DNA of 64,000 nucleotides from Pleurotus djamor. Lineage: Eukaryota; Basidiomycota; Agaricomycetes; Agaricales; Pleurotaceae. Shown one piece after another: positions 1 through 64,000 of the stretch. Every line of letters starts with the position of its first letter. Positions within the stretch are counted from its first letter, which is position 1. The position numbers and the translations under genes were made by a program. The stretch is taken from assembly GCA_029747585.1 (NCBI GenBank), contig JAPEVF010000212.1, positions 1 through 64,000 on the forward strand, read 5' to 3'. Below the pieces are notes generated by a model, which had not been told where the DNA came from, did no database searches, and saw nothing but the letters and a program-made list of their open reading frames with translations.

Positions 1-469
1 TTGTATCATTATTTGCTGTGTATAGTAACTTTTTGTAAGATAGAACACATCCATGTCATATACTTATATTATTATCATCATTGAACCATTCTCTGATGAG
101 TCATGTAAGTATCAACTCAATACCAGTGACAGAACACCGCGATGGACTAGCACAGTCAGAATAATTTCGTACTTATTGTAAGTAGACTCAAGATTATGAT
201 TATTGGCCAGCCTCCTCGAATACGCCGAATTGCATCGAGGTTTCATATCAAATTTCTATCGAGACATGATGGAAATGAAACTTATCTCCAGCGCCCTCAA
301 CGCGTGTGTGCTACTTATTTTTCATGGAAAAGAAGGAAAGTTGGTACCGTAACAGTAAGTAATACTGATCTGCCCAGCATGCCACGTGACCGTGACGCGT
401 TATTTGTCCTTGATTGAAATTCATGCCTCGCGCCTCCCTGTCGGCTATTTCACTTGGGCCACAACCACC
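1..469. other. Upstream region, no gene seen
   Basis: AT-richer sequence with only short open frames. It is the likely promoter of the Crinkler-like gene that starts at 470. I see no RNA gene or repeat in it. Confidence 0.5.
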
Positions 470-2916
470 ATGTCAACAAGTTCTCCAACTCAGGTGCCCG
501 GAAGCTCGACGACCTCAGCAGCTGGCGTCGATGAAATGCTATCTGTCAATTGGTATCTCATCCAACGCCCTATCACCTATGCAACCGCCGAGCTTCGTCG
601 CTCTGAGCTCGAAACAATGAACCTTCCTCAACTTCGTAGCCACTTCGGCGAAGAGATCCTCTCTTCTTTCGATTATGTACCTGCGATCAACGCCACATTA
701 AAATTCTATTCGGTGAGTCCCCCCCCGCGTCAAAACTGACTATCGGTCTCATTCTTCGTAGCTTAAGGACAAGATATCGCTTGCGCAAACACACTTGCCT
801 GACTGGGCCGTCAATCTTGAATTGACTGACCTCAAAACCGCTGCCCGTATCAAAAAATTGATAAACAACACCCAGGATGATGACGCTGTCCACATGGCCA
901 TACACGCCGAAGAGGGCCAGGTCGCCATTAATTGGTTCTTTCATTCACACCGATCGATTACGCCCTTTACGAAGCGTATTCTCTTCTCGCAATATGATGA
1001 CGATTCGGGGTTGAACCGCCTCAAGCAGTATTTCATTGATCATGTTACAACAAACTACCACTTTACCCCCGAGCTCATCCATCTCAGTGCCGAAATAGTA
1101 CGTGTGCTATTCTTAGCCAAGGACCATCACTTACGACGCTTTTACAGATTGATGGCGATATACCAATCCAATTTTCTGGCTTGACGAATGAATGGGCAGC
1201 TGGATTGCAAACACGTCCGTTCACCCATATCACCCAAATCGCTACGCCACTTCGGGACCCCAGCATTTTTCACCTGCTTGTGAAAGTTAAAGGCGACGAT
1301 GAGGCTCGCGATACTGTTCCTGAAATCCAACGTGCGTCATCTCCGCCTCCGTATCCATAAAGGCTTATATCCTATTATCCAGGTTATGAACGGCTTGTCA
1401 AGGCCAAACTCGATCCTCCATCTAAAGAGTCGAAGCCATCGAAGTTCATAAGCCACCAAATGAAAGAGACCAGGATCTATGATGGACGCTTCGCCCAAGA
1501 TTCACCGGGCGTTTCAACCATTGCTCCTCCCGTCGAGATTTATAGCCAAGTTTTCGGCAAATTCCTTTCTCTTTTGCAGGATGATAGCCACCAGCCGTCA
1601 CCAGTGGATATTGCATGCGTCAAAGAGCTCTCGACCCTTCTATCCGCCATCACTACTGCCCATGAAACCTCTCGAAACAATGATGTCCGCGAAGCACTCA
1701 CCGCGTTTTTTGGTCAAAGCTTGAAGTTGTTGAGCAAGGCCAATAAGGATGGCACCCTCCCAGACGGTGTCATCTTTATCACCGTTGGCGACATCAAGAT
1801 TCCCATACTTATTCTGGAACTCAAGAATGAACTAGGGAAAGGCGATTGCGATCCCACCACCCAAGCAAGCTTGTCAATGCGATCCGCATGGTTGGATCCA
1901 ACAGTAAGTGTATCTCTTACCATTATGTTACCAATTCACCGATCATTGATCACTTATAGCGAAAACACATCCGTGATAGGTGCAACTGCCCTACCTTCCT
2001 CCTGGCTGGTGGAGGTGCTTGGCTAAACATTATGGGCGCCGTTCTCACGGATAAAATCATTGTTCAACGACTGACGGACATGACATGGCTCGCTCGCTCC
2101 TCCACAGAGGAGGCACGTCGTATCTACATGGCTGCACGGTCGCTCACCGCACTTCGCTCATCCTTGCAACTTTTGGAAAGCTATTATACTACTGAAGTCT
2201 CCTTGGTTGAAACGACCATTCTCCACCAGCGATTTTTCCCCTACCCAACTTCGTACCGGCCCAACGGTCAACAAGAAGTTGCGTTCGAATATGTCCGGCC
2301 TTTACAGCAGACCGATACATGTATGACTTTCCTCGCCAGGACAACATCGGAACCGAAGACCCATATCGTTGTTAAATTCGTCACTGCCTATGGAGAAGCT
2401 GTCCACCGTTTTCTCGCTGAACGTCAACATGCACCTGAACTCCGATACTTTGGCCCTCTCCCTCACGGCCTCATTCCGCCACCAACTGCTTCACGCCATG
2501 CTCCTCCTGGCCTTTTCCTTCAGCCGTTCCAGATGGTTGTCATGGACTACGTTGATGCGCTGCCTAAGAGTGCTCGTCCGGACGATGCTACTAAGCAAGT
2601 TGCGGATGTCCTCAAACTCCTTACTGATCATGGATTTGTCTTTGGGGACCTTCGTCGCAACAATGTTCTGTTCACGTTCACTCTTGATCATGATCAGGAG
2701 GAGGAGAAGAAGAAAGTTCAATTCATCGACTTTGACTGGGCTGGCTACGAGGAGGGTGGAACTAACAAGCCAGAAAACTATAGTGGTCCATATGCTTACT
2801 ATCCGTATGACATCAACATGGACCCGGAGATCCGCTGGCATCCTGATGTGAAGCCGTTGACCCCGATTCGAGCCGAGCATGATACTCATATGTTAGAAAA
2901 ACTCTTTGCGCAATAG
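470..2916 (+). CDS. Crinkler-like protein: PD-(D/E)xK nuclease fused to a protein kinase
   Basis: Five exons (470-712, 762-1097, 1148-1331, 1383-1903, 1960-2916) give 746 aa and all phases agree. Residues of about 320-430 form a restriction-nuclease-like core: an Asp in LPDGV, then the ExK signature in ILELKNE. The C-terminal 290 aa are a kinase-like domain with a catalytic loop FGDLRRNNVL and a DFG-equivalent IDFDWAGYE, followed by a conserved YPYDINMDPEIRWHP segment. This nuclease-plus-kinase order is known from Crinkler-type (CRN/CR) effectors of oomycetes and fungi, which are thought to act in host or rival nuclei or in intragenomic conflict. I do not see a classic LxLFLAK header, and there is no signal peptide. 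The Arg after the catalytic Asp, where kinases usually have Lys, may alter activity. The start at 470 was chosen as the first Met that begins a compositionally protein-like segment. In-frame Met 386 is possible. Confidence 0.8.
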
Positions 2917-3171
2917 TCATCGATCCATCCTTCTCTTCTTACATGTACATAGTGGTAATGGCCTTGTCCAAATTCTGCATTGCGAGACTTCTGCCGGAGT
3001 TCTTGAAATTCGAGCTGGCCTCCAATTGACCCCACTGTCTCAGGCCCAACTCATGATCAGACTGCCCCTGACTTGTCTTCGTGCGCTTGTTCCACCTTCA
3101 ACCCACCCACTGTGACCCAGGCTTGTCGTTTGCTACGAGTGCCCGATGCGAAGCTGATACTTTTCACAAGG

Positions 3172-4707
3172 ATGAATCAACAACAGCTCCTTGACCTCCG
3201 ACTTTGCAAGGAGATCGCTAGACACGAAGCTTCCATTGTCGCACTCAAGACCTCTCGCAATACATACAGCGTCATCTCTCAGCTTCCGGATGAACTCCTT
3301 GCCCAAATATTCCTGATCGTGAAGAATAGTCCAGTGGTAATTCGACGAAGGGACTTCGGAGACAAATATGATGGGTGGATATTTAGCGGCGAACGTCAGT
3401 GGAGGGTCGTTCTAGCCGTTTGCAGTCATTGGCATCAAGTCGCGATGAACATGCCCCGACTATGGTCTCAAATTACGCTTTCGAACGCCACGGTAAATCG
3501 TGCTACGGAGATGTTCAAGCGATCCAGGGATTCTCCTCTCACTATCGAGTATTTCCTTCAAACAGCGTCAGCTGCTCGTTACCACGACGGCTTTTGGTCC
3601 GCCTCCGAAAAGATATTGGGCGCTGTCAGCAGGATGCAAGAGCTACGCATTAGCTTCATCATCATCGTCGACGAGACGCTTATCGACCGAATATTTTCGT
3701 TCTTGAAGGCGCCTTCGGCTCCTCTCCTCGAGAAATTGGTTTTGTTCTCGTCTTCCGAGTTCTCTGAGTTGACGAAACCTTTTCCTTGGGCTGCGGTACC
3801 ATCGCTTCGCGTCTTGCAACTTCGCCAGATGCTCATCGCCCCAGACTTTCCCCCTTTGCCAAATTTGATTGAACTCGAAGTCGACTTCTTCTGCACCTCG
3901 ATTGCTTGGCTGCTCGCCATGCTGCAGTCTGCGCCAAACGTCGAGGACCTTCACATTGATCGAATATCTTCACAACTTTGCGATCAGGCAGTTGCTTTGG
4001 GGACAACAGTAGCGCTTCCCAAGCTGCGCAAGCTTCGGTTAAATCTGGACGATTTTGCAGATTCGAAGCTCTTTGCACACTTGGAATTTCCCAGCTCCGC
4101 AACCATCTTTGATATTACTATCTACAGATGCATTACGCCAGTTGATACCACATACCTGAAGAGACTATGCTCTCGAATTCCCCACGGAAACGCACCTCAT
4201 TCCCTGAAGGTTATGATAAATGAAGGACCGTACTTCTTGATCTCGCTATGTGGGGTCACTAGTCAAATCCCCCATTTTACTCTATGCACCCCCATGACGC
4301 ATCTCGACTGCATCGAACTATGTTCATGCCTCCTACCGACCCAGATTTCGACTCTGGACATACGTGGTTTACCGTCACGATCTGACTGCGAACTATGGTC
4401 AGACCTCATCCCCCACTTTGAGAACCTCACTTCGCTGTCCTTGGAAATGTGCGATATTGCAATTTTACGCAGACTCCAACCAGATCAGCATGGCAAACTT
4501 TCGAATTCGAGATTAGAAACAATATCTTTGGTTTCGTACTCGTTTCTACATCAAGGACATGCATTCATCGGGGATATTGTCAAGCTCCTCGAGGTTCGGA
4601 AGCGATACGGCGTCCCTGTCAACCTTCTCTCCCTTCACGACTGCGAAGTCTCAGATGACACTGTAGCAGAGTTTCGTCGCTTTGGTACTGTCGTTGATAT
4701 GAGCTGA
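3172..4707 (+). CDS. F-box domain protein with LRR-like C-terminus
   Basis: Single exon of 511 aa from Met 3172. An upstream in-frame Met at 3073 gives a less plausible leader. A short coiled N-terminus leads into an F-box-like segment, ISQLPDELLAQIF, followed by the typical downstream block WRVVLAVCSHWHQVAMNMPRLW. The rest alternates hydrophobic and polar residues with many leucines (PSLRVLQLRQM, LPKLRKLRLNL), as in degenerate LRR arms. In Agaricomycetes such proteins are a large expanded family. By family knowledge they would recruit substrates to an SCF ubiquitin ligase through Skp1; the target is unknown. It lies 255 bp downstream of the Crinkler-like gene on the same strand, with no sign that they are linked functionally. 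Confidence 0.85.
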   Translation: MNQQQLLDLRLCKEIARHEASIVALKTSRNTYSVISQLPDELLAQIFLIVKNSPVVIRRRDFGDKYDGWIFSGERQWRVVLAVCSHWHQVAMNMPRLWSQITLSNATVNRATEMFKRSRDSPLTIEYFLQTASAARYHDGFWSASEKILGAVSRMQELRISFIIIVDETLIDRIFSFLKAPSAPLLEKLVLFSSSEFSELTKPFPWAAVPSLRVLQLRQMLIAPDFPPLPNLIELEVDFFCTSIAWLLAMLQSAPNVEDLHIDRISSQLCDQAVALGTTVALPKLRKLRLNLDDFADSKLFAHLEFPSSATIFDITIYRCITPVDTTYLKRLCSRIPHGNAPHSLKVMINEGPYFLISLCGVTSQIPHFTLCTPMTHLDCIELCSCLLPTQISTLDIRGLPSRSDCELWSDLIPHFENLTSLSLEMCDIAILRRLQPDQHGKLSNSRLETISLVSYSFLHQGHAFIGDIVKLLEVRKRYGVPVNLLSLHDCEVSDDTVAEFRRFGTVVDMS

Positions 4708-6294
4708 CATATCAGTATATCGCCATAGAAGGGCTTCGCTGCTGTGGAGCAATTGCTGTGATAAATCGAAGCCGATGTTAGGACTCAGGTCGATTTAGCT
4801 CCATGTCAGCCACTGATATGATGAACACTGACTCCCTTCCCAAAGGGTTTGCACCGAATGGCGCTAACCAACATTGCTCGATGTCAGTGTACGCACTAAA
4901 GATGTAATGAGAGGTGAGAAGCTCAAGAGGAAGCCATCACGCTGGCACTCGAAACGGTTTCAACTTTCATGCGCCTCCGAAGCGAATTGTTCAATGACAG
5001 TTCGGGTACGATTCATGGCAAAGCGAGGACTCTGACAGGAAGATAGCTTGAGTAAGAAGTGCTCCCAAAATTGTATCGTATTACCATGACTCTACACAAC
5101 AAATGTCTGTTCTCCACGGAACTGCATTCAGGAGTAAGGATAGGGACTCGGATCACATGAAGCGGCGACCAAAAAAAGTCCAGACGCCCGACAAGCTTGC
5201 TCCCAACCCAGTTCCTACTCAGTACTCAGTCCGAGCTAGAAGCCCGCGAACGCTGCTCGTGGGCTGAATTTCTCAGCTTCAACGGACGACTTGACTCCAG
5301 AGAAACCCGAACATCTACATTGATGGGGCCGCAGCAACTCTTCACGCCCCCTCAGACTGCTTTTATAAATTATCACCCAAATCTGAGACTCCGAACGTGA
5401 TAGGTACTTCGGTAACCGAAGACCTACAAGAACTGTGTCACATACCTCTTCAGGCCTCTGGTCTGACTCTTGGCTTCACGGGAAGGAAGATCGGTACTCG
5501 TATCGATTAAATGAACCCGGATGGCTAGTAATTGAATATTAACTCTTTAGAGGACTCATGAGCACAAGGTCAGCTGTCGTTATCGGTTCCTGAAGAGTTC
5601 GCTCATTGATATATCCTTTTCAGGTAGCTCACTATAGCTTCAGGCATGGAAGCAGGGTGACTTGGAGGCGTAGGAACTGCCAACAAGGAGCAAGCTACGT
5701 TAACCCCCATGGAAGACGTATTATGCACCACACCGTAAAGAATCGATACCCCTTCAAGATAAACGTTAACGCTAATCATCGATTTTACCCAGTTCGCAGG
5801 AAAAGGTCAATGTGTCGTTCGCATATCCCGCCGGGTTCTCGGTCAACTCTAACCACTCAATATCGCCTGTCAGCACTCGTAAACTGAGGGCATCCGTTTC
5901 TCAGCATGACAGATAAATGGATGGCGTTAAGCACCGTTCACAATGGGACGAGGATATTGGAAAACAGCGGAACGTGCTGAAGAACATTCCACCTGCCATC
6001 GGGCGCTTCAAGCTTTGAACTCGGTTTATGGCATCATGGATGCTGGATGTTCAGGGTTGCGATGATGTTGCCCTGAATATCCTTCTTCCGGGAAGACCAG
6101 GTCCACTCCGTCTGTCTGAACAGACCCTCTTATCGGTCATTTTACCATTATTCCAGTATTCCTTCCGTCGCTTCAATTCATTTTGATGGACATCCGACCA
6201 CTGACATGTTCGGGAAAGCGATGCGGGGAGGGTACTATAAGATGCCCTGGGAGTCTTTGTTCCATCCGTCAGACCCCTTCTGAACACCGTCAAA
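4708..6294. other. Intergenic, 1.6 kb
   Basis: Only short unconvincing open frames. The last 60 bp hold a TATA-like box for the gene at 6295. No repeat or RNA gene recognised. Confidence 0.5.
6233..6240 (+). promoter_or_regulatory. TATA-like box for the Ser/Pro-rich gene
   Basis: The sequence tactataa sits 55 bp upstream of the start codon at 6295, a usual distance for basidiomycete TATA promoters. Confidence 0.45.
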
Positions 6295-8414
6295 ATGTCT
6301 CACTACACCCTCCGCTCGCAATCCCGAAGACCCCGCACCTCTCCATCGAACGACGATAGCTCGGGTGGCATCGCCAAAATGTTCTCTTCCCTCAAGAAGA
6401 AGGCTGCTGCCCTTGTTTCGACCTCCCCTTCTCCATCCTTCCCCAGCTCTCCTCTTCCACCTACTTCATCCCATGTTCGCTCAACCAAGCGACATTCTCG
6501 TGATCGCCGCCCTCATACGGCACCTTCCCACCGACCTAACACATCCTCGTCGCGAAAGCACGGTCTGGCCAACCACCCTCGTCCTCCCGCCATCCGTCCA
6601 GTCACCCCCCGTCGTGACTCTTCGGCTTCCACTACTTCCACTACTTCCACTACTTCCTCCACGTCGGATACCTCTTTTGATTCGTCTCTTTCTTCATCAT
6701 CCATCGAAACGCCAACCTCTTCCCCATCGCCCTCCCCCATCCCATCCTCCTCGAAAGCCCGCCTGGATCGCGTTCACAGCGAGCAGATTTCTCATCTACA
6801 AGATCAGATCTCAGCTCTCCTTAATGCCATCTCTCCACTTCCTCACGCACACATCCAACGCGTCTCCATCATCCCGGAGGAAACAGAAAGTGGCAATCTG
6901 ACGTTGATTGACTCTGACTCGGAGTCGACCTACTCAACGGACTCTTTGGTGCCCATCAGCTCAGAGCAGCTACACTCGCAAGCTGCCAAGCGCTCATCTG
7001 TCTTGCTCGCCTTGTACCCCTCTTCCAGGCCTTCTACCTCTGAGAAGAAGGATTGTGACCCTTTCGCTAAGGACACCGTTCAAGTTGTCCATGCGTTCCC
7101 GGGCTTCGGCACCAGCGTAACGCTCAAAAGTTCTTCGAACAATGTACGTTACTTACTTTCATTACATCCTGTGCCTAACTGACAATATCTCATAGTCGCG
7201 TTCGCGTCCTTCATCTGGCTCAAATGCCCCTTCATCTCCTTCCGCAGCTGAAAGAGACCTGCTACCCGTGATCCCAGATGTCTTCGCTGCCCCAAAGCTT
7301 CCATCTACCCCGTCTTACAACACCTCTTNCCCTCTCTACCCCTCGAGTTGCCAAGCGCAACAGCATCGTCACACTTGGACAGACATCAGTTCCTCCCCCA
7401 TCCTCCGCGCTTCCTCAGGTGCCTTCCCAAGAAGACCCTGAGTACAAGGAACGTAATGCAAGGCACTTGAATAGGAAGGAGATGGCTTCTGAGAGCGATG
7501 CTGAGGCGGAATTTTCCGCTCCTCAGCCACCACCGAAGGACAGGAAGAAGGATTGGACACTTTGCTTGGGTGCCTTGGAGTTCTACATGGACATGCAAGA
7601 TCCCATTGAGCGCCCTAGTCATCCGGCACCCCCTCCGATCGTTACTCAGGAGATGCAAAAGCCTGCGGCGAATTCTTACCTCGATATGTCGCCGGTTCTA
7701 TCCTCGTCATCTCTTGTTCAGCCTTCGAACTCCTCCATCCGTAGTGTTCGCAGCCGGACCAAGGGCTCCTCCGTTCGCGCTCCCATCATCCACTCCCCGC
7801 CCATGCCCCAAGCTGAATTCGACCGTGGCGTCTATGAAAGCCCTCGTCCCGCACCCTTGCCTCCCCCATTGGCTCTGATGTCATTATCATCGCTCAGCCA
7901 CTCCCCATCCCCTTCTCCATCGTATGCTTCTCGACGATCTACCCCAGCATCTGTCCCATCCCCTGCTCCATCCCATTCTTCGTCTCGATCAGCGCTTTCT
8001 TACTACAACTCCACTGCCTCATCGCCAGCTCCTTCCCACTCTTCGAGGCGCCGAAATGGACACAGACAGAGCACCTCGACGACGAGCCAGTCGACGGTAA
8101 TGAGTGCATCCTCGGGCAGTACTGTGAGGAACTACCACATGCCGTCAAGTCATGCGTACTCAGCAGCGGAAACCTACTGTCGTGGACCTCAATCAGTCGA
8201 GACATCGCCTAAGCACCCCAGATCGCGTTCTTCGGTCGCCTATTCCTACGCTTCATCCTCCACCACCGACTCATCAACCACTACAACCACCACCTCGTTG
8301 ACCGTCACGACGAGTACCTCAACGATAGGCAAGCGCGCTAGCAGGCTTATCGGCCTTGGTCCCTCCTCTCGCAAGGAGAAGGAAAAGGAAGAGTGTACTA
8401 GCGGATGGTTCTGA
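6295..8414 (+). CDS. Ser/Pro-rich, mostly disordered protein of unknown function
   Basis: Two exons (6295-7143, 7196-8414) around a 52-nt GT-AG intron. An N at 7329 shifts the frame. Dropping that single N joins the two halves into one open frame of about 688 aa, so I treat it as a base-calling artefact. The protein is dominated by Ser, Pro and Thr tracts, with basic stretches near the N-terminus (SQSRRPRTSPS). A more ordered conserved-looking block occurs after the intron (KKDWTLCLGALEFYMDMQDP). There is no signal peptide or membrane segment. I do not recognise a named family. It could be a signalling or cytoskeletal scaffold, but nothing shows this directly. Confidence 0.75.
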
Positions 8415-9062
8415 AACCTCGTGTACTGGACCTGGGAGATTCGACTAGGTCTCTTTCTTGATGTCCTTTAACTTTTCCGGGTTATTCGTTCTTCGTTTGT
8501 TCGACCCCTTGCTCCCCGGACCTATCCCTCACATTCGTTATTGATTCCTCTCGCCCTTTCCTATCCCACTTCCAACGCCGATTACGATCCCCTCCCGCTA
8601 CCCTTGCTCACGAAAAGTGCACTTCTCATGACATAATCCTCCATGTTAATCTTATCATATCATTTACGCTCATTATACTCTTCACGTCATTTACTTGATT
8701 TTGAACTCCCCAGACGCTCCGTACACGAAACCCTTCAGCTACCCTCCCCTCACGAACTCTTCCTCCCGTTGTACTCTTAGGAAGTTGACATCAACTTGGA
8801 ACTCTGTATATTATATATGTAACACTCCCTTAGATTACTGCATTTTCGGTCCTTTCCTTGGTTCGGGCTGGTGTACTTTATTTTGTACTACTTATTCCTT
8901 TCTTTCTTCTGGCATTTGTACCTTTACCATCACTGCACGATTGATCGTCGATCCTCCATGGATTGGCGAGTGTAACTTCTTAGTGTATGTACAAACACAG
9001 GTGCAAAATCAAATAACCAAAGCATATTCTCTCTGCTCAAACAGTTGTCTTGATGTTTACGA
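8415..9062. other. 3' region between convergent genes
   Basis: Pyrimidine-rich sequence typical of a fungal 3' UTR and downstream region. The 127-aa open frame at 8695-9078 has low-complexity composition, and I do not accept it as a gene. Confidence 0.4.
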
Positions 9063-10287
9063 CTACATTTTTGCTTGACGAATCGTTTGTTGTCCACTAC
9101 AAGACTTGTCTCAGCGAAAAATAAGTAGACCAGCGAGACATTGCAGCTTACGCCTCCTTCGATATCGTATTGCCCAATTTGCGTTTCAAATTCTACAAAC
9201 AGTCAGAACGGTGTATAAGAGTAAGTCATCCTTGCATCACTCACTGAAATTCATGGGGAAAGCCGAGAGATCGTCGCACTGGAAGACAGACAAAGCGACA
9301 ATTGGTAGTTCTTGGAAGTCCTGGGGCTGGGGGGCCGAAGATAGCTCAGATCGACTAAAATCAAGAAGAGAAAGAGTACGAGGCGTACGATGTCTGTGAA
9401 CCTGACTGCGAACTCTACTTGTGAGTCCGCTACATCAACGGAGCCATCTTGTTGGGAGATCGGACGCTGGAAGTCCTTGATATACTTCGCCTCAAAGGTC
9501 GTAGTATCTGTTCCACCATTCTTGAACATAGGCATCATTTGGTCGAAATTAATGTTATCTAGAAGGGACAGCTCAGATCGGGGACGATATTAAGAGACGA
9601 GCTAAGAAGACGTACATTTGGTGGTGGTTTTATCAGGAAGCAGCTCACCGCTTCCAGATTCTGGGAGCTGTAGGATTGGGAGCGCGGCATCAGGACCGCT
9701 GAGCGTGTTTCGGTACCATACGTCTGTGGAAAGTAGCTCGACGTTGGGTTCGGTCTTCCCAGACTGTACGAAGACGATGTACACCATCCCGTTGTTGTCT
9801 TGGTAGCCTGGCTGCCTAGGGTCTGCGCCGGTGACATAGGTGTAGACATCAGTGACCAAGGTCACCTCTCCAGCAGGCCATGCCGTTCCATGGCCCTCGC
9901 TCCATCGCAAGGATTCCCTGCTGAAGACCTTCTTCGTTTGGCTGCGATATGAACAGATACGTCAGAGTCAGAGTCGAAACATGCGTTTGCCCTCACTGTT
10001 GCCAAAAATTGGTCCCGATCGGGGGAGTCAGATTATTCTGGTACTGCTCAAGGCCAGCATTTAAGGATTCAGTAGTCATTACTCTTCGGGTGGTGGAGTA
10101 AATGTAGATGCCCTCGAAAGAGTTGCAAACCTCGTTTATAAGTTCCTTCCAAGGTGAATATCGGTGCTACAAGGAATCGATGATGCTGTGCTCACTGCTG
10201 ATCAGCAGGTACGGCGTAGGCCATGCGGTGACAAAATTGAACGAGATCCACCTTCTTGTCTGCGATCCTGAAGATGGAACTTTCCAT
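9063..10287 (-). CDS. Unrecognised multi-exon protein
   Basis: I reconstruct about six exons on the minus strand with consistent phases: 10287-10213, 10166-9997, 9941-9616, 9558-9402, 9354-9245, then a terminal exon from 9192 whose end is unclear (9063 if an extra intron is spliced). The central part reads as real protein, with segments such as YSPWKELINEVCNSF, TLVTDVYTYVTGADP and ALPILQLPESGSGELL. No domain, signal peptide or membrane helix is recognised. A longer 5' form starting at Met 10415 or 10430 is possible. The proposed start lies 230 bp downstream of the PUT1 stop codon on the same strand. I cannot assign a function. Confidence 0.5.
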
Positions 10288-10514
10288 CGGTCGCTGTTAG
10301 AACAGCAACGGAACGGAAGCTTCCTGACTCGCTCCTGACCCCTCGAACGATAGAACAGTGAGGCGAACTTTTCTGAAGGCGATGGGATGATGCTCGTGTC
10401 GATAATGGGGGCCATCGTTAGAAACGTCATAAATAGACCTTTACTAGCATAGAATTGACGATATAAGCGCACTTGAATTAAGTCGAACTAAAGAGTAACT
10501 GGGAGATTGTGTAC

Positions 10515-12834
10515 TTAGGACCCAAAGAGGCGTTTCCAAATTTCCCTACCAGCTCGCCTTCGTTCTTCAGATGCCCCACCACTACCGAGAACAGATTTGT
10601 TCTCTATGGCTCGTCGACTAAGATAAGGCATCACTTCCGAAAGCGCACCATATGGAACGTATCTACAAGTACAATGAGCTCAAGATAGGGCGAAAAACAT
10701 GCGGCGGGAAAACCTACTTGATCACCAACGGTGTAGTTGATCTCGTTCTTGATACCAGATAGTCGGTCAGCGCATTGCTCATGCCTGTACAGTGTGGGCT
10801 TCAGCTTCTCGATGCTCAGAGCGGAGACGAGAGATATACCATAGAGTTGCCCGATCGTAATTCGTTCCGTGACATCTTCATCCAAGTGCACAATCGACTC
10901 GGTATTACCAAGGGTAAGCTCGCGCGCCGCCAGCCCTCTGTCCACAAGTTCGTCCAGTATAAGTCCGCACGAGGTCCAATTGTGGGTGCCGAAAAGCACG
11001 CCGATGGTAGGAACCTGTGCACTGACGCCAGAAGATAAAGGTTTAGGTGCAGTACGCTTGGGTCCAAAAAACTTTGTTAGCCATGAAGATGGCAAAATCC
11101 ACGACGAACGGGGGCTAGTGGGTATACGAGATACAGCTGGCTCCATATCCGCTTGGATCGCGCCAATGAGGGTCTTGACACATTCATTGTAGCAACTATC
11201 CGTCTCTGGCTTAGTTTCCCAAACTGGCGGGAACAAATCTGGTGATATGGAGAGTGACTGCGACTGTTTGCTTTTACCGACCTGCTTCTCGGACTGACGC
11301 GACTGGTGCGCTAGCATTTCGTGAGGATGATAAGCGCCGCGAACTAGCTTGACACCGAGGGAGTAGCCATTCGTCTTGGCATCGAGGAGAGCTAGCTTGA
11401 TGTGTGCAGGGGTCCTAGATGATGCGTGTTGAGAATGATGGTTTCATGTGAGCAGAATCGAAGACATACCGTTTCAGATACGCTTGATAAGTACCATATA
11501 TCAATGGGAGGACGGGTGCAGAAGCAGATCCGTTCTCGGGGAGTTTGTTGAACCGGCGGGTGAGGGACAACGTGAGTGCGTCGATGGCGGGTTGATACCA
11601 ACTGTAGTACCGTTAACAACTAGCTCTCATTCGATGAAATGACTTACCTATATTCAGCATCAATAATAACTCGAACTCCTCTTTCTTGTGCCCTTTGACA
11701 TATGCGGATGAGGTCCTTGTGAAGATCACGAAGTGAAGCTATGTCTGTTGCGGATAATGTGTGTGCCGATGAATGGGTCCGTCTGCGCGCCGTCAGTTGA
11801 GTTGGACGCGACAGAAGCTGGAGAAGGGCGCGTACCTGGCCGCCTCTGAAGGAGCACTGTACAGAACGTCTAGATCCGACAAAGCAGGGTAACCTGGAAA
11901 TGCGACGGGAATGGGTGGCTCTACGCGGTTTGCAATGATGTATGACGAGAGGTTGATGAGTGATTGCGCGTCTGGAAGGAGGGCGGTCATTTTAACGGCA
12001 ACCCACGTCTTCCTTCCTCTCGTAGCCTGTTTACCACCCGCCAGCACTGAATCCTCAAAATCGGCGGCGACATCTATGCATCTAATCATCTCGTCGACGC
12101 TCTGTTTATGCGGTGGTTTGACGTCATCCTTCTTGAGCTTCTTGGTTCTGCGAAAGCAAGAGATAAAGCGGGGTTCTGCCGCTTTGCGAAGGACGAAAAC
12201 GCACCCTGCTGCCTCATCTTCGTAGACTTCAACAGAGTACGCAAACAAAGCACCCGTGTTCGCCGTGCGTAACTGTTTGAGGAGAGGAATCGTCTCTTGA
12301 GCCGTATCTCCCCCTACAAACTGTCCATGCGGGTCAGAGATAAGGCTATCTTCCGCGACGTCTAGAACTCGCCTGTTCAAAGAAGGTCACCCTGACAAAC
12401 GACTCGGTTATCTGCCTGATTCCAGGGATGCTCGTGAGGATGTCCAGGAGTTTGGGGGACATGTCGACTAGTGCAGGGACCGAACACATGCTGAACACGA
12501 CGTAAGACCGGATGAGCGACCCAACGGTCTGCGTGGTGGTGAGAACACTGGCTTCGCCTGTTGCGTCCACGTCGCCATAGACTGTCCCGAAGCCCAGAGC
12601 CATCACCAAGCCCGTCGAGAAGCCCACCCCCATCATGCGCCGCAACGGAGACGAGCTTGCCTGTGATCCAGTGGACTTCGCGCTGGCGAATCCAAAGGCT
12701 CTCCCTCCGCTAGTCCTCATAGTGGACACCCCATTTCGCCCTAGATAATACCCACTCATCAAGGAACCTCTACCAGCAAGTCGACCCCCATAGACACATA
12801 GACTGCGAGCTGAGCCTGTCGATAGGCACGACAT
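10515..12834 (-). CDS. PUT1: Proline dehydrogenase, mitochondrial
   Basis: Eight exons (12834-12373, 12320-12205, 12147-11836, 11782-11648, 11601-11470, 11414-10840, 10784-10718, 10662-10515) give 648 aa. The enzyme oxidises proline to pyrroline-5-carboxylate with FAD and passes electrons to the respiratory chain at the inner mitochondrial membrane, the first step of proline use as nitrogen source. Family signatures in order are TFFEQFVGGDTAQET, FAYSVEVYEDE, KTWVAVKMTALLPDA, VIIDAEY, GVKLVRGAYHPHE, YVPYGALSEVMPYL and the substrate-binding YLSRRAIENKSVL. The first 60 residues are Arg/Ser/Gly-rich, as expected for mitochondrial import, followed by a hydrophobic stretch. Two linkers (after HPHE and after the CVKTLI segment) are longer than in yeast. 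Intron 1 uses a GC donor. Confidence 0.95.
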
Positions 12835-14601
12835 GAGGCCAATGTGGTGGTGGTTCGAGGTTGAAAAGTATAATACGCATTTATGAGTCCGGAGAAAGTA
12901 TATGACCCGCAAGTAGGCCCGTAGTTCGGATGAGGTTTACCGTATTTTGCGGATCTTCGAAGTTGAGTCAAGTTGGCATCGTGGTCCGAGTTCAAGTCAT
13001 CTTATCTTATCAGGGCGCTTGGAGATTAGATTATCGGCCTTCCAATTCCATTCAATTTCCGCCGTGAATCTTTCAGACTCCGACACCACGTCCCCACGCC
13101 ACTTCGCCGTACAGGAGCTACGATTTGGGCGAAGTGGTACGTATGCAGGTATGTACTGTAGATGCCCAAACGGGCTGACGGCGAGGAAATGGACCCAACG
13201 GGTATGGGAAACAGAAGGAACACAGGCGCCGAGACGCCTGGACACGATTCAGGAGACGATAGGAGTCGCTGCCGCTATCGCTCCTGGTGCACACCTTCAA
13301 TGCGGATGCGAAGGGATTGTTCCGTAGTGATTGTCTATCTATCTGTGTACTAGGTACATTGTTTGTATACGAATTCTATGAAGCCTGCACGAGAACTACA
13401 TGAGGCCGATGGGATAATGTATATGGTACGGGATAGGAGCTGACTGCGGAATGAGTAAACGAGACATGTACGTACGATTTTAGGTGAGGACTGGCGTCAG
13501 CCACTACACCTCACCTACAGTACTAGCACAGACAGCACCACTGAGAGTAATTGGTTCTACCATGAAAGTGCAAAAGGGTCCGTATGAATGCATTTCAACC
13601 GTTTTTGAAGCTTTGGAAAATACTCATCCAGGCGAAAAAGGCATTTCACAGCTCAGAAGGACGCTCAGGGGTCTCAATCGGAGTCGAGGACCAGGACCCG
13701 AACAGCAACCCTGAGCAACCGCGTTGGGGAAGAAATTTGAAGAAAGGCGGCTACGGGGGTGTCCCAGAGAGAGATCTCTATATGCCTTGAAACTTGAAGA
13801 GCGACACACGNAAAAAAAGCTTGGCTTACAATTATAACTTTGGTCATGCCTTCGCCGAATCCAGCACTACCATCACACAGGCGGCAGAGTTAAGTAACTT
13901 GGTTTCAAGAACATCCACACATACGAACTACTTGTGGACACTGGATAGATCTCTGCGAGCCCCGACTCGACCAAAGTGCGGAGTCGGACTTGTTTGCGGA
14001 ATCTGGACTAAATATCACTACAAAATTTCCCTCATAGCGCAGAAAGTACCTCTGATATACATAGACTGTAGGGGGGTGTATGGGGTACGGACAGAATGAG
14101 AGGTTAGGAGTCGTTTCGATATCTTCCGAGGTAGCAACAGTGTTTCGTACGTACGACAAAGTAGAGTATATAATCTTCTACCATACATAGGTAGAAGGGG
14201 AAATACACCTTGATCATCATCCATCCATATCGTCGAGGAAAGCCCGAGTGCTTTCGAGTTTGAGTTTGAGTCGAGTCGAGTTGCAGAAGGTCGCGAGGAC
14301 CTTTGTGCTTTCTTTTCACCCTTTTTATTCAGCCTTTCGCAGCCTGTCTCGAAGGAATCGGCGTAGAATCGAGAATCCTTCGTGCTCTGAACCAGGAACA
14401 GTATCAGGTCTACAAGACTATGTATCAATATACTTTTGCTTTTGAGGCGGTCTAACTGCTTTTATACCTCCCCCATTGACTGCTGTAGATACAGCGCAGA
14501 AATACTCGAGAAGAAAATACCCCTAGGGCCCCTGGGTCAGGCGGATGGAATTTCGCGATTCGGACTTGCTGAAATTTTTTCTGCCAAATCCCACTACCTT
14601 T
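12835..14601. other. Intergenic, 1.8 kb, between divergent PUT1 and BCP1
   Basis: Holds the divergent promoters of PUT1 (minus) and BCP1 (plus). A GAGTTT-type simple repeat occurs near 14258-14280 and an N before an A-run at 13811. No convincing gene seen. Confidence 0.45.
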
Positions 14602-15618
14602 ATGCTCAAACGCAAGCAAGACGACTCTGATTCGGATTCTGAGGATGTGGTGAGGCTCCTTCGCGTCTTTTGGGGTTCATGAGGGCTCATCGTCACCTTA
14701 GTAGAACCTCGTCGATGTTGATTTCGAATTTTTTGATCCAAATCCCAACGTGGACTATGTCGCCATCAAACGCCTCCTCACGCAGCTTTTCCAGGCGGAT
14801 GCCGAGGCATTGCACCTGCACGAGCTCACGGAGCTCATTCTCAGTCAACCCACAGTGGGGACCACTATCAAAACAGATGGCATCGAAAGCGATCCATACG
14901 CGCTTTTGACGGTACTGAACATGCATGTTCACAGGGTGAGTGAGGTCCATATGATGCGATGTTCGAGTCCTTACGGACATCCCAAGGATCACCCTTCAAT
15001 ACGAGCATTGGCCGAATATATCCTCAACAAAGTGTCCCCGGATGCAGCCTTCCAACGGACGCTATCTGCACTGTTATCGCCGAACGAGACGAACAGACAT
15101 GTGGGGTTGATGATCTGCGAGCGTTTGATCAACATGCCAGTTCAAACTGTGCCGCCGATGTACAAAATGCTTGGCAACGAAGTGCGGTGGGCTGTAGAAG
15201 ATGTAAGTCCTCGTGTCCATGAATGTACATCCGTCTGAACATCATCCGCCTCAAGAACGAACCATATGTATTCTCCCATCTGCTTTTCATCTCCAGGACG
15301 TACTGCCTATCTCAAGAGGAGGAGGCTGCGCTTTCGGCCAATCCGCCCAGTTCCAGCTCAAAAAAATCCAAAAAGTTGAAATCCCAGCAGCCCCGAAGTG
15401 CCCAGCGTCCCGCTGATGGTATCTACGCGTTCCATCCTGAAGACGAATTGATCATGCAATATGCGACTCATACACTCAATTATGGATTCAATCGCGCCTC
15501 ACAGGAGCCGCGCAATGCTGAATCTTTTGGCTTGGATACTCGAGGCCGCGTCATGTTAGTTCCTGCCGAACGGTTGGAGGAGTTGGTCAAGCGGATGGAA
15601 GAGACGTATATCGTATGA
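14602..15618 (+). CDS. BCP1: BCP1/BCCIP family protein
   Basis: Four exons (14602-14649, 14705-14935, 14987-15202, 15256-15618) encode 285 aa, close to the usual family length. The first exon is only 16 codons and highly acidic (QDDSDSDSED), as in yeast Bcp1. Diagnostic blocks are FEFFDPNPNVDY, AIKRLLTQLFQ, GTTIKTDG, DPYALLTVLNMHVH and, near the C-terminus, LERLEELVKRM-like sequence. In yeast this nuclear protein is a chaperone for ribosomal protein Rpl23 and is needed for export of Mss4 and 60S biogenesis; the animal homologue BCCIP binds BRCA2 and p21. It acts in the nucleus. All introns are near 50 nt with GT-AG ends. A Ser/Lys-rich loop (SSSSKKSKKLK) interrupts the C-terminal domain. Confidence 0.93.
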
Positions 15619-16316
15619 TAATCGTAAGCCCCCAGCCGAAATTTGTGAGATTGCGCAATAACCACCTGTGACCTTTCAACAGGAACATGTACATGTAGCC
15701 TAGTAACTCGATCTTAGCCTACGTGCTCAATACGATTGAGCTGGATCTTCTAGGACGCTCCCCCGCCTAGCTTTGATCATCTTCATCCCCTTTTGCCCTG
15801 AGCTCGGGTACCCTCAACTATAAGCGTTTGAAGATTCGGTAAATTTTGGTTCTTCTCGCAGTAAGCGGATGAAGCGTCTTATTCCTGAGCAAAATCTTAG
15901 ACCATGAGGCTTGAGCCCCATCACAGTATATCCCAACTATTCGAGTCATCGAGATATGCCTTCTTCGGTCTCAAACTTATACTGACTTGGAGCTCACTTG
16001 CTACCCTGACAGGTCATGGTCGTTTGTTGCTGTTTATGAAGACTTCATCGGACCAATAGCCCCCACGGCTTGATTTGTGACCGCACTTCGTGCAAGCGGC
16101 TGCCCACAGACCCCCTCGAACTGACTTTAACATCAACATATAAGACAAACTGCGCAAGCCATCTTCCATTTCGGCGCTTTGACTTCGCATGCCCCGCGAC
16201 TACATGCGCACTCAGTACGGCCTCATTAGTGACCGTCGTAATCTTGATGCAGGACCCAGTTAAAACTCATATAGAGTTCATGCTATTGCGGCGTGGGCTT
16301 TGGAGAGCCCCAAACC
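15619..16316. other. Intergenic, 0.7 kb
   Basis: 3' region of BCP1 and promoter of the DUF6534 gene. Short open frames only; no repeat seen. Confidence 0.45.
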
Positions 16317-18200
16317 ATGGAGAGTCCTCTACCTCGCTTTGACAGTACGCTTGGCGCTCTGTTTCTCGGTCACATTGGCTCAGCGGTGTAGGAAGCCGTT
16401 CATCCTTCTGAAGGATGCGATTGACTCATCTCATCTTCGTAGCTTGTTCGGAATCACCAGTGTGCAAGCGTATCTCTATTTCAACAAGTACCCGAGAGAC
16501 AAGCCTCTGCTAAAGACCTTGGTTAATTGCATCCTTTTCCATCAGTGAATCTCACGACTGACGCCAGTCATCACGGAAGATTGCATTATTATGGTGCGTC
16601 ATTCGTTGCCCGTTAGCTTCTCTAGAGTATGTTAACACATTGATTGTCGGATAGGATTCTCGATGGCGTCCATTTTGCGTTCATAACTTACGGACAATAC
16701 TTTTACTGCGTTTCTAACTTCGGAAATCCCGGAATCCTCACCACACCTGTATGGTAAGCCGGCTTCTCTATCCATGGCGTTCCAGACTGCTAAGCTTTGT
16801 CAGGAGTCTAGCGGTGAGTTTAAGGCCCTCTTGCACAAGTCATCTGAATGTTTGGTGGACATCCAACGACAGAGCCAAGCAATCGTGACTGTGAGCTGTT
16901 GGCATTCCCCGTTGTCCTGCGCGTCTCATCGTTTGACAGTGCTTCAGTGAGGCGACTGTCAGAGCGTGAGTCGTCGATCTCTCAGTATCGTTCCTCTTCA
17001 TGCGCTCATCCACGCACGCAGCATTTTCACGCACCGTATATGGATATGTACGCCTTTCGCTGTGGCCCATACTACTAGTGCTCATCCATCCACAACCATA
17101 GTGAGAAATGGAGAGTTGCGTCTTGTCGCCGCCATCGTGCGTCCTTTATCCTATCAACTGCAGCCGTGGTGACTCACCTTTCATCTTCAGACGCTTCTAT
17201 CCCTTTTTCATTTTGGCAAGTCTTTAGCTTCCCCCTGAACATCGCCGGCTAACCCATGGACGCTCAGTCACCGGACTCTGTGAGTACCACCAATGACGAA
17301 GACCAATAGTCACCTTGCTCACGACAGTCTAGATACACCCATCCAATTGTAAGAGAGGTTCTGTCGGCGAGGGATCCCACATTTTAAATGGACGCGCTTC
17401 AGGCTCAAGCTCAATACTCTGGCATTTCCAAAACCCCTTGAGGTAACCCTCAATCCCTATGATAACCCAGACAGACTCTCTCACCTTCCCAGATCAATAC
17501 AAACCTCGCATTTGCCTCCGGGGTTGCCGTTGATGCTCTCATTGCTGCCGCACTTTTATCGGCGTTTTGGAAAGCTAGAACCGGGTTTCGAAGGTCTAAA
17601 TGCCGTCTTTCTTCTTTGATCTCCTCTCAACTCTATCAATTTCCAGGACTGATCGTGTCATCGGAACATTGATGCTATATACCGTCAATACTTGTCAGTC
17701 ATCTCAATTTTGCTCGCTCTATCCTCTCTGACACAATTGTCCAGGCCTCCTCACATGGTCAGCTTGCGATATTCCTAGGTATTTCTACGTCTTGCTGACA
17801 CCGCCTTCTCAGCATTTGGGGCTTTATGTGCCTAATTGCCGTGAGTCTGACCAAGATTGTAGATGTCTTACGTTGCTTAGACCTGGATTACAGCATATCG
17901 TTTGGCCCTCTACGGCCGTTTACATCGGAATGTTTTTCTTGATCCCTGAACGTGAGGAACGTGCCTAAACCTTTATCGTGTCTAACCTTGCTGCTAGTGT
18001 CCTTGAATGCCTTGTTGGCGACTCTGAATGCGCGTAGTCACTTACGTGAACGCTCGCTAGGCGTCAACTCGGCCATCTCAACTCCATACGAACTTCAGAG
18101 TTTAGAACGAGGGCTTACCTCCTCCTCCAAGCCAAATTTGATCTCAAGACCCACAGGTGATGAAGTCAGTCCATTCTTCGCCCTCTCCTGGGGCATGTGA
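16317..18200 (+). CDS. DUF6534 seven-helix membrane protein
   Basis: Nineteen exons, every phase consistent, total 963 nt, 320 aa: 16317-16387, 16443-16521, 16568-16593, 16655-16753, 16804-16813, 16873-16890, 16940-16965, 17022-17047, 17102-17136, 17191-17219, 17268-17279, 17328-17348, 17403-17442, 17493-17593, 17647-17693, 17745-17778, 17813-17840, 17894-17951, 17998-18200. Characteristic segments are LGALFLGHIGSAVLFGITSV, VQAYLYFNKYPRD, FAFITYGQYFYCVSNFGNP, RLVAAITLLSLFHFG, VAVDALIAAALLSAFWKART and the signature end LNALLATLNAR. This is the common Agaricomycete seven-transmembrane layout with a cytoplasmic polar tail. Function is unknown; sensing has been guessed for the family. Exon density is extreme, with exons as short as 10 and 12 nt, so automated annotation would probably miss it. 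Confidence 0.85.
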
Positions 18201-18712
18201 AACTCACAAGGGTTCATTAGATGGCCATCAATGTCGAGAAGCATGTCACGATCCAGAAGGATCAAGTTGCTGGTGCGAGTGGACATCAGTTTCCTTCTAG
18301 GCTGCCGTAACGGAGTATCAACATTGCCCACGTCCGAAATGGCCGTATGTCTGATTAACGAAGATGTGTAATTGTACATCCTTACATCGCTTCAATGGTT
18401 GCACACTCAGAACGCCGCCATCAAAGGCACAATAACTTTTGAAGCTTTCATATGGACCCGCATGGATATCCAATCATCTCCGTTAAGCGTTTGGTATGGT
18501 CTACAAAGTCCTTATCCCCCTACAACGGCCCCACACCATTACTTCTATGTTGTTCCACAGATAGGACCCAAGCAATACTCAAGACTCTCGGTTGGAAAAT
18601 CTCGACATCCCATCTCCGGCATGTAAGATACCCATCGGTTTCCTCGATATTTGGATAGTTCGTCGTCTTCTTACCATCGCACCACTGCCGCTACTTCACT
18701 TCATAGAGCAAG
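18201..18712. other. Intergenic, 0.5 kb
   Basis: 3' region of the DUF6534 gene and promoter of the dehydrogenase. No gene recognised. Confidence 0.4.
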
Positions 18713-19795
18713 ATGAGCCAGCACCAGCCTAAAGTTTGGTTAAGTGCGTGCGATCCCCTTTATGTGGCCTGAATTGATCCAGCTCCCACATAGTAACCGG
18801 TTCGTCCTCAGGATTCGGGCGACTAATGGCGGAACATGTCGTGCAACAAGGCGATATCGCAGTCGCCACGGCACGTATCCCCGAGACGCTTGACGAACTG
18901 AAGGCGAAGTACTCTTCAGACAAACTCCTGATCCTCAAATGCGACGTTACTTCCAAGCAAGACGTATCAGACGCATTCAAGGCTGCTTATGAGAAGTTTG
19001 GTCGCATTGACGTTGTTTTCAACAACGCAGGCGTGTTCTACATCGCCGAAGTTGAGATCGAGGAACAGGCTGCCACCGCCCAGGAGATCTTCAATACGAA
19101 CTTTTGGGGCGCTGTCAATGTCATCAAAGAGGCGATCCACTCGTTCCGAGACTTGAACCAGCAGCGCGGTGGTCACCTCATCAATGTTAGTTCTTATTCT
19201 ACTAGTGGCATCCCAGGGATAGGGTATTACAATGCGAGGTCAGTTGGAATGTATCTCTTTCGACGAAATTGGCCCTGACGCACTGCAATTTAGCAAAGGT
19301 GGTAAGGACCCAGATGTTCGATCCCCAGAGATATTCCTCACCCAACGTCCATGTAGCATTAGAAGCTTTGACAAGCTCAGTGACGAATGAAATTGACCCC
19401 GAATGGAATATCAAGGTATGTTGCCCCGTTGTCAACAGCTTGCGACGTCCCTTAGTATCCTCTCTCATCAGACAACCATCGTGATACCTGGGGCATGCAA
19501 AACGCGCGTCTTAGAGGTTGGAGGAGTCAAAATCTATCCACCCCACCCTGCCTATGACAAAGAGACCCTTCCAACCATCGTAGGGCGATCAGCCTTTGCT
19601 GTCGGTGTTGTTCCAGGGTCGAATCCTCTTCAGGCGATGCAAAAAGTCTACCGTCTTAGCAAATTGGAAAAACCGCCCCTCTACTTTCCAGTTGGAAAGG
19701 ATGCCGTCCAAGTTCTCCAAGGTTATGCAAAGCGTTTGTGTGATGACATAGCGGCGTATGGCACCTGGTCGGAGGACATGGAGATGTGGCACTGA
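18713..19795 (+). CDS. Short-chain dehydrogenase/reductase
   Basis: Five exons (18713-18743, 18794-19238, 19294-19301, 19357-19415, 19472-19795) encode 288 aa, the classical SDR length. The cofactor motif ITGSSSGFG is split between exons 1 and 2. Asp of the CDVTS block, the NNAG motif, the Ser of NVSS and the catalytic YNASK are all present, so an active NAD(P)H-dependent oxidoreductase is expected. TGSSSGFGRLMAE followed by an ARIPETL-type segment points to NADP preference in this subfamily, though that is an inference. The catalytic Lys lies in an 8-nt exon (19294-19301). The substrate cannot be told from sequence. It is convergent with the P450 gene downstream; a shared oxidative pathway is possible but unproven. 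Confidence 0.88.
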
Positions 19796-20698
19796 ATTCC
19801 GAGTGTATGGGTACAAAGCACATTGCATGGCGAGTAGCGTGTACCATTGAATGATCACAGTTTTGAAAACTTATGAACTGAGGGCTCCAGATGAAGGCGC
19901 ACTAGCGCTCCTCCGCTCTAGGATAACCCGTTGTCAAAGACGTGTTGAACTCCTTTCATGGGGAAGGGACTGGAATTCATTGGATTCATTGACGCGTTAC
20001 CCCAATGACTCAATTTTTCCATCCCCTTCCCGTACGTCGAGATCAAACCCCTCGTTTGGATTATGTACATCCTTTCTGTAGCGGAATCAAATAAGACTTC
20101 GCATCCTCATACAGCAGGTTATTGCGGGCCTGAGGCGGGAACTTGATGTCGCCTCACCCTTTCTCCTGTCTTCCTCCCCTTTCTCCCATGAGGGCTTCAA
20201 TGTCTTGAACGTTAGGTCTCACAAATTCACCCCATCTCTTTGGCACCCTTGTGTTTCCTTCGCACCCAACCGCTGTGGTACTCAACTTAGAGCGACCTTA
20301 TTTAAGAGGGCGAGTACGACTAGGCGTCTTGACGTCAAACGAGGCAACACGACTTTCAGACTGGTTCTTGGTTCACACATAGGTGTGATTTTTGAACGCG
20401 TAGATGGTTGAGTTGTAGCAAGCATACCGCGCTGTGCAACAATCGTACGGAAAGGCGCACAAATGGACACCACTGGACTTGTGTACATTACTAGATACAA
20501 AGGACAACCTTGATACGCACGCAATCTCCAAGGTCCAACGGATGACATGATCCCCAGCCGCTGCTCTTTGGCATAACGATGACCTCAAACCATAGAACGA
20601 CGTGGCGTAAAGGAACATTGGAAGGGTTCGGGTGAGCTAATGGGATATCAAGGAGTTAGCGACTCGTTGAGAGAAGTTTGAACTACGAAGTTTGAGCA
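19796..20698. other. Intergenic, 0.9 kb, between convergent genes
   Basis: Shared 3' space of the dehydrogenase and the P450. No gene, repeat or RNA recognised. Confidence 0.45.
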
Positions 20699-22479
20699 TT
20701 ACCTGACAAACGAGTTCTTGAACTCGGGTTTCGGAGGGGATTGACCAGGTAAAGGTGTTATCGTGAAGGCGCTCAAGATGTTGGCTGCAAACAAAAACAA
20801 TGTGTTCTCAGCCATAGCTTTCCCAGGGCAAACCCTACAGGGCGCTGATTTAGACTTCGTCTTATCAGAGAGGGGAAGCCACACCTTCTTCCAAAACCGA
20901 AAGAATAGTCAAATGATTCCATCAATACGCGTGCGTCATTGTTTGAGTCCAGGAATCGCTCCGGGGCGAACGTATTAGACGGGCAGCTACCACAGTGCTC
21001 CATCGCAACCGCCCTAAGGTCCAGATGAGCAAGCATGAGCAGCCCACCGCTTGCCTACGGAACATACCAGATGTTGGGGATAACGATGGTGCCTTGGGGG
21101 ATGTGGTAACCTGGATTATAGTCAATACAGGGGTCAGTGTGAGCCAAGATGCCAGTAGCACACCTTTGTATACATCATCCTTCACAGAGCATCGTGCGAT
21201 CCCAACGGGTAGGACAGGCCTCCAACGAAGAACCTCAAGTAAAAGGGCGTTGACATAGGGAAGAGAGGGGCGATCCCCTATCTCGATAAACCGACCATCA
21301 CCGATAACCTTGTCGAGCTCTTCCTGTGCGCGTCGCTGCGCTTCCGGGTATTGACAAAGGGCCAGTATCAAGACAAGTATGGTAGAAGCCACCTACGACG
21401 GAGCTCAACACTACTCAACACATCAAATTTGAAATGGATTGTGACGTACCGCTTCACCTCCAGCTTCACTTTTGTGAGACAGAGTCATCCGTGCGTCGGG
21501 TAAGTATCATAAGACTTACCTCCGTACATAGAGCCGGCTACCCAGCGAGCCGACTCTAGTAGCTTGTCTTCGCCCATCTCCGCGCGCATTTTGTCGTCCG
21601 CAAGCGCCTCACGGGCAAGCGAGAGTGGCGCAGTACCAGTATCCTTTGATGGTGGCTTCATCTCAGATTTACCCCACACAAAAATTAGGCGTACCATTTC
21701 TTCCTTCACGCGTAGGAGCGGTTTCGTGATCATCGCATCGACCATGTCTCGTCCCATTCTTCCGACCTTCCAGAATGAGGCAAAAGGGAACCAGGTAGGT
21801 AGAACCTTTACTAAAGGGAAGACTTCCGAATCAGCAGCAATGTGGGTTGGTGGGAATGGTGATACGCACATATCGGAAGAAGATCTACCATAAACGCACC
21901 AGGAAGTGCAGCTTCCGTTATCAGTGATGTTGTCTTTTCCGCGTGGGAGATATACTGAGCAGACATGTCAGAGCGAGGTAGACAACCGGACTTGGGAAGA
22001 CATACAGGATCCTCAGCGTCAGGAACGTCGATCCCGTAAACAGTGGCCATCACCACTCTCCCCGAAGCGCTGATAAGACAAGAATAGACCGGCAGCTGTG
22101 AGTATTCGGAAGCCAAGTGAGAACCTGAGAACTTACAGGTTCAAGTGGGGAATGAACTCGGCGGGAGTTTCGTGTAAGGCTAGAACCAGTTTTCGGGTTA
22201 TCTGGTGGAGAACGTGATCATATGCTCTGATTGCCTCAGGATTGTAATGCGTGTGGAGGATGCGACGCTGAAGCTTCCAGTTCGCTCCATACGGAGCAAA
22301 AGGGAGTGCCTATAGTCGATGGTCATTGAGAGGGCGTACAGTAGGACTGAAAGAGGACTCTCTCACACTGTTAAGCTGCATGAGTTCCCCAATCACGACG
22401 GTTGGAGGGCGGTTCGAGTAAGTGACGCCGCGCTTCCCAAGGAACTCGTTGATAGCCTCAATAGTATTGAGTACGATGG
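20699..22479 (-). CDS. Cytochrome P450, N-terminus not found
   Basis: Ten minus-strand exons read in phase: 22479-22367, 22309-22137, 22069-22006, 21954-21870, 21822-21520, 21463-21450 (14 nt), 21392-21164, 21110-21068, 21013-20885, 20834-20699, about 429 codons. Landmarks in order are FLGKRGVTYSNRPP, FAPYGANWKLQRR (helix C), the I-helix YGAGGEAVASTI, the ExxR of LLLEVLRWRPVLP, FAPERFLD and the haem loop FGFGRRVCPGKAMAE with its Cys ligand. This resembles fungal microsomal P450s. The first exon opens in phase 1, so 80-100 residues (membrane anchor and proline hinge) should precede it. None are readable before the neighbouring plus-strand gene at 22719. The usual I-helix Thr is replaced by Ala. 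It may be a truncated gene, or its 5' exon may be divergent. Confidence 0.8.
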
Positions 22480-22718
22480 CTCACCTACCGTTCTCAACAA
22501 CAGATGCCTGACTTCGAGGGGGGAGCGTGTTGTCGTTCGTGAGGAAGAAGAGCCTCAGAAGAAGGGCTGGTTCTCGAGGAAGAGTAAGCCGAAGAAGCCA
22601 TCCGTCTCGGAGAGCGTTTCTCGTCCTCCAACGCTGTCGATCCACGCGGTCGGACCTCGTCATCGTCATCCTCCCTCCTCCTCCTCCTCCTCCCAATCTT
22701 CTCCTGCTCACCTCTGTC

Positions 22719-24317
22719 ATGTCGTTCTTGGACCGAGTCCAAGGTGGTCTCTCCAAAATCCTCCCCGGCGGCAATGCAGGCCCTTCCACGTCCATGTCAG
22801 GAGGAATTGGAAACGGTCATGGAATCGTACCCTTCGAGGACGACGTGAGTTTCCCCGTCCCCTCTCCGTAAACTTTGCACTCCCATTCTTTGGCTCGACA
22901 CGCGCACCATCTCCTGCATCCGCCGTGTTCCCAATTTGGTTTCTCTTCACACTTCTTCTGTTCGATTTCCTGTTCTTTACGTAATACATGTTCATGTTCT
23001 TCACCTACGCATGACTGGCGACGGTCAACTTGCTCTTCTTCTCTTCGTACCTCTAGGATGGGTCGTCTGGATATGGGTCAACCTCCTCCTCATACCTCCG
23101 CGCGATTAACCATGAACTCACACCTTCCTTCTCTCCCAACATAGATGATCGTCTCCAAACCCGCTATCGTCTTTCACGCTTCCCAAATATTCTTCAACTT
23201 CATCGCCATGGCCTGCTTCGCAAGCGTCGCTAGCTTCCAGGCAAGATGGCGTGTCGGACCATGTACGCATCCATACTTTTCGTGCTGACGCGCCCAATAT
23301 TCACTGTTTCACCGTTTTTATTCCGCAGCCGGTCTCTCTGGTTTCGCCATTTTCGTTTCCGTGACCGGAATGTTTTTGTCCGCATTCATGGTCCTCGTAC
23401 CAGTCATATACGAGAAGTATGATAAATTCGTGCGACTAGCCCGCGCGCTCAAAGAAGTACGCGTCGGGTTCATCCTGACTGGGACAGGCAATATATTCTC
23501 ATTGCTCATTGCGTGCGTTACCTTCCCCACATCACCATTTGATTTGAAATTCAAGTTCTTGTTGTAGTTTTGTTACGACCATCTCAGCCTGGACGCAACC
23601 CGGCTGCAAAAACCCCGATAATGACCCTCACGCCGACTTGGGTGACGACTTCAAGAAAGGTCTCGACGGATGGTGTATAACCAAAAAAGCCGGCGCCATC
23701 TTTTTCTGGCTCGCGTTTGGTACGCTCTCCCTTCTCAATCCATTCGTCTTCGTTGTATTGACACGTCTTTCTAGCGGCTTGGTTGGCATCACTAATACTG
23801 CTCATCCTTGATTGGCGTTCTGGCAAGCTGCACCGCCATGTTCCCCGCGATCCCCCCTTCACCCACCCCCCCTACTGCCTCCGAACTCGGACACGACAAT
23901 GACGGAGATGATGAAGAGTCTGAATANCACATCCCCCCTGCCCAGACTGGGCAATACCGTGGTTCCGGCGCCGACACCTCGAACACCGACAACTCACCTT
24001 TCGCGGACGCAAACCGTTATTCTGACTACAACTCCAACACCGCATACTCACCCACCGTTCCCGTTGCTTCACGCCCTAGTATGGATGTATATGGCGCCTT
24101 TTCTGACCCCGCACCCAGTGGTTTCGCTGCGTCCTCGCAAGCCAACTCTTCACCATACAGCAGCGGACCCCCCGTTCTGCCCGAACCCGACGTAGGTCCA
24201 CGCGTCAGCCGTACCATGCAATACGCAGATCCATACGCCGCCATCCGCGCCAACATCGGGAGCAATCCACCCGCAGCCACACCTCCAAGTTACGAAAGCT
24301 ACCAAGGATACCGATGA
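22719..24317 (+). CDS. MARVEL-like four-helix membrane protein
   Basis: Exons 22719-22844, 23145-23262, 23329-23512, 23568-23719 and 23775-24317. A cytosolic N-terminus (MSFLDRVQGGLSKILPGG) precedes four membrane spans: around IFFNFIAMACFASVASF, FAIFVSVTGMFLSAFMVLV, FILTGTGNIFSLLIA and FFWLAFAAWLASLILLI. A Cys-containing extracellular loop (QPGCKNPDN, GWCI) lies between spans 3 and 4. A long Ser/Pro/Asn-rich cytosolic tail ends in PSYESYQGYR. This topology matches fungal MARVEL/Nce102-Sur7-like plasma-membrane proteins that organise membrane microdomains. The frame must shift by one base in the C-rich stretch near 23868-23886 to join helix 4 to the tail. With N 23927 nearby this looks like a sequencing error. 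The first intron, 300 nt, is unusually long for this window. Confidence 0.75.
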
Positions 24318-24490
24318 TGGACTGGCCAGGACAGTGTAGAGGCGGCCTGTATAGTTTTTATGACCAACCTGCTTTTGCTTTTCGTACCACGGACTTGCGT
24401 TAACTAAATTATAATTCTGTTGTTGTGTGGTAAAATTGCCGCGTTGTTTGCATGTGTTGATTCCGCCCACTTTGAATTTCAACCATCATC

Positions 24491-26980
24491 ATGGCCGACG
24501 ACGTCGACGCCCCCGACACATCGCCCGGCATCATCAAGGGCGTCTTCAACTTTGTTTCGCGCGAAATCGGCTCGTTCGTCTCCGCTGCGGCTGGCAATGT
24601 GGTCAGTGAAACATACGCACATGCACACATCCACTAAATACATGTCTCAGACTGCACCTGCACCACCATCGCATCGAGAAAAGCGGACTCGCGATGCGCC
24701 GTATCCCTCGAAAAAGCGGACAAACAAGCATGCGAAGCCGTTGTCGTCGTCGTCGTCGTCGCGCTCTCGCCATGCGCCCCGTACGCCCTCGATTCTTGAC
24801 CATGCTAGCTAATATTAATGGCGCGAGCAGATATACGACCCACACACAAGCGATCGATGCCTACGAGTGCTTCAACAATGCCTGGCTCGTTATATCCCCG
24901 ATCGGCCTCACTCATGCCCGGCGAGGAGCCCGTCTACTTCCACATGCCGCCCCCGCCTCTCCCAGCTCCCTCGCGACTCCAACCCCAGCCTTCTCCCTCA
25001 TCTTCNCACTCCTCGCCTTCNCGAACACCCAGACTTTCCTCCCCCGTCAACGCCGACGCCGACGACGAAGACGAAGACGACGAAGCCTACTCTACAAACC
25101 CATTCCGTCCACCCTCCTCCTCCGCTTCTTCCTCCTCCCAAACTCAAATTCGCATCGTCCACGCTTCGCCTTCACCCTCCCCCAACAACCGACGGCCATC
25201 CTCGATCGCAAACGATGAATACAGCTCACGTCCAAAATCAAAATCACGCACACCACAACCCAAACCTACAGACTCCCCTCGTATCCCATATGAAGCCAAG
25301 GGCAAAGGCCGCGCTGATCCCGTACTCCCCATATCTCCTCCAATGGAACTCAGCGAATTACAGGTGCGGGGGAAGGAAAAGGAACTCGTCGCAGCGAAGG
25401 AACAACAGCGTCAGAATGCACGGAGACGAGACGTTTCGCAAACCCCCAACTTGGATTCAGAAGCAGAAGCAGAGCGGAAGCGAGATAAGGAAAGGATTAA
25501 ACTACTCGAAGCCGAGATTGCAAAGTTGAGGGAAGAGGTCCGTCTCATGCTCATACTTGACTACTCCCAGGACATCATCTCAACCATAGTTATAGCTCTA
25601 CAAGCGCCCTACCCTACCTGGACCCTCTACATCTACAAGCTTCCCTCCACCCCCTCCTCCGCCACCCCCTCCTCCTCCTCCAACAGGAATCAGAATCTCC
25701 CTNGANNCNTCCAAACCCCGTCCAGAGATCCTCTTCGCCTCCGCCCGAGCTGCCCTCAAACCCGCCGGAACACCCATCGAAGCACCCATCAACCCCGTCG
25801 TCTTCGGTGGCAAACGCAAAGGCCAGCCAACCGTCGGTGTAGCTCCCGAGAAAATGGCGGCATTCCTGAGTGAGATGAAAACCGTTCGACTGCGGAAAGT
25901 GAGGACGGATGTACATCCGCCTGATACGAATACGTCTTCACGGTTGAATATGTCGTTTGACTCTGCGATGTTTGCGACGACGCCTACGCCTGGTCTTCGT
26001 TTGGCGTCGTCGCTTTCGGGTCCTATGCGGCCTCCTCCTGATAGTGGGTTGGAATGGAGGATTGGAGAGAAACGAAAACGAGATCCGCGGTCTGAATTAC
26101 AAGAGGCTTTGCGTAGGTGCCATTTTCCTCTTTGCATTCAACTATATTGATTGTTTGAATCCTAGGTATATCCAAACGCCAGTCCCGAGCAAGATCAGCC
26201 GACGAGCCCTCAGCGTCCACCAGCACCCAAATCCCTCCCTCACGCTCGCTCCCGCTCCCAACTCTCCCCGATCCCACCACTGCGACACCATCTCTTTGCT
26301 CCGACGTCGGGCGTGACGATGAAACCTCGCTCACGAGTCCTGAAGATCTTCCATGTTCACCTCCCCCGAATGAACATGTCACTAATACCCCTGAGGGTAA
26401 TCCTCCCGAATTATACGGCGACACTCCACCGATCCCACAAGACCGAGACGAGCGTCGCGTCTCGTGGCCTGTTGCACTTACGCCCGATCCCCAGGTCGAG
26501 AGTGTATTCTCCAAACGCCCACCTATGTCTCCCTTACCTAACCACCCCACCCCGCGCCGTCCCCGTCCGCCAAGTCGCGCCCAACGCATTCCGTCGAATA
26601 CTAACGCACCAAGAATGGAGGAATTGACAAACACATCGTATGCTGCTCCAGCACCTCTGTTAGACCTTTCAAGGTCGCTTGAAGCGGAATTACGCGCTGC
26701 GCAGGAGAGGAGGTCGTCGGTGACTGAGACTGAGGAAGATTTGGATGGAGAATTGGATTTTGAGAGTGGGATTTATGTTGGTGTGGGTACGCGCAGCAAA
26801 ACAACGGGATTTCTTGCCCATGGTGGTGCTGGTGGTATACCCGTCTTCATGGGCGAGGGTTATGTTGATGGTGCCGGTGGTGGTGGTGGTGATCGTGGTG
26901 CTGGGAAACCCACTGCTCCTGCTCCTTCATCCCGCCAACGGGGCAGTTCGCTACCCGTTCGAGTCGGTCGTCGTATCTGA
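24491..26980 (+). CDS. Large disordered, probably nuclear protein with N-terminal amphipathic helix
   Basis: Five exons (24491-24601, 24651-24780, 24831-25537, 25596-26112, 26166-26980) sum to 2280 nt, 759 aa, counting Ns as bases. The N-terminus has a helix-like stretch, IIKGVFNFVSREIGSFVSAA. It is followed by basic clusters that resemble nuclear localisation signals (KRTRDAPYPSKKR), a Ser/Pro-rich region, a coiled-coil segment (RIKLLEAEIAKLREE), a run of 13 prolines, then a conserved-looking block (KGQPTVGVAPEKMAAFL, KTVRLRKV). The C-terminus is Gly-rich. The amphipathic helix plus basic and coiled regions recalls the membrane-binding nucleoporins Nup1/Nup60, but there are no clear FG repeats, so this is only a suggestion. 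Ns at 25006, 25021 and 25703-25709 leave a few residues undetermined. Confidence 0.7.
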
Positions 26981-27770
26981 AGTTATCTTTTCATCTCATC
27001 CAAGTTTACATACTTTTTAGCTACCTTAACTATATTTATCGTCCTCTTAAGCTTGCAGTTTTTGCTTTGTTCTTGCATTTTGTTTCGTCTGTGGTTTTCT
27101 CGTGTAACACTATTCTTGCATCTCGATAGTTTTACGAGGGTTGGCCCAGTTTGATCCCTGGTTATTGGTCCCCAGGTTATGCTCGGTGTGGTAATCCTAA
27201 CTTCTGGTCAAGGTGCAACGAAACGACGAACTCTGACTAGCGAGACGCGTCCATGGCCGATTCACATCAATAATTCGATGGTAAGCTAACCTGTAAGATG
27301 GTGTTTTTAAATCCTCAACAGAACGAAGCCGACCAGGACGTATACCACTACGTAGAGATAAAACCAATAAAACCGTTATGTAGAACGTCTGCGATATATC
27401 AAAGAGGGAGAGAGAAGATGAAAATCGCTGGAGATGGAGTAGTAATAAAAAGATGTAGAGATGACAGAGATGGGAATGAAAGCGATACAGACACTNAAAA
27501 ACAAACATGGTACAGAGAGAATGTAGGTTGGCTGGATGTGGTAAATTGATAAAAGATGGAGGGGATGGATGGAGGGATACGATATGTAGGTGTGTAAAGC
27601 CGAACGAATGATTTTTATTAAACAAACTGGGCGTGCGTGCTAGATAGGTGGTGCGAGATGTGTAACGTTAATGCCAACGTTATGGCTGAGGAGGTATCGC
27701 ATAGTGCGGAGGCGGCGGTGGTCGTTGATGTGCAGCAGGAGACTACAAGAAAAAAAATCAGCGACGAAGT
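26981..27770. other. Intergenic, 0.8 kb, between convergent genes
   Basis: T-rich 3' regions of both neighbours, with an N before an A-run at 27496. No gene accepted; the open frames here are low-complexity. Confidence 0.45.
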
Positions 27771-30700
27771 TCAAAGACGATACAACAAAGACAGGCGACA
27801 TACCCCAGCGACCCAAACCATCCCAGTAGACTGTTGATAATTTGGATCCCTCTCTTCCGACATGAAACAATCCGCAGATCCCTGGAACGCGAATTGATGC
27901 CCAGCCGCCGCGGCCAATAGTTGTTGATAATCTGGGTGAGGAGGGGGACCATGTGAGGTAGATGGTTGGCCAGGATCGGCTGGGGGAGTGGACTGCACAT
28001 GCGCTTCGGGATAGAAAGGATAAAAGAGTGACGGTGGGACTTCCGCGAGCTTTCTGTCTGGAGGGGTGCTTGCATTCGACGCAGTTCTACCGTCACTATG
28101 TGGAGATGCACCGTTCATCATAGGTTGTTGGTGCGGACCATAAACGGGATGGTTCGGCGAGGGTCCAGGATACGGGGTCGATACCAAGGTAGGCGTAGTC
28201 TGCTGGGACATGGGCATGCCGGAAGCGCCTTCCTCCCAAACCATCTCAGGAAGTAAAACCGGGTGCGTAGGCGGTCGAACAGTACTAAGGTCAACCTCCA
28301 TTACTCGTTCTGCAAGTTTGGTGATAAGAGGGTGTTCTCCGGCTACGTCCTTTCGTTCCCACCGCCAACGGAATCGAGGAAGCTGCGAGAGCGCAAGCGC
28401 CAAGTCTTCCGTAGCCATGTCCTTTGTCAAGCACTTGCACTTTGACATCTGCCCGTACAAGATGACCATAGCTGCAATATGGAGTGGGATAGGTGACGTA
28501 AGGAAGGCAATGTCAGGGAAGCGGATGAGTTGGTTATGGATCACGATGATGTTGTGCGCCGTCACGATAGCTGAGACAATGCAAAAAGTCAAAATGAGAA
28601 CAAAATATCGCTGAGGAAAAGGCTCACCATCCTTAAGAGCCAGCTCGCGATGACGGTACGGCAGGTCATTCAGAACAAACAACGCCCTCAGCATGAGAAT
28701 CCTCGCAATCCAAAGCTTGAGAAGCGTCAACCCCTGATCTTCCGTGATTCTCTGAACCAGTTTGCTTCTTTCTTCCAGCGACCACGTTTCCGTTTCACCA
28801 AAATAGTATCTATACGGTTCGGGCAAGGTTCGTCGGAACTCTGATATCGAGGATATGATCTTCTTCGTCCTTATCACACGTTCTTCCCAGTCAGAGTCTG
28901 GTTCTTTAGGCCTGTAAAGGGAATTGACAACCATGGCTTGGATATCGATGATGGGGAAAGAGAGCATGAAATCCTCCGAAAAGTCTCGCTGTTTTCCAGG
29001 GGTATACGTGGGATGGGGTGTGTTGGAATCCTCGGGTGATATACCGAGAGGACGACCCAAAAGGATGGACGTTCCACGATCGTGCATGAGGACGATACTC
29101 CACAAACGCACACGAAGTTCACATTCGTCGTCGCTGAATGTGTCTCGTTGGCGTGTAGGATCGTGATGAAGACCGAGCTCAACCGACAGTCGAACCATAC
29201 TTCCAACGAGCCGCCATAACGAGCGACCTTGACGCTGAAAATGTGGATGTGCACGTTATAATATGAACGAAGGGTGAAAAAATAGATGACCGACCTCAGT
29301 GTACAGATACCATTGCAACAGGATGAGTGCTTGCAAACTAGATATGGTAACGCGAAGGTCTGGCTTGACAGTCAGCGCCCTTTCGAAAAAGTCATCGTGG
29401 TTCGGCCAATCGGGGGGCATGAGCTGCTTCAAGCCGCCGGGAGGAACGCCATCATCCAGCTTGACGGCCTTATGGTTGAGTTCACTCAAAGTCCCGAGAG
29501 CAAGGATTAAATAGAGACTGCAGACGAAACCAGGATCATGAGCAACCGTCATGCCTTCATAAAGATCATTGAGCGTTTTCTCGAATTCTTTGCGCGGGAA
29601 AACAGGGCGATGGACATTGAGACGCGAGAAATAGACATCGACGATGACCTTGAGCATGGTGCGATTTTTTGGCAGCCAAACTTTGACTGGACCAGGCATT
29701 GGATTGAAGCCAGAGAGTGTGCCGGACTGGGAGTTTCGGCGGACTGTGACTACCTTCCATTGGCCCGGGTCTCTCGGCATAGATGTTTCGGCAATGTCGC
29801 GATCACGGCCAGATGTGAGGCCAGCAGACCCCACGGCGAGGTCCTCTCTATCGGGACCCGCAAGCTCGTTCATGATGGCAGGGGTCACACCGAAGGTTCT
29901 GGCGATGGCATGGGTAGTAGACATGTCGTTTGAATCCGGGTCCTGGCCTCTGATATCGTTAGCGTTGCCTCTTGGAGTTGAAGACGCAGAGGATGAAGAT
30001 GGCGGTGGGGGAGGTGGTGGAGGTACTTGGAGATGAGGGGGCGGCGGATAGGGAAGATTGAGGGGGTAGGGGCCTGGTCCTGAAAATATATGACCTGGAG
30101 GGGGTGGAGGGGGGAACGGTGTTCCAGGAGGTACTGGATACGGGGGCATGGGCATTGGATAGCCTCCTGGTCCGTAATGTGGGGGGATGAGATACTTGAG
30201 GCCAGGGTTAGCATTTGGATCTGCACGGCTTAGATCGAACTGAAATGTGCCACTGGTCTGTATGAGAGCTGCTGGATTATCGACGCTGAGACCTTCGCGA
30301 GCGAGATGTAAGTCTAGTTGATCGAGGGTAAATCCCTGGATAAATCTTGAAAGAAGAACGTTGCATTGTGCGAGCTGGTGTTCTACGCGTTCTGTGTGGC
30401 CTCGTGGTGTGAGGGTCTGCCTATGTCTATCCTCCTGTTGGCAGATTGCGCCTGCAGTTGCACAGGCTGTACACCTTGGATGTTTTGAATCACACTATTG
30501 AGAGTTGATGTGGCAGAGGGAAATGAAAACGGAAGAATAAAGGGTATGAGAGAATTGTTGGGAAAATGGTGGAAGTTGCCGTCGGGCGACACCGACGGGA
30601 CTTGCCTTTATTTTCTTGCTTCTGCACCTTGCACAGGCTTCATGGGATCGTCTGAGACGACGAGGCTCTGAAGGCGTATGGGGTTCTTCGGGATTGTCAT

Positions 30701-30893
30701 TCTTTTTACGCTTCCTTGGAGGTGCTGCTTGTGAATCAGGCTGGAGGGGTTGTTGTCCCTGCTGCTGCTGCTGTTGGGGCGAAGATTGCGAAGGAAGAGG
30801 CTGCTGAGATGGTGGTGGTAGCTGTTGAAGAGGCGGCGGGGAGGATTGATGCTGCTGCTGAGGGTCGATGGGGAGATGCATGATGTGAGACAT
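27771..30893 (-). CDS. Zn2Cys6 transcription factor with fungal-specific TF domain
   Basis: Four exons (30893-30606, 30494-29295, 29234-28628, 28570-27771) give 964 aa. A Gln/Pro-rich N-terminus (poly-Gln runs) and a basic patch PPRKRKK precede the binuclear zinc cluster. Its six cysteines read CARC, then across the first intron KIKCDSKHPRCTAC and AGAIC. That intron has a GC donor, so the DNA-binding domain depends on a GC-AG intron. A linker rich in Pro follows, then the fungal_trans (PF04082-type) middle homology region: VDVYFSRLNVHRPVFPRKEF, GRSLWRLVGSMVRLSVELGL, HHDPTRQRDTF. The tail is Pro/Ser-rich. It should act in the nucleus as a sequence-specific regulator; its targets are unknown. 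Its start is 227 bp from the divergent TVP38/TMEM41-type gene. Confidence 0.92.
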
Positions 30894-31119
30894 TCAAGCA
30901 AAGGTTGAGCTCGCCGTCCTGCCCATCTCGCGCCCATCCAATCAGAAGGATGGGCCTTTGCTCCCACGGACCCCGAAGTATCTCACGGTCACAGGACTGC
31001 TGGTACATCACCTCACCGTCCTGTTTCAAATTCCACCACCACTCACTCCCCGCAGCCTGCGAATGATGCCACTGTATCATTCGAATAATTCCAATCACTC
31101 TACTCATTCTCTCTGTACC

Positions 31120-31634
31120 ATGAATCCACGACAAGACTCTTCAGACGAGCGCGCTTCACTTCTCTCTGTATCCAGCACAAACTCCTATGGCGCAGCTCAG
31201 CCTACACAGCCAAATTCCCGCAAAGTCCTCTTCAACGCGACTCTCCGACTTGCTGCGATTTTCGTGGCAGGAACTGTCATTCTTGGCGGAGCCCTTTGGT
31301 TAGCTCTGCCTACACTAGAACCGTAAGTATTTGCCTCTACCAACCCCTCTGCCTTAGTGCTGATCCTTAATTATAGTGATGATCGCCCCATGCTTCGAAT
31401 TCCAAAGTCTTTCGAACAGCTGCAACAACTCAACTACCTTCTCAAGAAATATAGAGATATCTATCCATTCAGAATAGTCATATCATACGTCGTAACCTAC
31501 CTATTGTGCGTCTTCTCACAGCTCGATTATCCGCCCCAGCGCTGACACATTTCCGCAGCCTACAAGCCTTCTCTCTACCCGGGTCCATGTACCTCTCCAT
31601 CCTCGGCGGTGCCGTCTGGGGTGTCCCCCGCCGT
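31120..31634 (+). CDS. TVP38/TMEM41 (VTT, SNARE-associated) membrane protein, 3' part missing
   Basis: Three exons are readable (31120-31322, 31377-31505, 31559-31634), then the sequence hits Ns at 31635-31639 and the homology stops. The readable part has a cytosolic leader, a first membrane span (LAAIFVAGTVILGGALWLAL), and the family core LLKKYRDIYPFRIVISYVV, TYLFLQAFSLPGSMYLSIL and GGAVWGVPR. This is the start of the VTT/DedA fold found in TMEM41B and Tvp38, ER/Golgi scramblase-type proteins. About half of the expected protein is absent. Immediately beyond the Ns the sequence is the antisense of USB1, itself cut at the same point. I infer a collapsed or mis-joined assembly gap, not a biological truncation. 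Confidence 0.8.
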
Positions 31635-31639
31635 NNCCN

Positions 31640-32184
31640 AAGGATAGAGAAAGGTACGGGTCATGTTTATCTGCTATGTCCCTTAGGGACGTTCTAAGTT
31701 CTTCGCGCTGGTGCGCTCGCAGGTAGATTGGACGCGTCAGAGAAACGTGCAGAGCGCAAGTCTCGTTTGAGTTCAATGAGTCCCCGGTGTCATGGACCCG
31801 AGCTATCGACAAGCCTGCTATTTCTTGTAACGAAGGCACCATCTCTTTCGCTGTCCGATAAGCCTCCGAGACAAGCTGCCTCAACGGTGAACCAGGCTCG
31901 AGCTCGACGGAAGCAAACACAAACGCGGCGAACTGCCCGTCAACATGTGGCTGTGATCTGACGCGTCCTTGGTGTAAGGACGGGTTATCCACACGCGTAG
32001 TAGGCACTAGAGACGTGGATAGCGCCGGAAGTTTCCTAGGGTCGTTGAAAGAGAGAAATGTTGAGCAACATACCCGAGACAGCGAAAATAAATAACTAAA
32101 CCGTTTTTTGACAGCGGGAGAAGCATCAGTGGACTCGTCGTCAGAGTCCAAGTAGTCAACAAGAGACTCTAGAGTACGCTTCAT
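31640..32184 (-). CDS. USB1: USB1-like U6 snRNA phosphodiesterase, 3' part missing
   Basis: Two exons (32184-32102, 32035-31640) encode the N-terminal part. An acidic leader (DYLDSDDES) is followed by KLPALSTSLVP, the strand-helix block DGQFAAFVFASVEL and the first 2H-phosphoesterase motif in the form HVSLTRP. The second H-x-S/T motif, needed for catalysis, should follow about 80 residues later, but the reading runs into Ns at 31639 and then into antisense of the VTT protein. USB1 trims the oligo-U tail of U6 snRNA and leaves a terminal phosphate, which stabilises U6 in the nucleus. An in-frame Met at 32205 would add seven residues. The missing end is probably an assembly fault shared with the neighbouring gene. 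Confidence 0.8.
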
Positions 32185-32379
32185 TTGAAGCTCTGGCTCA
32201 TGCAAGCATCAGACGTTGGCAAGATGTTGGCAAGAAGAATGCAAGTTGCAAGTCAACAACACGGCGTCTGTCACTGGATGGGAGTGGTCCAGGGTCTCAG
32301 TGAGGAGGTCTCCTATCCCTGATTACACCCAAATTTGGATTCAGGAGATGGCTATCATCGTGCCGCCATCTATCGCGAA

Positions 32380-33485
32380 ATGAGTGTCCAGTTCATCAAC
32401 AACTTATCTTCAAATCCATCGCAGCCTCATTCCCATGACATAGGGGGACCGACCCACACTCATGACGGTCCAGGCGAACACGGTCATACACACGAACATC
32501 TCGAGCATCCAGGTACGGCGTTAGCCTACGTCTCAGGGATCATGCTAACGATCTTGTAGGTAAATATGCGGAAAGGGACCTACCGGACTATTCAAACCGA
32601 AACTTTGAAGAGAGAGGCTTCACAGTCGGGATTGGAGGGTTCGCCGTTATCAGCTTCTCTAACATCCATTGGTTGATCCCAATCACTAGCCCTGTTGGCT
32701 CGGGAAAGACGGCTTTGACGCTTGCCCTTTGCCAGAAGCTTCGCAACGAATATAATATTGGTATAGATGAAACATCTCCTCGTCTACGGCTTCTTCTATA
32801 TCTAAGCGTTTCAACTCTAGCCACGGTTACCAACGACATCTTTACGCGTGAAGATCAGGAGTTTCTCATCAAGAATCGTGCTTTGCCGGCTTCTCGTATT
32901 CAAGCCATTGAAACGGGCGGATGTCCCCATGCAGCCATTCGCGAAGACATCAGCGCCAACATGGGTGCGCTCGAAACCTTGCAGGCTAAATATGAATGCC
33001 AATTGTTGTTTGTGGAGAGCGGAGGTGACAATTTGGCGGCCAACTATTCCAGAGAGTTGGCGGATTATATTATTTACGTGATTGATGTTGCTGTGCGTAT
33101 CAGCCCCTTGTTATCGCTCCCGTTCACAAGGACTGTACTGAGTGGGAATGGTTTAGGGCGGCGACAAGATCCCTCGGAAAGGTGGACCAGGGATTTCTCA
33201 GTCCGATCTTCTTGTCGTAAACAAGGTGTGATGCGGCGTTCTTGGGACACGATGAAAGGGATGATAATAGCCTTCTACCCTTAGATTGACCTTGCTCCGT
33301 ACGTGGGAGCTTCGTTGGAGGTGATGGATCGCGACTCGAAGCTTATGCGTGGGGATGGTCCGACTATCTTTACCAGCGTACGTGAAGGCAAGGGCGTTGA
33401 TGATGTGGTGAGTCTGATCCTTGCTGCGTGGAGGACAGCAGGGAGTCCCGGGAAACCTGGCGCCGTTGGAGAAAGCGAAGTATGA
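32380..33485 (+). CDS. ureG: Urease accessory GTPase UreG
   Basis: Six exons (32380-32512, 32560-32638, 32690-32760, 32821-33092, 33157-33225, 33285-33485) encode 274 aa. The N-terminus is His-rich ([20 protein letters not shown]), a metal-binding feature common in eukaryotic UreG. The P-loop [10 protein letters not shown] is assembled across an exon junction. Next come [14 protein letters not shown], the nickel-binding [15 protein letters not shown] (Cys-Pro-His), [16 protein letters not shown] and the specificity motif VVNKIDLAP. UreG hydrolyses GTP to deliver nickel to urease, together with UreD and UreF partners, in the cytosol. The length matches fungal homologues. An in-frame Met at 32335 is possible but the 32380 start gives the usual leader. 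Confidence 0.95.
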
Positions 33486-34588
33486 ATCACAGGAAGTTGT
33501 ATGAAAAGATAACGAGATTATGCCGTTATCTATCATTAGCATCTGTGAGGTTTGAGCATCGCGGTTGCGAATAGGCACAGAAGGCGATTGTGGTGACCTA
33601 CATCAATCTCCTTGGGGTTTTAATCAGTTTGGGCACAAAACATTCAGAATTCAAGGAACAAGAAGTGCACACATTCGATACCAAAGGACGAAATGACAGG
33701 TCTAGAGACACCTGCCCATACGCCGTGATCCCGATCGAGGGTTCCGGGCAATCACTGCATTCGTTTTATCCTGACATCTGTGGAAAGCCCCAGCGAGGAT
33801 TCTCCCAAGTCGAGTATTGCGAGAAGTGATCAGCATTATATTGGCATCAGCTTCTCCCGCAAATCCATGATGCTATCAATTTCCTGTGGGGAGAAAGGAG
33901 CGAGAGCGACGTAATACTGGGTTGCTCTCGCATAAGGATAAACGAAGGCACGAAAGAGCCCAGGTACTGGTGTTAAGGTGGGCGTTAGAGAAAAATAAAG
34001 CGAGTATTTTTGGGCAGCGGCGGAAATTAACCATGAAAGAGCTCGGGCAGGGAGCCGAGGTGAAGTCCTCGGAGAGCACAACAAGGCAAAGGTGGACCAA
34101 GCAAGGATTTGGAGTTGAAACGTTGACCCACTACAAGAGAAGACCAACGAATAGATGAGCCAGAATCCAGGTCGAACAGTGAACACGACGTCAGCCCACG
34201 ACAGAAAGCGTCAAGGGGAGCTTCTCGTGGATATACACGGCCAGGAGTGCAAGCTTTGACTTCGATCCTCAAGAACCAGACGTCGGGCAGCAAAGTCGTC
34301 GAATTGGATTTTGAACTAGGCTAGGACCCAAGTTAAGCGCCCCCTGCCAAAATGTCGCAGGTCGTCCTTCGGGGTTTGAACTGAGTGACCGACAGTGTGG
34401 CGCCTGCCAAATTGGTGCGATGGGCGACTGCGGGGCTTGCGGAGTATGAATCGATGAACCGACAGAGTGGCGAGTCGATGAATGGGACCAGGGGCCGACT
34501 CCTATACTATTGGGAGACCTTGTCTCGTCGTCTCGACTCACCTCCTTTCCATGTCCTACATCTAAAGCTGCTAATTTACCTTAAATCC
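33486..34588. other. Intergenic, 1.1 kb, left flank of the helicase/DUF6589 pair
   Basis: No gene recognised. A short imperfect direct repeat built on ccgacagNgtggcg occurs near 34390 and 34460. I searched by eye for terminal inverted repeats matching the right flank and found none. Confidence 0.4.
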
Positions 34589-36638
34589 ATGCCTAATCAC
34601 CAAAATGACAATGCTACGACTCCGATCACTGATTCTTTAACACCCAACACCCCTGAATGGCTTCTGGCAAAGGTTGCACCTAAACTCGGATACACCACCC
34701 TTCGCGCATGGCAAATCGAGTTATCAGTGAAAATTCTAAATGGCGAAGATGTCGTTTGTGTTGCACCAGTTGGAGCGGGAAAGTCCTCCCTCCTCCATAT
34801 CCCCTTGACCGCGAAGAAAATGGAAGAGGGGCGTGTTCTCGGCATATCTATTGCTCCAACAAAGACACTGTGTGAAGATCAGGTGCGTAAATCAGCCAGT
34901 CATAGTTCAAGTTTACCTAAAACATACCTATTAGGTTGACGCTGCGACGAAACGAGGGCTCAGAGCTTTAGCTCTTCATGGAGACTCTATTCGCGCTGGA
35001 AATAGGGATGACCCGCCTCGGTCGCTTTTGGATGAAGTCTTTGCAGATGAATGGGATCTTGTTATAATGCCGCCGGAGATGCTCAGCCACGATTCAGTCA
35101 CTCAGCTTCTCAAGTCCCAGGCTACTCTTGGTCGAGCCAATACAAAGCAGACTCCGAGAATAGATCTCATCTTCGTGGATGAATGTCATCTAGTTCACGA
35201 ACAAGGTGAAGGTTTCCGTCAAGCATACAAATCAATAGGTGGACTGCGAGGCCGGTTACCAAGTGAGATACCTTGGGTTGCCGTAACGGGAACACTTCCT
35301 CCGGGCGACATCACAAACGCGGTTCTCAAGGCGCTTGGTTTTCCCGAAAGTGAGGAAGCCATTCATCGTGAACGTGTCGATACACCCCATATCAAGTACA
35401 TCCCACGCATCCTTCAGCATCCTATCTCTGCGAATACCATGTACGACATTGCGTGGTGTATCCCTAGAAACATTTCTATACCTCAAGACATCCAAAAAAC
35501 CATTATCCTAGGCGAGCGGATCGAATTCATTGTTCGAGTGGTTGACTTTTTGAACAGTCTTCTCCCCCTTGATCTTCCACACCGCAACACAGTTATCATG
35601 CCATTCTACTCCTTATTTTCCCTGAAATATCGTCAACTCTACATCGACGCGTACAAGTCAGGTCTCACGCGGATTCTTGTTGGGACGGACTGCCTCACTT
35701 ACGGTCTCGATGTCCGAGACATCAAAGTTGCAATCATCCTTGGCCTCACTAGCTCCCCTTCGCAGATGACCCAGCAGATCGGGCGCATTGGTCGCAATGG
35801 GCAGGAAGCGCGTGCATTTACCTACGCCCCTAAATGGGTTGAGGAGGTCATCCCTGAGACGAAGCAAGATGAGCTGAATGCGGCGCGACGCGAGAAACTC
35901 AATCCTATGCTTCTTCGTTGGCACAACCCCACTCCCAGTAACTGTCCTCGCCACACTGCCTGCAGCTACTATGGAGATGAATACCGTCAAGTTGAACACT
36001 GCTGTATTGTTCACGATCCCGAGGATGATGACTTGAAGGGGTCCGAAGCTTGGGTCAAAGAGCTAGAAGTTGATGTAGCCAAAGAGGGAGCAATGCGTAG
36101 TGATGGGACACACCACCGACTTGACAAGAACATGGTGATATCGGCAAAGCGAATGATTGATCTGTGGTCACGCAGAGCATGGCAGAACATCCGCGGGGAG
36201 GACACTGTTTCCTCGGATGTCATGTTCTTTCCGCAGCGCCTTCGCATTCTGCTATCAAAGCAGATGCATCTGATCACTAGCCCCGACAAGGTTCGCAAGG
36301 TCCTGAAGGGGTGGAAGTATGTCGAGGCATATGCCAACACTTTGTTCAAGCTATGTAAGCCAATTTTGGAGCAGTTTGACGAAATGACACAGGAACGGAA
36401 GAAAGTGGCCACCTCAAAACGCGATCCCAAAGGCAAACGGAAGCTCGAAGACAGTGATGATAATATTGACGATGACAACCCTGATGATGACAGCGTGGAT
36501 CATACGGAGGAGCTACTAACCATTCAAGGCTACGTTGACAGTCTTGAGGTTCATGCTAACAAACGGCGTCGGGTGCGCTTAGTACTCAGTGATAATTGTA
36601 CACAAGATGATTTAGATAGGTTAAAGGAGATTCAATAA
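34589..36638 (+). CDS. RecQ-like DEAD-type helicase
   Basis: Two exons (34589-34882, 34935-36638) give 665 aa. Helicase motifs in order are a Q-motif-like LRAWQIELSVKILNGEDV, Walker A APVGAGKSSLL, motif Ia SIAPTKTLCEDQ, motif II VDECHL (DECH), motif III TGTLPPG, motif V GTDCLTYGLDV and motif VI QQIGRIGRNG. The C-terminal part holds a Cys/His cluster (NCPRHTACSYYG, HCCIVHD) like a RecQ zinc region, then an acidic tail with poly-Asp and a basic patch ANKRRRVR. It is shorter and more divergent than housekeeping RecQ/Sgs1. It belongs to a RecQ-like group that is multi-copy in mushroom fungi, often of unclear function (family knowledge, not verified here). It converges on the DUF6589 gene with only 31 bp between stop codons. 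Confidence 0.85.
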
Positions 36639-36669
36639 ATTAAATTAAATTAGACGGTCAATATACACG

Positions 36670-39600
36670 TTAGTCTAACGACTCCACCGCAGAAGGCTCA
36701 TCAGCTTCAGGGAGTACTTGTACATTGTTCTGATCCTTAGCCGTGCGATCCAAGAAGACTTGAAGTTGTCCATTATCAAGCTTGGTGAAGCCTTCTTCGA
36801 AGAAGTCGGGTGTCTTCCATTGCTGGCGTCGACCTGGACAAAAGCGGAAAATGTCATTTTTTTCGTAATGAGCTCCAAGAGTGTTGAAATCATCAATGAG
36901 CGACGCATCGGTATGGCTTCCAGAGCTAGGCGTAAATCCAAAGAACGAGCTCAGCCATTCTCGTACTCGTGTAAAGCCATCAATGTTCAGAGATACTTCT
37001 TGAATGAATGGTGAATCGAAGTCGAGGTTTCGAGAGTTATACATGGTCTTGATTGAGCGGTTGTAATGTTCTTGCATGAGATCAAGCTCATGGAAATGTC
37101 CCACCTTGCCAGAGGGATTGACGAGGCAGTTGTTCATGATTGCAGTGATGAGTGCAGGCGGGTACTCAAACATGAAGTTGCAGGCGAGCTCCAGTAGCTC
37201 GTTACCGTAGTTTGTCGAGCCACTACCCCAGAAGAAGAAGCGGAGTAACTAGAATCAAGTTTAGTGAGAAACGAGACAGACAAATAAATTAAATAGAGAC
37301 AGAGGGCTTACCTTTACTACCTCAAATACTCGTCCGCTGCCACCATATGATATTGCGTGGTTCATTTCATAGTACCAGAGGCAATCGCGAAGGCGTAGAA
37401 TGAGATTCGCATGGACACGATCACCAGCCCAGTTTGGCTCCTCGTTATCAAGGGTTGCCTTTGATGGCCTTGGAATTGAAGGACCATCCTCAGCGTATAT
37501 GGTACGGTCCCGGCAAACATGTCCGAGAGAGTCGCAGTAAGCCGCAGTACACATGTAACGTCGGTATCCTTTGATCGCAAGACCATGTAGAAAGTCGAAG
37601 TTTGTCTTGGACAAGTGACCTCCACTAGCGAAGACCGCACTGAGACCGGGGACGAGATGGAGGCGTTGCGATGAAGGTAAAGGGTTTGGATGATCAAGTA
37701 GGAGAACACTGTGAAGAGAATTCTAAATTCAAACTTGACAAAGTTGACGGGGTAGACGTACCGCAACATTTCAAGGCACAATGCCTGAAATGTATCTGTA
37801 ATCGCGGCATCATGAGGATAGAAGTCACATTTCGTCGGGTTCAGCTTCTCGCGTCGTATTGCCTCACAATCACGTCGGAGTCCTTGAAGATGCTTGCCGG
37901 TTTTGTCTGGGAAATGAGCCTTGAAGAGGGCTTTGAGAAAAGCCCATTTCATATGCCAGAATTGAATGAATGGAAGAGCCCACGAATGCCGCGCGTAGGT
38001 GGTGACGTCACGTTTGGTGTAGTGTATGAGTTTCCGGACACGGTCGACCGTTAGCTGATCCCCTGCAATGAGGATCAGAAGGTCTTCAAAGTCCTTGTCA
38101 GCCATTCCAAGCTGGGATTGAGTAATATCCCTGAGGACATCACTGTTGCCCTCCGTAGTCGACTCGTCGATCCCACTGGTCCGTAACGGGTAAGTTGTAG
38201 ATTGATGGCGTCGGATGCGGTGCTTGTCAAAGCCATTGCGGAATATTTTGTTTACAGAGGTTCGATACTTATGAAGGGAGGGGATATGAGTTGTCCAGAT
38301 ACGAAGAAGAGTGGCCGCACCAACCGCAGCAATATGCTTTTGATCAATATCATCAACCAGCATATCTACGGTCAAGTCCTTGCGCCCATTCAAGGCAGCA
38401 CGCTCGAGGTACGGCTGTGAATTCATAGCACCCGCAGGAACATCCACCATCTCCACCAGAGTCGCCGCTGTACCACTTCGCACCTCGTCAACATTTGCTA
38501 CGGTTTGGTGCCATGCTCGGTGATGCTTGTTGATGTTGTCGAAGACGATTACAAAGAACTGGGCTTTTTGAGCGGCGCGGCGACCAAGATCCTTGAGCGC
38601 AGTGTCAGCAACGGCACTCAGAGAATGTAGATTGTCAACAACGGTGGAGTAGGCAACCGTGCATCCAATACTACCAAGTGCCTGGTAGACAAGGCGGTTG
38701 GTCCGGGACATGAAAAGACTGAGGCCGATAACTGTGGGAAGGAAGGAGGCACGCGGATTTCGAAGGAAGATAAGGAAAAGCTGAAGCACAGCGCTACCCT
38801 GTGTAGTCAGTCAGTACCGTTAACCCAAAAGAATTATGGTTGGTTCAACTTACACTCCAAGGATCATGAGACAAGTCTTTGAAGTATGCATCCCAGCCCT
38901 TTTTCGGTTCGGTACCACTCGAAGCATCAGGGGAAGCGTTACGAGCTTGATTGATATTGCTGCGTCGTTTGGGAGACACAGAAATAGTGGTGAGGGCAGA
39001 CCATGTGACGGGGGCGAGAGAAATGATCTTCTCTTTGACGGACTGGATGGAGAATGAGCTCAGAGCCTCCCATGACCACGGCGAAGGGGTATGGAAGCTA
39101 GGCTCTTGTGCGAGAAGTTCAGCTTCTTCATCAATTTTGTCGAGGGTGGTCTTGACGGCCCAGTGCGAGAGCGCGTCGCGTGTGCCAAGGCGGACACTGG
39201 TTTCAGCCTCAGAGGACTGGGGGGTCAGATGGGGAAGGTCGTAGGGGATGGAAAAGGGAGGGAGAATGGCTTGCGGATCGTACGGAGTTTGCTCCGAGGA
39301 TTTAGGATGCTTGTACCAAGCATGGACAATGGCCATCGGCGCGCGATTGTCAATGTTACGGCCACCCAAGAACGACGCGACGGTTTGGCTGACAACGGGG
39401 TGTTTATAATGAGCTCGCGTGTCAAAGAGCTGTTGGAGGAAGTGTCCGAACGAATCGAACCCGTGTTCATCAGTGATCGAGGCGAGGGCTCCAGCCAGCT
39501 TTTGTTCCCAAGTCCGGGGGGATGCGCGCGGCTTTTTGGTGACAGGCAAAGACGGAGGGGGAATGTTTTCCTTCTGATGCTTGTCAGCCGGCCTCTGGCC

Positions 39601-39777
39601 GACGTGAACTGAGATAGGGCGCGTCATCAAAGGAGGAGTCGTGACTGGTGGTGGGTGGTAATAGAAGGTTGTGGGCGCCATCGGTGGGTACATTTGTCCA
39701 AATGGCGTTGCGGGAACGACAGGCGTGGGTGGTACCAAAGGTGTTGCCCAATAATGGGGAGTGCGGTTGGGATCCAT
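36670..39777 (-). CDS. DUF6589 domain protein
   Basis: Four exons (39777-38854, 38798-37762, 37708-37312, 37248-36670) total 2937 nt, 978 aa, all phases consistent. The N-terminal 150 residues are Pro-rich and disordered (MDPNRTPHYWATPLVPPTP), then GFDSFGHFLQQLFDTRAHY, a typical DUF6589 opening. The core carries FFVIVFDNINKHHRAWHQ, LLILIAGDQLTVDRVRKL and WALPFIQFWHMKW. The spacing of DNIN and GDQLT with later acidic residues recalls RNase-H-fold transposases, but that is only my inference. The C-terminal part (GRVFEVVKLLRFFF, NPSGKVGHFHELDLMQEHYN) also matches the family pattern. DUF6589 proteins are abundant and function-unknown in Agaricomycetes. The tight convergence with the helicase suggests a shared unit. 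Confidence 0.85.
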
Positions 39778-40912
39778 CGTTTCCTGTACTTATTGGGAAG
39801 ACGCAACGAGTAAACAATCAGCGCGACGCGTCGACGCGTCTGGATAAGATGATCACAGCCCCGTGCCCGGGAGCTTGGCTCGATACAAACATGTGACTTC
39901 TACCTACCATACATGGAATGCCGTCTATGCCGAATTTCCAGCCCCGACCGAACGACGACCTCCAGCCAAAACATCAACTAGGCTCCCAGCCTCTATACAA
40001 AGAGGATCGACTGTCATCCTCCCGTCATAGAGGCTGGAATTCGAGCCTAATTTTGAACCAGCATTCAACGGCACGGAGCCGGGCCGGAAGTCACGCGCAC
40101 GATCGAGACAGGAGCGAAGGTTCCCAAACTTGTTCGGACCTCACGACTTCGACTTGATGTGTCTAGAACTATGTTTCTCCTTGCTTACTTGCGACAAGCT
40201 CTCTGAAAAGTGCTTGGACGTGTCTTGACCTTCCGCTTACCATTGGTAACTTTCAAAGTGTCCAAGCCACCTCTTCTCCCAATCTTCTCCCGAAGTCGAC
40301 TCTTCAGCTTCGAAGTCGTCAATCCTACGACGAAACATGGATTGGATTTGAACATGTCGATGTGGCTCGAATGCTACCATATCTACGGGTCTCCAATCTG
40401 TATGCTTCTAAATGCTGATCATTGAACAGTTCTGAACTTGCGTTGAACTTAAACTAGGGATAGCATTCCAGTTTAGAGTACTATAATCGACTACCATGGA
40501 TGCTGGAGCCTACCAGTCTTCGTTCTCAATTCGTTCTACTCTGTCGATCTGGCTCGGAGCGGGACACAGATCCTTTCGCGGAGAACCCGACCAACTGACG
40601 CGACACGCCGCCACTAAACCGTGCCCGCGCTAGGACGAAGGATGCCCTACATGCTGCCAACTCGGTCGACCTATGGATTTGCGGGCTCCAAAGCTGTGTA
40701 GCGAATGAACATACTCCTTATGTCAGTGGTTTGCAGGGGTTGAAATCTGCGGACACTTATTAGAGGTAAGTCGGTCTATGAATCATGTGGATGGCTAATG
40801 CTGGGTATAAGGCACCTCTTGAGAGGGCTACTTGTAGTGCGATATTAGCAGCTTGTAACGACAGAAATATTGTAGTGGAAATATTCGGGTATACTCTTCA
40901 AATCGGGCCTAC
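39778..40912. other. Intergenic, 1.1 kb, right flank of the helicase/DUF6589 pair
   Basis: No gene seen. It contains a nested hairpin at 39987-40036, described separately. Confidence 0.45.
39987..40036. repeat. Nested inverted repeat (hairpin)
   Basis: Outer arms cagcctctat (39987-39996) and atagaggctg (40027-40036) are perfectly complementary over 10 bp. Inner arms gaggat (40002-40007) and atcctc (40016-40021) add a second 6-bp stem. It lies 210 bp upstream of the DUF6589 start codon. Confidence 0.6.
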
Positions 40913-41953
40913 TTATACTCCGGGACGACTGGAATGCTCCCCTCGGATCCCAGGCCAGCGCTTCTCCGTCCAGTATGAGAGGACCAACAGCGTACAGATC
41001 GTCCACTCCATGGTAGTACTCATGACGTACTCGTAGGTCACGAATTCAGCCGTGAGTCCATGTTCTCCATAGTTATCGTCGTTGAAGTAATCAAACGGTC
41101 CGATGAAAGGTCCCAATAGACCGTAGCATCCTCTGACTACGAGGAGAGGCCATACGACGAGGAGGATGAGTAGTGTGGGGTGGGGGGACTGCGACGGCCT
41201 CGCAGCTGGCTCGACGGGGACGCGGGCTTCTTGAGTTTGCTGGTCTTTGAGCGTGGAGTAGCTATGGGGTGGAATCGGCTGCAAGGAAATTCCCTCGTTT
41301 GACACCTCCATCGCGTTCTCTCGGTTGGCTTGTCGGATGGTAAAGTAGACGATGCCGAGAAGGACGATGTTGATTCCAAGGAAAAGTGCTTGCCCGAGCG
41401 TTCGCATGATGTTGGATATTTTGATGGTGCTTTCGTCGGTGTCGCCTCCACTGACGATATTCCCCCCAGCAACGATGAGCCCATTGCCCGTGACTAAAAG
41501 CCAATGGATGATCCCCATCCATTGGATACCCCAACCACGCGAATAGCACTTGAACGACTCGACCGTTGCATGCCACCACCCCAACCACACCTCCTGCTTC
41601 CTTTCCAGCCACGAGTGACCCGATACAAAGTGACTTTCGTGCCATGCGATCACGAAGCGGTAGGCGCAGAGGACCAAGGTAAAATAACCTTCCGCACCGA
41701 GGACGAAGTAGGCAACGAGCAGGCCAACATTGGCGTAGCCGATTAAGGCGAAGGCCAGTCCAACCGACTGAGCGGCCAGACGCAGGAGGACATGAAAACC
41801 GATGGTTCCGTATCGAGACTTCAAGGATACCTTTCCGGTGGCAAAGAGGAAGATCAATACACCGAATAAGAAGGCGTAGAGGACGAGGTAGAGTATGGAC
41901 AAGGTAGCGGCAATGTCCCAAGGCATGACGAAGACCAGTGGTGAGTAATTCAC
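40913..41953 (-). CDS. Seven-helix integral membrane protein
   Basis: Single exon, 346 aa from Met 41953. Met 41926 (MPWDIAA) is an alternative start. Hydrophobic spans are at about residues 15-38, 50-75, 78-100, 140-162, 185-205, 255-275 and 305-325, e.g. LSILYLVLYAFLFGVLIFLF, FLGINIVLLGIVYFTI and PTLLILLVVWPLLVVRGCYG. A polar cytosolic loop rich in Pro, Ser and Gln separates spans 5 and 6. The arrangement resembles fungal DUF7702-type membrane proteins of unknown function; I am unsure of the family. There is no signal peptide apart from the first span. Confidence 0.65.
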   Translation of the reverse strand: MNYSPLVFVMPWDIAATLSILYLVLYAFLFGVLIFLFATGKVSLKSRYGTIGFHVLLRLAAQSVGLAFALIGYANVGLLVAYFVLGAEGYFTLVLCAYRFVIAWHESHFVSGHSWLERKQEVWLGWWHATVESFKCYSRGWGIQWMGIIHWLLVTGNGLIVAGGNIVSGGDTDESTIKISNIMRTLGQALFLGINIVLLGIVYFTIRQANRENAMEVSNEGISLQPIPPHSYSTLKDQQTQEARVPVEPAARPSQSPHPTLLILLVVWPLLVVRGCYGLLGPFIGPFDYFNDDNYGEHGLTAEFVTYEYVMSTTMEWTICTLLVLSYWTEKRWPGIRGEHSSRPGV

Positions 41954-42886
41954 TGGAATAAATTCGTAACGTTCTTATACTTAGATCCAGCCAGTCAAAG
42001 ATAGGCCGCAGCACTCGTACGAGAAATGTTTCCATAACGAATTTGCGAATTCCGTGGAGGGATGATGATAAATGCGAGAGTGTTAGCTGTGGAGAATTTT
42101 TTTTCACGGCGTGTATTACTTCAACGTGTGGCGAGTCTCTTCTGAACGCCCCCCTTCAATGGTACAGGCGTAAGTGACCCAAGCAAATCATTGTACAGAA
42201 CGTATTGGATGACGCAAATTCGAACACAATGGCCGTGTAGCCAGGCTCGTTCATATTCGTATGAAACTTGCTTGTACTCGAGAATACGCGAGGTAGTGTT
42301 GCAAAGGGAGCCTGAATTTTCCTGAAAATAATTGACAACGCTCGGTGAAAGTCTACTGCGGATGGATGGCTGCGCCCACTCTGGCAAGTGACACTGAGGG
42401 ACAACTTGAGGAGGAAGTAAGTGAGTCCGCAGCACGATGGTCCCTGGTTTCGCAGCGATCCAAATTTCGATGAGTGAATAATTAGTCAGGAATTTCTCAA
42501 CGCTGGAGCGACAAGAGACTCTCCATTATTTGTAGAAGCAATCAAATGTGTATTCTCTCTGTTTACAATAGCTGACATTAAATGGGGTATAGTCGCAAAG
42601 ATACAGACAACTTGAAGGAGTATATCAAACATCGAATATGAAGTGCAGGGAAGGTATGGACCGAGGATATCAACGGCTGGAGATGGGACGAGACGAAGAC
42701 GAGACGAAGGATGNAAAAAAACAATTACGAAGGAAAGATATGGATAGTGATGACGATGGGACATTTGAAGCCTTAGAGGGTTATCGGAACGTGCTGAGTT
42801 TCCACCACAGATCAGTAGACGGTGATCTAGAAAAAGATTAAGAACAAAACCAAGTCAGCAAACATTCATAGAACATACTCGCTACT
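41954..42886. other. Intergenic, 0.9 kb
   Basis: Promoter of the membrane protein and 3' region of the protease gene, with an N before an A-run at 42714. No gene accepted. Confidence 0.45.
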
Positions 42887-45242
42887 TCAAGCATCAAACT
42901 CGGGGACATCCGTCGTGAAGGGGGGTTGATCTGGATTCAAAAAGTGACTCACGCTTGGCTGCGCCTTGAGAGAAGTAACTTCGATGCGGGGCGAAGGGGG
43001 TACGGACAAGCTAAGTGTGGATTCGAGATCATCGGAGGCAGCCATCAATCGAGAGCCATTGACGCTCATTTTTGAAGGTTGTCTTTTGAGAGTGCGGACA
43101 GATTCGGTTGACGAGGAGCCGTTTGTCAAAGGGACGCCCATCCTTTCCTTGATTTTAGAGGCGGCGGCATCGATTAGGGTAGGTGCAATGTTCTTGATGG
43201 CAGTCTTTGCAGCTCCAAGCGCATACGGTCCGATCTTCTGTACCGTCGACTTGATGAAGTCGAAGATACCTTCTTCTTGCGATTGCCCAGCGACCGATGT
43301 CACTTTGAGCTGGTTAAGTTGGTCGCGAGGAAGCTTCCTGAGAGCAGTGAGCGCAGCATCCGCTACCAAAGCACGCTTGAAGACAAGCTGCGAGGCAGAT
43401 TGGGCAGCAGGGCTCACGGTGGTGGTGGATTCGAAGGAAGATTCGGCTCCAGCGCCATTGAGGAGATGAGGAATGATATCGGTGACAGCGTACTTTGCGG
43501 CGCGAGAAACAAGTGGTTTCGCGACACTGACCGCCTTTGTGATCAGACCACCGAGGAAATCGAAAGCACCTTCTTCGGCACCCGCAACAGGAACCGTCGC
43601 GCTGAGAAGTCCCTCAACAAAGGGCTCATCAATACCGCCAGCCTCCCCAAGAGGGATTCCAGTCAAAGGCTTGGGCGTGAGGTCTACCGTAGCTTCTTGA
43701 CTCTGAGGAGCTTTCACAGCTCTGTCAAACTTGAACCCTGCGATATCAAGTGCGCACTCTGTCAGTTGAGGAGCCAGTGCCATGGCAATCTCATCGACCT
43801 TCGGTGCGTAATCCAAGTATTGCTTCGACATGTCCGACAGAACCGTCTGGAGAACAGGGTGATTAGGGTCTTGATCGAGGAGGTTCAAAACACCTTGGAG
43901 GGATGCCTCTGCTAGAACTGCTCGCTCTGCGGTTCCAGGGGCAATCGGTTCTCCAGAACGGTTGATGACAGCGGAAATGGTAGATTCTTGCCCGGCAATA
44001 GCACCCAGCAAACCACCAGCTACAGGCGCCACGATGGATCCGATAGGGCCAAGGAAGGGTGCACCTGCGGTGACTACTGAAGAGCCAACTCTGGCAATCG
44101 ATTTCAACACATCGAAGAAGCCTTCCTCAACGTGATTGTCGTCAGATGGACGGTAAACTGGGGATGGGTTGTGAGAGGTTACAGGATCAACCGGATTACG
44201 GGGAGTGGGAGGTTTGACAGGGCTAGGAGCGGGAGGATTTCGAGGATCGCTCGGGACAGCTACAGAGTCGAGGGGAACAACTCGGATCTTGTTAGTCTGG
44301 GGTGCGAAGCTTGTCTTTTGTTGGTTGAACAAGTTGAGGTACTTGGTGTAAGGGTTACCCCATTTGCCGCCGATAGAATTGCCTGAGTTGCCGGGGATTC
44401 CGTTGCCAGCACCGTAGCAATGCGTACCAATGACAACAAGCCCCTCCTTGGTCTTCGCGATGACCGGCGCGCCAGACTGACCACCATAGGTGGATAGGAA
44501 GTACGTGATCATGTGGAGCTTGTCTGTGTTCAAGTCGAAGGTGGTCCTCACAAACTCGCCATACATCTCCGCTCCTTTCTCTCCCTTCAGGTCCTTATCA
44601 CCGGGGTATCCAACGACGCCAAGCATGAGAGAAGCGGAGGGCTCGGTATCGGCGAACTTGAACACGTTGAGGTTCCCCACAAACGGCTTGTGGACACGGA
44701 TGAAGGCGACGTCGTGGGGACGGTCGTTGAGTCCACTGGGGGTCGGTGTTGCCCAGTTCTGTGTGGTAGCCACATATTGACCATAACGGGGTTGGGCACC
44801 TTCCTTGATGGAGTCGACGCCATCAAATCCGACATAGCATTTGAGCTGGGTGCAAGCACCAAACCCGTAGGATCGATCGTACACGACGTGCCCAGCAGTG
44901 ATGAGGGTATCGGCGTTGACGAGCCAGCCGGTACCCATCATCCAGACTTCACCGTTGGGACTATTGAAACGAGATTGGATCTTGACGACAGCTACGTTGG
45001 AGTATAATATTAGTCCTGCGTGTATTCTATGGCATAGTAGAAACTTGCTTACATCGGTATTTCCCGCCGTCTGCGAAATCTATAGCATTGATGCGCTCGC
45101 GGGCGTCAATGCCGCCGATGATAGACTCGCCCTCGGCACCAGCATTGTGAGTTTCAGAGACGATGCTTTCTGCTTCGGCACTGATCTGGGGACGACCGGG
45201 GATATCAAGGATCCAAGTAGCAGCCATAGTAGAGGCAGACAT
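42887..45242 (-). CDS. V8-like serine protease fused to a hydrophobic repeat region (paralogue A)
   Basis: Two exons (45242-45053, 44991-42887) give 764 aa. There is no signal peptide. A short propeptide-like leader ends in SIIGGIDARERINAI, matching the mature start of V8-type glutamyl endopeptidases (S1B). The catalytic triad is visible: His in LITAGHVVYD, Asp in PHDVAFIRVHKPF, Ser in YGGQSGAPVIAK. After about residue 280 a Pro/Asn linker leads to a 450-aa C-terminal region with three amphipathic, Ala/Gly/Val-rich repeats. They begin at EEGFFDVLKSIARVG, EEGAFDFLGGLITKA and EEGIFDFIKSTVQKIG; the first contains APFLGPIGSIVAPVAGGLLG. The tail is Ser/Pro-rich. I infer an intracellular protease with a membrane-active or self-assembling partner domain. 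The paralogue at 47428 is divergent. A TATA box lies about 100 bp upstream. Confidence 0.85.
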
Positions 45243-47427
45243 GGGTGAAAAGGTGAACGAAGAGAGTTGAGAGGATTTCTGTGAAGAAGGCGCGGTCGTT
45301 GAGAGACGATGGCGATGGGAGGCTGTGGAACGCACCGTTGGAGTATTTATACCTAGCAAAGGCAGGTAGAAGCGGTGAGGAGGGTGTTCTGGACAGAAAA
45401 AAGGACCAGGAACAGGACACTGCGAGGGTATTCGATGGTCTCATCATTCTGTGAGCTAACTGAACAAAGCGCCGTGAAGGATGAGTAGTGCTGACGATCT
45501 TCGGAAGAGTTTGACTTCCAGCTAAGTTCGCCAGGCACAAGAAGGTACCATGGGAAGATCAAGAAGGCATAACAAAGAACGCTGGAGGTTCTGCATCACG
45601 CCCTGGCCGCTAAGAAGGCGTCAGTCATGAGTATCAGAAACTCGTTTTGCGGCCGCAGACGACTCTCACATCGGTGAGAAGACTTACCGAGGGGAATGCC
45701 CATATTCAGAGGCGCTCCATGCGAGACGGGTCGATCAAGGCAGCCAGACTGTTCCACGGGGATTACAGTCTATGTAATGGAGCGTATGCAAGCTAGCAGA
45801 GTGCGTATCAAAGCAAAGGAATAGCCGTTAACAGTAAGAAGCGGAAAGGCAGCGAGACAGACAAGGCACATACCTCTTTCAACCATTACTCTCATCTGTC
45901 GACGCCGATCAATACGACTAACGGTTGCCCACATTGGTTTCTTTGTTCAAACACGAAAGTTTGCGTGGCGAGGGAGGTACCCGAGCATTCGTGGGTCAGC
46001 TTTCATCGCCAAAATTCCATTGGGTTCTCATTTGGTTCTCATCGATTTTGATGTCCAGCAGGTCAGAGAAAGTGGAGATACCTGTGAAGCAACCTTGAAG
46101 TTGAAGAGGATCTTCAGAAATTTCTTTGGCCAAGGCTGAATCTTTCTTTTTCAATCACGTTCACTTCCATCTCGCAACTCTTGTAGCTCAATACTGTCGT
46201 GCGCTCGTGGGTTCCGCCTGACACTGTAAGGTTGCAGCTGATCAATTGAAGTTCGAAAGCATGGATCTAGCCTTCATGACTGCCTTCAGGTAGCTACCCT
46301 CCCTTGGGTCTCATGCGCAAGTGTGTCTGACCATACCAATGTACATTTACAACATGATAGCTCCCCAAGTTATCGAGCGTCTTCCGTACAGAGTCAAGTT
46401 TCGTTCAAAGCATATAAGGTCAACGTTGGGGTTCGTGGTATCCCTTGATGACATTCAGCATGGGTTATAGTACTTAAACCCATAAGTCAACGCACCGATG
46501 AGGAGCTCACCAGACCAGCTTTTCGTAGGGTTTTAAGGCCAATATCTCTGATATCGAGTCCTGTAGTTCTGTGCGGCCGACTCTGAGTTTAAAGAACGAC
46601 TACACAGAGGCCATGGAAGAGTTGTGGAAGTGTGTGTGTGTCTTGGGCGCTTAGCGCTGCGTCCATCGCGATTTTGGTTTCTAGCCTACTTTCTATATTC
46701 CAACCACGTGTTGCCATGCTAAGACTGCTTTCACTTCTTTCTATCCTCCGAGCTACCCTTCAAAGGCAGAGTCACAAAACTTGAGTGGATACGCGCGACA
46801 CGTTTCGACCTTGACCAAACCTTGACGGTGATGCGTAGTTCTGGTTGGCGTTTTGTCCGGAGCAGATGTGGATTTCACGGTGAGGTACATTTATGGTGGG
46901 ATATGCTCGAGCCAAACATATTGATGCGTCGCTTCTACTGCTTCGTAGAATGAATCAATCAATCCAACATGCCACGGACCACATCTATCGCTCAATGGCA
47001 TTGGGTGATTACCACACGGGACCTAAGAGTCCTAAACGCGTCGTCCGTCAAAGCTCATAGTCTGGTTTCGGTGCTGGATGTCTGCCCCATAGAGCCAAAC
47101 GGATGCTGGCACCCAAACACCGAGTTGATCGAAAATAGTCAATCACAACTACATGTGCTTCGATAGACACAACTGCTTGCGGCCGCAACTGTCAGGACCC
47201 GGGCTCACCGTGGACGTGGTTCCTTATAGTGTACCTTCCAGACTTTGCCGTTCCATTCTATCTACTCAGGTTTCTCACACAAACGCTCGGAGTGGTGAGG
47301 ACACCGATATTGAATCATGACTCCCTGCGGGGAACCTTGTTCCCTTGCTCTGCGACCGATGTTCAAGCTTGATACTTCCTTACCAACGCCCTAAACCTTC
47401 AAGTTTGCACCCTTGTTCATCGCCTGT
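45243..47427. other. Intergenic, 2.2 kb, between divergent protease paralogues
   Basis: Likely holds both promoters. I see only short open frames and no transposon or RNA gene. Confidence 0.45.
45344..45351 (-). promoter_or_regulatory. TATA box of protease paralogue A
   Basis: On the minus strand the sequence is tataaata, about 100 bp upstream of the start codon at 45242. Confidence 0.55.
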
Positions 47428-49680
47428 ATGTCGACGATTGCTGCTACCTGGACCCTAAACGTCGCTGGTCTTCCTCAGATCAAAGCTGAGTCGAAAACCG
47501 AAACTTCCTCCGCCCATGATTCGCCTCAGGAAGTCATCTATGGCGTCGACACTCGAGAACGCACTAATGCCTTGGACTATGGAGATGGCGGCAAATATCG
47601 CTGTAGGTGGCCTTTATCGTCGCAGAGTTTACTCTAAAAACGTCCCATAGCCATTGTAAAGCTCCAATCCAGGTTTGAGGGTCTAAACGGCGACGTCTGG
47701 ATAATGGGAACGGGATGGCTTGTGTCCCACGACACCCTCGTTACTGCTGGCCATCTCGTCTTCGATCACACCCACAGTTATGGCGGTTGTACACAGATCA
47801 AATGCTTCATCGGGTACGATGGAGCCGAATCTGTGACCAAGCCTGGTTCTGGTGTTCAATTCCGCTATGGTCGCTACATCGCCACGCCCCAGAAATGGAC
47901 ACAGCAAGTTGGTGGACACCTCCACGATGTTGCCTTCGTCAGAGTTCACAAGCCTTTTACGGGGAACCTCAACGTTTTCAGTTTCATCGACACTCAGCCT
48001 TCTGCTAGAGTCGTTCTTGGTGTTGTTGGGTATCCTGGCGACAAGCTAGTCAGAGGGGAGAGAGGCGCGCAAATGTACTCGGAATTCATGAGGATTACGT
48101 ATGGTCTTGCCGAAAACCCATCACACATGATCTCGTACGACCTATTTGGCGGCCAGTCTGGTTCACCGATCATTGCGAAAACTAAGGATGGGTCGTTGGT
48201 CATCGGTACCCACTGCTGCCAAGACGGCGGGTCTGGCAGAAGCTTAGGAAGCTCTATCGGCGGGAAATGGGGAAACCCGTATACGAAGTACCTCGACTTG
48301 TTCAAACGACAAGCAAACTTCGTTCCTCAAATCAATACGATTCAGTACATTTCCCTCGATTCTGCGTCGACCCTTCGTCGGACCTTAAGCTCCACCTCCA
48401 TTAGTCTATCCAGCCCTCGGTTATCGCCTCCGATCGGTGAAAACTACATCGTAGAAGGCTTTCTTGATGTACTCAAAGCGATTGCGCGAGTTGGTTCAAC
48501 GACCGTTACACCAGGTGCCCCATTCCTCGGACCCATTGGCTCTTCCGTAGCGCCTGTAGCGGGTGCGCTACTAGGAGCCATCGTTGAGAAGACCTCATCC
48601 ATCTCCAATTCGCCTAATTGTCCCGCCACTCCCGGTGCTGCAGAAAGAGCCATCCTAGCCGAATCGTCGCTCCAGGCTGTTTTAAATCTTTACGAGCGCA
48701 GCCCCGACCATCCGATTGTTCAGACAATTCTGTCCAGCATGTCGAAAGAGTACATGTATCATGCACCTGAAGTTGGCCCGATCGCAATCAAGCTGGCCAC
48801 ACATTTGACGGAATGCGCTTTCGATATCGTCGCGTTCAAGTTTGCTATGGCTTTGGGGGTTTCTGGGTCTGGAGAACCCATGCCAGAGCTTGTTCGACAG
48901 CCCTTGACTGGTATGGCTTCGCCCGAAGGTACCGTTACGGAAGATGCGTTCTTTCAGGGACTCCGTAGTGCAATTGTTCCTGTTTCTGGTGTCGAAGACG
49001 GCGCCTTCAATTTCGTAGGTCATCTAATCACTATGGCCGCCAAAACCACGATACCTCTTGTTTCTCATGACGCGAAATCTGCCATTGTGGACATATCTCC
49101 TCACCTGCTCTGCGCTCCCAATGTTGAATTAGCTTCCCCTCCTGCCACGAACATGAGCGCCGCCACGCAGTCTACATCGAAACTTGTGTTCCAGCGCGCC
49201 CTGATGGCAGATGTGGCGCTTTCTGCTCTCAGAAAATTACCTCGATATCAACTTGATCACCTCGCCTTCAAAGAAAGCGGGCGATCACATACGGAGGGAA
49301 TATTCGTTTCCATCAAGCATGCAGCGCAGGAAATTGGACCGTACGTCCTGGTGGTTGCTCAGACCGCTATTCAACGCTTCGCACCCACTCTTGTCGACGC
49401 AGCGGCGTCTATGCTCAAGGAGAGGCTCTCGGATTCGACTGGGAGTACGACTACTAGCCCTCTTGTGTTGCCCCAATCGGTTCGGGCGTTGGAACGGAAA
49501 CCTGCTCCTACCAGCATTACGAGCCCTCCATTGACGCCCCGTCGCGAATATTGGCTTCCTTCCACCCCTCCTTCGAAGCTTTCGTCTCCTCGGAGGATAC
49601 TCAAGAGACCACCGAGCCTTGCCTACTTGCGGGACGACTCTTCTCATACCTCTGATGGATTATTTTCCCTTTCGGAGTGA
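47428..49680 (+). CDS. V8-like serine protease fused to a hydrophobic repeat region (paralogue B)
   Basis: Two exons (47428-47602, 47651-49680) give 734 aa. The single intron is in the same place and phase as in paralogue A. The leader ends in EVIYGVDTRERTNAL, and the triad is conserved: VTAGHLVFD, HDVAFVRVHKPF and FGGQSGSPIIAK. The C-terminal region repeats the same plan: VEGFLDVLKAIARVG, then APFLGPIGSSVAPVAGALLG, VEDGAFNFVGHLITMA and TEGIFVSIKHAAQEIG. Conserved Glu-Gly (or Glu-Asp-Gly) begins each repeat. V8-type enzymes cut after Glu, so these positions could be processing sites; this is inference. No TATA box was seen. The family is S1B-like by motif only, and substrate specificity needs a structure or assay. 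Confidence 0.85.
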
Positions 49681-49880
49681 CTTCTTCCTGGACTCAGTCC
49701 TTTGAGTCCGTTGTAGAGTAGGCTCCTTACCCGCATTATTGTACAACATACCAACATCACATCGTAAAATGTTCTCAAAGTTTTCTTCATCTGATTCTGG
49801 GCTACGACTAAATACTGGTTTCTTAATTCCTTATCTTCGCTCGCAGCCTCTGGGCTTGCTTTCATTTGATTTTCAAGATT

Positions 49881-50281
49881 TCACCTCCTTCCTGCGCTTT
49901 GGCTAGGGCAAACCCCAATGACGGTCAGCGGGACACGTAGTTTCACGCTCTAGCTTACCCGTGTGCTTGGGTCCTATTATGCCCCGAGCTGGTAGGAGTA
50001 TTGGTATTGTAGGTATTGAAACGTCCACCATTATTCCCGCCGCTGATAGTGCCGCTGAAGGTATCTCCCGCGATTTGAGTCAGACTGCCAAAGAAGTTCT
50101 GCATTCAATCACAGTCATGTAGCGAACTTGGAGTCAAACTTGCCCGCTGACTACTGGTGCCCTTCGAGTGGTAGACGCGTTGTTGGTATTGGTGCCTATT
50201 CACAGCCAACTATTCAGCGCAATCCGATGCAGGAAGTTGTTGGAATGACTTACTATTTCCTCTGTCTCTGTTTGAATCCAT
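49881..50281 (-). CDS. Small GDxFxG-motif protein, copy 0 (no coiled coil)
   Basis: Four minus-strand exons (50281-50254, 50195-50140, 50098-49959, 49902-49881) give 81 aa with consistent phases. The core reads AGDTFSGTISGGNNGGRFN, the same Gly/Asn-rich motif as the four copies at 59-63 kb, here followed by a polar Thr/Asn tail and an early stop. The coiled coil of the other copies is absent. A TATA box sits 52 bp upstream. The upstream block at 50461-50640 is an inverted copy of the block upstream of copy 4. The second intron needs a weak donor (gtttga), so the exon 2/3 junction is less certain. Function unknown. Confidence 0.6.
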
Positions 50282-50332
50282 GCTGTGAATCGAGTACAAG
50301 TTGTGATACCCCGGAGAATGGCTTGAGTATAA

Positions 50333-50340
50333 CTTATATA
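50333..50340 (-). promoter_or_regulatory. TATA box of copy 0
   Basis: Minus-strand tatataag, 52 bp upstream of the start codon at 50281. Its position matches the TATA boxes of the other family members. Confidence 0.6.
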
Positions 50341-50460
50341 TGTGAGCTACGTGAGATATTTGCGACCTTAAGGTGCTCCTCCTCAAGCGCGTTACTGACA
50401 TACGGGACACAAGTCCCGTTTATGGGATGAATGGAAGGAGGAGATGGTACTCAACAGCGC

Positions 50461-50640
50461 TAGTTTCGAGGCCTCGTGTCCGCCTTGAACCCGGGATGCG
50501 AGTCTTCTGAAGCCTGACGGAGCGCTGAGGTAGCTGATAAGGTTCCGTGGTCCCTTTGTTGTCAAGCTAAGGGAGTAGGTGAGGCTTCAAGAAGACGCCT
50601 GTGGGGATCTGCTGACGAAGTGGGTCTGGGAATGGAGGAG
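50461..50640. repeat. Inverted copy of the region upstream of motif gene copy 4
   Basis: About 180 bp that, as reverse complement, align with 62375-62568 at roughly 80% identity by eye. Shared words include cctcgtgtccgccttgaacc, gtagctgataaggtt and gatctgctgacga. It lies 180-360 bp upstream of copy 0, the same distance as its partner from copy 4. Confidence 0.75.
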
Positions 50641-51427
50641 ATAGAGGGTAGCAGCATCTATTCTGAGAGCATTGAGGGGGTTCATACGCTTGTGTATTGA
50701 TAAGCTATAGTAGTTGGGGGTTGTAAAGGTACTTACTTATCGTTGTATGTTTGGGCGTCGGAGCGAACAGTTTGGATAGCGATCTCCGGCAAGCCAGTTT
50801 CAACTTGTTTGAACTCAGCGAGGCACCATGTTCGGCTGTCCAACTCTCTCTTTCAGTCGCCGCGGCGGAGGGCAAGTGGGGAGGAGAAGACTCTGAAATT
50901 TTCATTTATAAGCGAGGTTGCCCTCACGTCGACGTCCACCAATCTACGGTACCCACAAAGTATGTAAACTACACATTGGCCCCCAGCAGACTGAAGTGTC
51001 AGAGTCTTGCTCCGGTGTAAAAAGAACCGTCCCGTAGCAAACACTGCTGAATTCAAACGGGCCCGAAGGGCTGTCGTTGAGATGGGGAAAGCTCGAATGA
51101 ATCGAGTGGACCTGAAAGAACCTGAAGGGGCGTTGGATGCTGTAGGACGAGGGAAGGAGAACTCCAGCTTCGTAATGCAGCACTGTTGAGACATGGAGGA
51201 CATTGTAGATGAGATCTTGAGAGGGTGTCGTGGAAGCGCGTCGTTTTGGCACCCATCTTAAAAGATGGAGAGGTAACTGCGAGGCTGAAGATGGAGAGGC
51301 CATGTCCATGTAACGAGTCGTACTCCGAAGATGAGTCAGCAAATCTGGCGGCAACAGCCGGTGAGGTGTCTCACGCATCCCAAAAAGGATTGCATGGGAC
51401 CTTGCCCAAATCTAGAACCCAACGCTC

Positions 51428-52771
51428 ATGCCTATCGGTTTCAAGCCTCAACGTCTACCACGCCCGTCTGAAGATACAGAAGTTCAGCGCAAACTATCCG
51501 AATCCCCCGACGATACTACGGAGGCATATGGCGTTTGTAAAGAATTCGAGGATCATTGCTTGAACAGTTCAGGGAACCCAACCGACGTCGCCGCCGCCAT
51601 AGCATCTGCCCGAGTGTTGGGCTATCTGCTCATCTATCTACCTCTGGCGGCTGTGGCCGAGGTCACTCGCTCAATCCAATCGTGCAACGAGGATTATGGT
51701 CAACTGCGTCGGCTGGGGGATGCGTTTGTCAACTGGTTCATACGTGCATGTAAGTACAGTGCTCCGCCACTCAAGTGATCAAACTCAACTGCCCTCAGTT
51801 AGGAAAAACAAAGGGAGAACACCCCTTCCATCCAGCCACCCCAGCCGCCCTTCTTTCGACGTAGACCGAAGATTGCTGAAGGTTTCAATAAAAGAGGCGC
51901 CGAAAGACCATAGCACGGCAAAGGCTCTAGTTTAAGTTACGTTGACGAGCATTCTTTTATCTTGGCTGTGACTGATTGTGTAATATAAACAGGCCCTCGA
52001 GCGCGACGGTTACAGATGCCAGGTTTCTGGGATCTACGACAAGTTGGTAAAAACGAAGTTGGGGCCCCGAAAGACCAGTTGACCGGCTATGGTTACCTTG
52101 TCAGTACAGAATGTGCTCACATTATTCCCGAATCTACCTATTTCGGTGTTGGCAAGACAAATGAAGGCAACAACAAGGTATGGGCGTGCATCTTGACCCG
52201 GTGTATGAGTTAATTGATGTGCGACTGTCCTATAGAGAGACTATGCGGCATCGGTGTTGGCTGTTCTGCAATGCTTTAGTTACGATGTCGAAAAGCTGAA
52301 CGGTGCCAATGTGCACTTGTTGACCAATGTGATCACCCTAGAGCACAATGTCCATCATGCCTTTGATACATTGCAGCTCTGGTTGGAGGCTACAGTGCGT
52401 ATTATATTTACTTTCTAGGAACGTCAGCTCTCGACTCACAATCTTGCAAGGACACTCTAAACCACTATCGTATCGGTGCTGTCAGTCCGGATGATATCCC
52501 ACCAGGAAAATCGTTGGTGACCTTCAGTACAACTGAGGAAGATCTTCCACTTCCATCTGCGGAACTCCTTGCGTTGCACGCCGCTTGTGCAAAAGTGGCC
52601 AATTTGTCGGGTGCGGCTGAATATCTTGATGATGTTGAACGCCGTTCAAGGGAGTTAAAAGTGTTGGCTTCTGATGGAGGTTCGGCTGCAGTTTTAGAAT
52701 ATGCGATTGCGGGCCTTGTGGGTGGTGAAATCCAGGTCGGGGCATCAACCCAGTCCACCACTGAGCCCTGA
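51428..52771 (+). CDS. HNH_2-type nuclease domain protein
   Basis: Six exons (51428-51749, 51799-51929, 51993-52042, 52105-52177, 52236-52394, 52451-52771) give 351 aa. An N-terminal helical region precedes the nuclease module: ALERDGYRCQVSG, ECAHIIPEST with the catalytic His, NGANVHLLTNVITLEHNVHHAFD with the Asn and the metal-binding His, then LQLWLEAT and a conserved C-terminal segment LPLPSAELLALHAACAKV. This is the HNH_2 (PF13391-like) architecture that is expanded in Agaricomycetes. The role is unknown; a DNA endonuclease activity is expected from the motif. An intron inside the nuclease domain uses donor gttggt. The 5' limit is uncertain since no upstream stop was analysed beyond the first exon. 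Confidence 0.85.
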
Positions 52772-53668
52772 TTCCTGAACCACGGAGAGCGTCGCACAAG
52801 CTTGACCGCAAACGGCAAGGCAGATATCCTGCGATGTCAACAAGGGTTCGTGGTAGGTGTGCGTTACAGTGTGCGGAGCAAGTTGCAAAAGGCCCGAGTC
52901 CAAACGGTATGGCCATCCCCCCGGGAAGAGAATATGGACGCAACGTATGCGCTTCTCTACGGCGGTGTGCTAGAGAGACAGAGGTGAGAGACGGAAGGTA
53001 GACACTAAGATAGGTGGCGCAAGCGAATCAGCACCAGTGAGCACATTTCCCCCCTCACCCTCTCCCGCACTCGTACCCCTTCGAACTCCCTTCTCTATGC
53101 TCATTGTATTCGTCTTTAGCCAGCTCAGAGATAGCCCTATGGCCTCTCGAGCCACCCGATAGACTTTCTCTTGCGATGGTGTGTACTTTTCCATCTCTTT
53201 CGTTGATCTTTGATTGACCTTTTTCTTTCTTTTTCTTAGGTATCGTCTCCTCTGACTTAGCAATCCTTTGCGAGCGACGATGCACACGCATGATACCTAC
53301 TGGAATAGCTGCGACGAAGGAAGCAGCTATGGATTTGGGAGGTTGGAAGGTTCAAAGCAGGANTTTTTTGGGCGGTTCGAGTTCGTGCAGGTCTCTCGGA
53401 AAGGGAGCTTTGGGGGAGCTTATACGACGGAGCTCGAAGATAGCAACACGACAATTCTACCACCACCAAATTTTTCCAGCGGTTACCTGCCCCCCAGCGG
53501 AGCGCCAAGAGCGTTGATGTTGCAAGAATACAATAGGAGTATCAAAATATAAAATAGAGGACCTCCAGAGTGATGAGAGGGAAGATATGGAAGCGGTGGG
53601 CGATGCCGTCTTGTTATGCCCAGTGAGACAATTTCTAGGCAAGGACGATGACATGCTCACCAATTTAA
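52772..53668. other. Intergenic, 0.9 kb
   Basis: Contains one arm of an inverted repeat (52920-53020) and an N before a T-run at 53363. A Lys-rich minus-strand open frame at 53055-53291 (RRSQRIAKSEE) is not accepted. Confidence 0.4.
52920..53020. repeat. Inverted repeat, left arm
   Basis: The reverse complement matches 54218-54315 at about 90% over roughly 98 bp, e.g. shared tagcacaccgccgtagagaa and gcgccacctatctt. The arms flank about 1.2 kb that includes the hypothetical gene at 53669. Confidence 0.8.
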
Positions 53669-54079
53669 CTAGCCGATGAAAGCTATCTCGTACCATCGGG
53701 GTATCTCGTCTCCCAGTCCCAATTCTTTTCGCATGTGTACGGCTTGCTCGTGGTTGACGTAGGTATGTTTGGAACCTGTCTTAGCATTGCGATGGCCAAT
53801 GACAATGATTGGTTTCTCCCAGCCATCGACAAGGCCGAGGACAGGCCTACGCCACTGGAGGTGATAATCTTGGAACTTCAATTGGCAGTACATATTGACC
53901 TGCATGTAACCGTCGATCGGCAGATAAGGTACATGTTCGGCTGTAGGATTTGGGTCGAATTGAAGAGCAACCTCCTCGGCGACTTTGTCGGAAAGGACGA
54001 AGCCGTAGACATGTGTGGCACCGTCGGGTTGAGGAGGCTGGATGTAGTTTGGGCGAAGGGGGATTGGCAGTAATGACAT
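53669..54079 (-). CDS. Hypothetical 136-aa protein
   Basis: One exon from Met 54079. The sequence is protein-like, with aromatic residues and prolines (MSLLPIPLRPNYIQPP, MYCQLKFQDYHLQWRRP, PIIVIGHRNAKTGSKH), and no signal peptide or membrane span. I do not recognise it. It lies between the arms of a 100-bp inverted repeat, so it could belong to a small duplicated or mobile segment. Confidence 0.45.
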   Translation of the reverse strand: MSLLPIPLRPNYIQPPQPDGATHVYGFVLSDKVAEEVALQFDPNPTAEHVPYLPIDGYMQVNMYCQLKFQDYHLQWRRPVLGLVDGWEKPIIVIGHRNAKTGSKHTYVNHEQAVHMRKELGLGDEIPRWYEIAFIG

Positions 54080-55059
54080 GGTGCAGCGACGACGATGATT
54101 GTCTGAGAGAGAGAGAAGGGGATGTCACAGCCACCATCACGGCTTCCTCGGACTTTCCGATCTCTTCTTGGCATTCCATAACTACTAAACTAGCACCAGT
54201 ACTCGAAACTGCCAGTGCGCCACCTATCTTGTCTCTACCTTGCGTCTCTCACCTCTGCTCTAGCACACCGCCGTAGAGAAGCGCATACATTACGTCCATG
54301 TTCTCTTCCCTTCATCTCACGTATCAACCTCACTACATGGTTTTTTGTACGCCTTCTACGCTGGATATATATGAACACAAATGATATAAGTCTACTCTTC
54401 CTCGTATAGTGCGACGAATGGATGTAGGACGTCGACGCTGTGAAAAGGAGGGGAAGTTGACCGAGTTCCTTCGATGGGCTTCTCCTTCAATCCGCAGCCA
54501 TCTTGCCTCCCATATTAGTGAGTATGTCCATCCGCCGACCGACATGCGTGCCCTTCAAGCCAGATAGCCACGGTAAGACGAGCGAAGAAACCTTTCGGCG
54601 TGAAAATAGCAGCGACAACAAGAAGGACGGGAAAATGCTGACTGCCTGCGACGCCGAACGTCCACCACGCTTGCGGTCTCCTCCTCGTAAGAATTACAAC
54701 TCTTTTCTACGTCTGAGAAATCGAGTGGCTCAACGTATAGCCTTCTCGCTCTGCGCGTACGTCCCAACGTCTTGGACGTGTTCTTTGAATGCCCTGTTCC
54801 ACATAGGTCCCAAGAAGAGACATTTTACTAAGTAAATGGGAAGGCTATGGAGAAGCATACGCTAGCATACAGCATAGCACTCATCCCCGCTAGCAATACA
54901 TAGTGCAACGGGGTCAAATGAAAGGTTGAACGGTACTCTGGATGGTCTTAGGAGACCCCTGAACAGTTAGGCGCACGTCGCTGTTGGCGCCGAAAATCTG
55001 ACTCTGTCAGAGTCCTAACAATCCCCGAAATTTCCTGAAACCTCACAAATGCACTCGAT
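54080..55059. other. Intergenic, 1.0 kb
   Basis: Contains the right inverted-repeat arm (54218-54315). A 110-aa plus-strand open frame at 54503-54835 has no supporting feature. The end is the promoter of PRP2. Confidence 0.45.
54218..54315. repeat. Inverted repeat, right arm
   Basis: Partner of 52920-53020, in opposite orientation. The differences are small indels and transitions. Confidence 0.8.
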
Positions 55060-58816
<3,757 letters not shown>

Positions 58817-59085
58817 GCGTATCTTTTTTATCGTAGCTCACATTTCTTCGCGCTGTGTATATTATGCTTTAAATTGCTAATTTGTGGTATGATGTCTTGC
58901 TGTAGGCGCCCTTGGAAAGCCACACCCCGTCGTCTCCGAGATTGATTTTTTCATCTCCATCCTGTTATCAAGGCTCACAATCTTATCTCGAATGATAAAC
59001 CCTAGATACGCACCGCTTCCTCGTGCCTTTGTAGCCCTGCATATCCGATTCCATGCTGCTTTGTGTCTTTGTGGGTCTCCGACGC

Positions 59086-59092
59086 ATAAATA
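59086..59092 (+). promoter_or_regulatory. TATA box of motif gene copy 1
   Basis: ataaata about 62 bp upstream of the start codon at 59154. The same element and spacing occur at copy 3. Confidence 0.6.
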
Positions 59093-59153
59093 CTGGCCTT
59101 GAGCAGGGATTCTACGTTTACCGTTCAACAGCCACACTCAACACATTCGCAAC

Positions 59154-59717
59154 ATGTCTAACAACAGAGGCCGCATCAGTAGGTTCATTCATGAGATGGG
59201 TGTCCTAGCCACTCACGACTTGTCCAGCAACCGGAAACGGCGCTTCCTTTGGAAGTGGGCGTGCCGGCGACGCTCATAATTCCTACAACACCAGCAGGTA
59301 TATTCTATATGAAGCTTTGGAAGTCGCATCTTCACTGATCACCTTCTCCCCGTATGAAAGCCACAATACGTATGAAGGTGATACCTTCAGCGGTCGTATA
59401 ACTGGTGGCAACATAGGCGGACGGAACAACAGCAACACTGTCTACAATAACCGGCCCAACCCATACACCGCGGACTGTAAGCTAGTCTCTGCTTCCGATC
59501 TCCCGGCTGACAATTGAAAGAACTGATTTTCAATTCGTCTTTCATAGCGGAAGCGATGGAGAAAGAGCTGGAACGTCTGAAGGCACAACTGGCTGAGAAG
59601 AAGGCCCGTGCCGCCGATAGATCCAAGAAGGAGAAACTGCGGAAGGACCTGGAGGCCGTGCAGAAAGAGCTCGAAGTGTACGAAGATGCGGAAGAAGACG
59701 TTCCGAAGTATCTCTAG
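59154..59717 (+). CDS. Small GDxFxG-motif protein, long form, copy 1
   Basis: Four exons (59154-59178, 59228-59297, 59361-59476, 59548-59717) give 126 aa. Exon 2 encodes a first Gly/Asn-rich unit (TGNGASFGSGRAGDAHNSYN), and exon 3, exactly 116 nt, encodes the core EGDTFSGRITGGNIGGRNN. The last exon encodes a charged coiled coil with heptad-like leucines (EAMEKELERLKAQLAEKKA). No signal peptide or membrane span. The two Gly/Asn units look like imperfect repeats of each other, as in two-repeat amyloid-forming domains; this is inference. It follows PRP2 on the same strand at 337 bp. Copy 3 is its closest paralogue. Confidence 0.75.
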
Positions 59718-60123
59718 CAATTATTATCATTGTATCTGCATACACACGGAACCTTTCCCATCAAAGTTCGAGATGAGGGACAGCCTGTAAGGGCAATCGA
59801 TCCTCTGAGATTCGACGTTCAGCGGGTTATCCTTCAAGAAGTCTGTTGGATCTTTGTGCGTCCACTTAATGCCTCGTGTTTGTCCACAACATCACAACGA
59901 GGTGGGCCAGGAGGCCTTACCGACTGCGCCGGTGGTCTGACATGCTTCACAAAATCCTTGGGTGACATCTTCGAGGCCGGCATGAGGCTTCATTATTGGC
60001 GCCATCGATCGATCTACGACTACGTCTGTTGCCAGAACGAAACCACCTGGTGTTCACGTACATTGACAGACATATATAAGTAGCTGTAGCTACCTGAGCC
60101 ACGGCCCACTCATATCTCACATC
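59718..60123. other. Intergenic, 0.4 kb: promoter of copy 2
   Basis: The segment near 59945-60010 resembles the end of the block upstream of copy 4 (cttcacaa, gaggcttc, ttggcgcc in order). No gene seen. Confidence 0.45.
60073..60079 (+). promoter_or_regulatory. TATA box of motif gene copy 2
   Basis: tatataa 51 bp upstream of the start codon at 60124. Confidence 0.6.
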
Positions 60124-60609
60124 ATGCAAAACAAAGCAAGACCGAACGGTAAGAGGCTCACAAACATGGTGGCGTTGACGATCACCCAATGAGCTAGGGG
60201 AGAGATCAAAGGCCAGCAAAGAGTATCACACTTATCGGGAGGCTCACAATGGGTGCGTCAAGCCATAGGCTTAGATTTGAATGATAAATCAATATGGAAC
60301 TTCCTCACAGTGTGACACACTACGACGGGGATACTTTCAGCGGCACCATAAGTGGCGGGAATAACGGCGGACGGCAAAATGCTTACAACAGTTATACCTG
60401 GGGGAGAGACGAAGATGAAGAGACAAGTACGCTTGAACACTGCCTCGGATGTGGTTCTCCGTTGACATTACTTTTCACCTTGGAATTTAGTCAAAGTATT
60501 GGAGGAAAGGCGAGAGCAACTTCTGGCTGTTAAAAGGGCTGAGGAGGAAAAGGCTAGAAAAAAGCATCTTCAGGAAGAAATCGATGCTCTCGAGGCGGAA
60601 GGATACTAG
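60124..60609 (+). CDS. Small GDxFxG-motif protein, short form, copy 2
   Basis: Four exons (60124-60148, 60198-60252, 60311-60426, 60491-60609) give 104 aa. The first two exons encode a basic, polar leader (MQNKARPNGERSKASKEYH) instead of the Gly/Asn unit of the long forms. Exon 3 is again 116 nt and encodes DGDTFSGTISGGNNGGRQN followed by an acidic stretch DEDEE. Exon 4 encodes a coiled coil (KVLEERREQLLAVKRAEEE). Its closest relative is copy 4. Every phase and splice site is standard. Confidence 0.72.
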
Positions 60610-61094
60610 ATGAGAATGAGAGCTCGAATGCAACAATTCCAGTCCGAAGTTACCCAGGGGGACACAGGGGCTGCGAAAGAATAAGGACGGTCGAGCGCGG
60701 GCGCTCATTTCAACCGACCACTGGCACAACAAGCAACCACATTCTCTGCGTTCCAAGGCCTTCAAAGTCCCTCAATCACGGTGCAACCTGGGAACTTGCT
60801 GGAAATTCTAACCTTTTCTGACTGAGCTGCCTCGACTTGCGAAGACATCTTGAGAAAGATTTCACCTCACTCACTGCAAACCTTTGACCCATCTCAAGTT
60901 GGTGGTGTGTTCTCCATGCTTGTTGTCTGGTCGTACCTTCTGCACAGTCCAAAAACTTGAAAGTGGTAAGCACCTGTACAGGCCTTTCATTGGCTCTACT
61001 CTCATCACCACCCACTACCAGGCAAGTCGGTTCGTAGTGAGCGGTTGCGACTCACGTCGAAGTATTAGTTGAACCTAATGAAACCCTCTACACG

Positions 61095-61242
61095 GTTGGT
61101 TCTTGATGTGGTGTGATAGTACACATTCCCTTCGGGGAAAGAATCTCCCGTGCCCTTCGCAGCTACACCCCATGACCTCAAGCCCACAGACCTCGAGGAC
61201 CAGCTATCGGCGACAAAAGACGCCCAAAGCTGTAGGATTGAT
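61095..61242 (+). pseudogene. Degenerate duplicate of the last PRP2 intron and exon
   Basis: Aligns with about 58640-58790: the end of exon 10, the last intron and exon 11. Shared words include cgcag followed by caccccat, gacctcgag and ggcgacaa. The frame is broken by indels and early stops, so it is non-coding. It sits about 420 bp before copy 3, as the true PRP2 end sits about 440 bp before copy 1. Confidence 0.75.
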
Positions 61243-61537
61243 CAAAAGCTTGGTACCGAAGCTGCTTTTGGATTGCAGTTTGCGTTCTATTCCAGGTTTT
61301 ACAATGGGTAACCGCTGACTCAAGTCGCGGTGTGTTCTCTCTGTCGCCGATAGAAGAGCTCAGATACCAGACAGTACCCGTTCATTCACGCCATCGAGTT
61401 TCAGACGTTAATAGATCACTCAGATAAGCGCTTCGTACACCTTCTCGTGTCCCTGTGGGCATGGCTGTGGCACATTTGCCGTTCCTTTTCGTTATCTGTT
61501 CCGGTGCTTCGACTCATGGCTCCCTCTGTCTTCGATG

Positions 61538-61545
61538 TATAAATA
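61538..61545 (+). promoter_or_regulatory. TATA box of motif gene copy 3
   Basis: tataaata 36-43 bp upstream of the start codon at 61581. Confidence 0.6.
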
Positions 61546-61580
61546 CAGCGGGCTCGAATAATCACACTCAAACTCACAAC

Positions 61581-62150
61581 ATGTCTTACAACCAAGGTCA
61601 CATCAGTACGTCTGCCATTACTTATACCAATGGCCTTGCCTCTGACGTCGAACTTAGCTACTGGAAACGGCGCATCGTTTGGGAGAGGGCGAGCTGGAGA
61701 TGCTCGTAATTCTTACAACACTCACAGGTCTGCTCAGCCAATCACGGGAATTCGCACACCCATTGACCTCCCTATCCATCGACAAGTAATAACACGTATG
61801 GAGGTGATAAATTCACCGGCCATATTTCTGGTGGAAACGTAGGTGGACGCAACAACAACAACACTATCCACAATAACAAAGCCGGTCCTCCCCGCGAAGA
61901 TGACAGTGAGTCAATCCTCGGACACAATCTGTGGCTTCAAGGTGATCCACATCTAACATCTTGTAAACGCATTGCAGCGGAGGCGATGGAAAAAGAGCTG
62001 GAACGCCTTAAGGCACTTCTGGCTCAGAAAAAGGCCCGTGCCGCTGAGAAGTCTAAGAAGGCGAAATTGGCACAGGACCTTGCCGCCATGCGCAAAGAGC
62101 TCGAAGTTTTCGAAGATGCAGAGGAGGATCTTCCACAGTATCAATCCTAG
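61581..62150 (+). CDS. Small GDxFxG-motif protein, long form, copy 3
   Basis: Four exons (61581-61605, 61658-61727, 61787-61905, 61978-62150) give 128 aa. Exons 1 and 2 have exactly the same lengths as in copy 1 (25 and 70 nt), and exon 3 is three nt longer. The first unit reads TGNGASFGRGRAGDARNSYN, the core GGDKFTGHISGGNVGGRNN, then an acidic linker and the coiled coil EAMEKELERLKALLAQKKA. Substitutions relative to copy 1 are mostly conservative, which suggests the protein is under selection. It lies in the duplicated block that starts with the PRP2 remnant. Confidence 0.75.
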
Positions 62151-62374
62151 TGCGACTGGTTGGTTATCATGTCCATGTCCTCCAGAATTTTACGTTGCAC
62201 CCACGAGAGACCTCAGCACGCGCACCAAAGATAAGATGAGACATGGAAAATCGACGCTCAAATGAACGTTTTGAAGCACCTTTCCATCCCACTTCCAGCT
62301 AGCTTATCAACGTACGAGCGTCTGAACCTCGTCGAAACTCTCAGAATAGCTGGTCATCCCCTTCTATCTCCTCC

Positions 62375-62568
62375 GTTCCCAGACCCACCTCGTCAGCAGA
62401 TCTCTGCGGGCGTCTCCTTGAAGCCTCAAGGCCTCACCTACTGCCTCAACTAAACAGCGAGGGAGGCACGAAACCTTATCAGCTACTTCAGCGCTCCATC
62501 GTGCTTCACAAGACTTGGATGTCGGGTTCAAGGCGGACACGAGGCTTCGCAACTGGCGCCGTAGGCAC
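62375..62568. repeat. Upstream block of copy 4, inverted copy at 50461-50640
   Basis: Partner of the block upstream of copy 0. The two are in opposite orientation but at matching distance from their genes, so promoter and gene were probably copied together. Confidence 0.75.
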
Positions 62569-62680
62569 CGTCTCCTTCTATTCATCTCGTAAAGAGGACA
62601 TACGGAGCAACCCAGTCTGTGTCAGTCAGGCGCTTGAAGAGAAGCATCTCAATGTCGTGACTACCTCACCAAGCCCAACG

Positions 62681-62687
62681 TATATAA
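62681..62687 (+). promoter_or_regulatory. TATA box of motif gene copy 4
   Basis: tatataa 49 bp upstream of the start codon at 62730. Confidence 0.6.
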
Positions 62688-62729
62688 GGCATTCCCTAGG
62701 GTGCTATGACTTGGTCTTAATCCACAATC

Positions 62730-63192
62730 ATGAAAGAAGCGAATAGTAAGCACTCCTGGCACTTTCATACGTTGAACTGAATAACTCAATGTGGGTAGAA
62801 GCCAACGCTCGAAAGGTCCCAGTCGTTCACAGGTGCGTGGAACGAGTGATTCCACGCTGAATGAAGCTCATACGATACAATGTAGCGGGACTCGCTACGA
62901 TGGGGATACCTTCAGAGGCACTATAAATGGAGGGAATAATGGCGGACGGCATAACACTTACAACGACTATACTTCAAAGAGTGACGAAGATGAAGAGCGC
63001 CGTAAGTTTGCACACTCTACCAGCTCCGTTGATTTTGATTTTCGTTTCCAAAATTAAGTCAAGGTGCTGGAGGCCCGGCGAGACCAACTTCTGGCTGATA
63101 AAAGGGCCAAGGAGCAAAAGTCTAGGGAGGACCAACTCAAGGCAGAGATTGCTGCCCTTGAGATGGATGAAACGGAAGAAGCCCAGACATGA
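62730..63192 (+). CDS. Small GDxFxG-motif protein, short form, copy 4
   Basis: Four exons (62730-62745, 62799-62832, 62886-63001, 63059-63192) give 99 aa. Exon 3 is 116 nt, as in copies 1 and 2. The leader is short and basic (MKEANKANARKVPVVHSG). The core is DGDTFRGTINGGNNGGRHN with an acidic DEDEE stretch, then a coiled coil (KVLEARRDQLLADKRAKEQ) and an acidic end. Copy 2 is its nearest paralogue. Together copies 3 and 4 mirror copies 1 and 2. Confidence 0.72.
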
Positions 63193-64000
63193 GAGTGGAA
63201 AAAGTGGTCTTACGCGCCTTAGTACTCCTTAGTGGTCGATGCAGGCTTCACGTCTTTGAATTGAAGAAACTAACGTGCAGCTATATTGGCGCGCTCGCGA
63301 CGATGGTCGGACCGCAGGAAGAGAGGAATCTTTGCCTATATCAAAGGGATGCAGTAGGTGTTTGGTCCAGATTGCTCACAACGCTCTCCTGGTGATCACT
63401 CCCGACTCCAAGGCGTTGTCGTTGTTCCAGAGCGTAAGATGGGGCTCGTTGAAGACCGAAGATACACTAGCCTTCATTTTCTTGACTCTGATGTGCTTGA
63501 GAGCCATTGAATATGAGCTCAATAATACGTACCCAAAGCTGATCAGAGAAACGTACTCGAGAGGGATAAACGATAAGTGGAATTGCGTGGATTGGCAAGA
63601 TTTCAACTCGCCGATATCTTGGCAGCAGCTCACCATAAAACACGGAAGGCCGAGGGAAGAAGGGACATGATGCATGACAAGCGAGTTGCAAGCTGCATAG
63701 TAGGAAGTAACTTCTTGTAAGGAGTCGATCGGCACGCGGCGTCTGCATTGACTTATTAATATTTGGAGCGGGCGTTCAACGGGCGTTTATACTCAATGAT
63801 TCTACGTTGTACAGTGACGGCAAAAAATAATGCACACNCCCCCGATTTGGCAACGGGGCGCTTAGCTATTCGTTCTCCTCCCCGTTGCCTCAATCCACAC
63901 CTCTTCTGCTTAAACGCAATGCTTATCCATCTCCAGTTGATCATGCCAGACTTCGGTAGGTCCTACAAAGGTTTTGATAGTTCCGCTACTTCAGCAATTA
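63193..64000. other. End of window, no firm gene
   Basis: A 131-aa plus-strand open frame at 63275-63670 has a fairly protein-like end (YELNNTYPKLIRETYSRG) but no recognisable domain, and I could not place it in a gene. An N precedes a C-run at 63838. Confidence 0.35.

What the first reader, a model, noticed from the sequence alone, without database searches (positions are those of the whole stretch)
59154..63192. A new family of small proteins with a Gly/Asn-rich motif and a coiled coil, four copies in 4 kb
Seen: four spliced genes share exon layout (a motif exon of 116, 116, 119 and 116 nt), a core motif GDxFxGxIxGGNxGGRxN, a C-terminal coiled coil and a TATA box at 36-68 bp. Two forms alternate: long (extra Gly/Asn unit) and short (basic leader). 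Known: short Gly/Asn-rich motifs with alternating hydrophobics (RHIM-like, HET-s repeats, bacterial BASS) form signalling amyloids that link fungal NLR receptors to cell-death effectors. Inference: the motif could be an amyloid-signalling or other self-assembly element, with the coiled coil as oligomerisation or partner module. The long forms may carry two pseudo-repeats like HET-s r1/r2.
Basis: partly seen in the sequence, partly recalled or inferred. Interest (0 to 1): 0.85.

Follow-up and report, generated by a model that had tools for sequence, protein, structure and literature searches.

The report
Mushroom family sharing a glycine-asparagine motif

Summary
The four spliced genes are real. 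The second haplotype keeps all 12 introns and all four frames; pooled allele dN/dS is 0.30, A-C 0.19, B-D 0.285. A fifth copy without a recognisable helical tail lies near 50 kb.

The motif is not low complexity. A profile built only from 29 non-window instances finds exactly the five window places (E 6.2e-13 to 1.4e-7; next 3.3). Searches list 54 candidate loci on 26 contigs; I read and aligned 34 instances on 20 contigs. The motif sits on a charged helix, a helical hairpin, a C-terminal membrane segment, or the C-terminal part of long frames.

Not supported: none of 23 contigs with NACHT, NPHP3_N or NB-ARC hits is among the 26; the extra unit of the long forms is not a pseudo-repeat by profile; heptads in the window helices do not beat shuffles.

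Best reading: an undescribed modular motif acting as a self-assembly or docking tag that joins different tails. Self-assembly is inferred; nothing here shows amyloid.

The parts
59154..59717 (+). Gene A (long form), 126 aa; exons 59154-59178, 59228-59297, 59361-59476, 59548-59717
   Evidence: P0004 (retains intron 2)
59361..59476 (+). Motif exon of A (116 nt), core GDTFSGRITGGNIGGRNN
60124..60609 (+). Gene B (short form), 104 aa; exons 60124-60148, 60198-60252, 60311-60426, 60491-60609
   Evidence: identical to P0002
60311..60426 (+). Motif exon of B (116 nt), core GDTFSGTISGGNNGGRQN
61581..62150 (+). Gene C (long form), 128 aa; exons 61581-61605, 61658-61727, 61787-61905, 61978-62150
   Evidence: allele P0003 has the same structure; P0006 is a mis-spliced model of this copy
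61787..61905 (+). Motif exon of C (119 nt), core GDKFTGHISGGNVGGRNN
62730..63192 (+). Gene D (short form), 99 aa; exons 62730-62745, 62799-62832, 62886-63001, 63059-63192
   Evidence: allele P0001
62886..63001 (+). Motif exon of D (116 nt), core GDTFRGTINGGNNGGRHN
49959..50281 (-). Fifth copy E: short leader and motif exon (core GDTFSGTISGGNNGGRFN); no recognisable helical tail; splicing unresolved; TATATAAG upstream
59548..59717 (+). Charged helical C-terminal exon of A (also B 60491-60609, C 61978-62150, D 63059-63192)
   Evidence: AlphaFold2 helix 69-121 on the C allele; charged fraction 0.50-0.57

Best explanation
These genes are members of a large Pleurotus djamor family built around one short motif of about 25-32 residues, roughly Y-x-GD-T-[FY]-x-G-x-I-x-GGN-V-GGR-x-N-x-N-T-I. 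The motif is a modular tag: unstructured in the monomer, with bulky residues at fixed spacing between Gly/Asn turns, and joined to tails of different kinds (charged helix in the window genes, helical hairpin, C-terminal membrane segment, or the end of long frames). Most likely mechanism: copies of the motif on different proteins stack with one another in a cross-beta or beta-arch manner, homotypically or within a subfamily, and so bring their tails together; the helices set partners and valence, the membrane-anchored forms place the assembly at a membrane. Shown here: the motif, its spread, its conservation under purifying selection and its changing tails. Inferred: that it self-assembles, that assembly is beta, that family members meet in the cell, and any downstream outcome.
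For: Profile from 29 instances outside the window recovers 5 of 5 window copies and nothing else significant. Purifying selection: A-C dN/dS 0.193, B-D 0.285, pooled alleles 0.303; in 10 of 10 pairs of the five motif cores pS exceeds pN. 54 candidate loci on 26 contigs (merged). Different tails: helical hairpin with strong heptads (P0008: 0 of 5000 shuffles; AlphaFold2 helices 42-63 and 68-103); membrane segment in three C1064 frames (19-residue hydropathy 2.48, 2.38, 1.93); C-terminal part of 242-644 aa frames on C807. Over 34 instances, columns 12, 16, 21 and 30 are bulky in 100, 85, 82 and 81% and G9, D10, G22, G23, N26 are nearly fixed. Motif region has pLDDT about 40-47 in both models.
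Against: No experiment and no amyloid predictor was run; AlphaFold2 predicts no strand in either model. Bulky positions are spaced 4-5 apart, not strictly alternating. No sequence match in Pfam above cut-off or in PDB. Instances were gathered by similarity to the window copies, so fixed columns such as GG are partly a result of how they were chosen. Many tails rest on single reading frames without proven splicing. A tag that binds one common partner would look the same.
Confidence: 0.42

Rival explanations
1. The motif is a docking peptide (short linear motif) recognised by one common globular partner, not a self-assembling element; different proteins carry it so that the same partner can find them.
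For: Fits everything sequence shows: strict core, disordered monomer, changing tails. Invariant Gly, Asp, Arg, Asn residues could be contacts.
Against: 32 columns are long for a docking peptide; Gly/Asn turns between bulky residues are more typical of stacking beta motifs (established knowledge, not tested).
Confidence: 0.3
2. Amyloid signalling in the strict sense: NLR receptors carry the motif at the N-terminus and activate cell-death effectors that carry it at the C-terminus; the window proteins are adaptors.
For: General resemblance to short Gly/Asn motifs; PMC9815663 (abstract, passages, sections 19 and 28 seen) reports a large agaricomycete group of NLR N-terminal motifs, NLR05/08/22/29/44; the C807 frames end with the motif, as effectors would; C289 has a GGGTFNDIRGHQHNY unit before the core, which recalls agaricomycete NLR N-termini from memory only.
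Against: 0 of 23 NLR contigs among the 26 candidate contigs; profile scan of 19 NLR loci best E 1.7; C807 frames hit no Pfam family. HeLo search not answered.
Confidence: 0.12
3. Gly/Asn/Arg-rich RNA-binding or condensate protein: the GGR-x-N core and basic leaders bind RNA and the charged helix supports phase separation.
For: GGR cores, basic leaders in B and D, helices 50-57% charged.
Against: One GGR per protein, not RGG repeats; the Arg is replaced in 9 of 34 instances; bulky columns are conserved.
Confidence: 0.1
4. Chance low-complexity sequence or mis-predicted genes.
For: Gly/Asn-rich composition; short genes; hardly any annotated relative outside P. djamor.
Against: Selection and intron conservation, cross-validated profile and shuffles, 36 against 2 in the pattern control.
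Confidence: 0.02

Closest known systems
[quoted passage not shown]
   Same: Short motif of 20-30 residues, Gly at fixed turns, disordered when soluble, shared between proteins of different architecture in one genome.
   Different: HRAMs come as two 21-residue pseudo-repeats on HeLo proteins with partner NLRs (PMC7889193, passages); here one unit per protein, no pseudo-repeat by profile, no NLR carrier found. No sequence relation was tested for lack of their sequences.
NLR05/08/22/29/44 motif group of agaricomycete NLR N-termini (PMC9815663, sections 19 and 28)
   Same: Same fungal class; short; described there as having hydrophobic positions followed by a G[DN] pair; C289 and the C840/C787 frames have a similar-looking first unit (visual, from memory of such N-termini).
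   Different: Those sit on NLRs; these do not. Logos and supplements were not available, so direct comparison was not made.
RHIM and RHIM-like (PP, BASS3) motifs
   Same: Idea of a homotypic beta tag on signalling proteins.
   Different: The RHIM core (I/V-Q-I/V-G, recalled) is absent from the aligned instances by inspection; no homology test was run.
Pleurotus small secreted proteins (SSPs; PMC5674062 and PMC7105643, search listing only)
   Same: Small orphan proteins of the genus.
   Different: The window proteins start with polar or charged leaders, no signal-peptide-like stretch by eye; no predictor was run.

Membership tests
HRAM / HET-s amyloid motif | two pseudo-repeats of about 21 residues | tested here: not met
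   Motif profile gives at most 5.8 bits on the first units of seven long-form sequences; real motifs of the window score 43.9-62.1 with the cross-validated profile.
NLR-associated amyloid signalling motif | present at the N-terminus of an NLR | tested here: not met
   0 of 23 NLR contigs among 26 candidate contigs; 19 NLR loci scanned, best E 1.7. Search scores only best candidates and reads exon by exon, so a missed carrier is possible.
NLR-associated amyloid signalling motif | present at the C-terminus of a cell-death effector (HeLo, HELL, MLKL-like and others) | tested here: inconclusive
   C807 frames have the motif in their C-terminal part but no Pfam hit; the PF14479 search did not complete.
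NLR-associated amyloid signalling motif | forms amyloid and seeds partner | not testable with these tools
   needs peptide and in vivo assays
Amyloid signalling motif (general) | short motif shared by proteins of different architecture within a genome | tested here: met
   34 instances on 20 contigs with helix, hairpin, membrane-segment and long-frame contexts.
RHIM | I/V-Q-I/V/L-G core (recalled) | not tested
   only inspected by eye; no search run
Coiled-coil protein | heptad patterning of the C-terminal helix | tested here: not met
   A-D: 1686-4976 of 5000 shuffles reach the periodicity, 1262-4471 of 5000 reach the a/d count; the hairpin relative P0008 does pass (0 of 5000). No dedicated coiled-coil predictor was run.
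any Pfam family | match above curated cut-off | tested here: not met
   Best for A-D is Wbp11, 22.3 bits against a cut-off of 24.3, on the charged helix; nine family frames or proteins none above cut-off.

The most novel reading that the evidence does not exclude
A receptor-free homotypic assembly network of a mushroom: dozens of proteins that share one cross-beta tag but carry helical, hairpin, membrane-anchored or long soluble parts, co-assembling without any NLR, perhaps in recognition between the two nuclei or between individuals, since the genes are haplotype-variable and one copy (E) had no counterpart among the listed hits on the other haplotype.
Probability: 0.18. Interest if true: 0.85.

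Novelty: new variant of a known kind. Interest (0 to 1): 0.55.

Why it matters
Evidence for motif-based amyloid signalling in Basidiomycota is still thin (PMC9815663, sections seen). A motif family of this size in an edible, culturable mushroom, with its copies on helices, hairpins and membrane tails but on no detected NLR, would be a direct test case for whether such tags work outside the NLR-effector scheme. It also shows a family that annotation largely misses: the single-exon membrane forms had no database protein in our searches, and two of the cluster's predicted proteins are mis-spliced around the motif.

Tried and rejected
Low complexity or chance: rejected. Pseudo-repeat in the long forms: rejected by profile. 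Coiled coil in A-D: not supported by two heptad tests. NLR link: not found. Known family: no Pfam above cut-off, no PDB sequence match of note (weak ribosomal and other hits E 0.29-0.95), hairpin model without Foldseek match at E <= 0.001. Relatives elsewhere: three protein searches gave eight proteins, seven from P. djamor and one weak P. eryngii protein (P0007, E 0.1 against the whole database); one search had only one candidate, so it says little. The prokaryote genome scan found no relative (64 pattern stretches, none confirmed). Literature: six peptide strings of the motif occur in 0 papers; topic searches listed no paper on this family; one search looked for the genome paper and none of the 10 listed titles was it.

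Papers: PMC9815663 abstract, passages, sections 19 and 28; PMC7889193 passages; PMC12881547 passages; PMC4518210 passages; PMC5674062 and PMC7105643 search listing only.
Full report
Source. The window is contig C544 (69,098 bases) of a 55.9 Mb assembly in 1413 contigs. The best database relatives are Pleurotus djamor proteins on contigs of 69,098 and 65,570 bases, the lengths of C544 and C564, so the species is Pleurotus djamor (Agaricales). C564 matches the cluster at 94.9 and 90.4% and is taken as the second haplotype.

Gene models. The four genes have four exons each; motif exons are 116, 116, 119 and 116 nt and intron phases are 1, 2, 1 in 4 of 4. All 12 introns, their GT and AG ends and all four reading frames are kept on C564. 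Divergence between haplotypes is 2.6, 2.4 and 5.4% at codon positions 1, 2 and 3; exons 3.5%, introns 3.9%, flanks 5.5%. Thus exons as a whole are hardly less diverged than introns; the coding signal lies in the third-position excess and in dN/dS: pooled alleles 0.303 (A 0.138, B 0.27, C 0.332; D has 3 non-synonymous and 0 synonymous changes), A-C 0.193 at dS 0.92, B-D 0.285 at dS 1.04. In 10 of 10 pairs of the five motif cores pS is above pN. A resembles C and B resembles D (71% identity A-C; cross matches at 67.9-71.6%), consistent with duplication of a long-short pair. A fifth copy, E, lies on the minus strand at about 50281-49959 with a TATATAAG box upstream; the motif frame ends soon after the exon and no helical tail was recognised.

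The motif is real. A profile built from 29 instances outside the window finds five window frames at E 6.2e-13, 1.8e-10, 1.2e-9, 6.2e-8 and 1.4e-7 among 1942 frames; the next is 3.3, and residue-shuffled frames reach 1.0 at best. The 29 were gathered by similarity to window copies, so the test is not fully independent; the composition-preserving control answers that in part: 43.9-62.1 bits for the five copies against 28.7 for the best of 2000 shuffles. The DNA pattern for GxNxGGRxN has 36 matches in the genome against 2 for the reversed pattern; 9 of the 36 are the window and C564 copies.

How widespread. Five translated searches of the genome listed 98 rows at E <= 0.01 (30, 20: 14, 43: 14, 44: 30, 45: 10). 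I dropped 18 that covered only leader, helix or tail and 24 repeats of a place already counted; the remaining 56 merge into 54 loci on 26 contigs. Both haplotypes are in this number, and not every locus was read. I aligned 34 instances on 20 contigs, leaving out most allelic partners; 33 of 34 are found letter for letter in one frame, the other (A) spans an intron. Some aligned instances (C472, C866, C47) came from the pattern search or from rows above E 0.01.

Anatomy. In 34 instances G9 and D10 are present in 33 each, position 12 is F or Y in 33, G22 and G23 in 34, N26 in 31, R24 in 25; positions 16, 21 and 30 are bulky in 85, 82 and 81%. Many instances have an alternating strand-like stretch before the core, such as HIHLH or ISFHF. 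The tails differ: charged helix (window genes); helical hairpin (P0008 and relatives on C951, C1049, C668, perhaps C996 and C670); a single frame with a C-terminal hydrophobic segment (three on C1064, one 98% identical on C718); frames of 242-644 aa with the motif in the C-terminal part, on C807 with counterparts on C847; and Asn-rich frames on C840, C787 and C100. In 7 of 16 places examined a plausible phase-1 donor follows the motif closely, as in A-D (the scan lists other donors too, so this is suggestive); P0008 shows that donor in use.

Structure. AlphaFold2 on six family proteins gives one helix (69-121) and a motif region at pLDDT 42-47; on P0008 alone it gives helices 42-63 and 68-103 with block pLDDT up to 90 and the motif below 50. 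No strand is predicted in either. The hairpin has no Foldseek match at E <= 0.001. Heptad tests fail for A-D and pass for P0008.

The NLR question. PF24883 gave 39 rows, PF05729 27 and PF00931 1, on 23 contigs; none of these is among the 26 candidate contigs. Of the NLR loci, 19 were fetched and scanned in six frames with the motif profile: best E 1.7; a composition scan upstream showed no such motif. So the receptor link is not seen in this genome; an NLR missed by the exon-wise search cannot be excluded, and HeLo effectors were not searched.

Elsewhere. The P. eryngii protein P0007 starts MGDAFLGTINGGNNGGRNN. Its E-value is 0.1 against the whole database and 7.6e-8 only when eight proteins are searched, so it is a lead, not proof, that the motif is older than P. 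djamor. Nothing in Pfam, PDB or the prokaryote collection.

Conclusion. Shown: a real gene cluster, a selected motif, its spread and its changing tails. Inferred: that the motif works by joining proteins, more likely by stacking with its own kind (0.42) than by binding one common partner (0.30). The strict NLR scheme is at 0.12.

Noticed in passing
window 42890-45079 (-) and 47638-49677 (+): Two related long frames with a Trypsin_2 domain (PF13365, E 3.8e-10 and 7.6e-8) flank the region just beside copy E; the second ends about 280 bases from E's motif exon. No link to the motif was shown.
   Followed up: partly
window 61581-62150 and 59154-59717: Database models of C (P0006) and A (P0004) are mis-spliced: one loses the motif core, the other keeps an intron.
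   Followed up: yes
L039 (C807:35500-44500), L066, L040 (C847): Tandem long frames of 242-644 aa with the motif near the C-terminus and an unknown N-terminal region (no Pfam, no PDB match of note); the nearest to an effector-like layout.
   Followed up: partly
L027, L028, L038 (C1064, C718): Single-frame proteins of 168-179 aa with the motif at the N-terminus and a C-terminal hydrophobic segment; no database protein matched them.
   Followed up: partly
L022 (C289, about 69885-70070): A GGGTFNDIRGHQHNY unit precedes the core; from memory it resembles N-termini of agaricomycete NLRs.
   Followed up: no
window 50281-49959 (-): Copy E had no counterpart on C564 among the listed hits; the region of C564 where it would lie could not be fetched.
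   Followed up: no
window 37365-38810 (-): Frame with DUF6589 (PF20231, E 4.1e-54), a family of unknown function.
   Followed up: no
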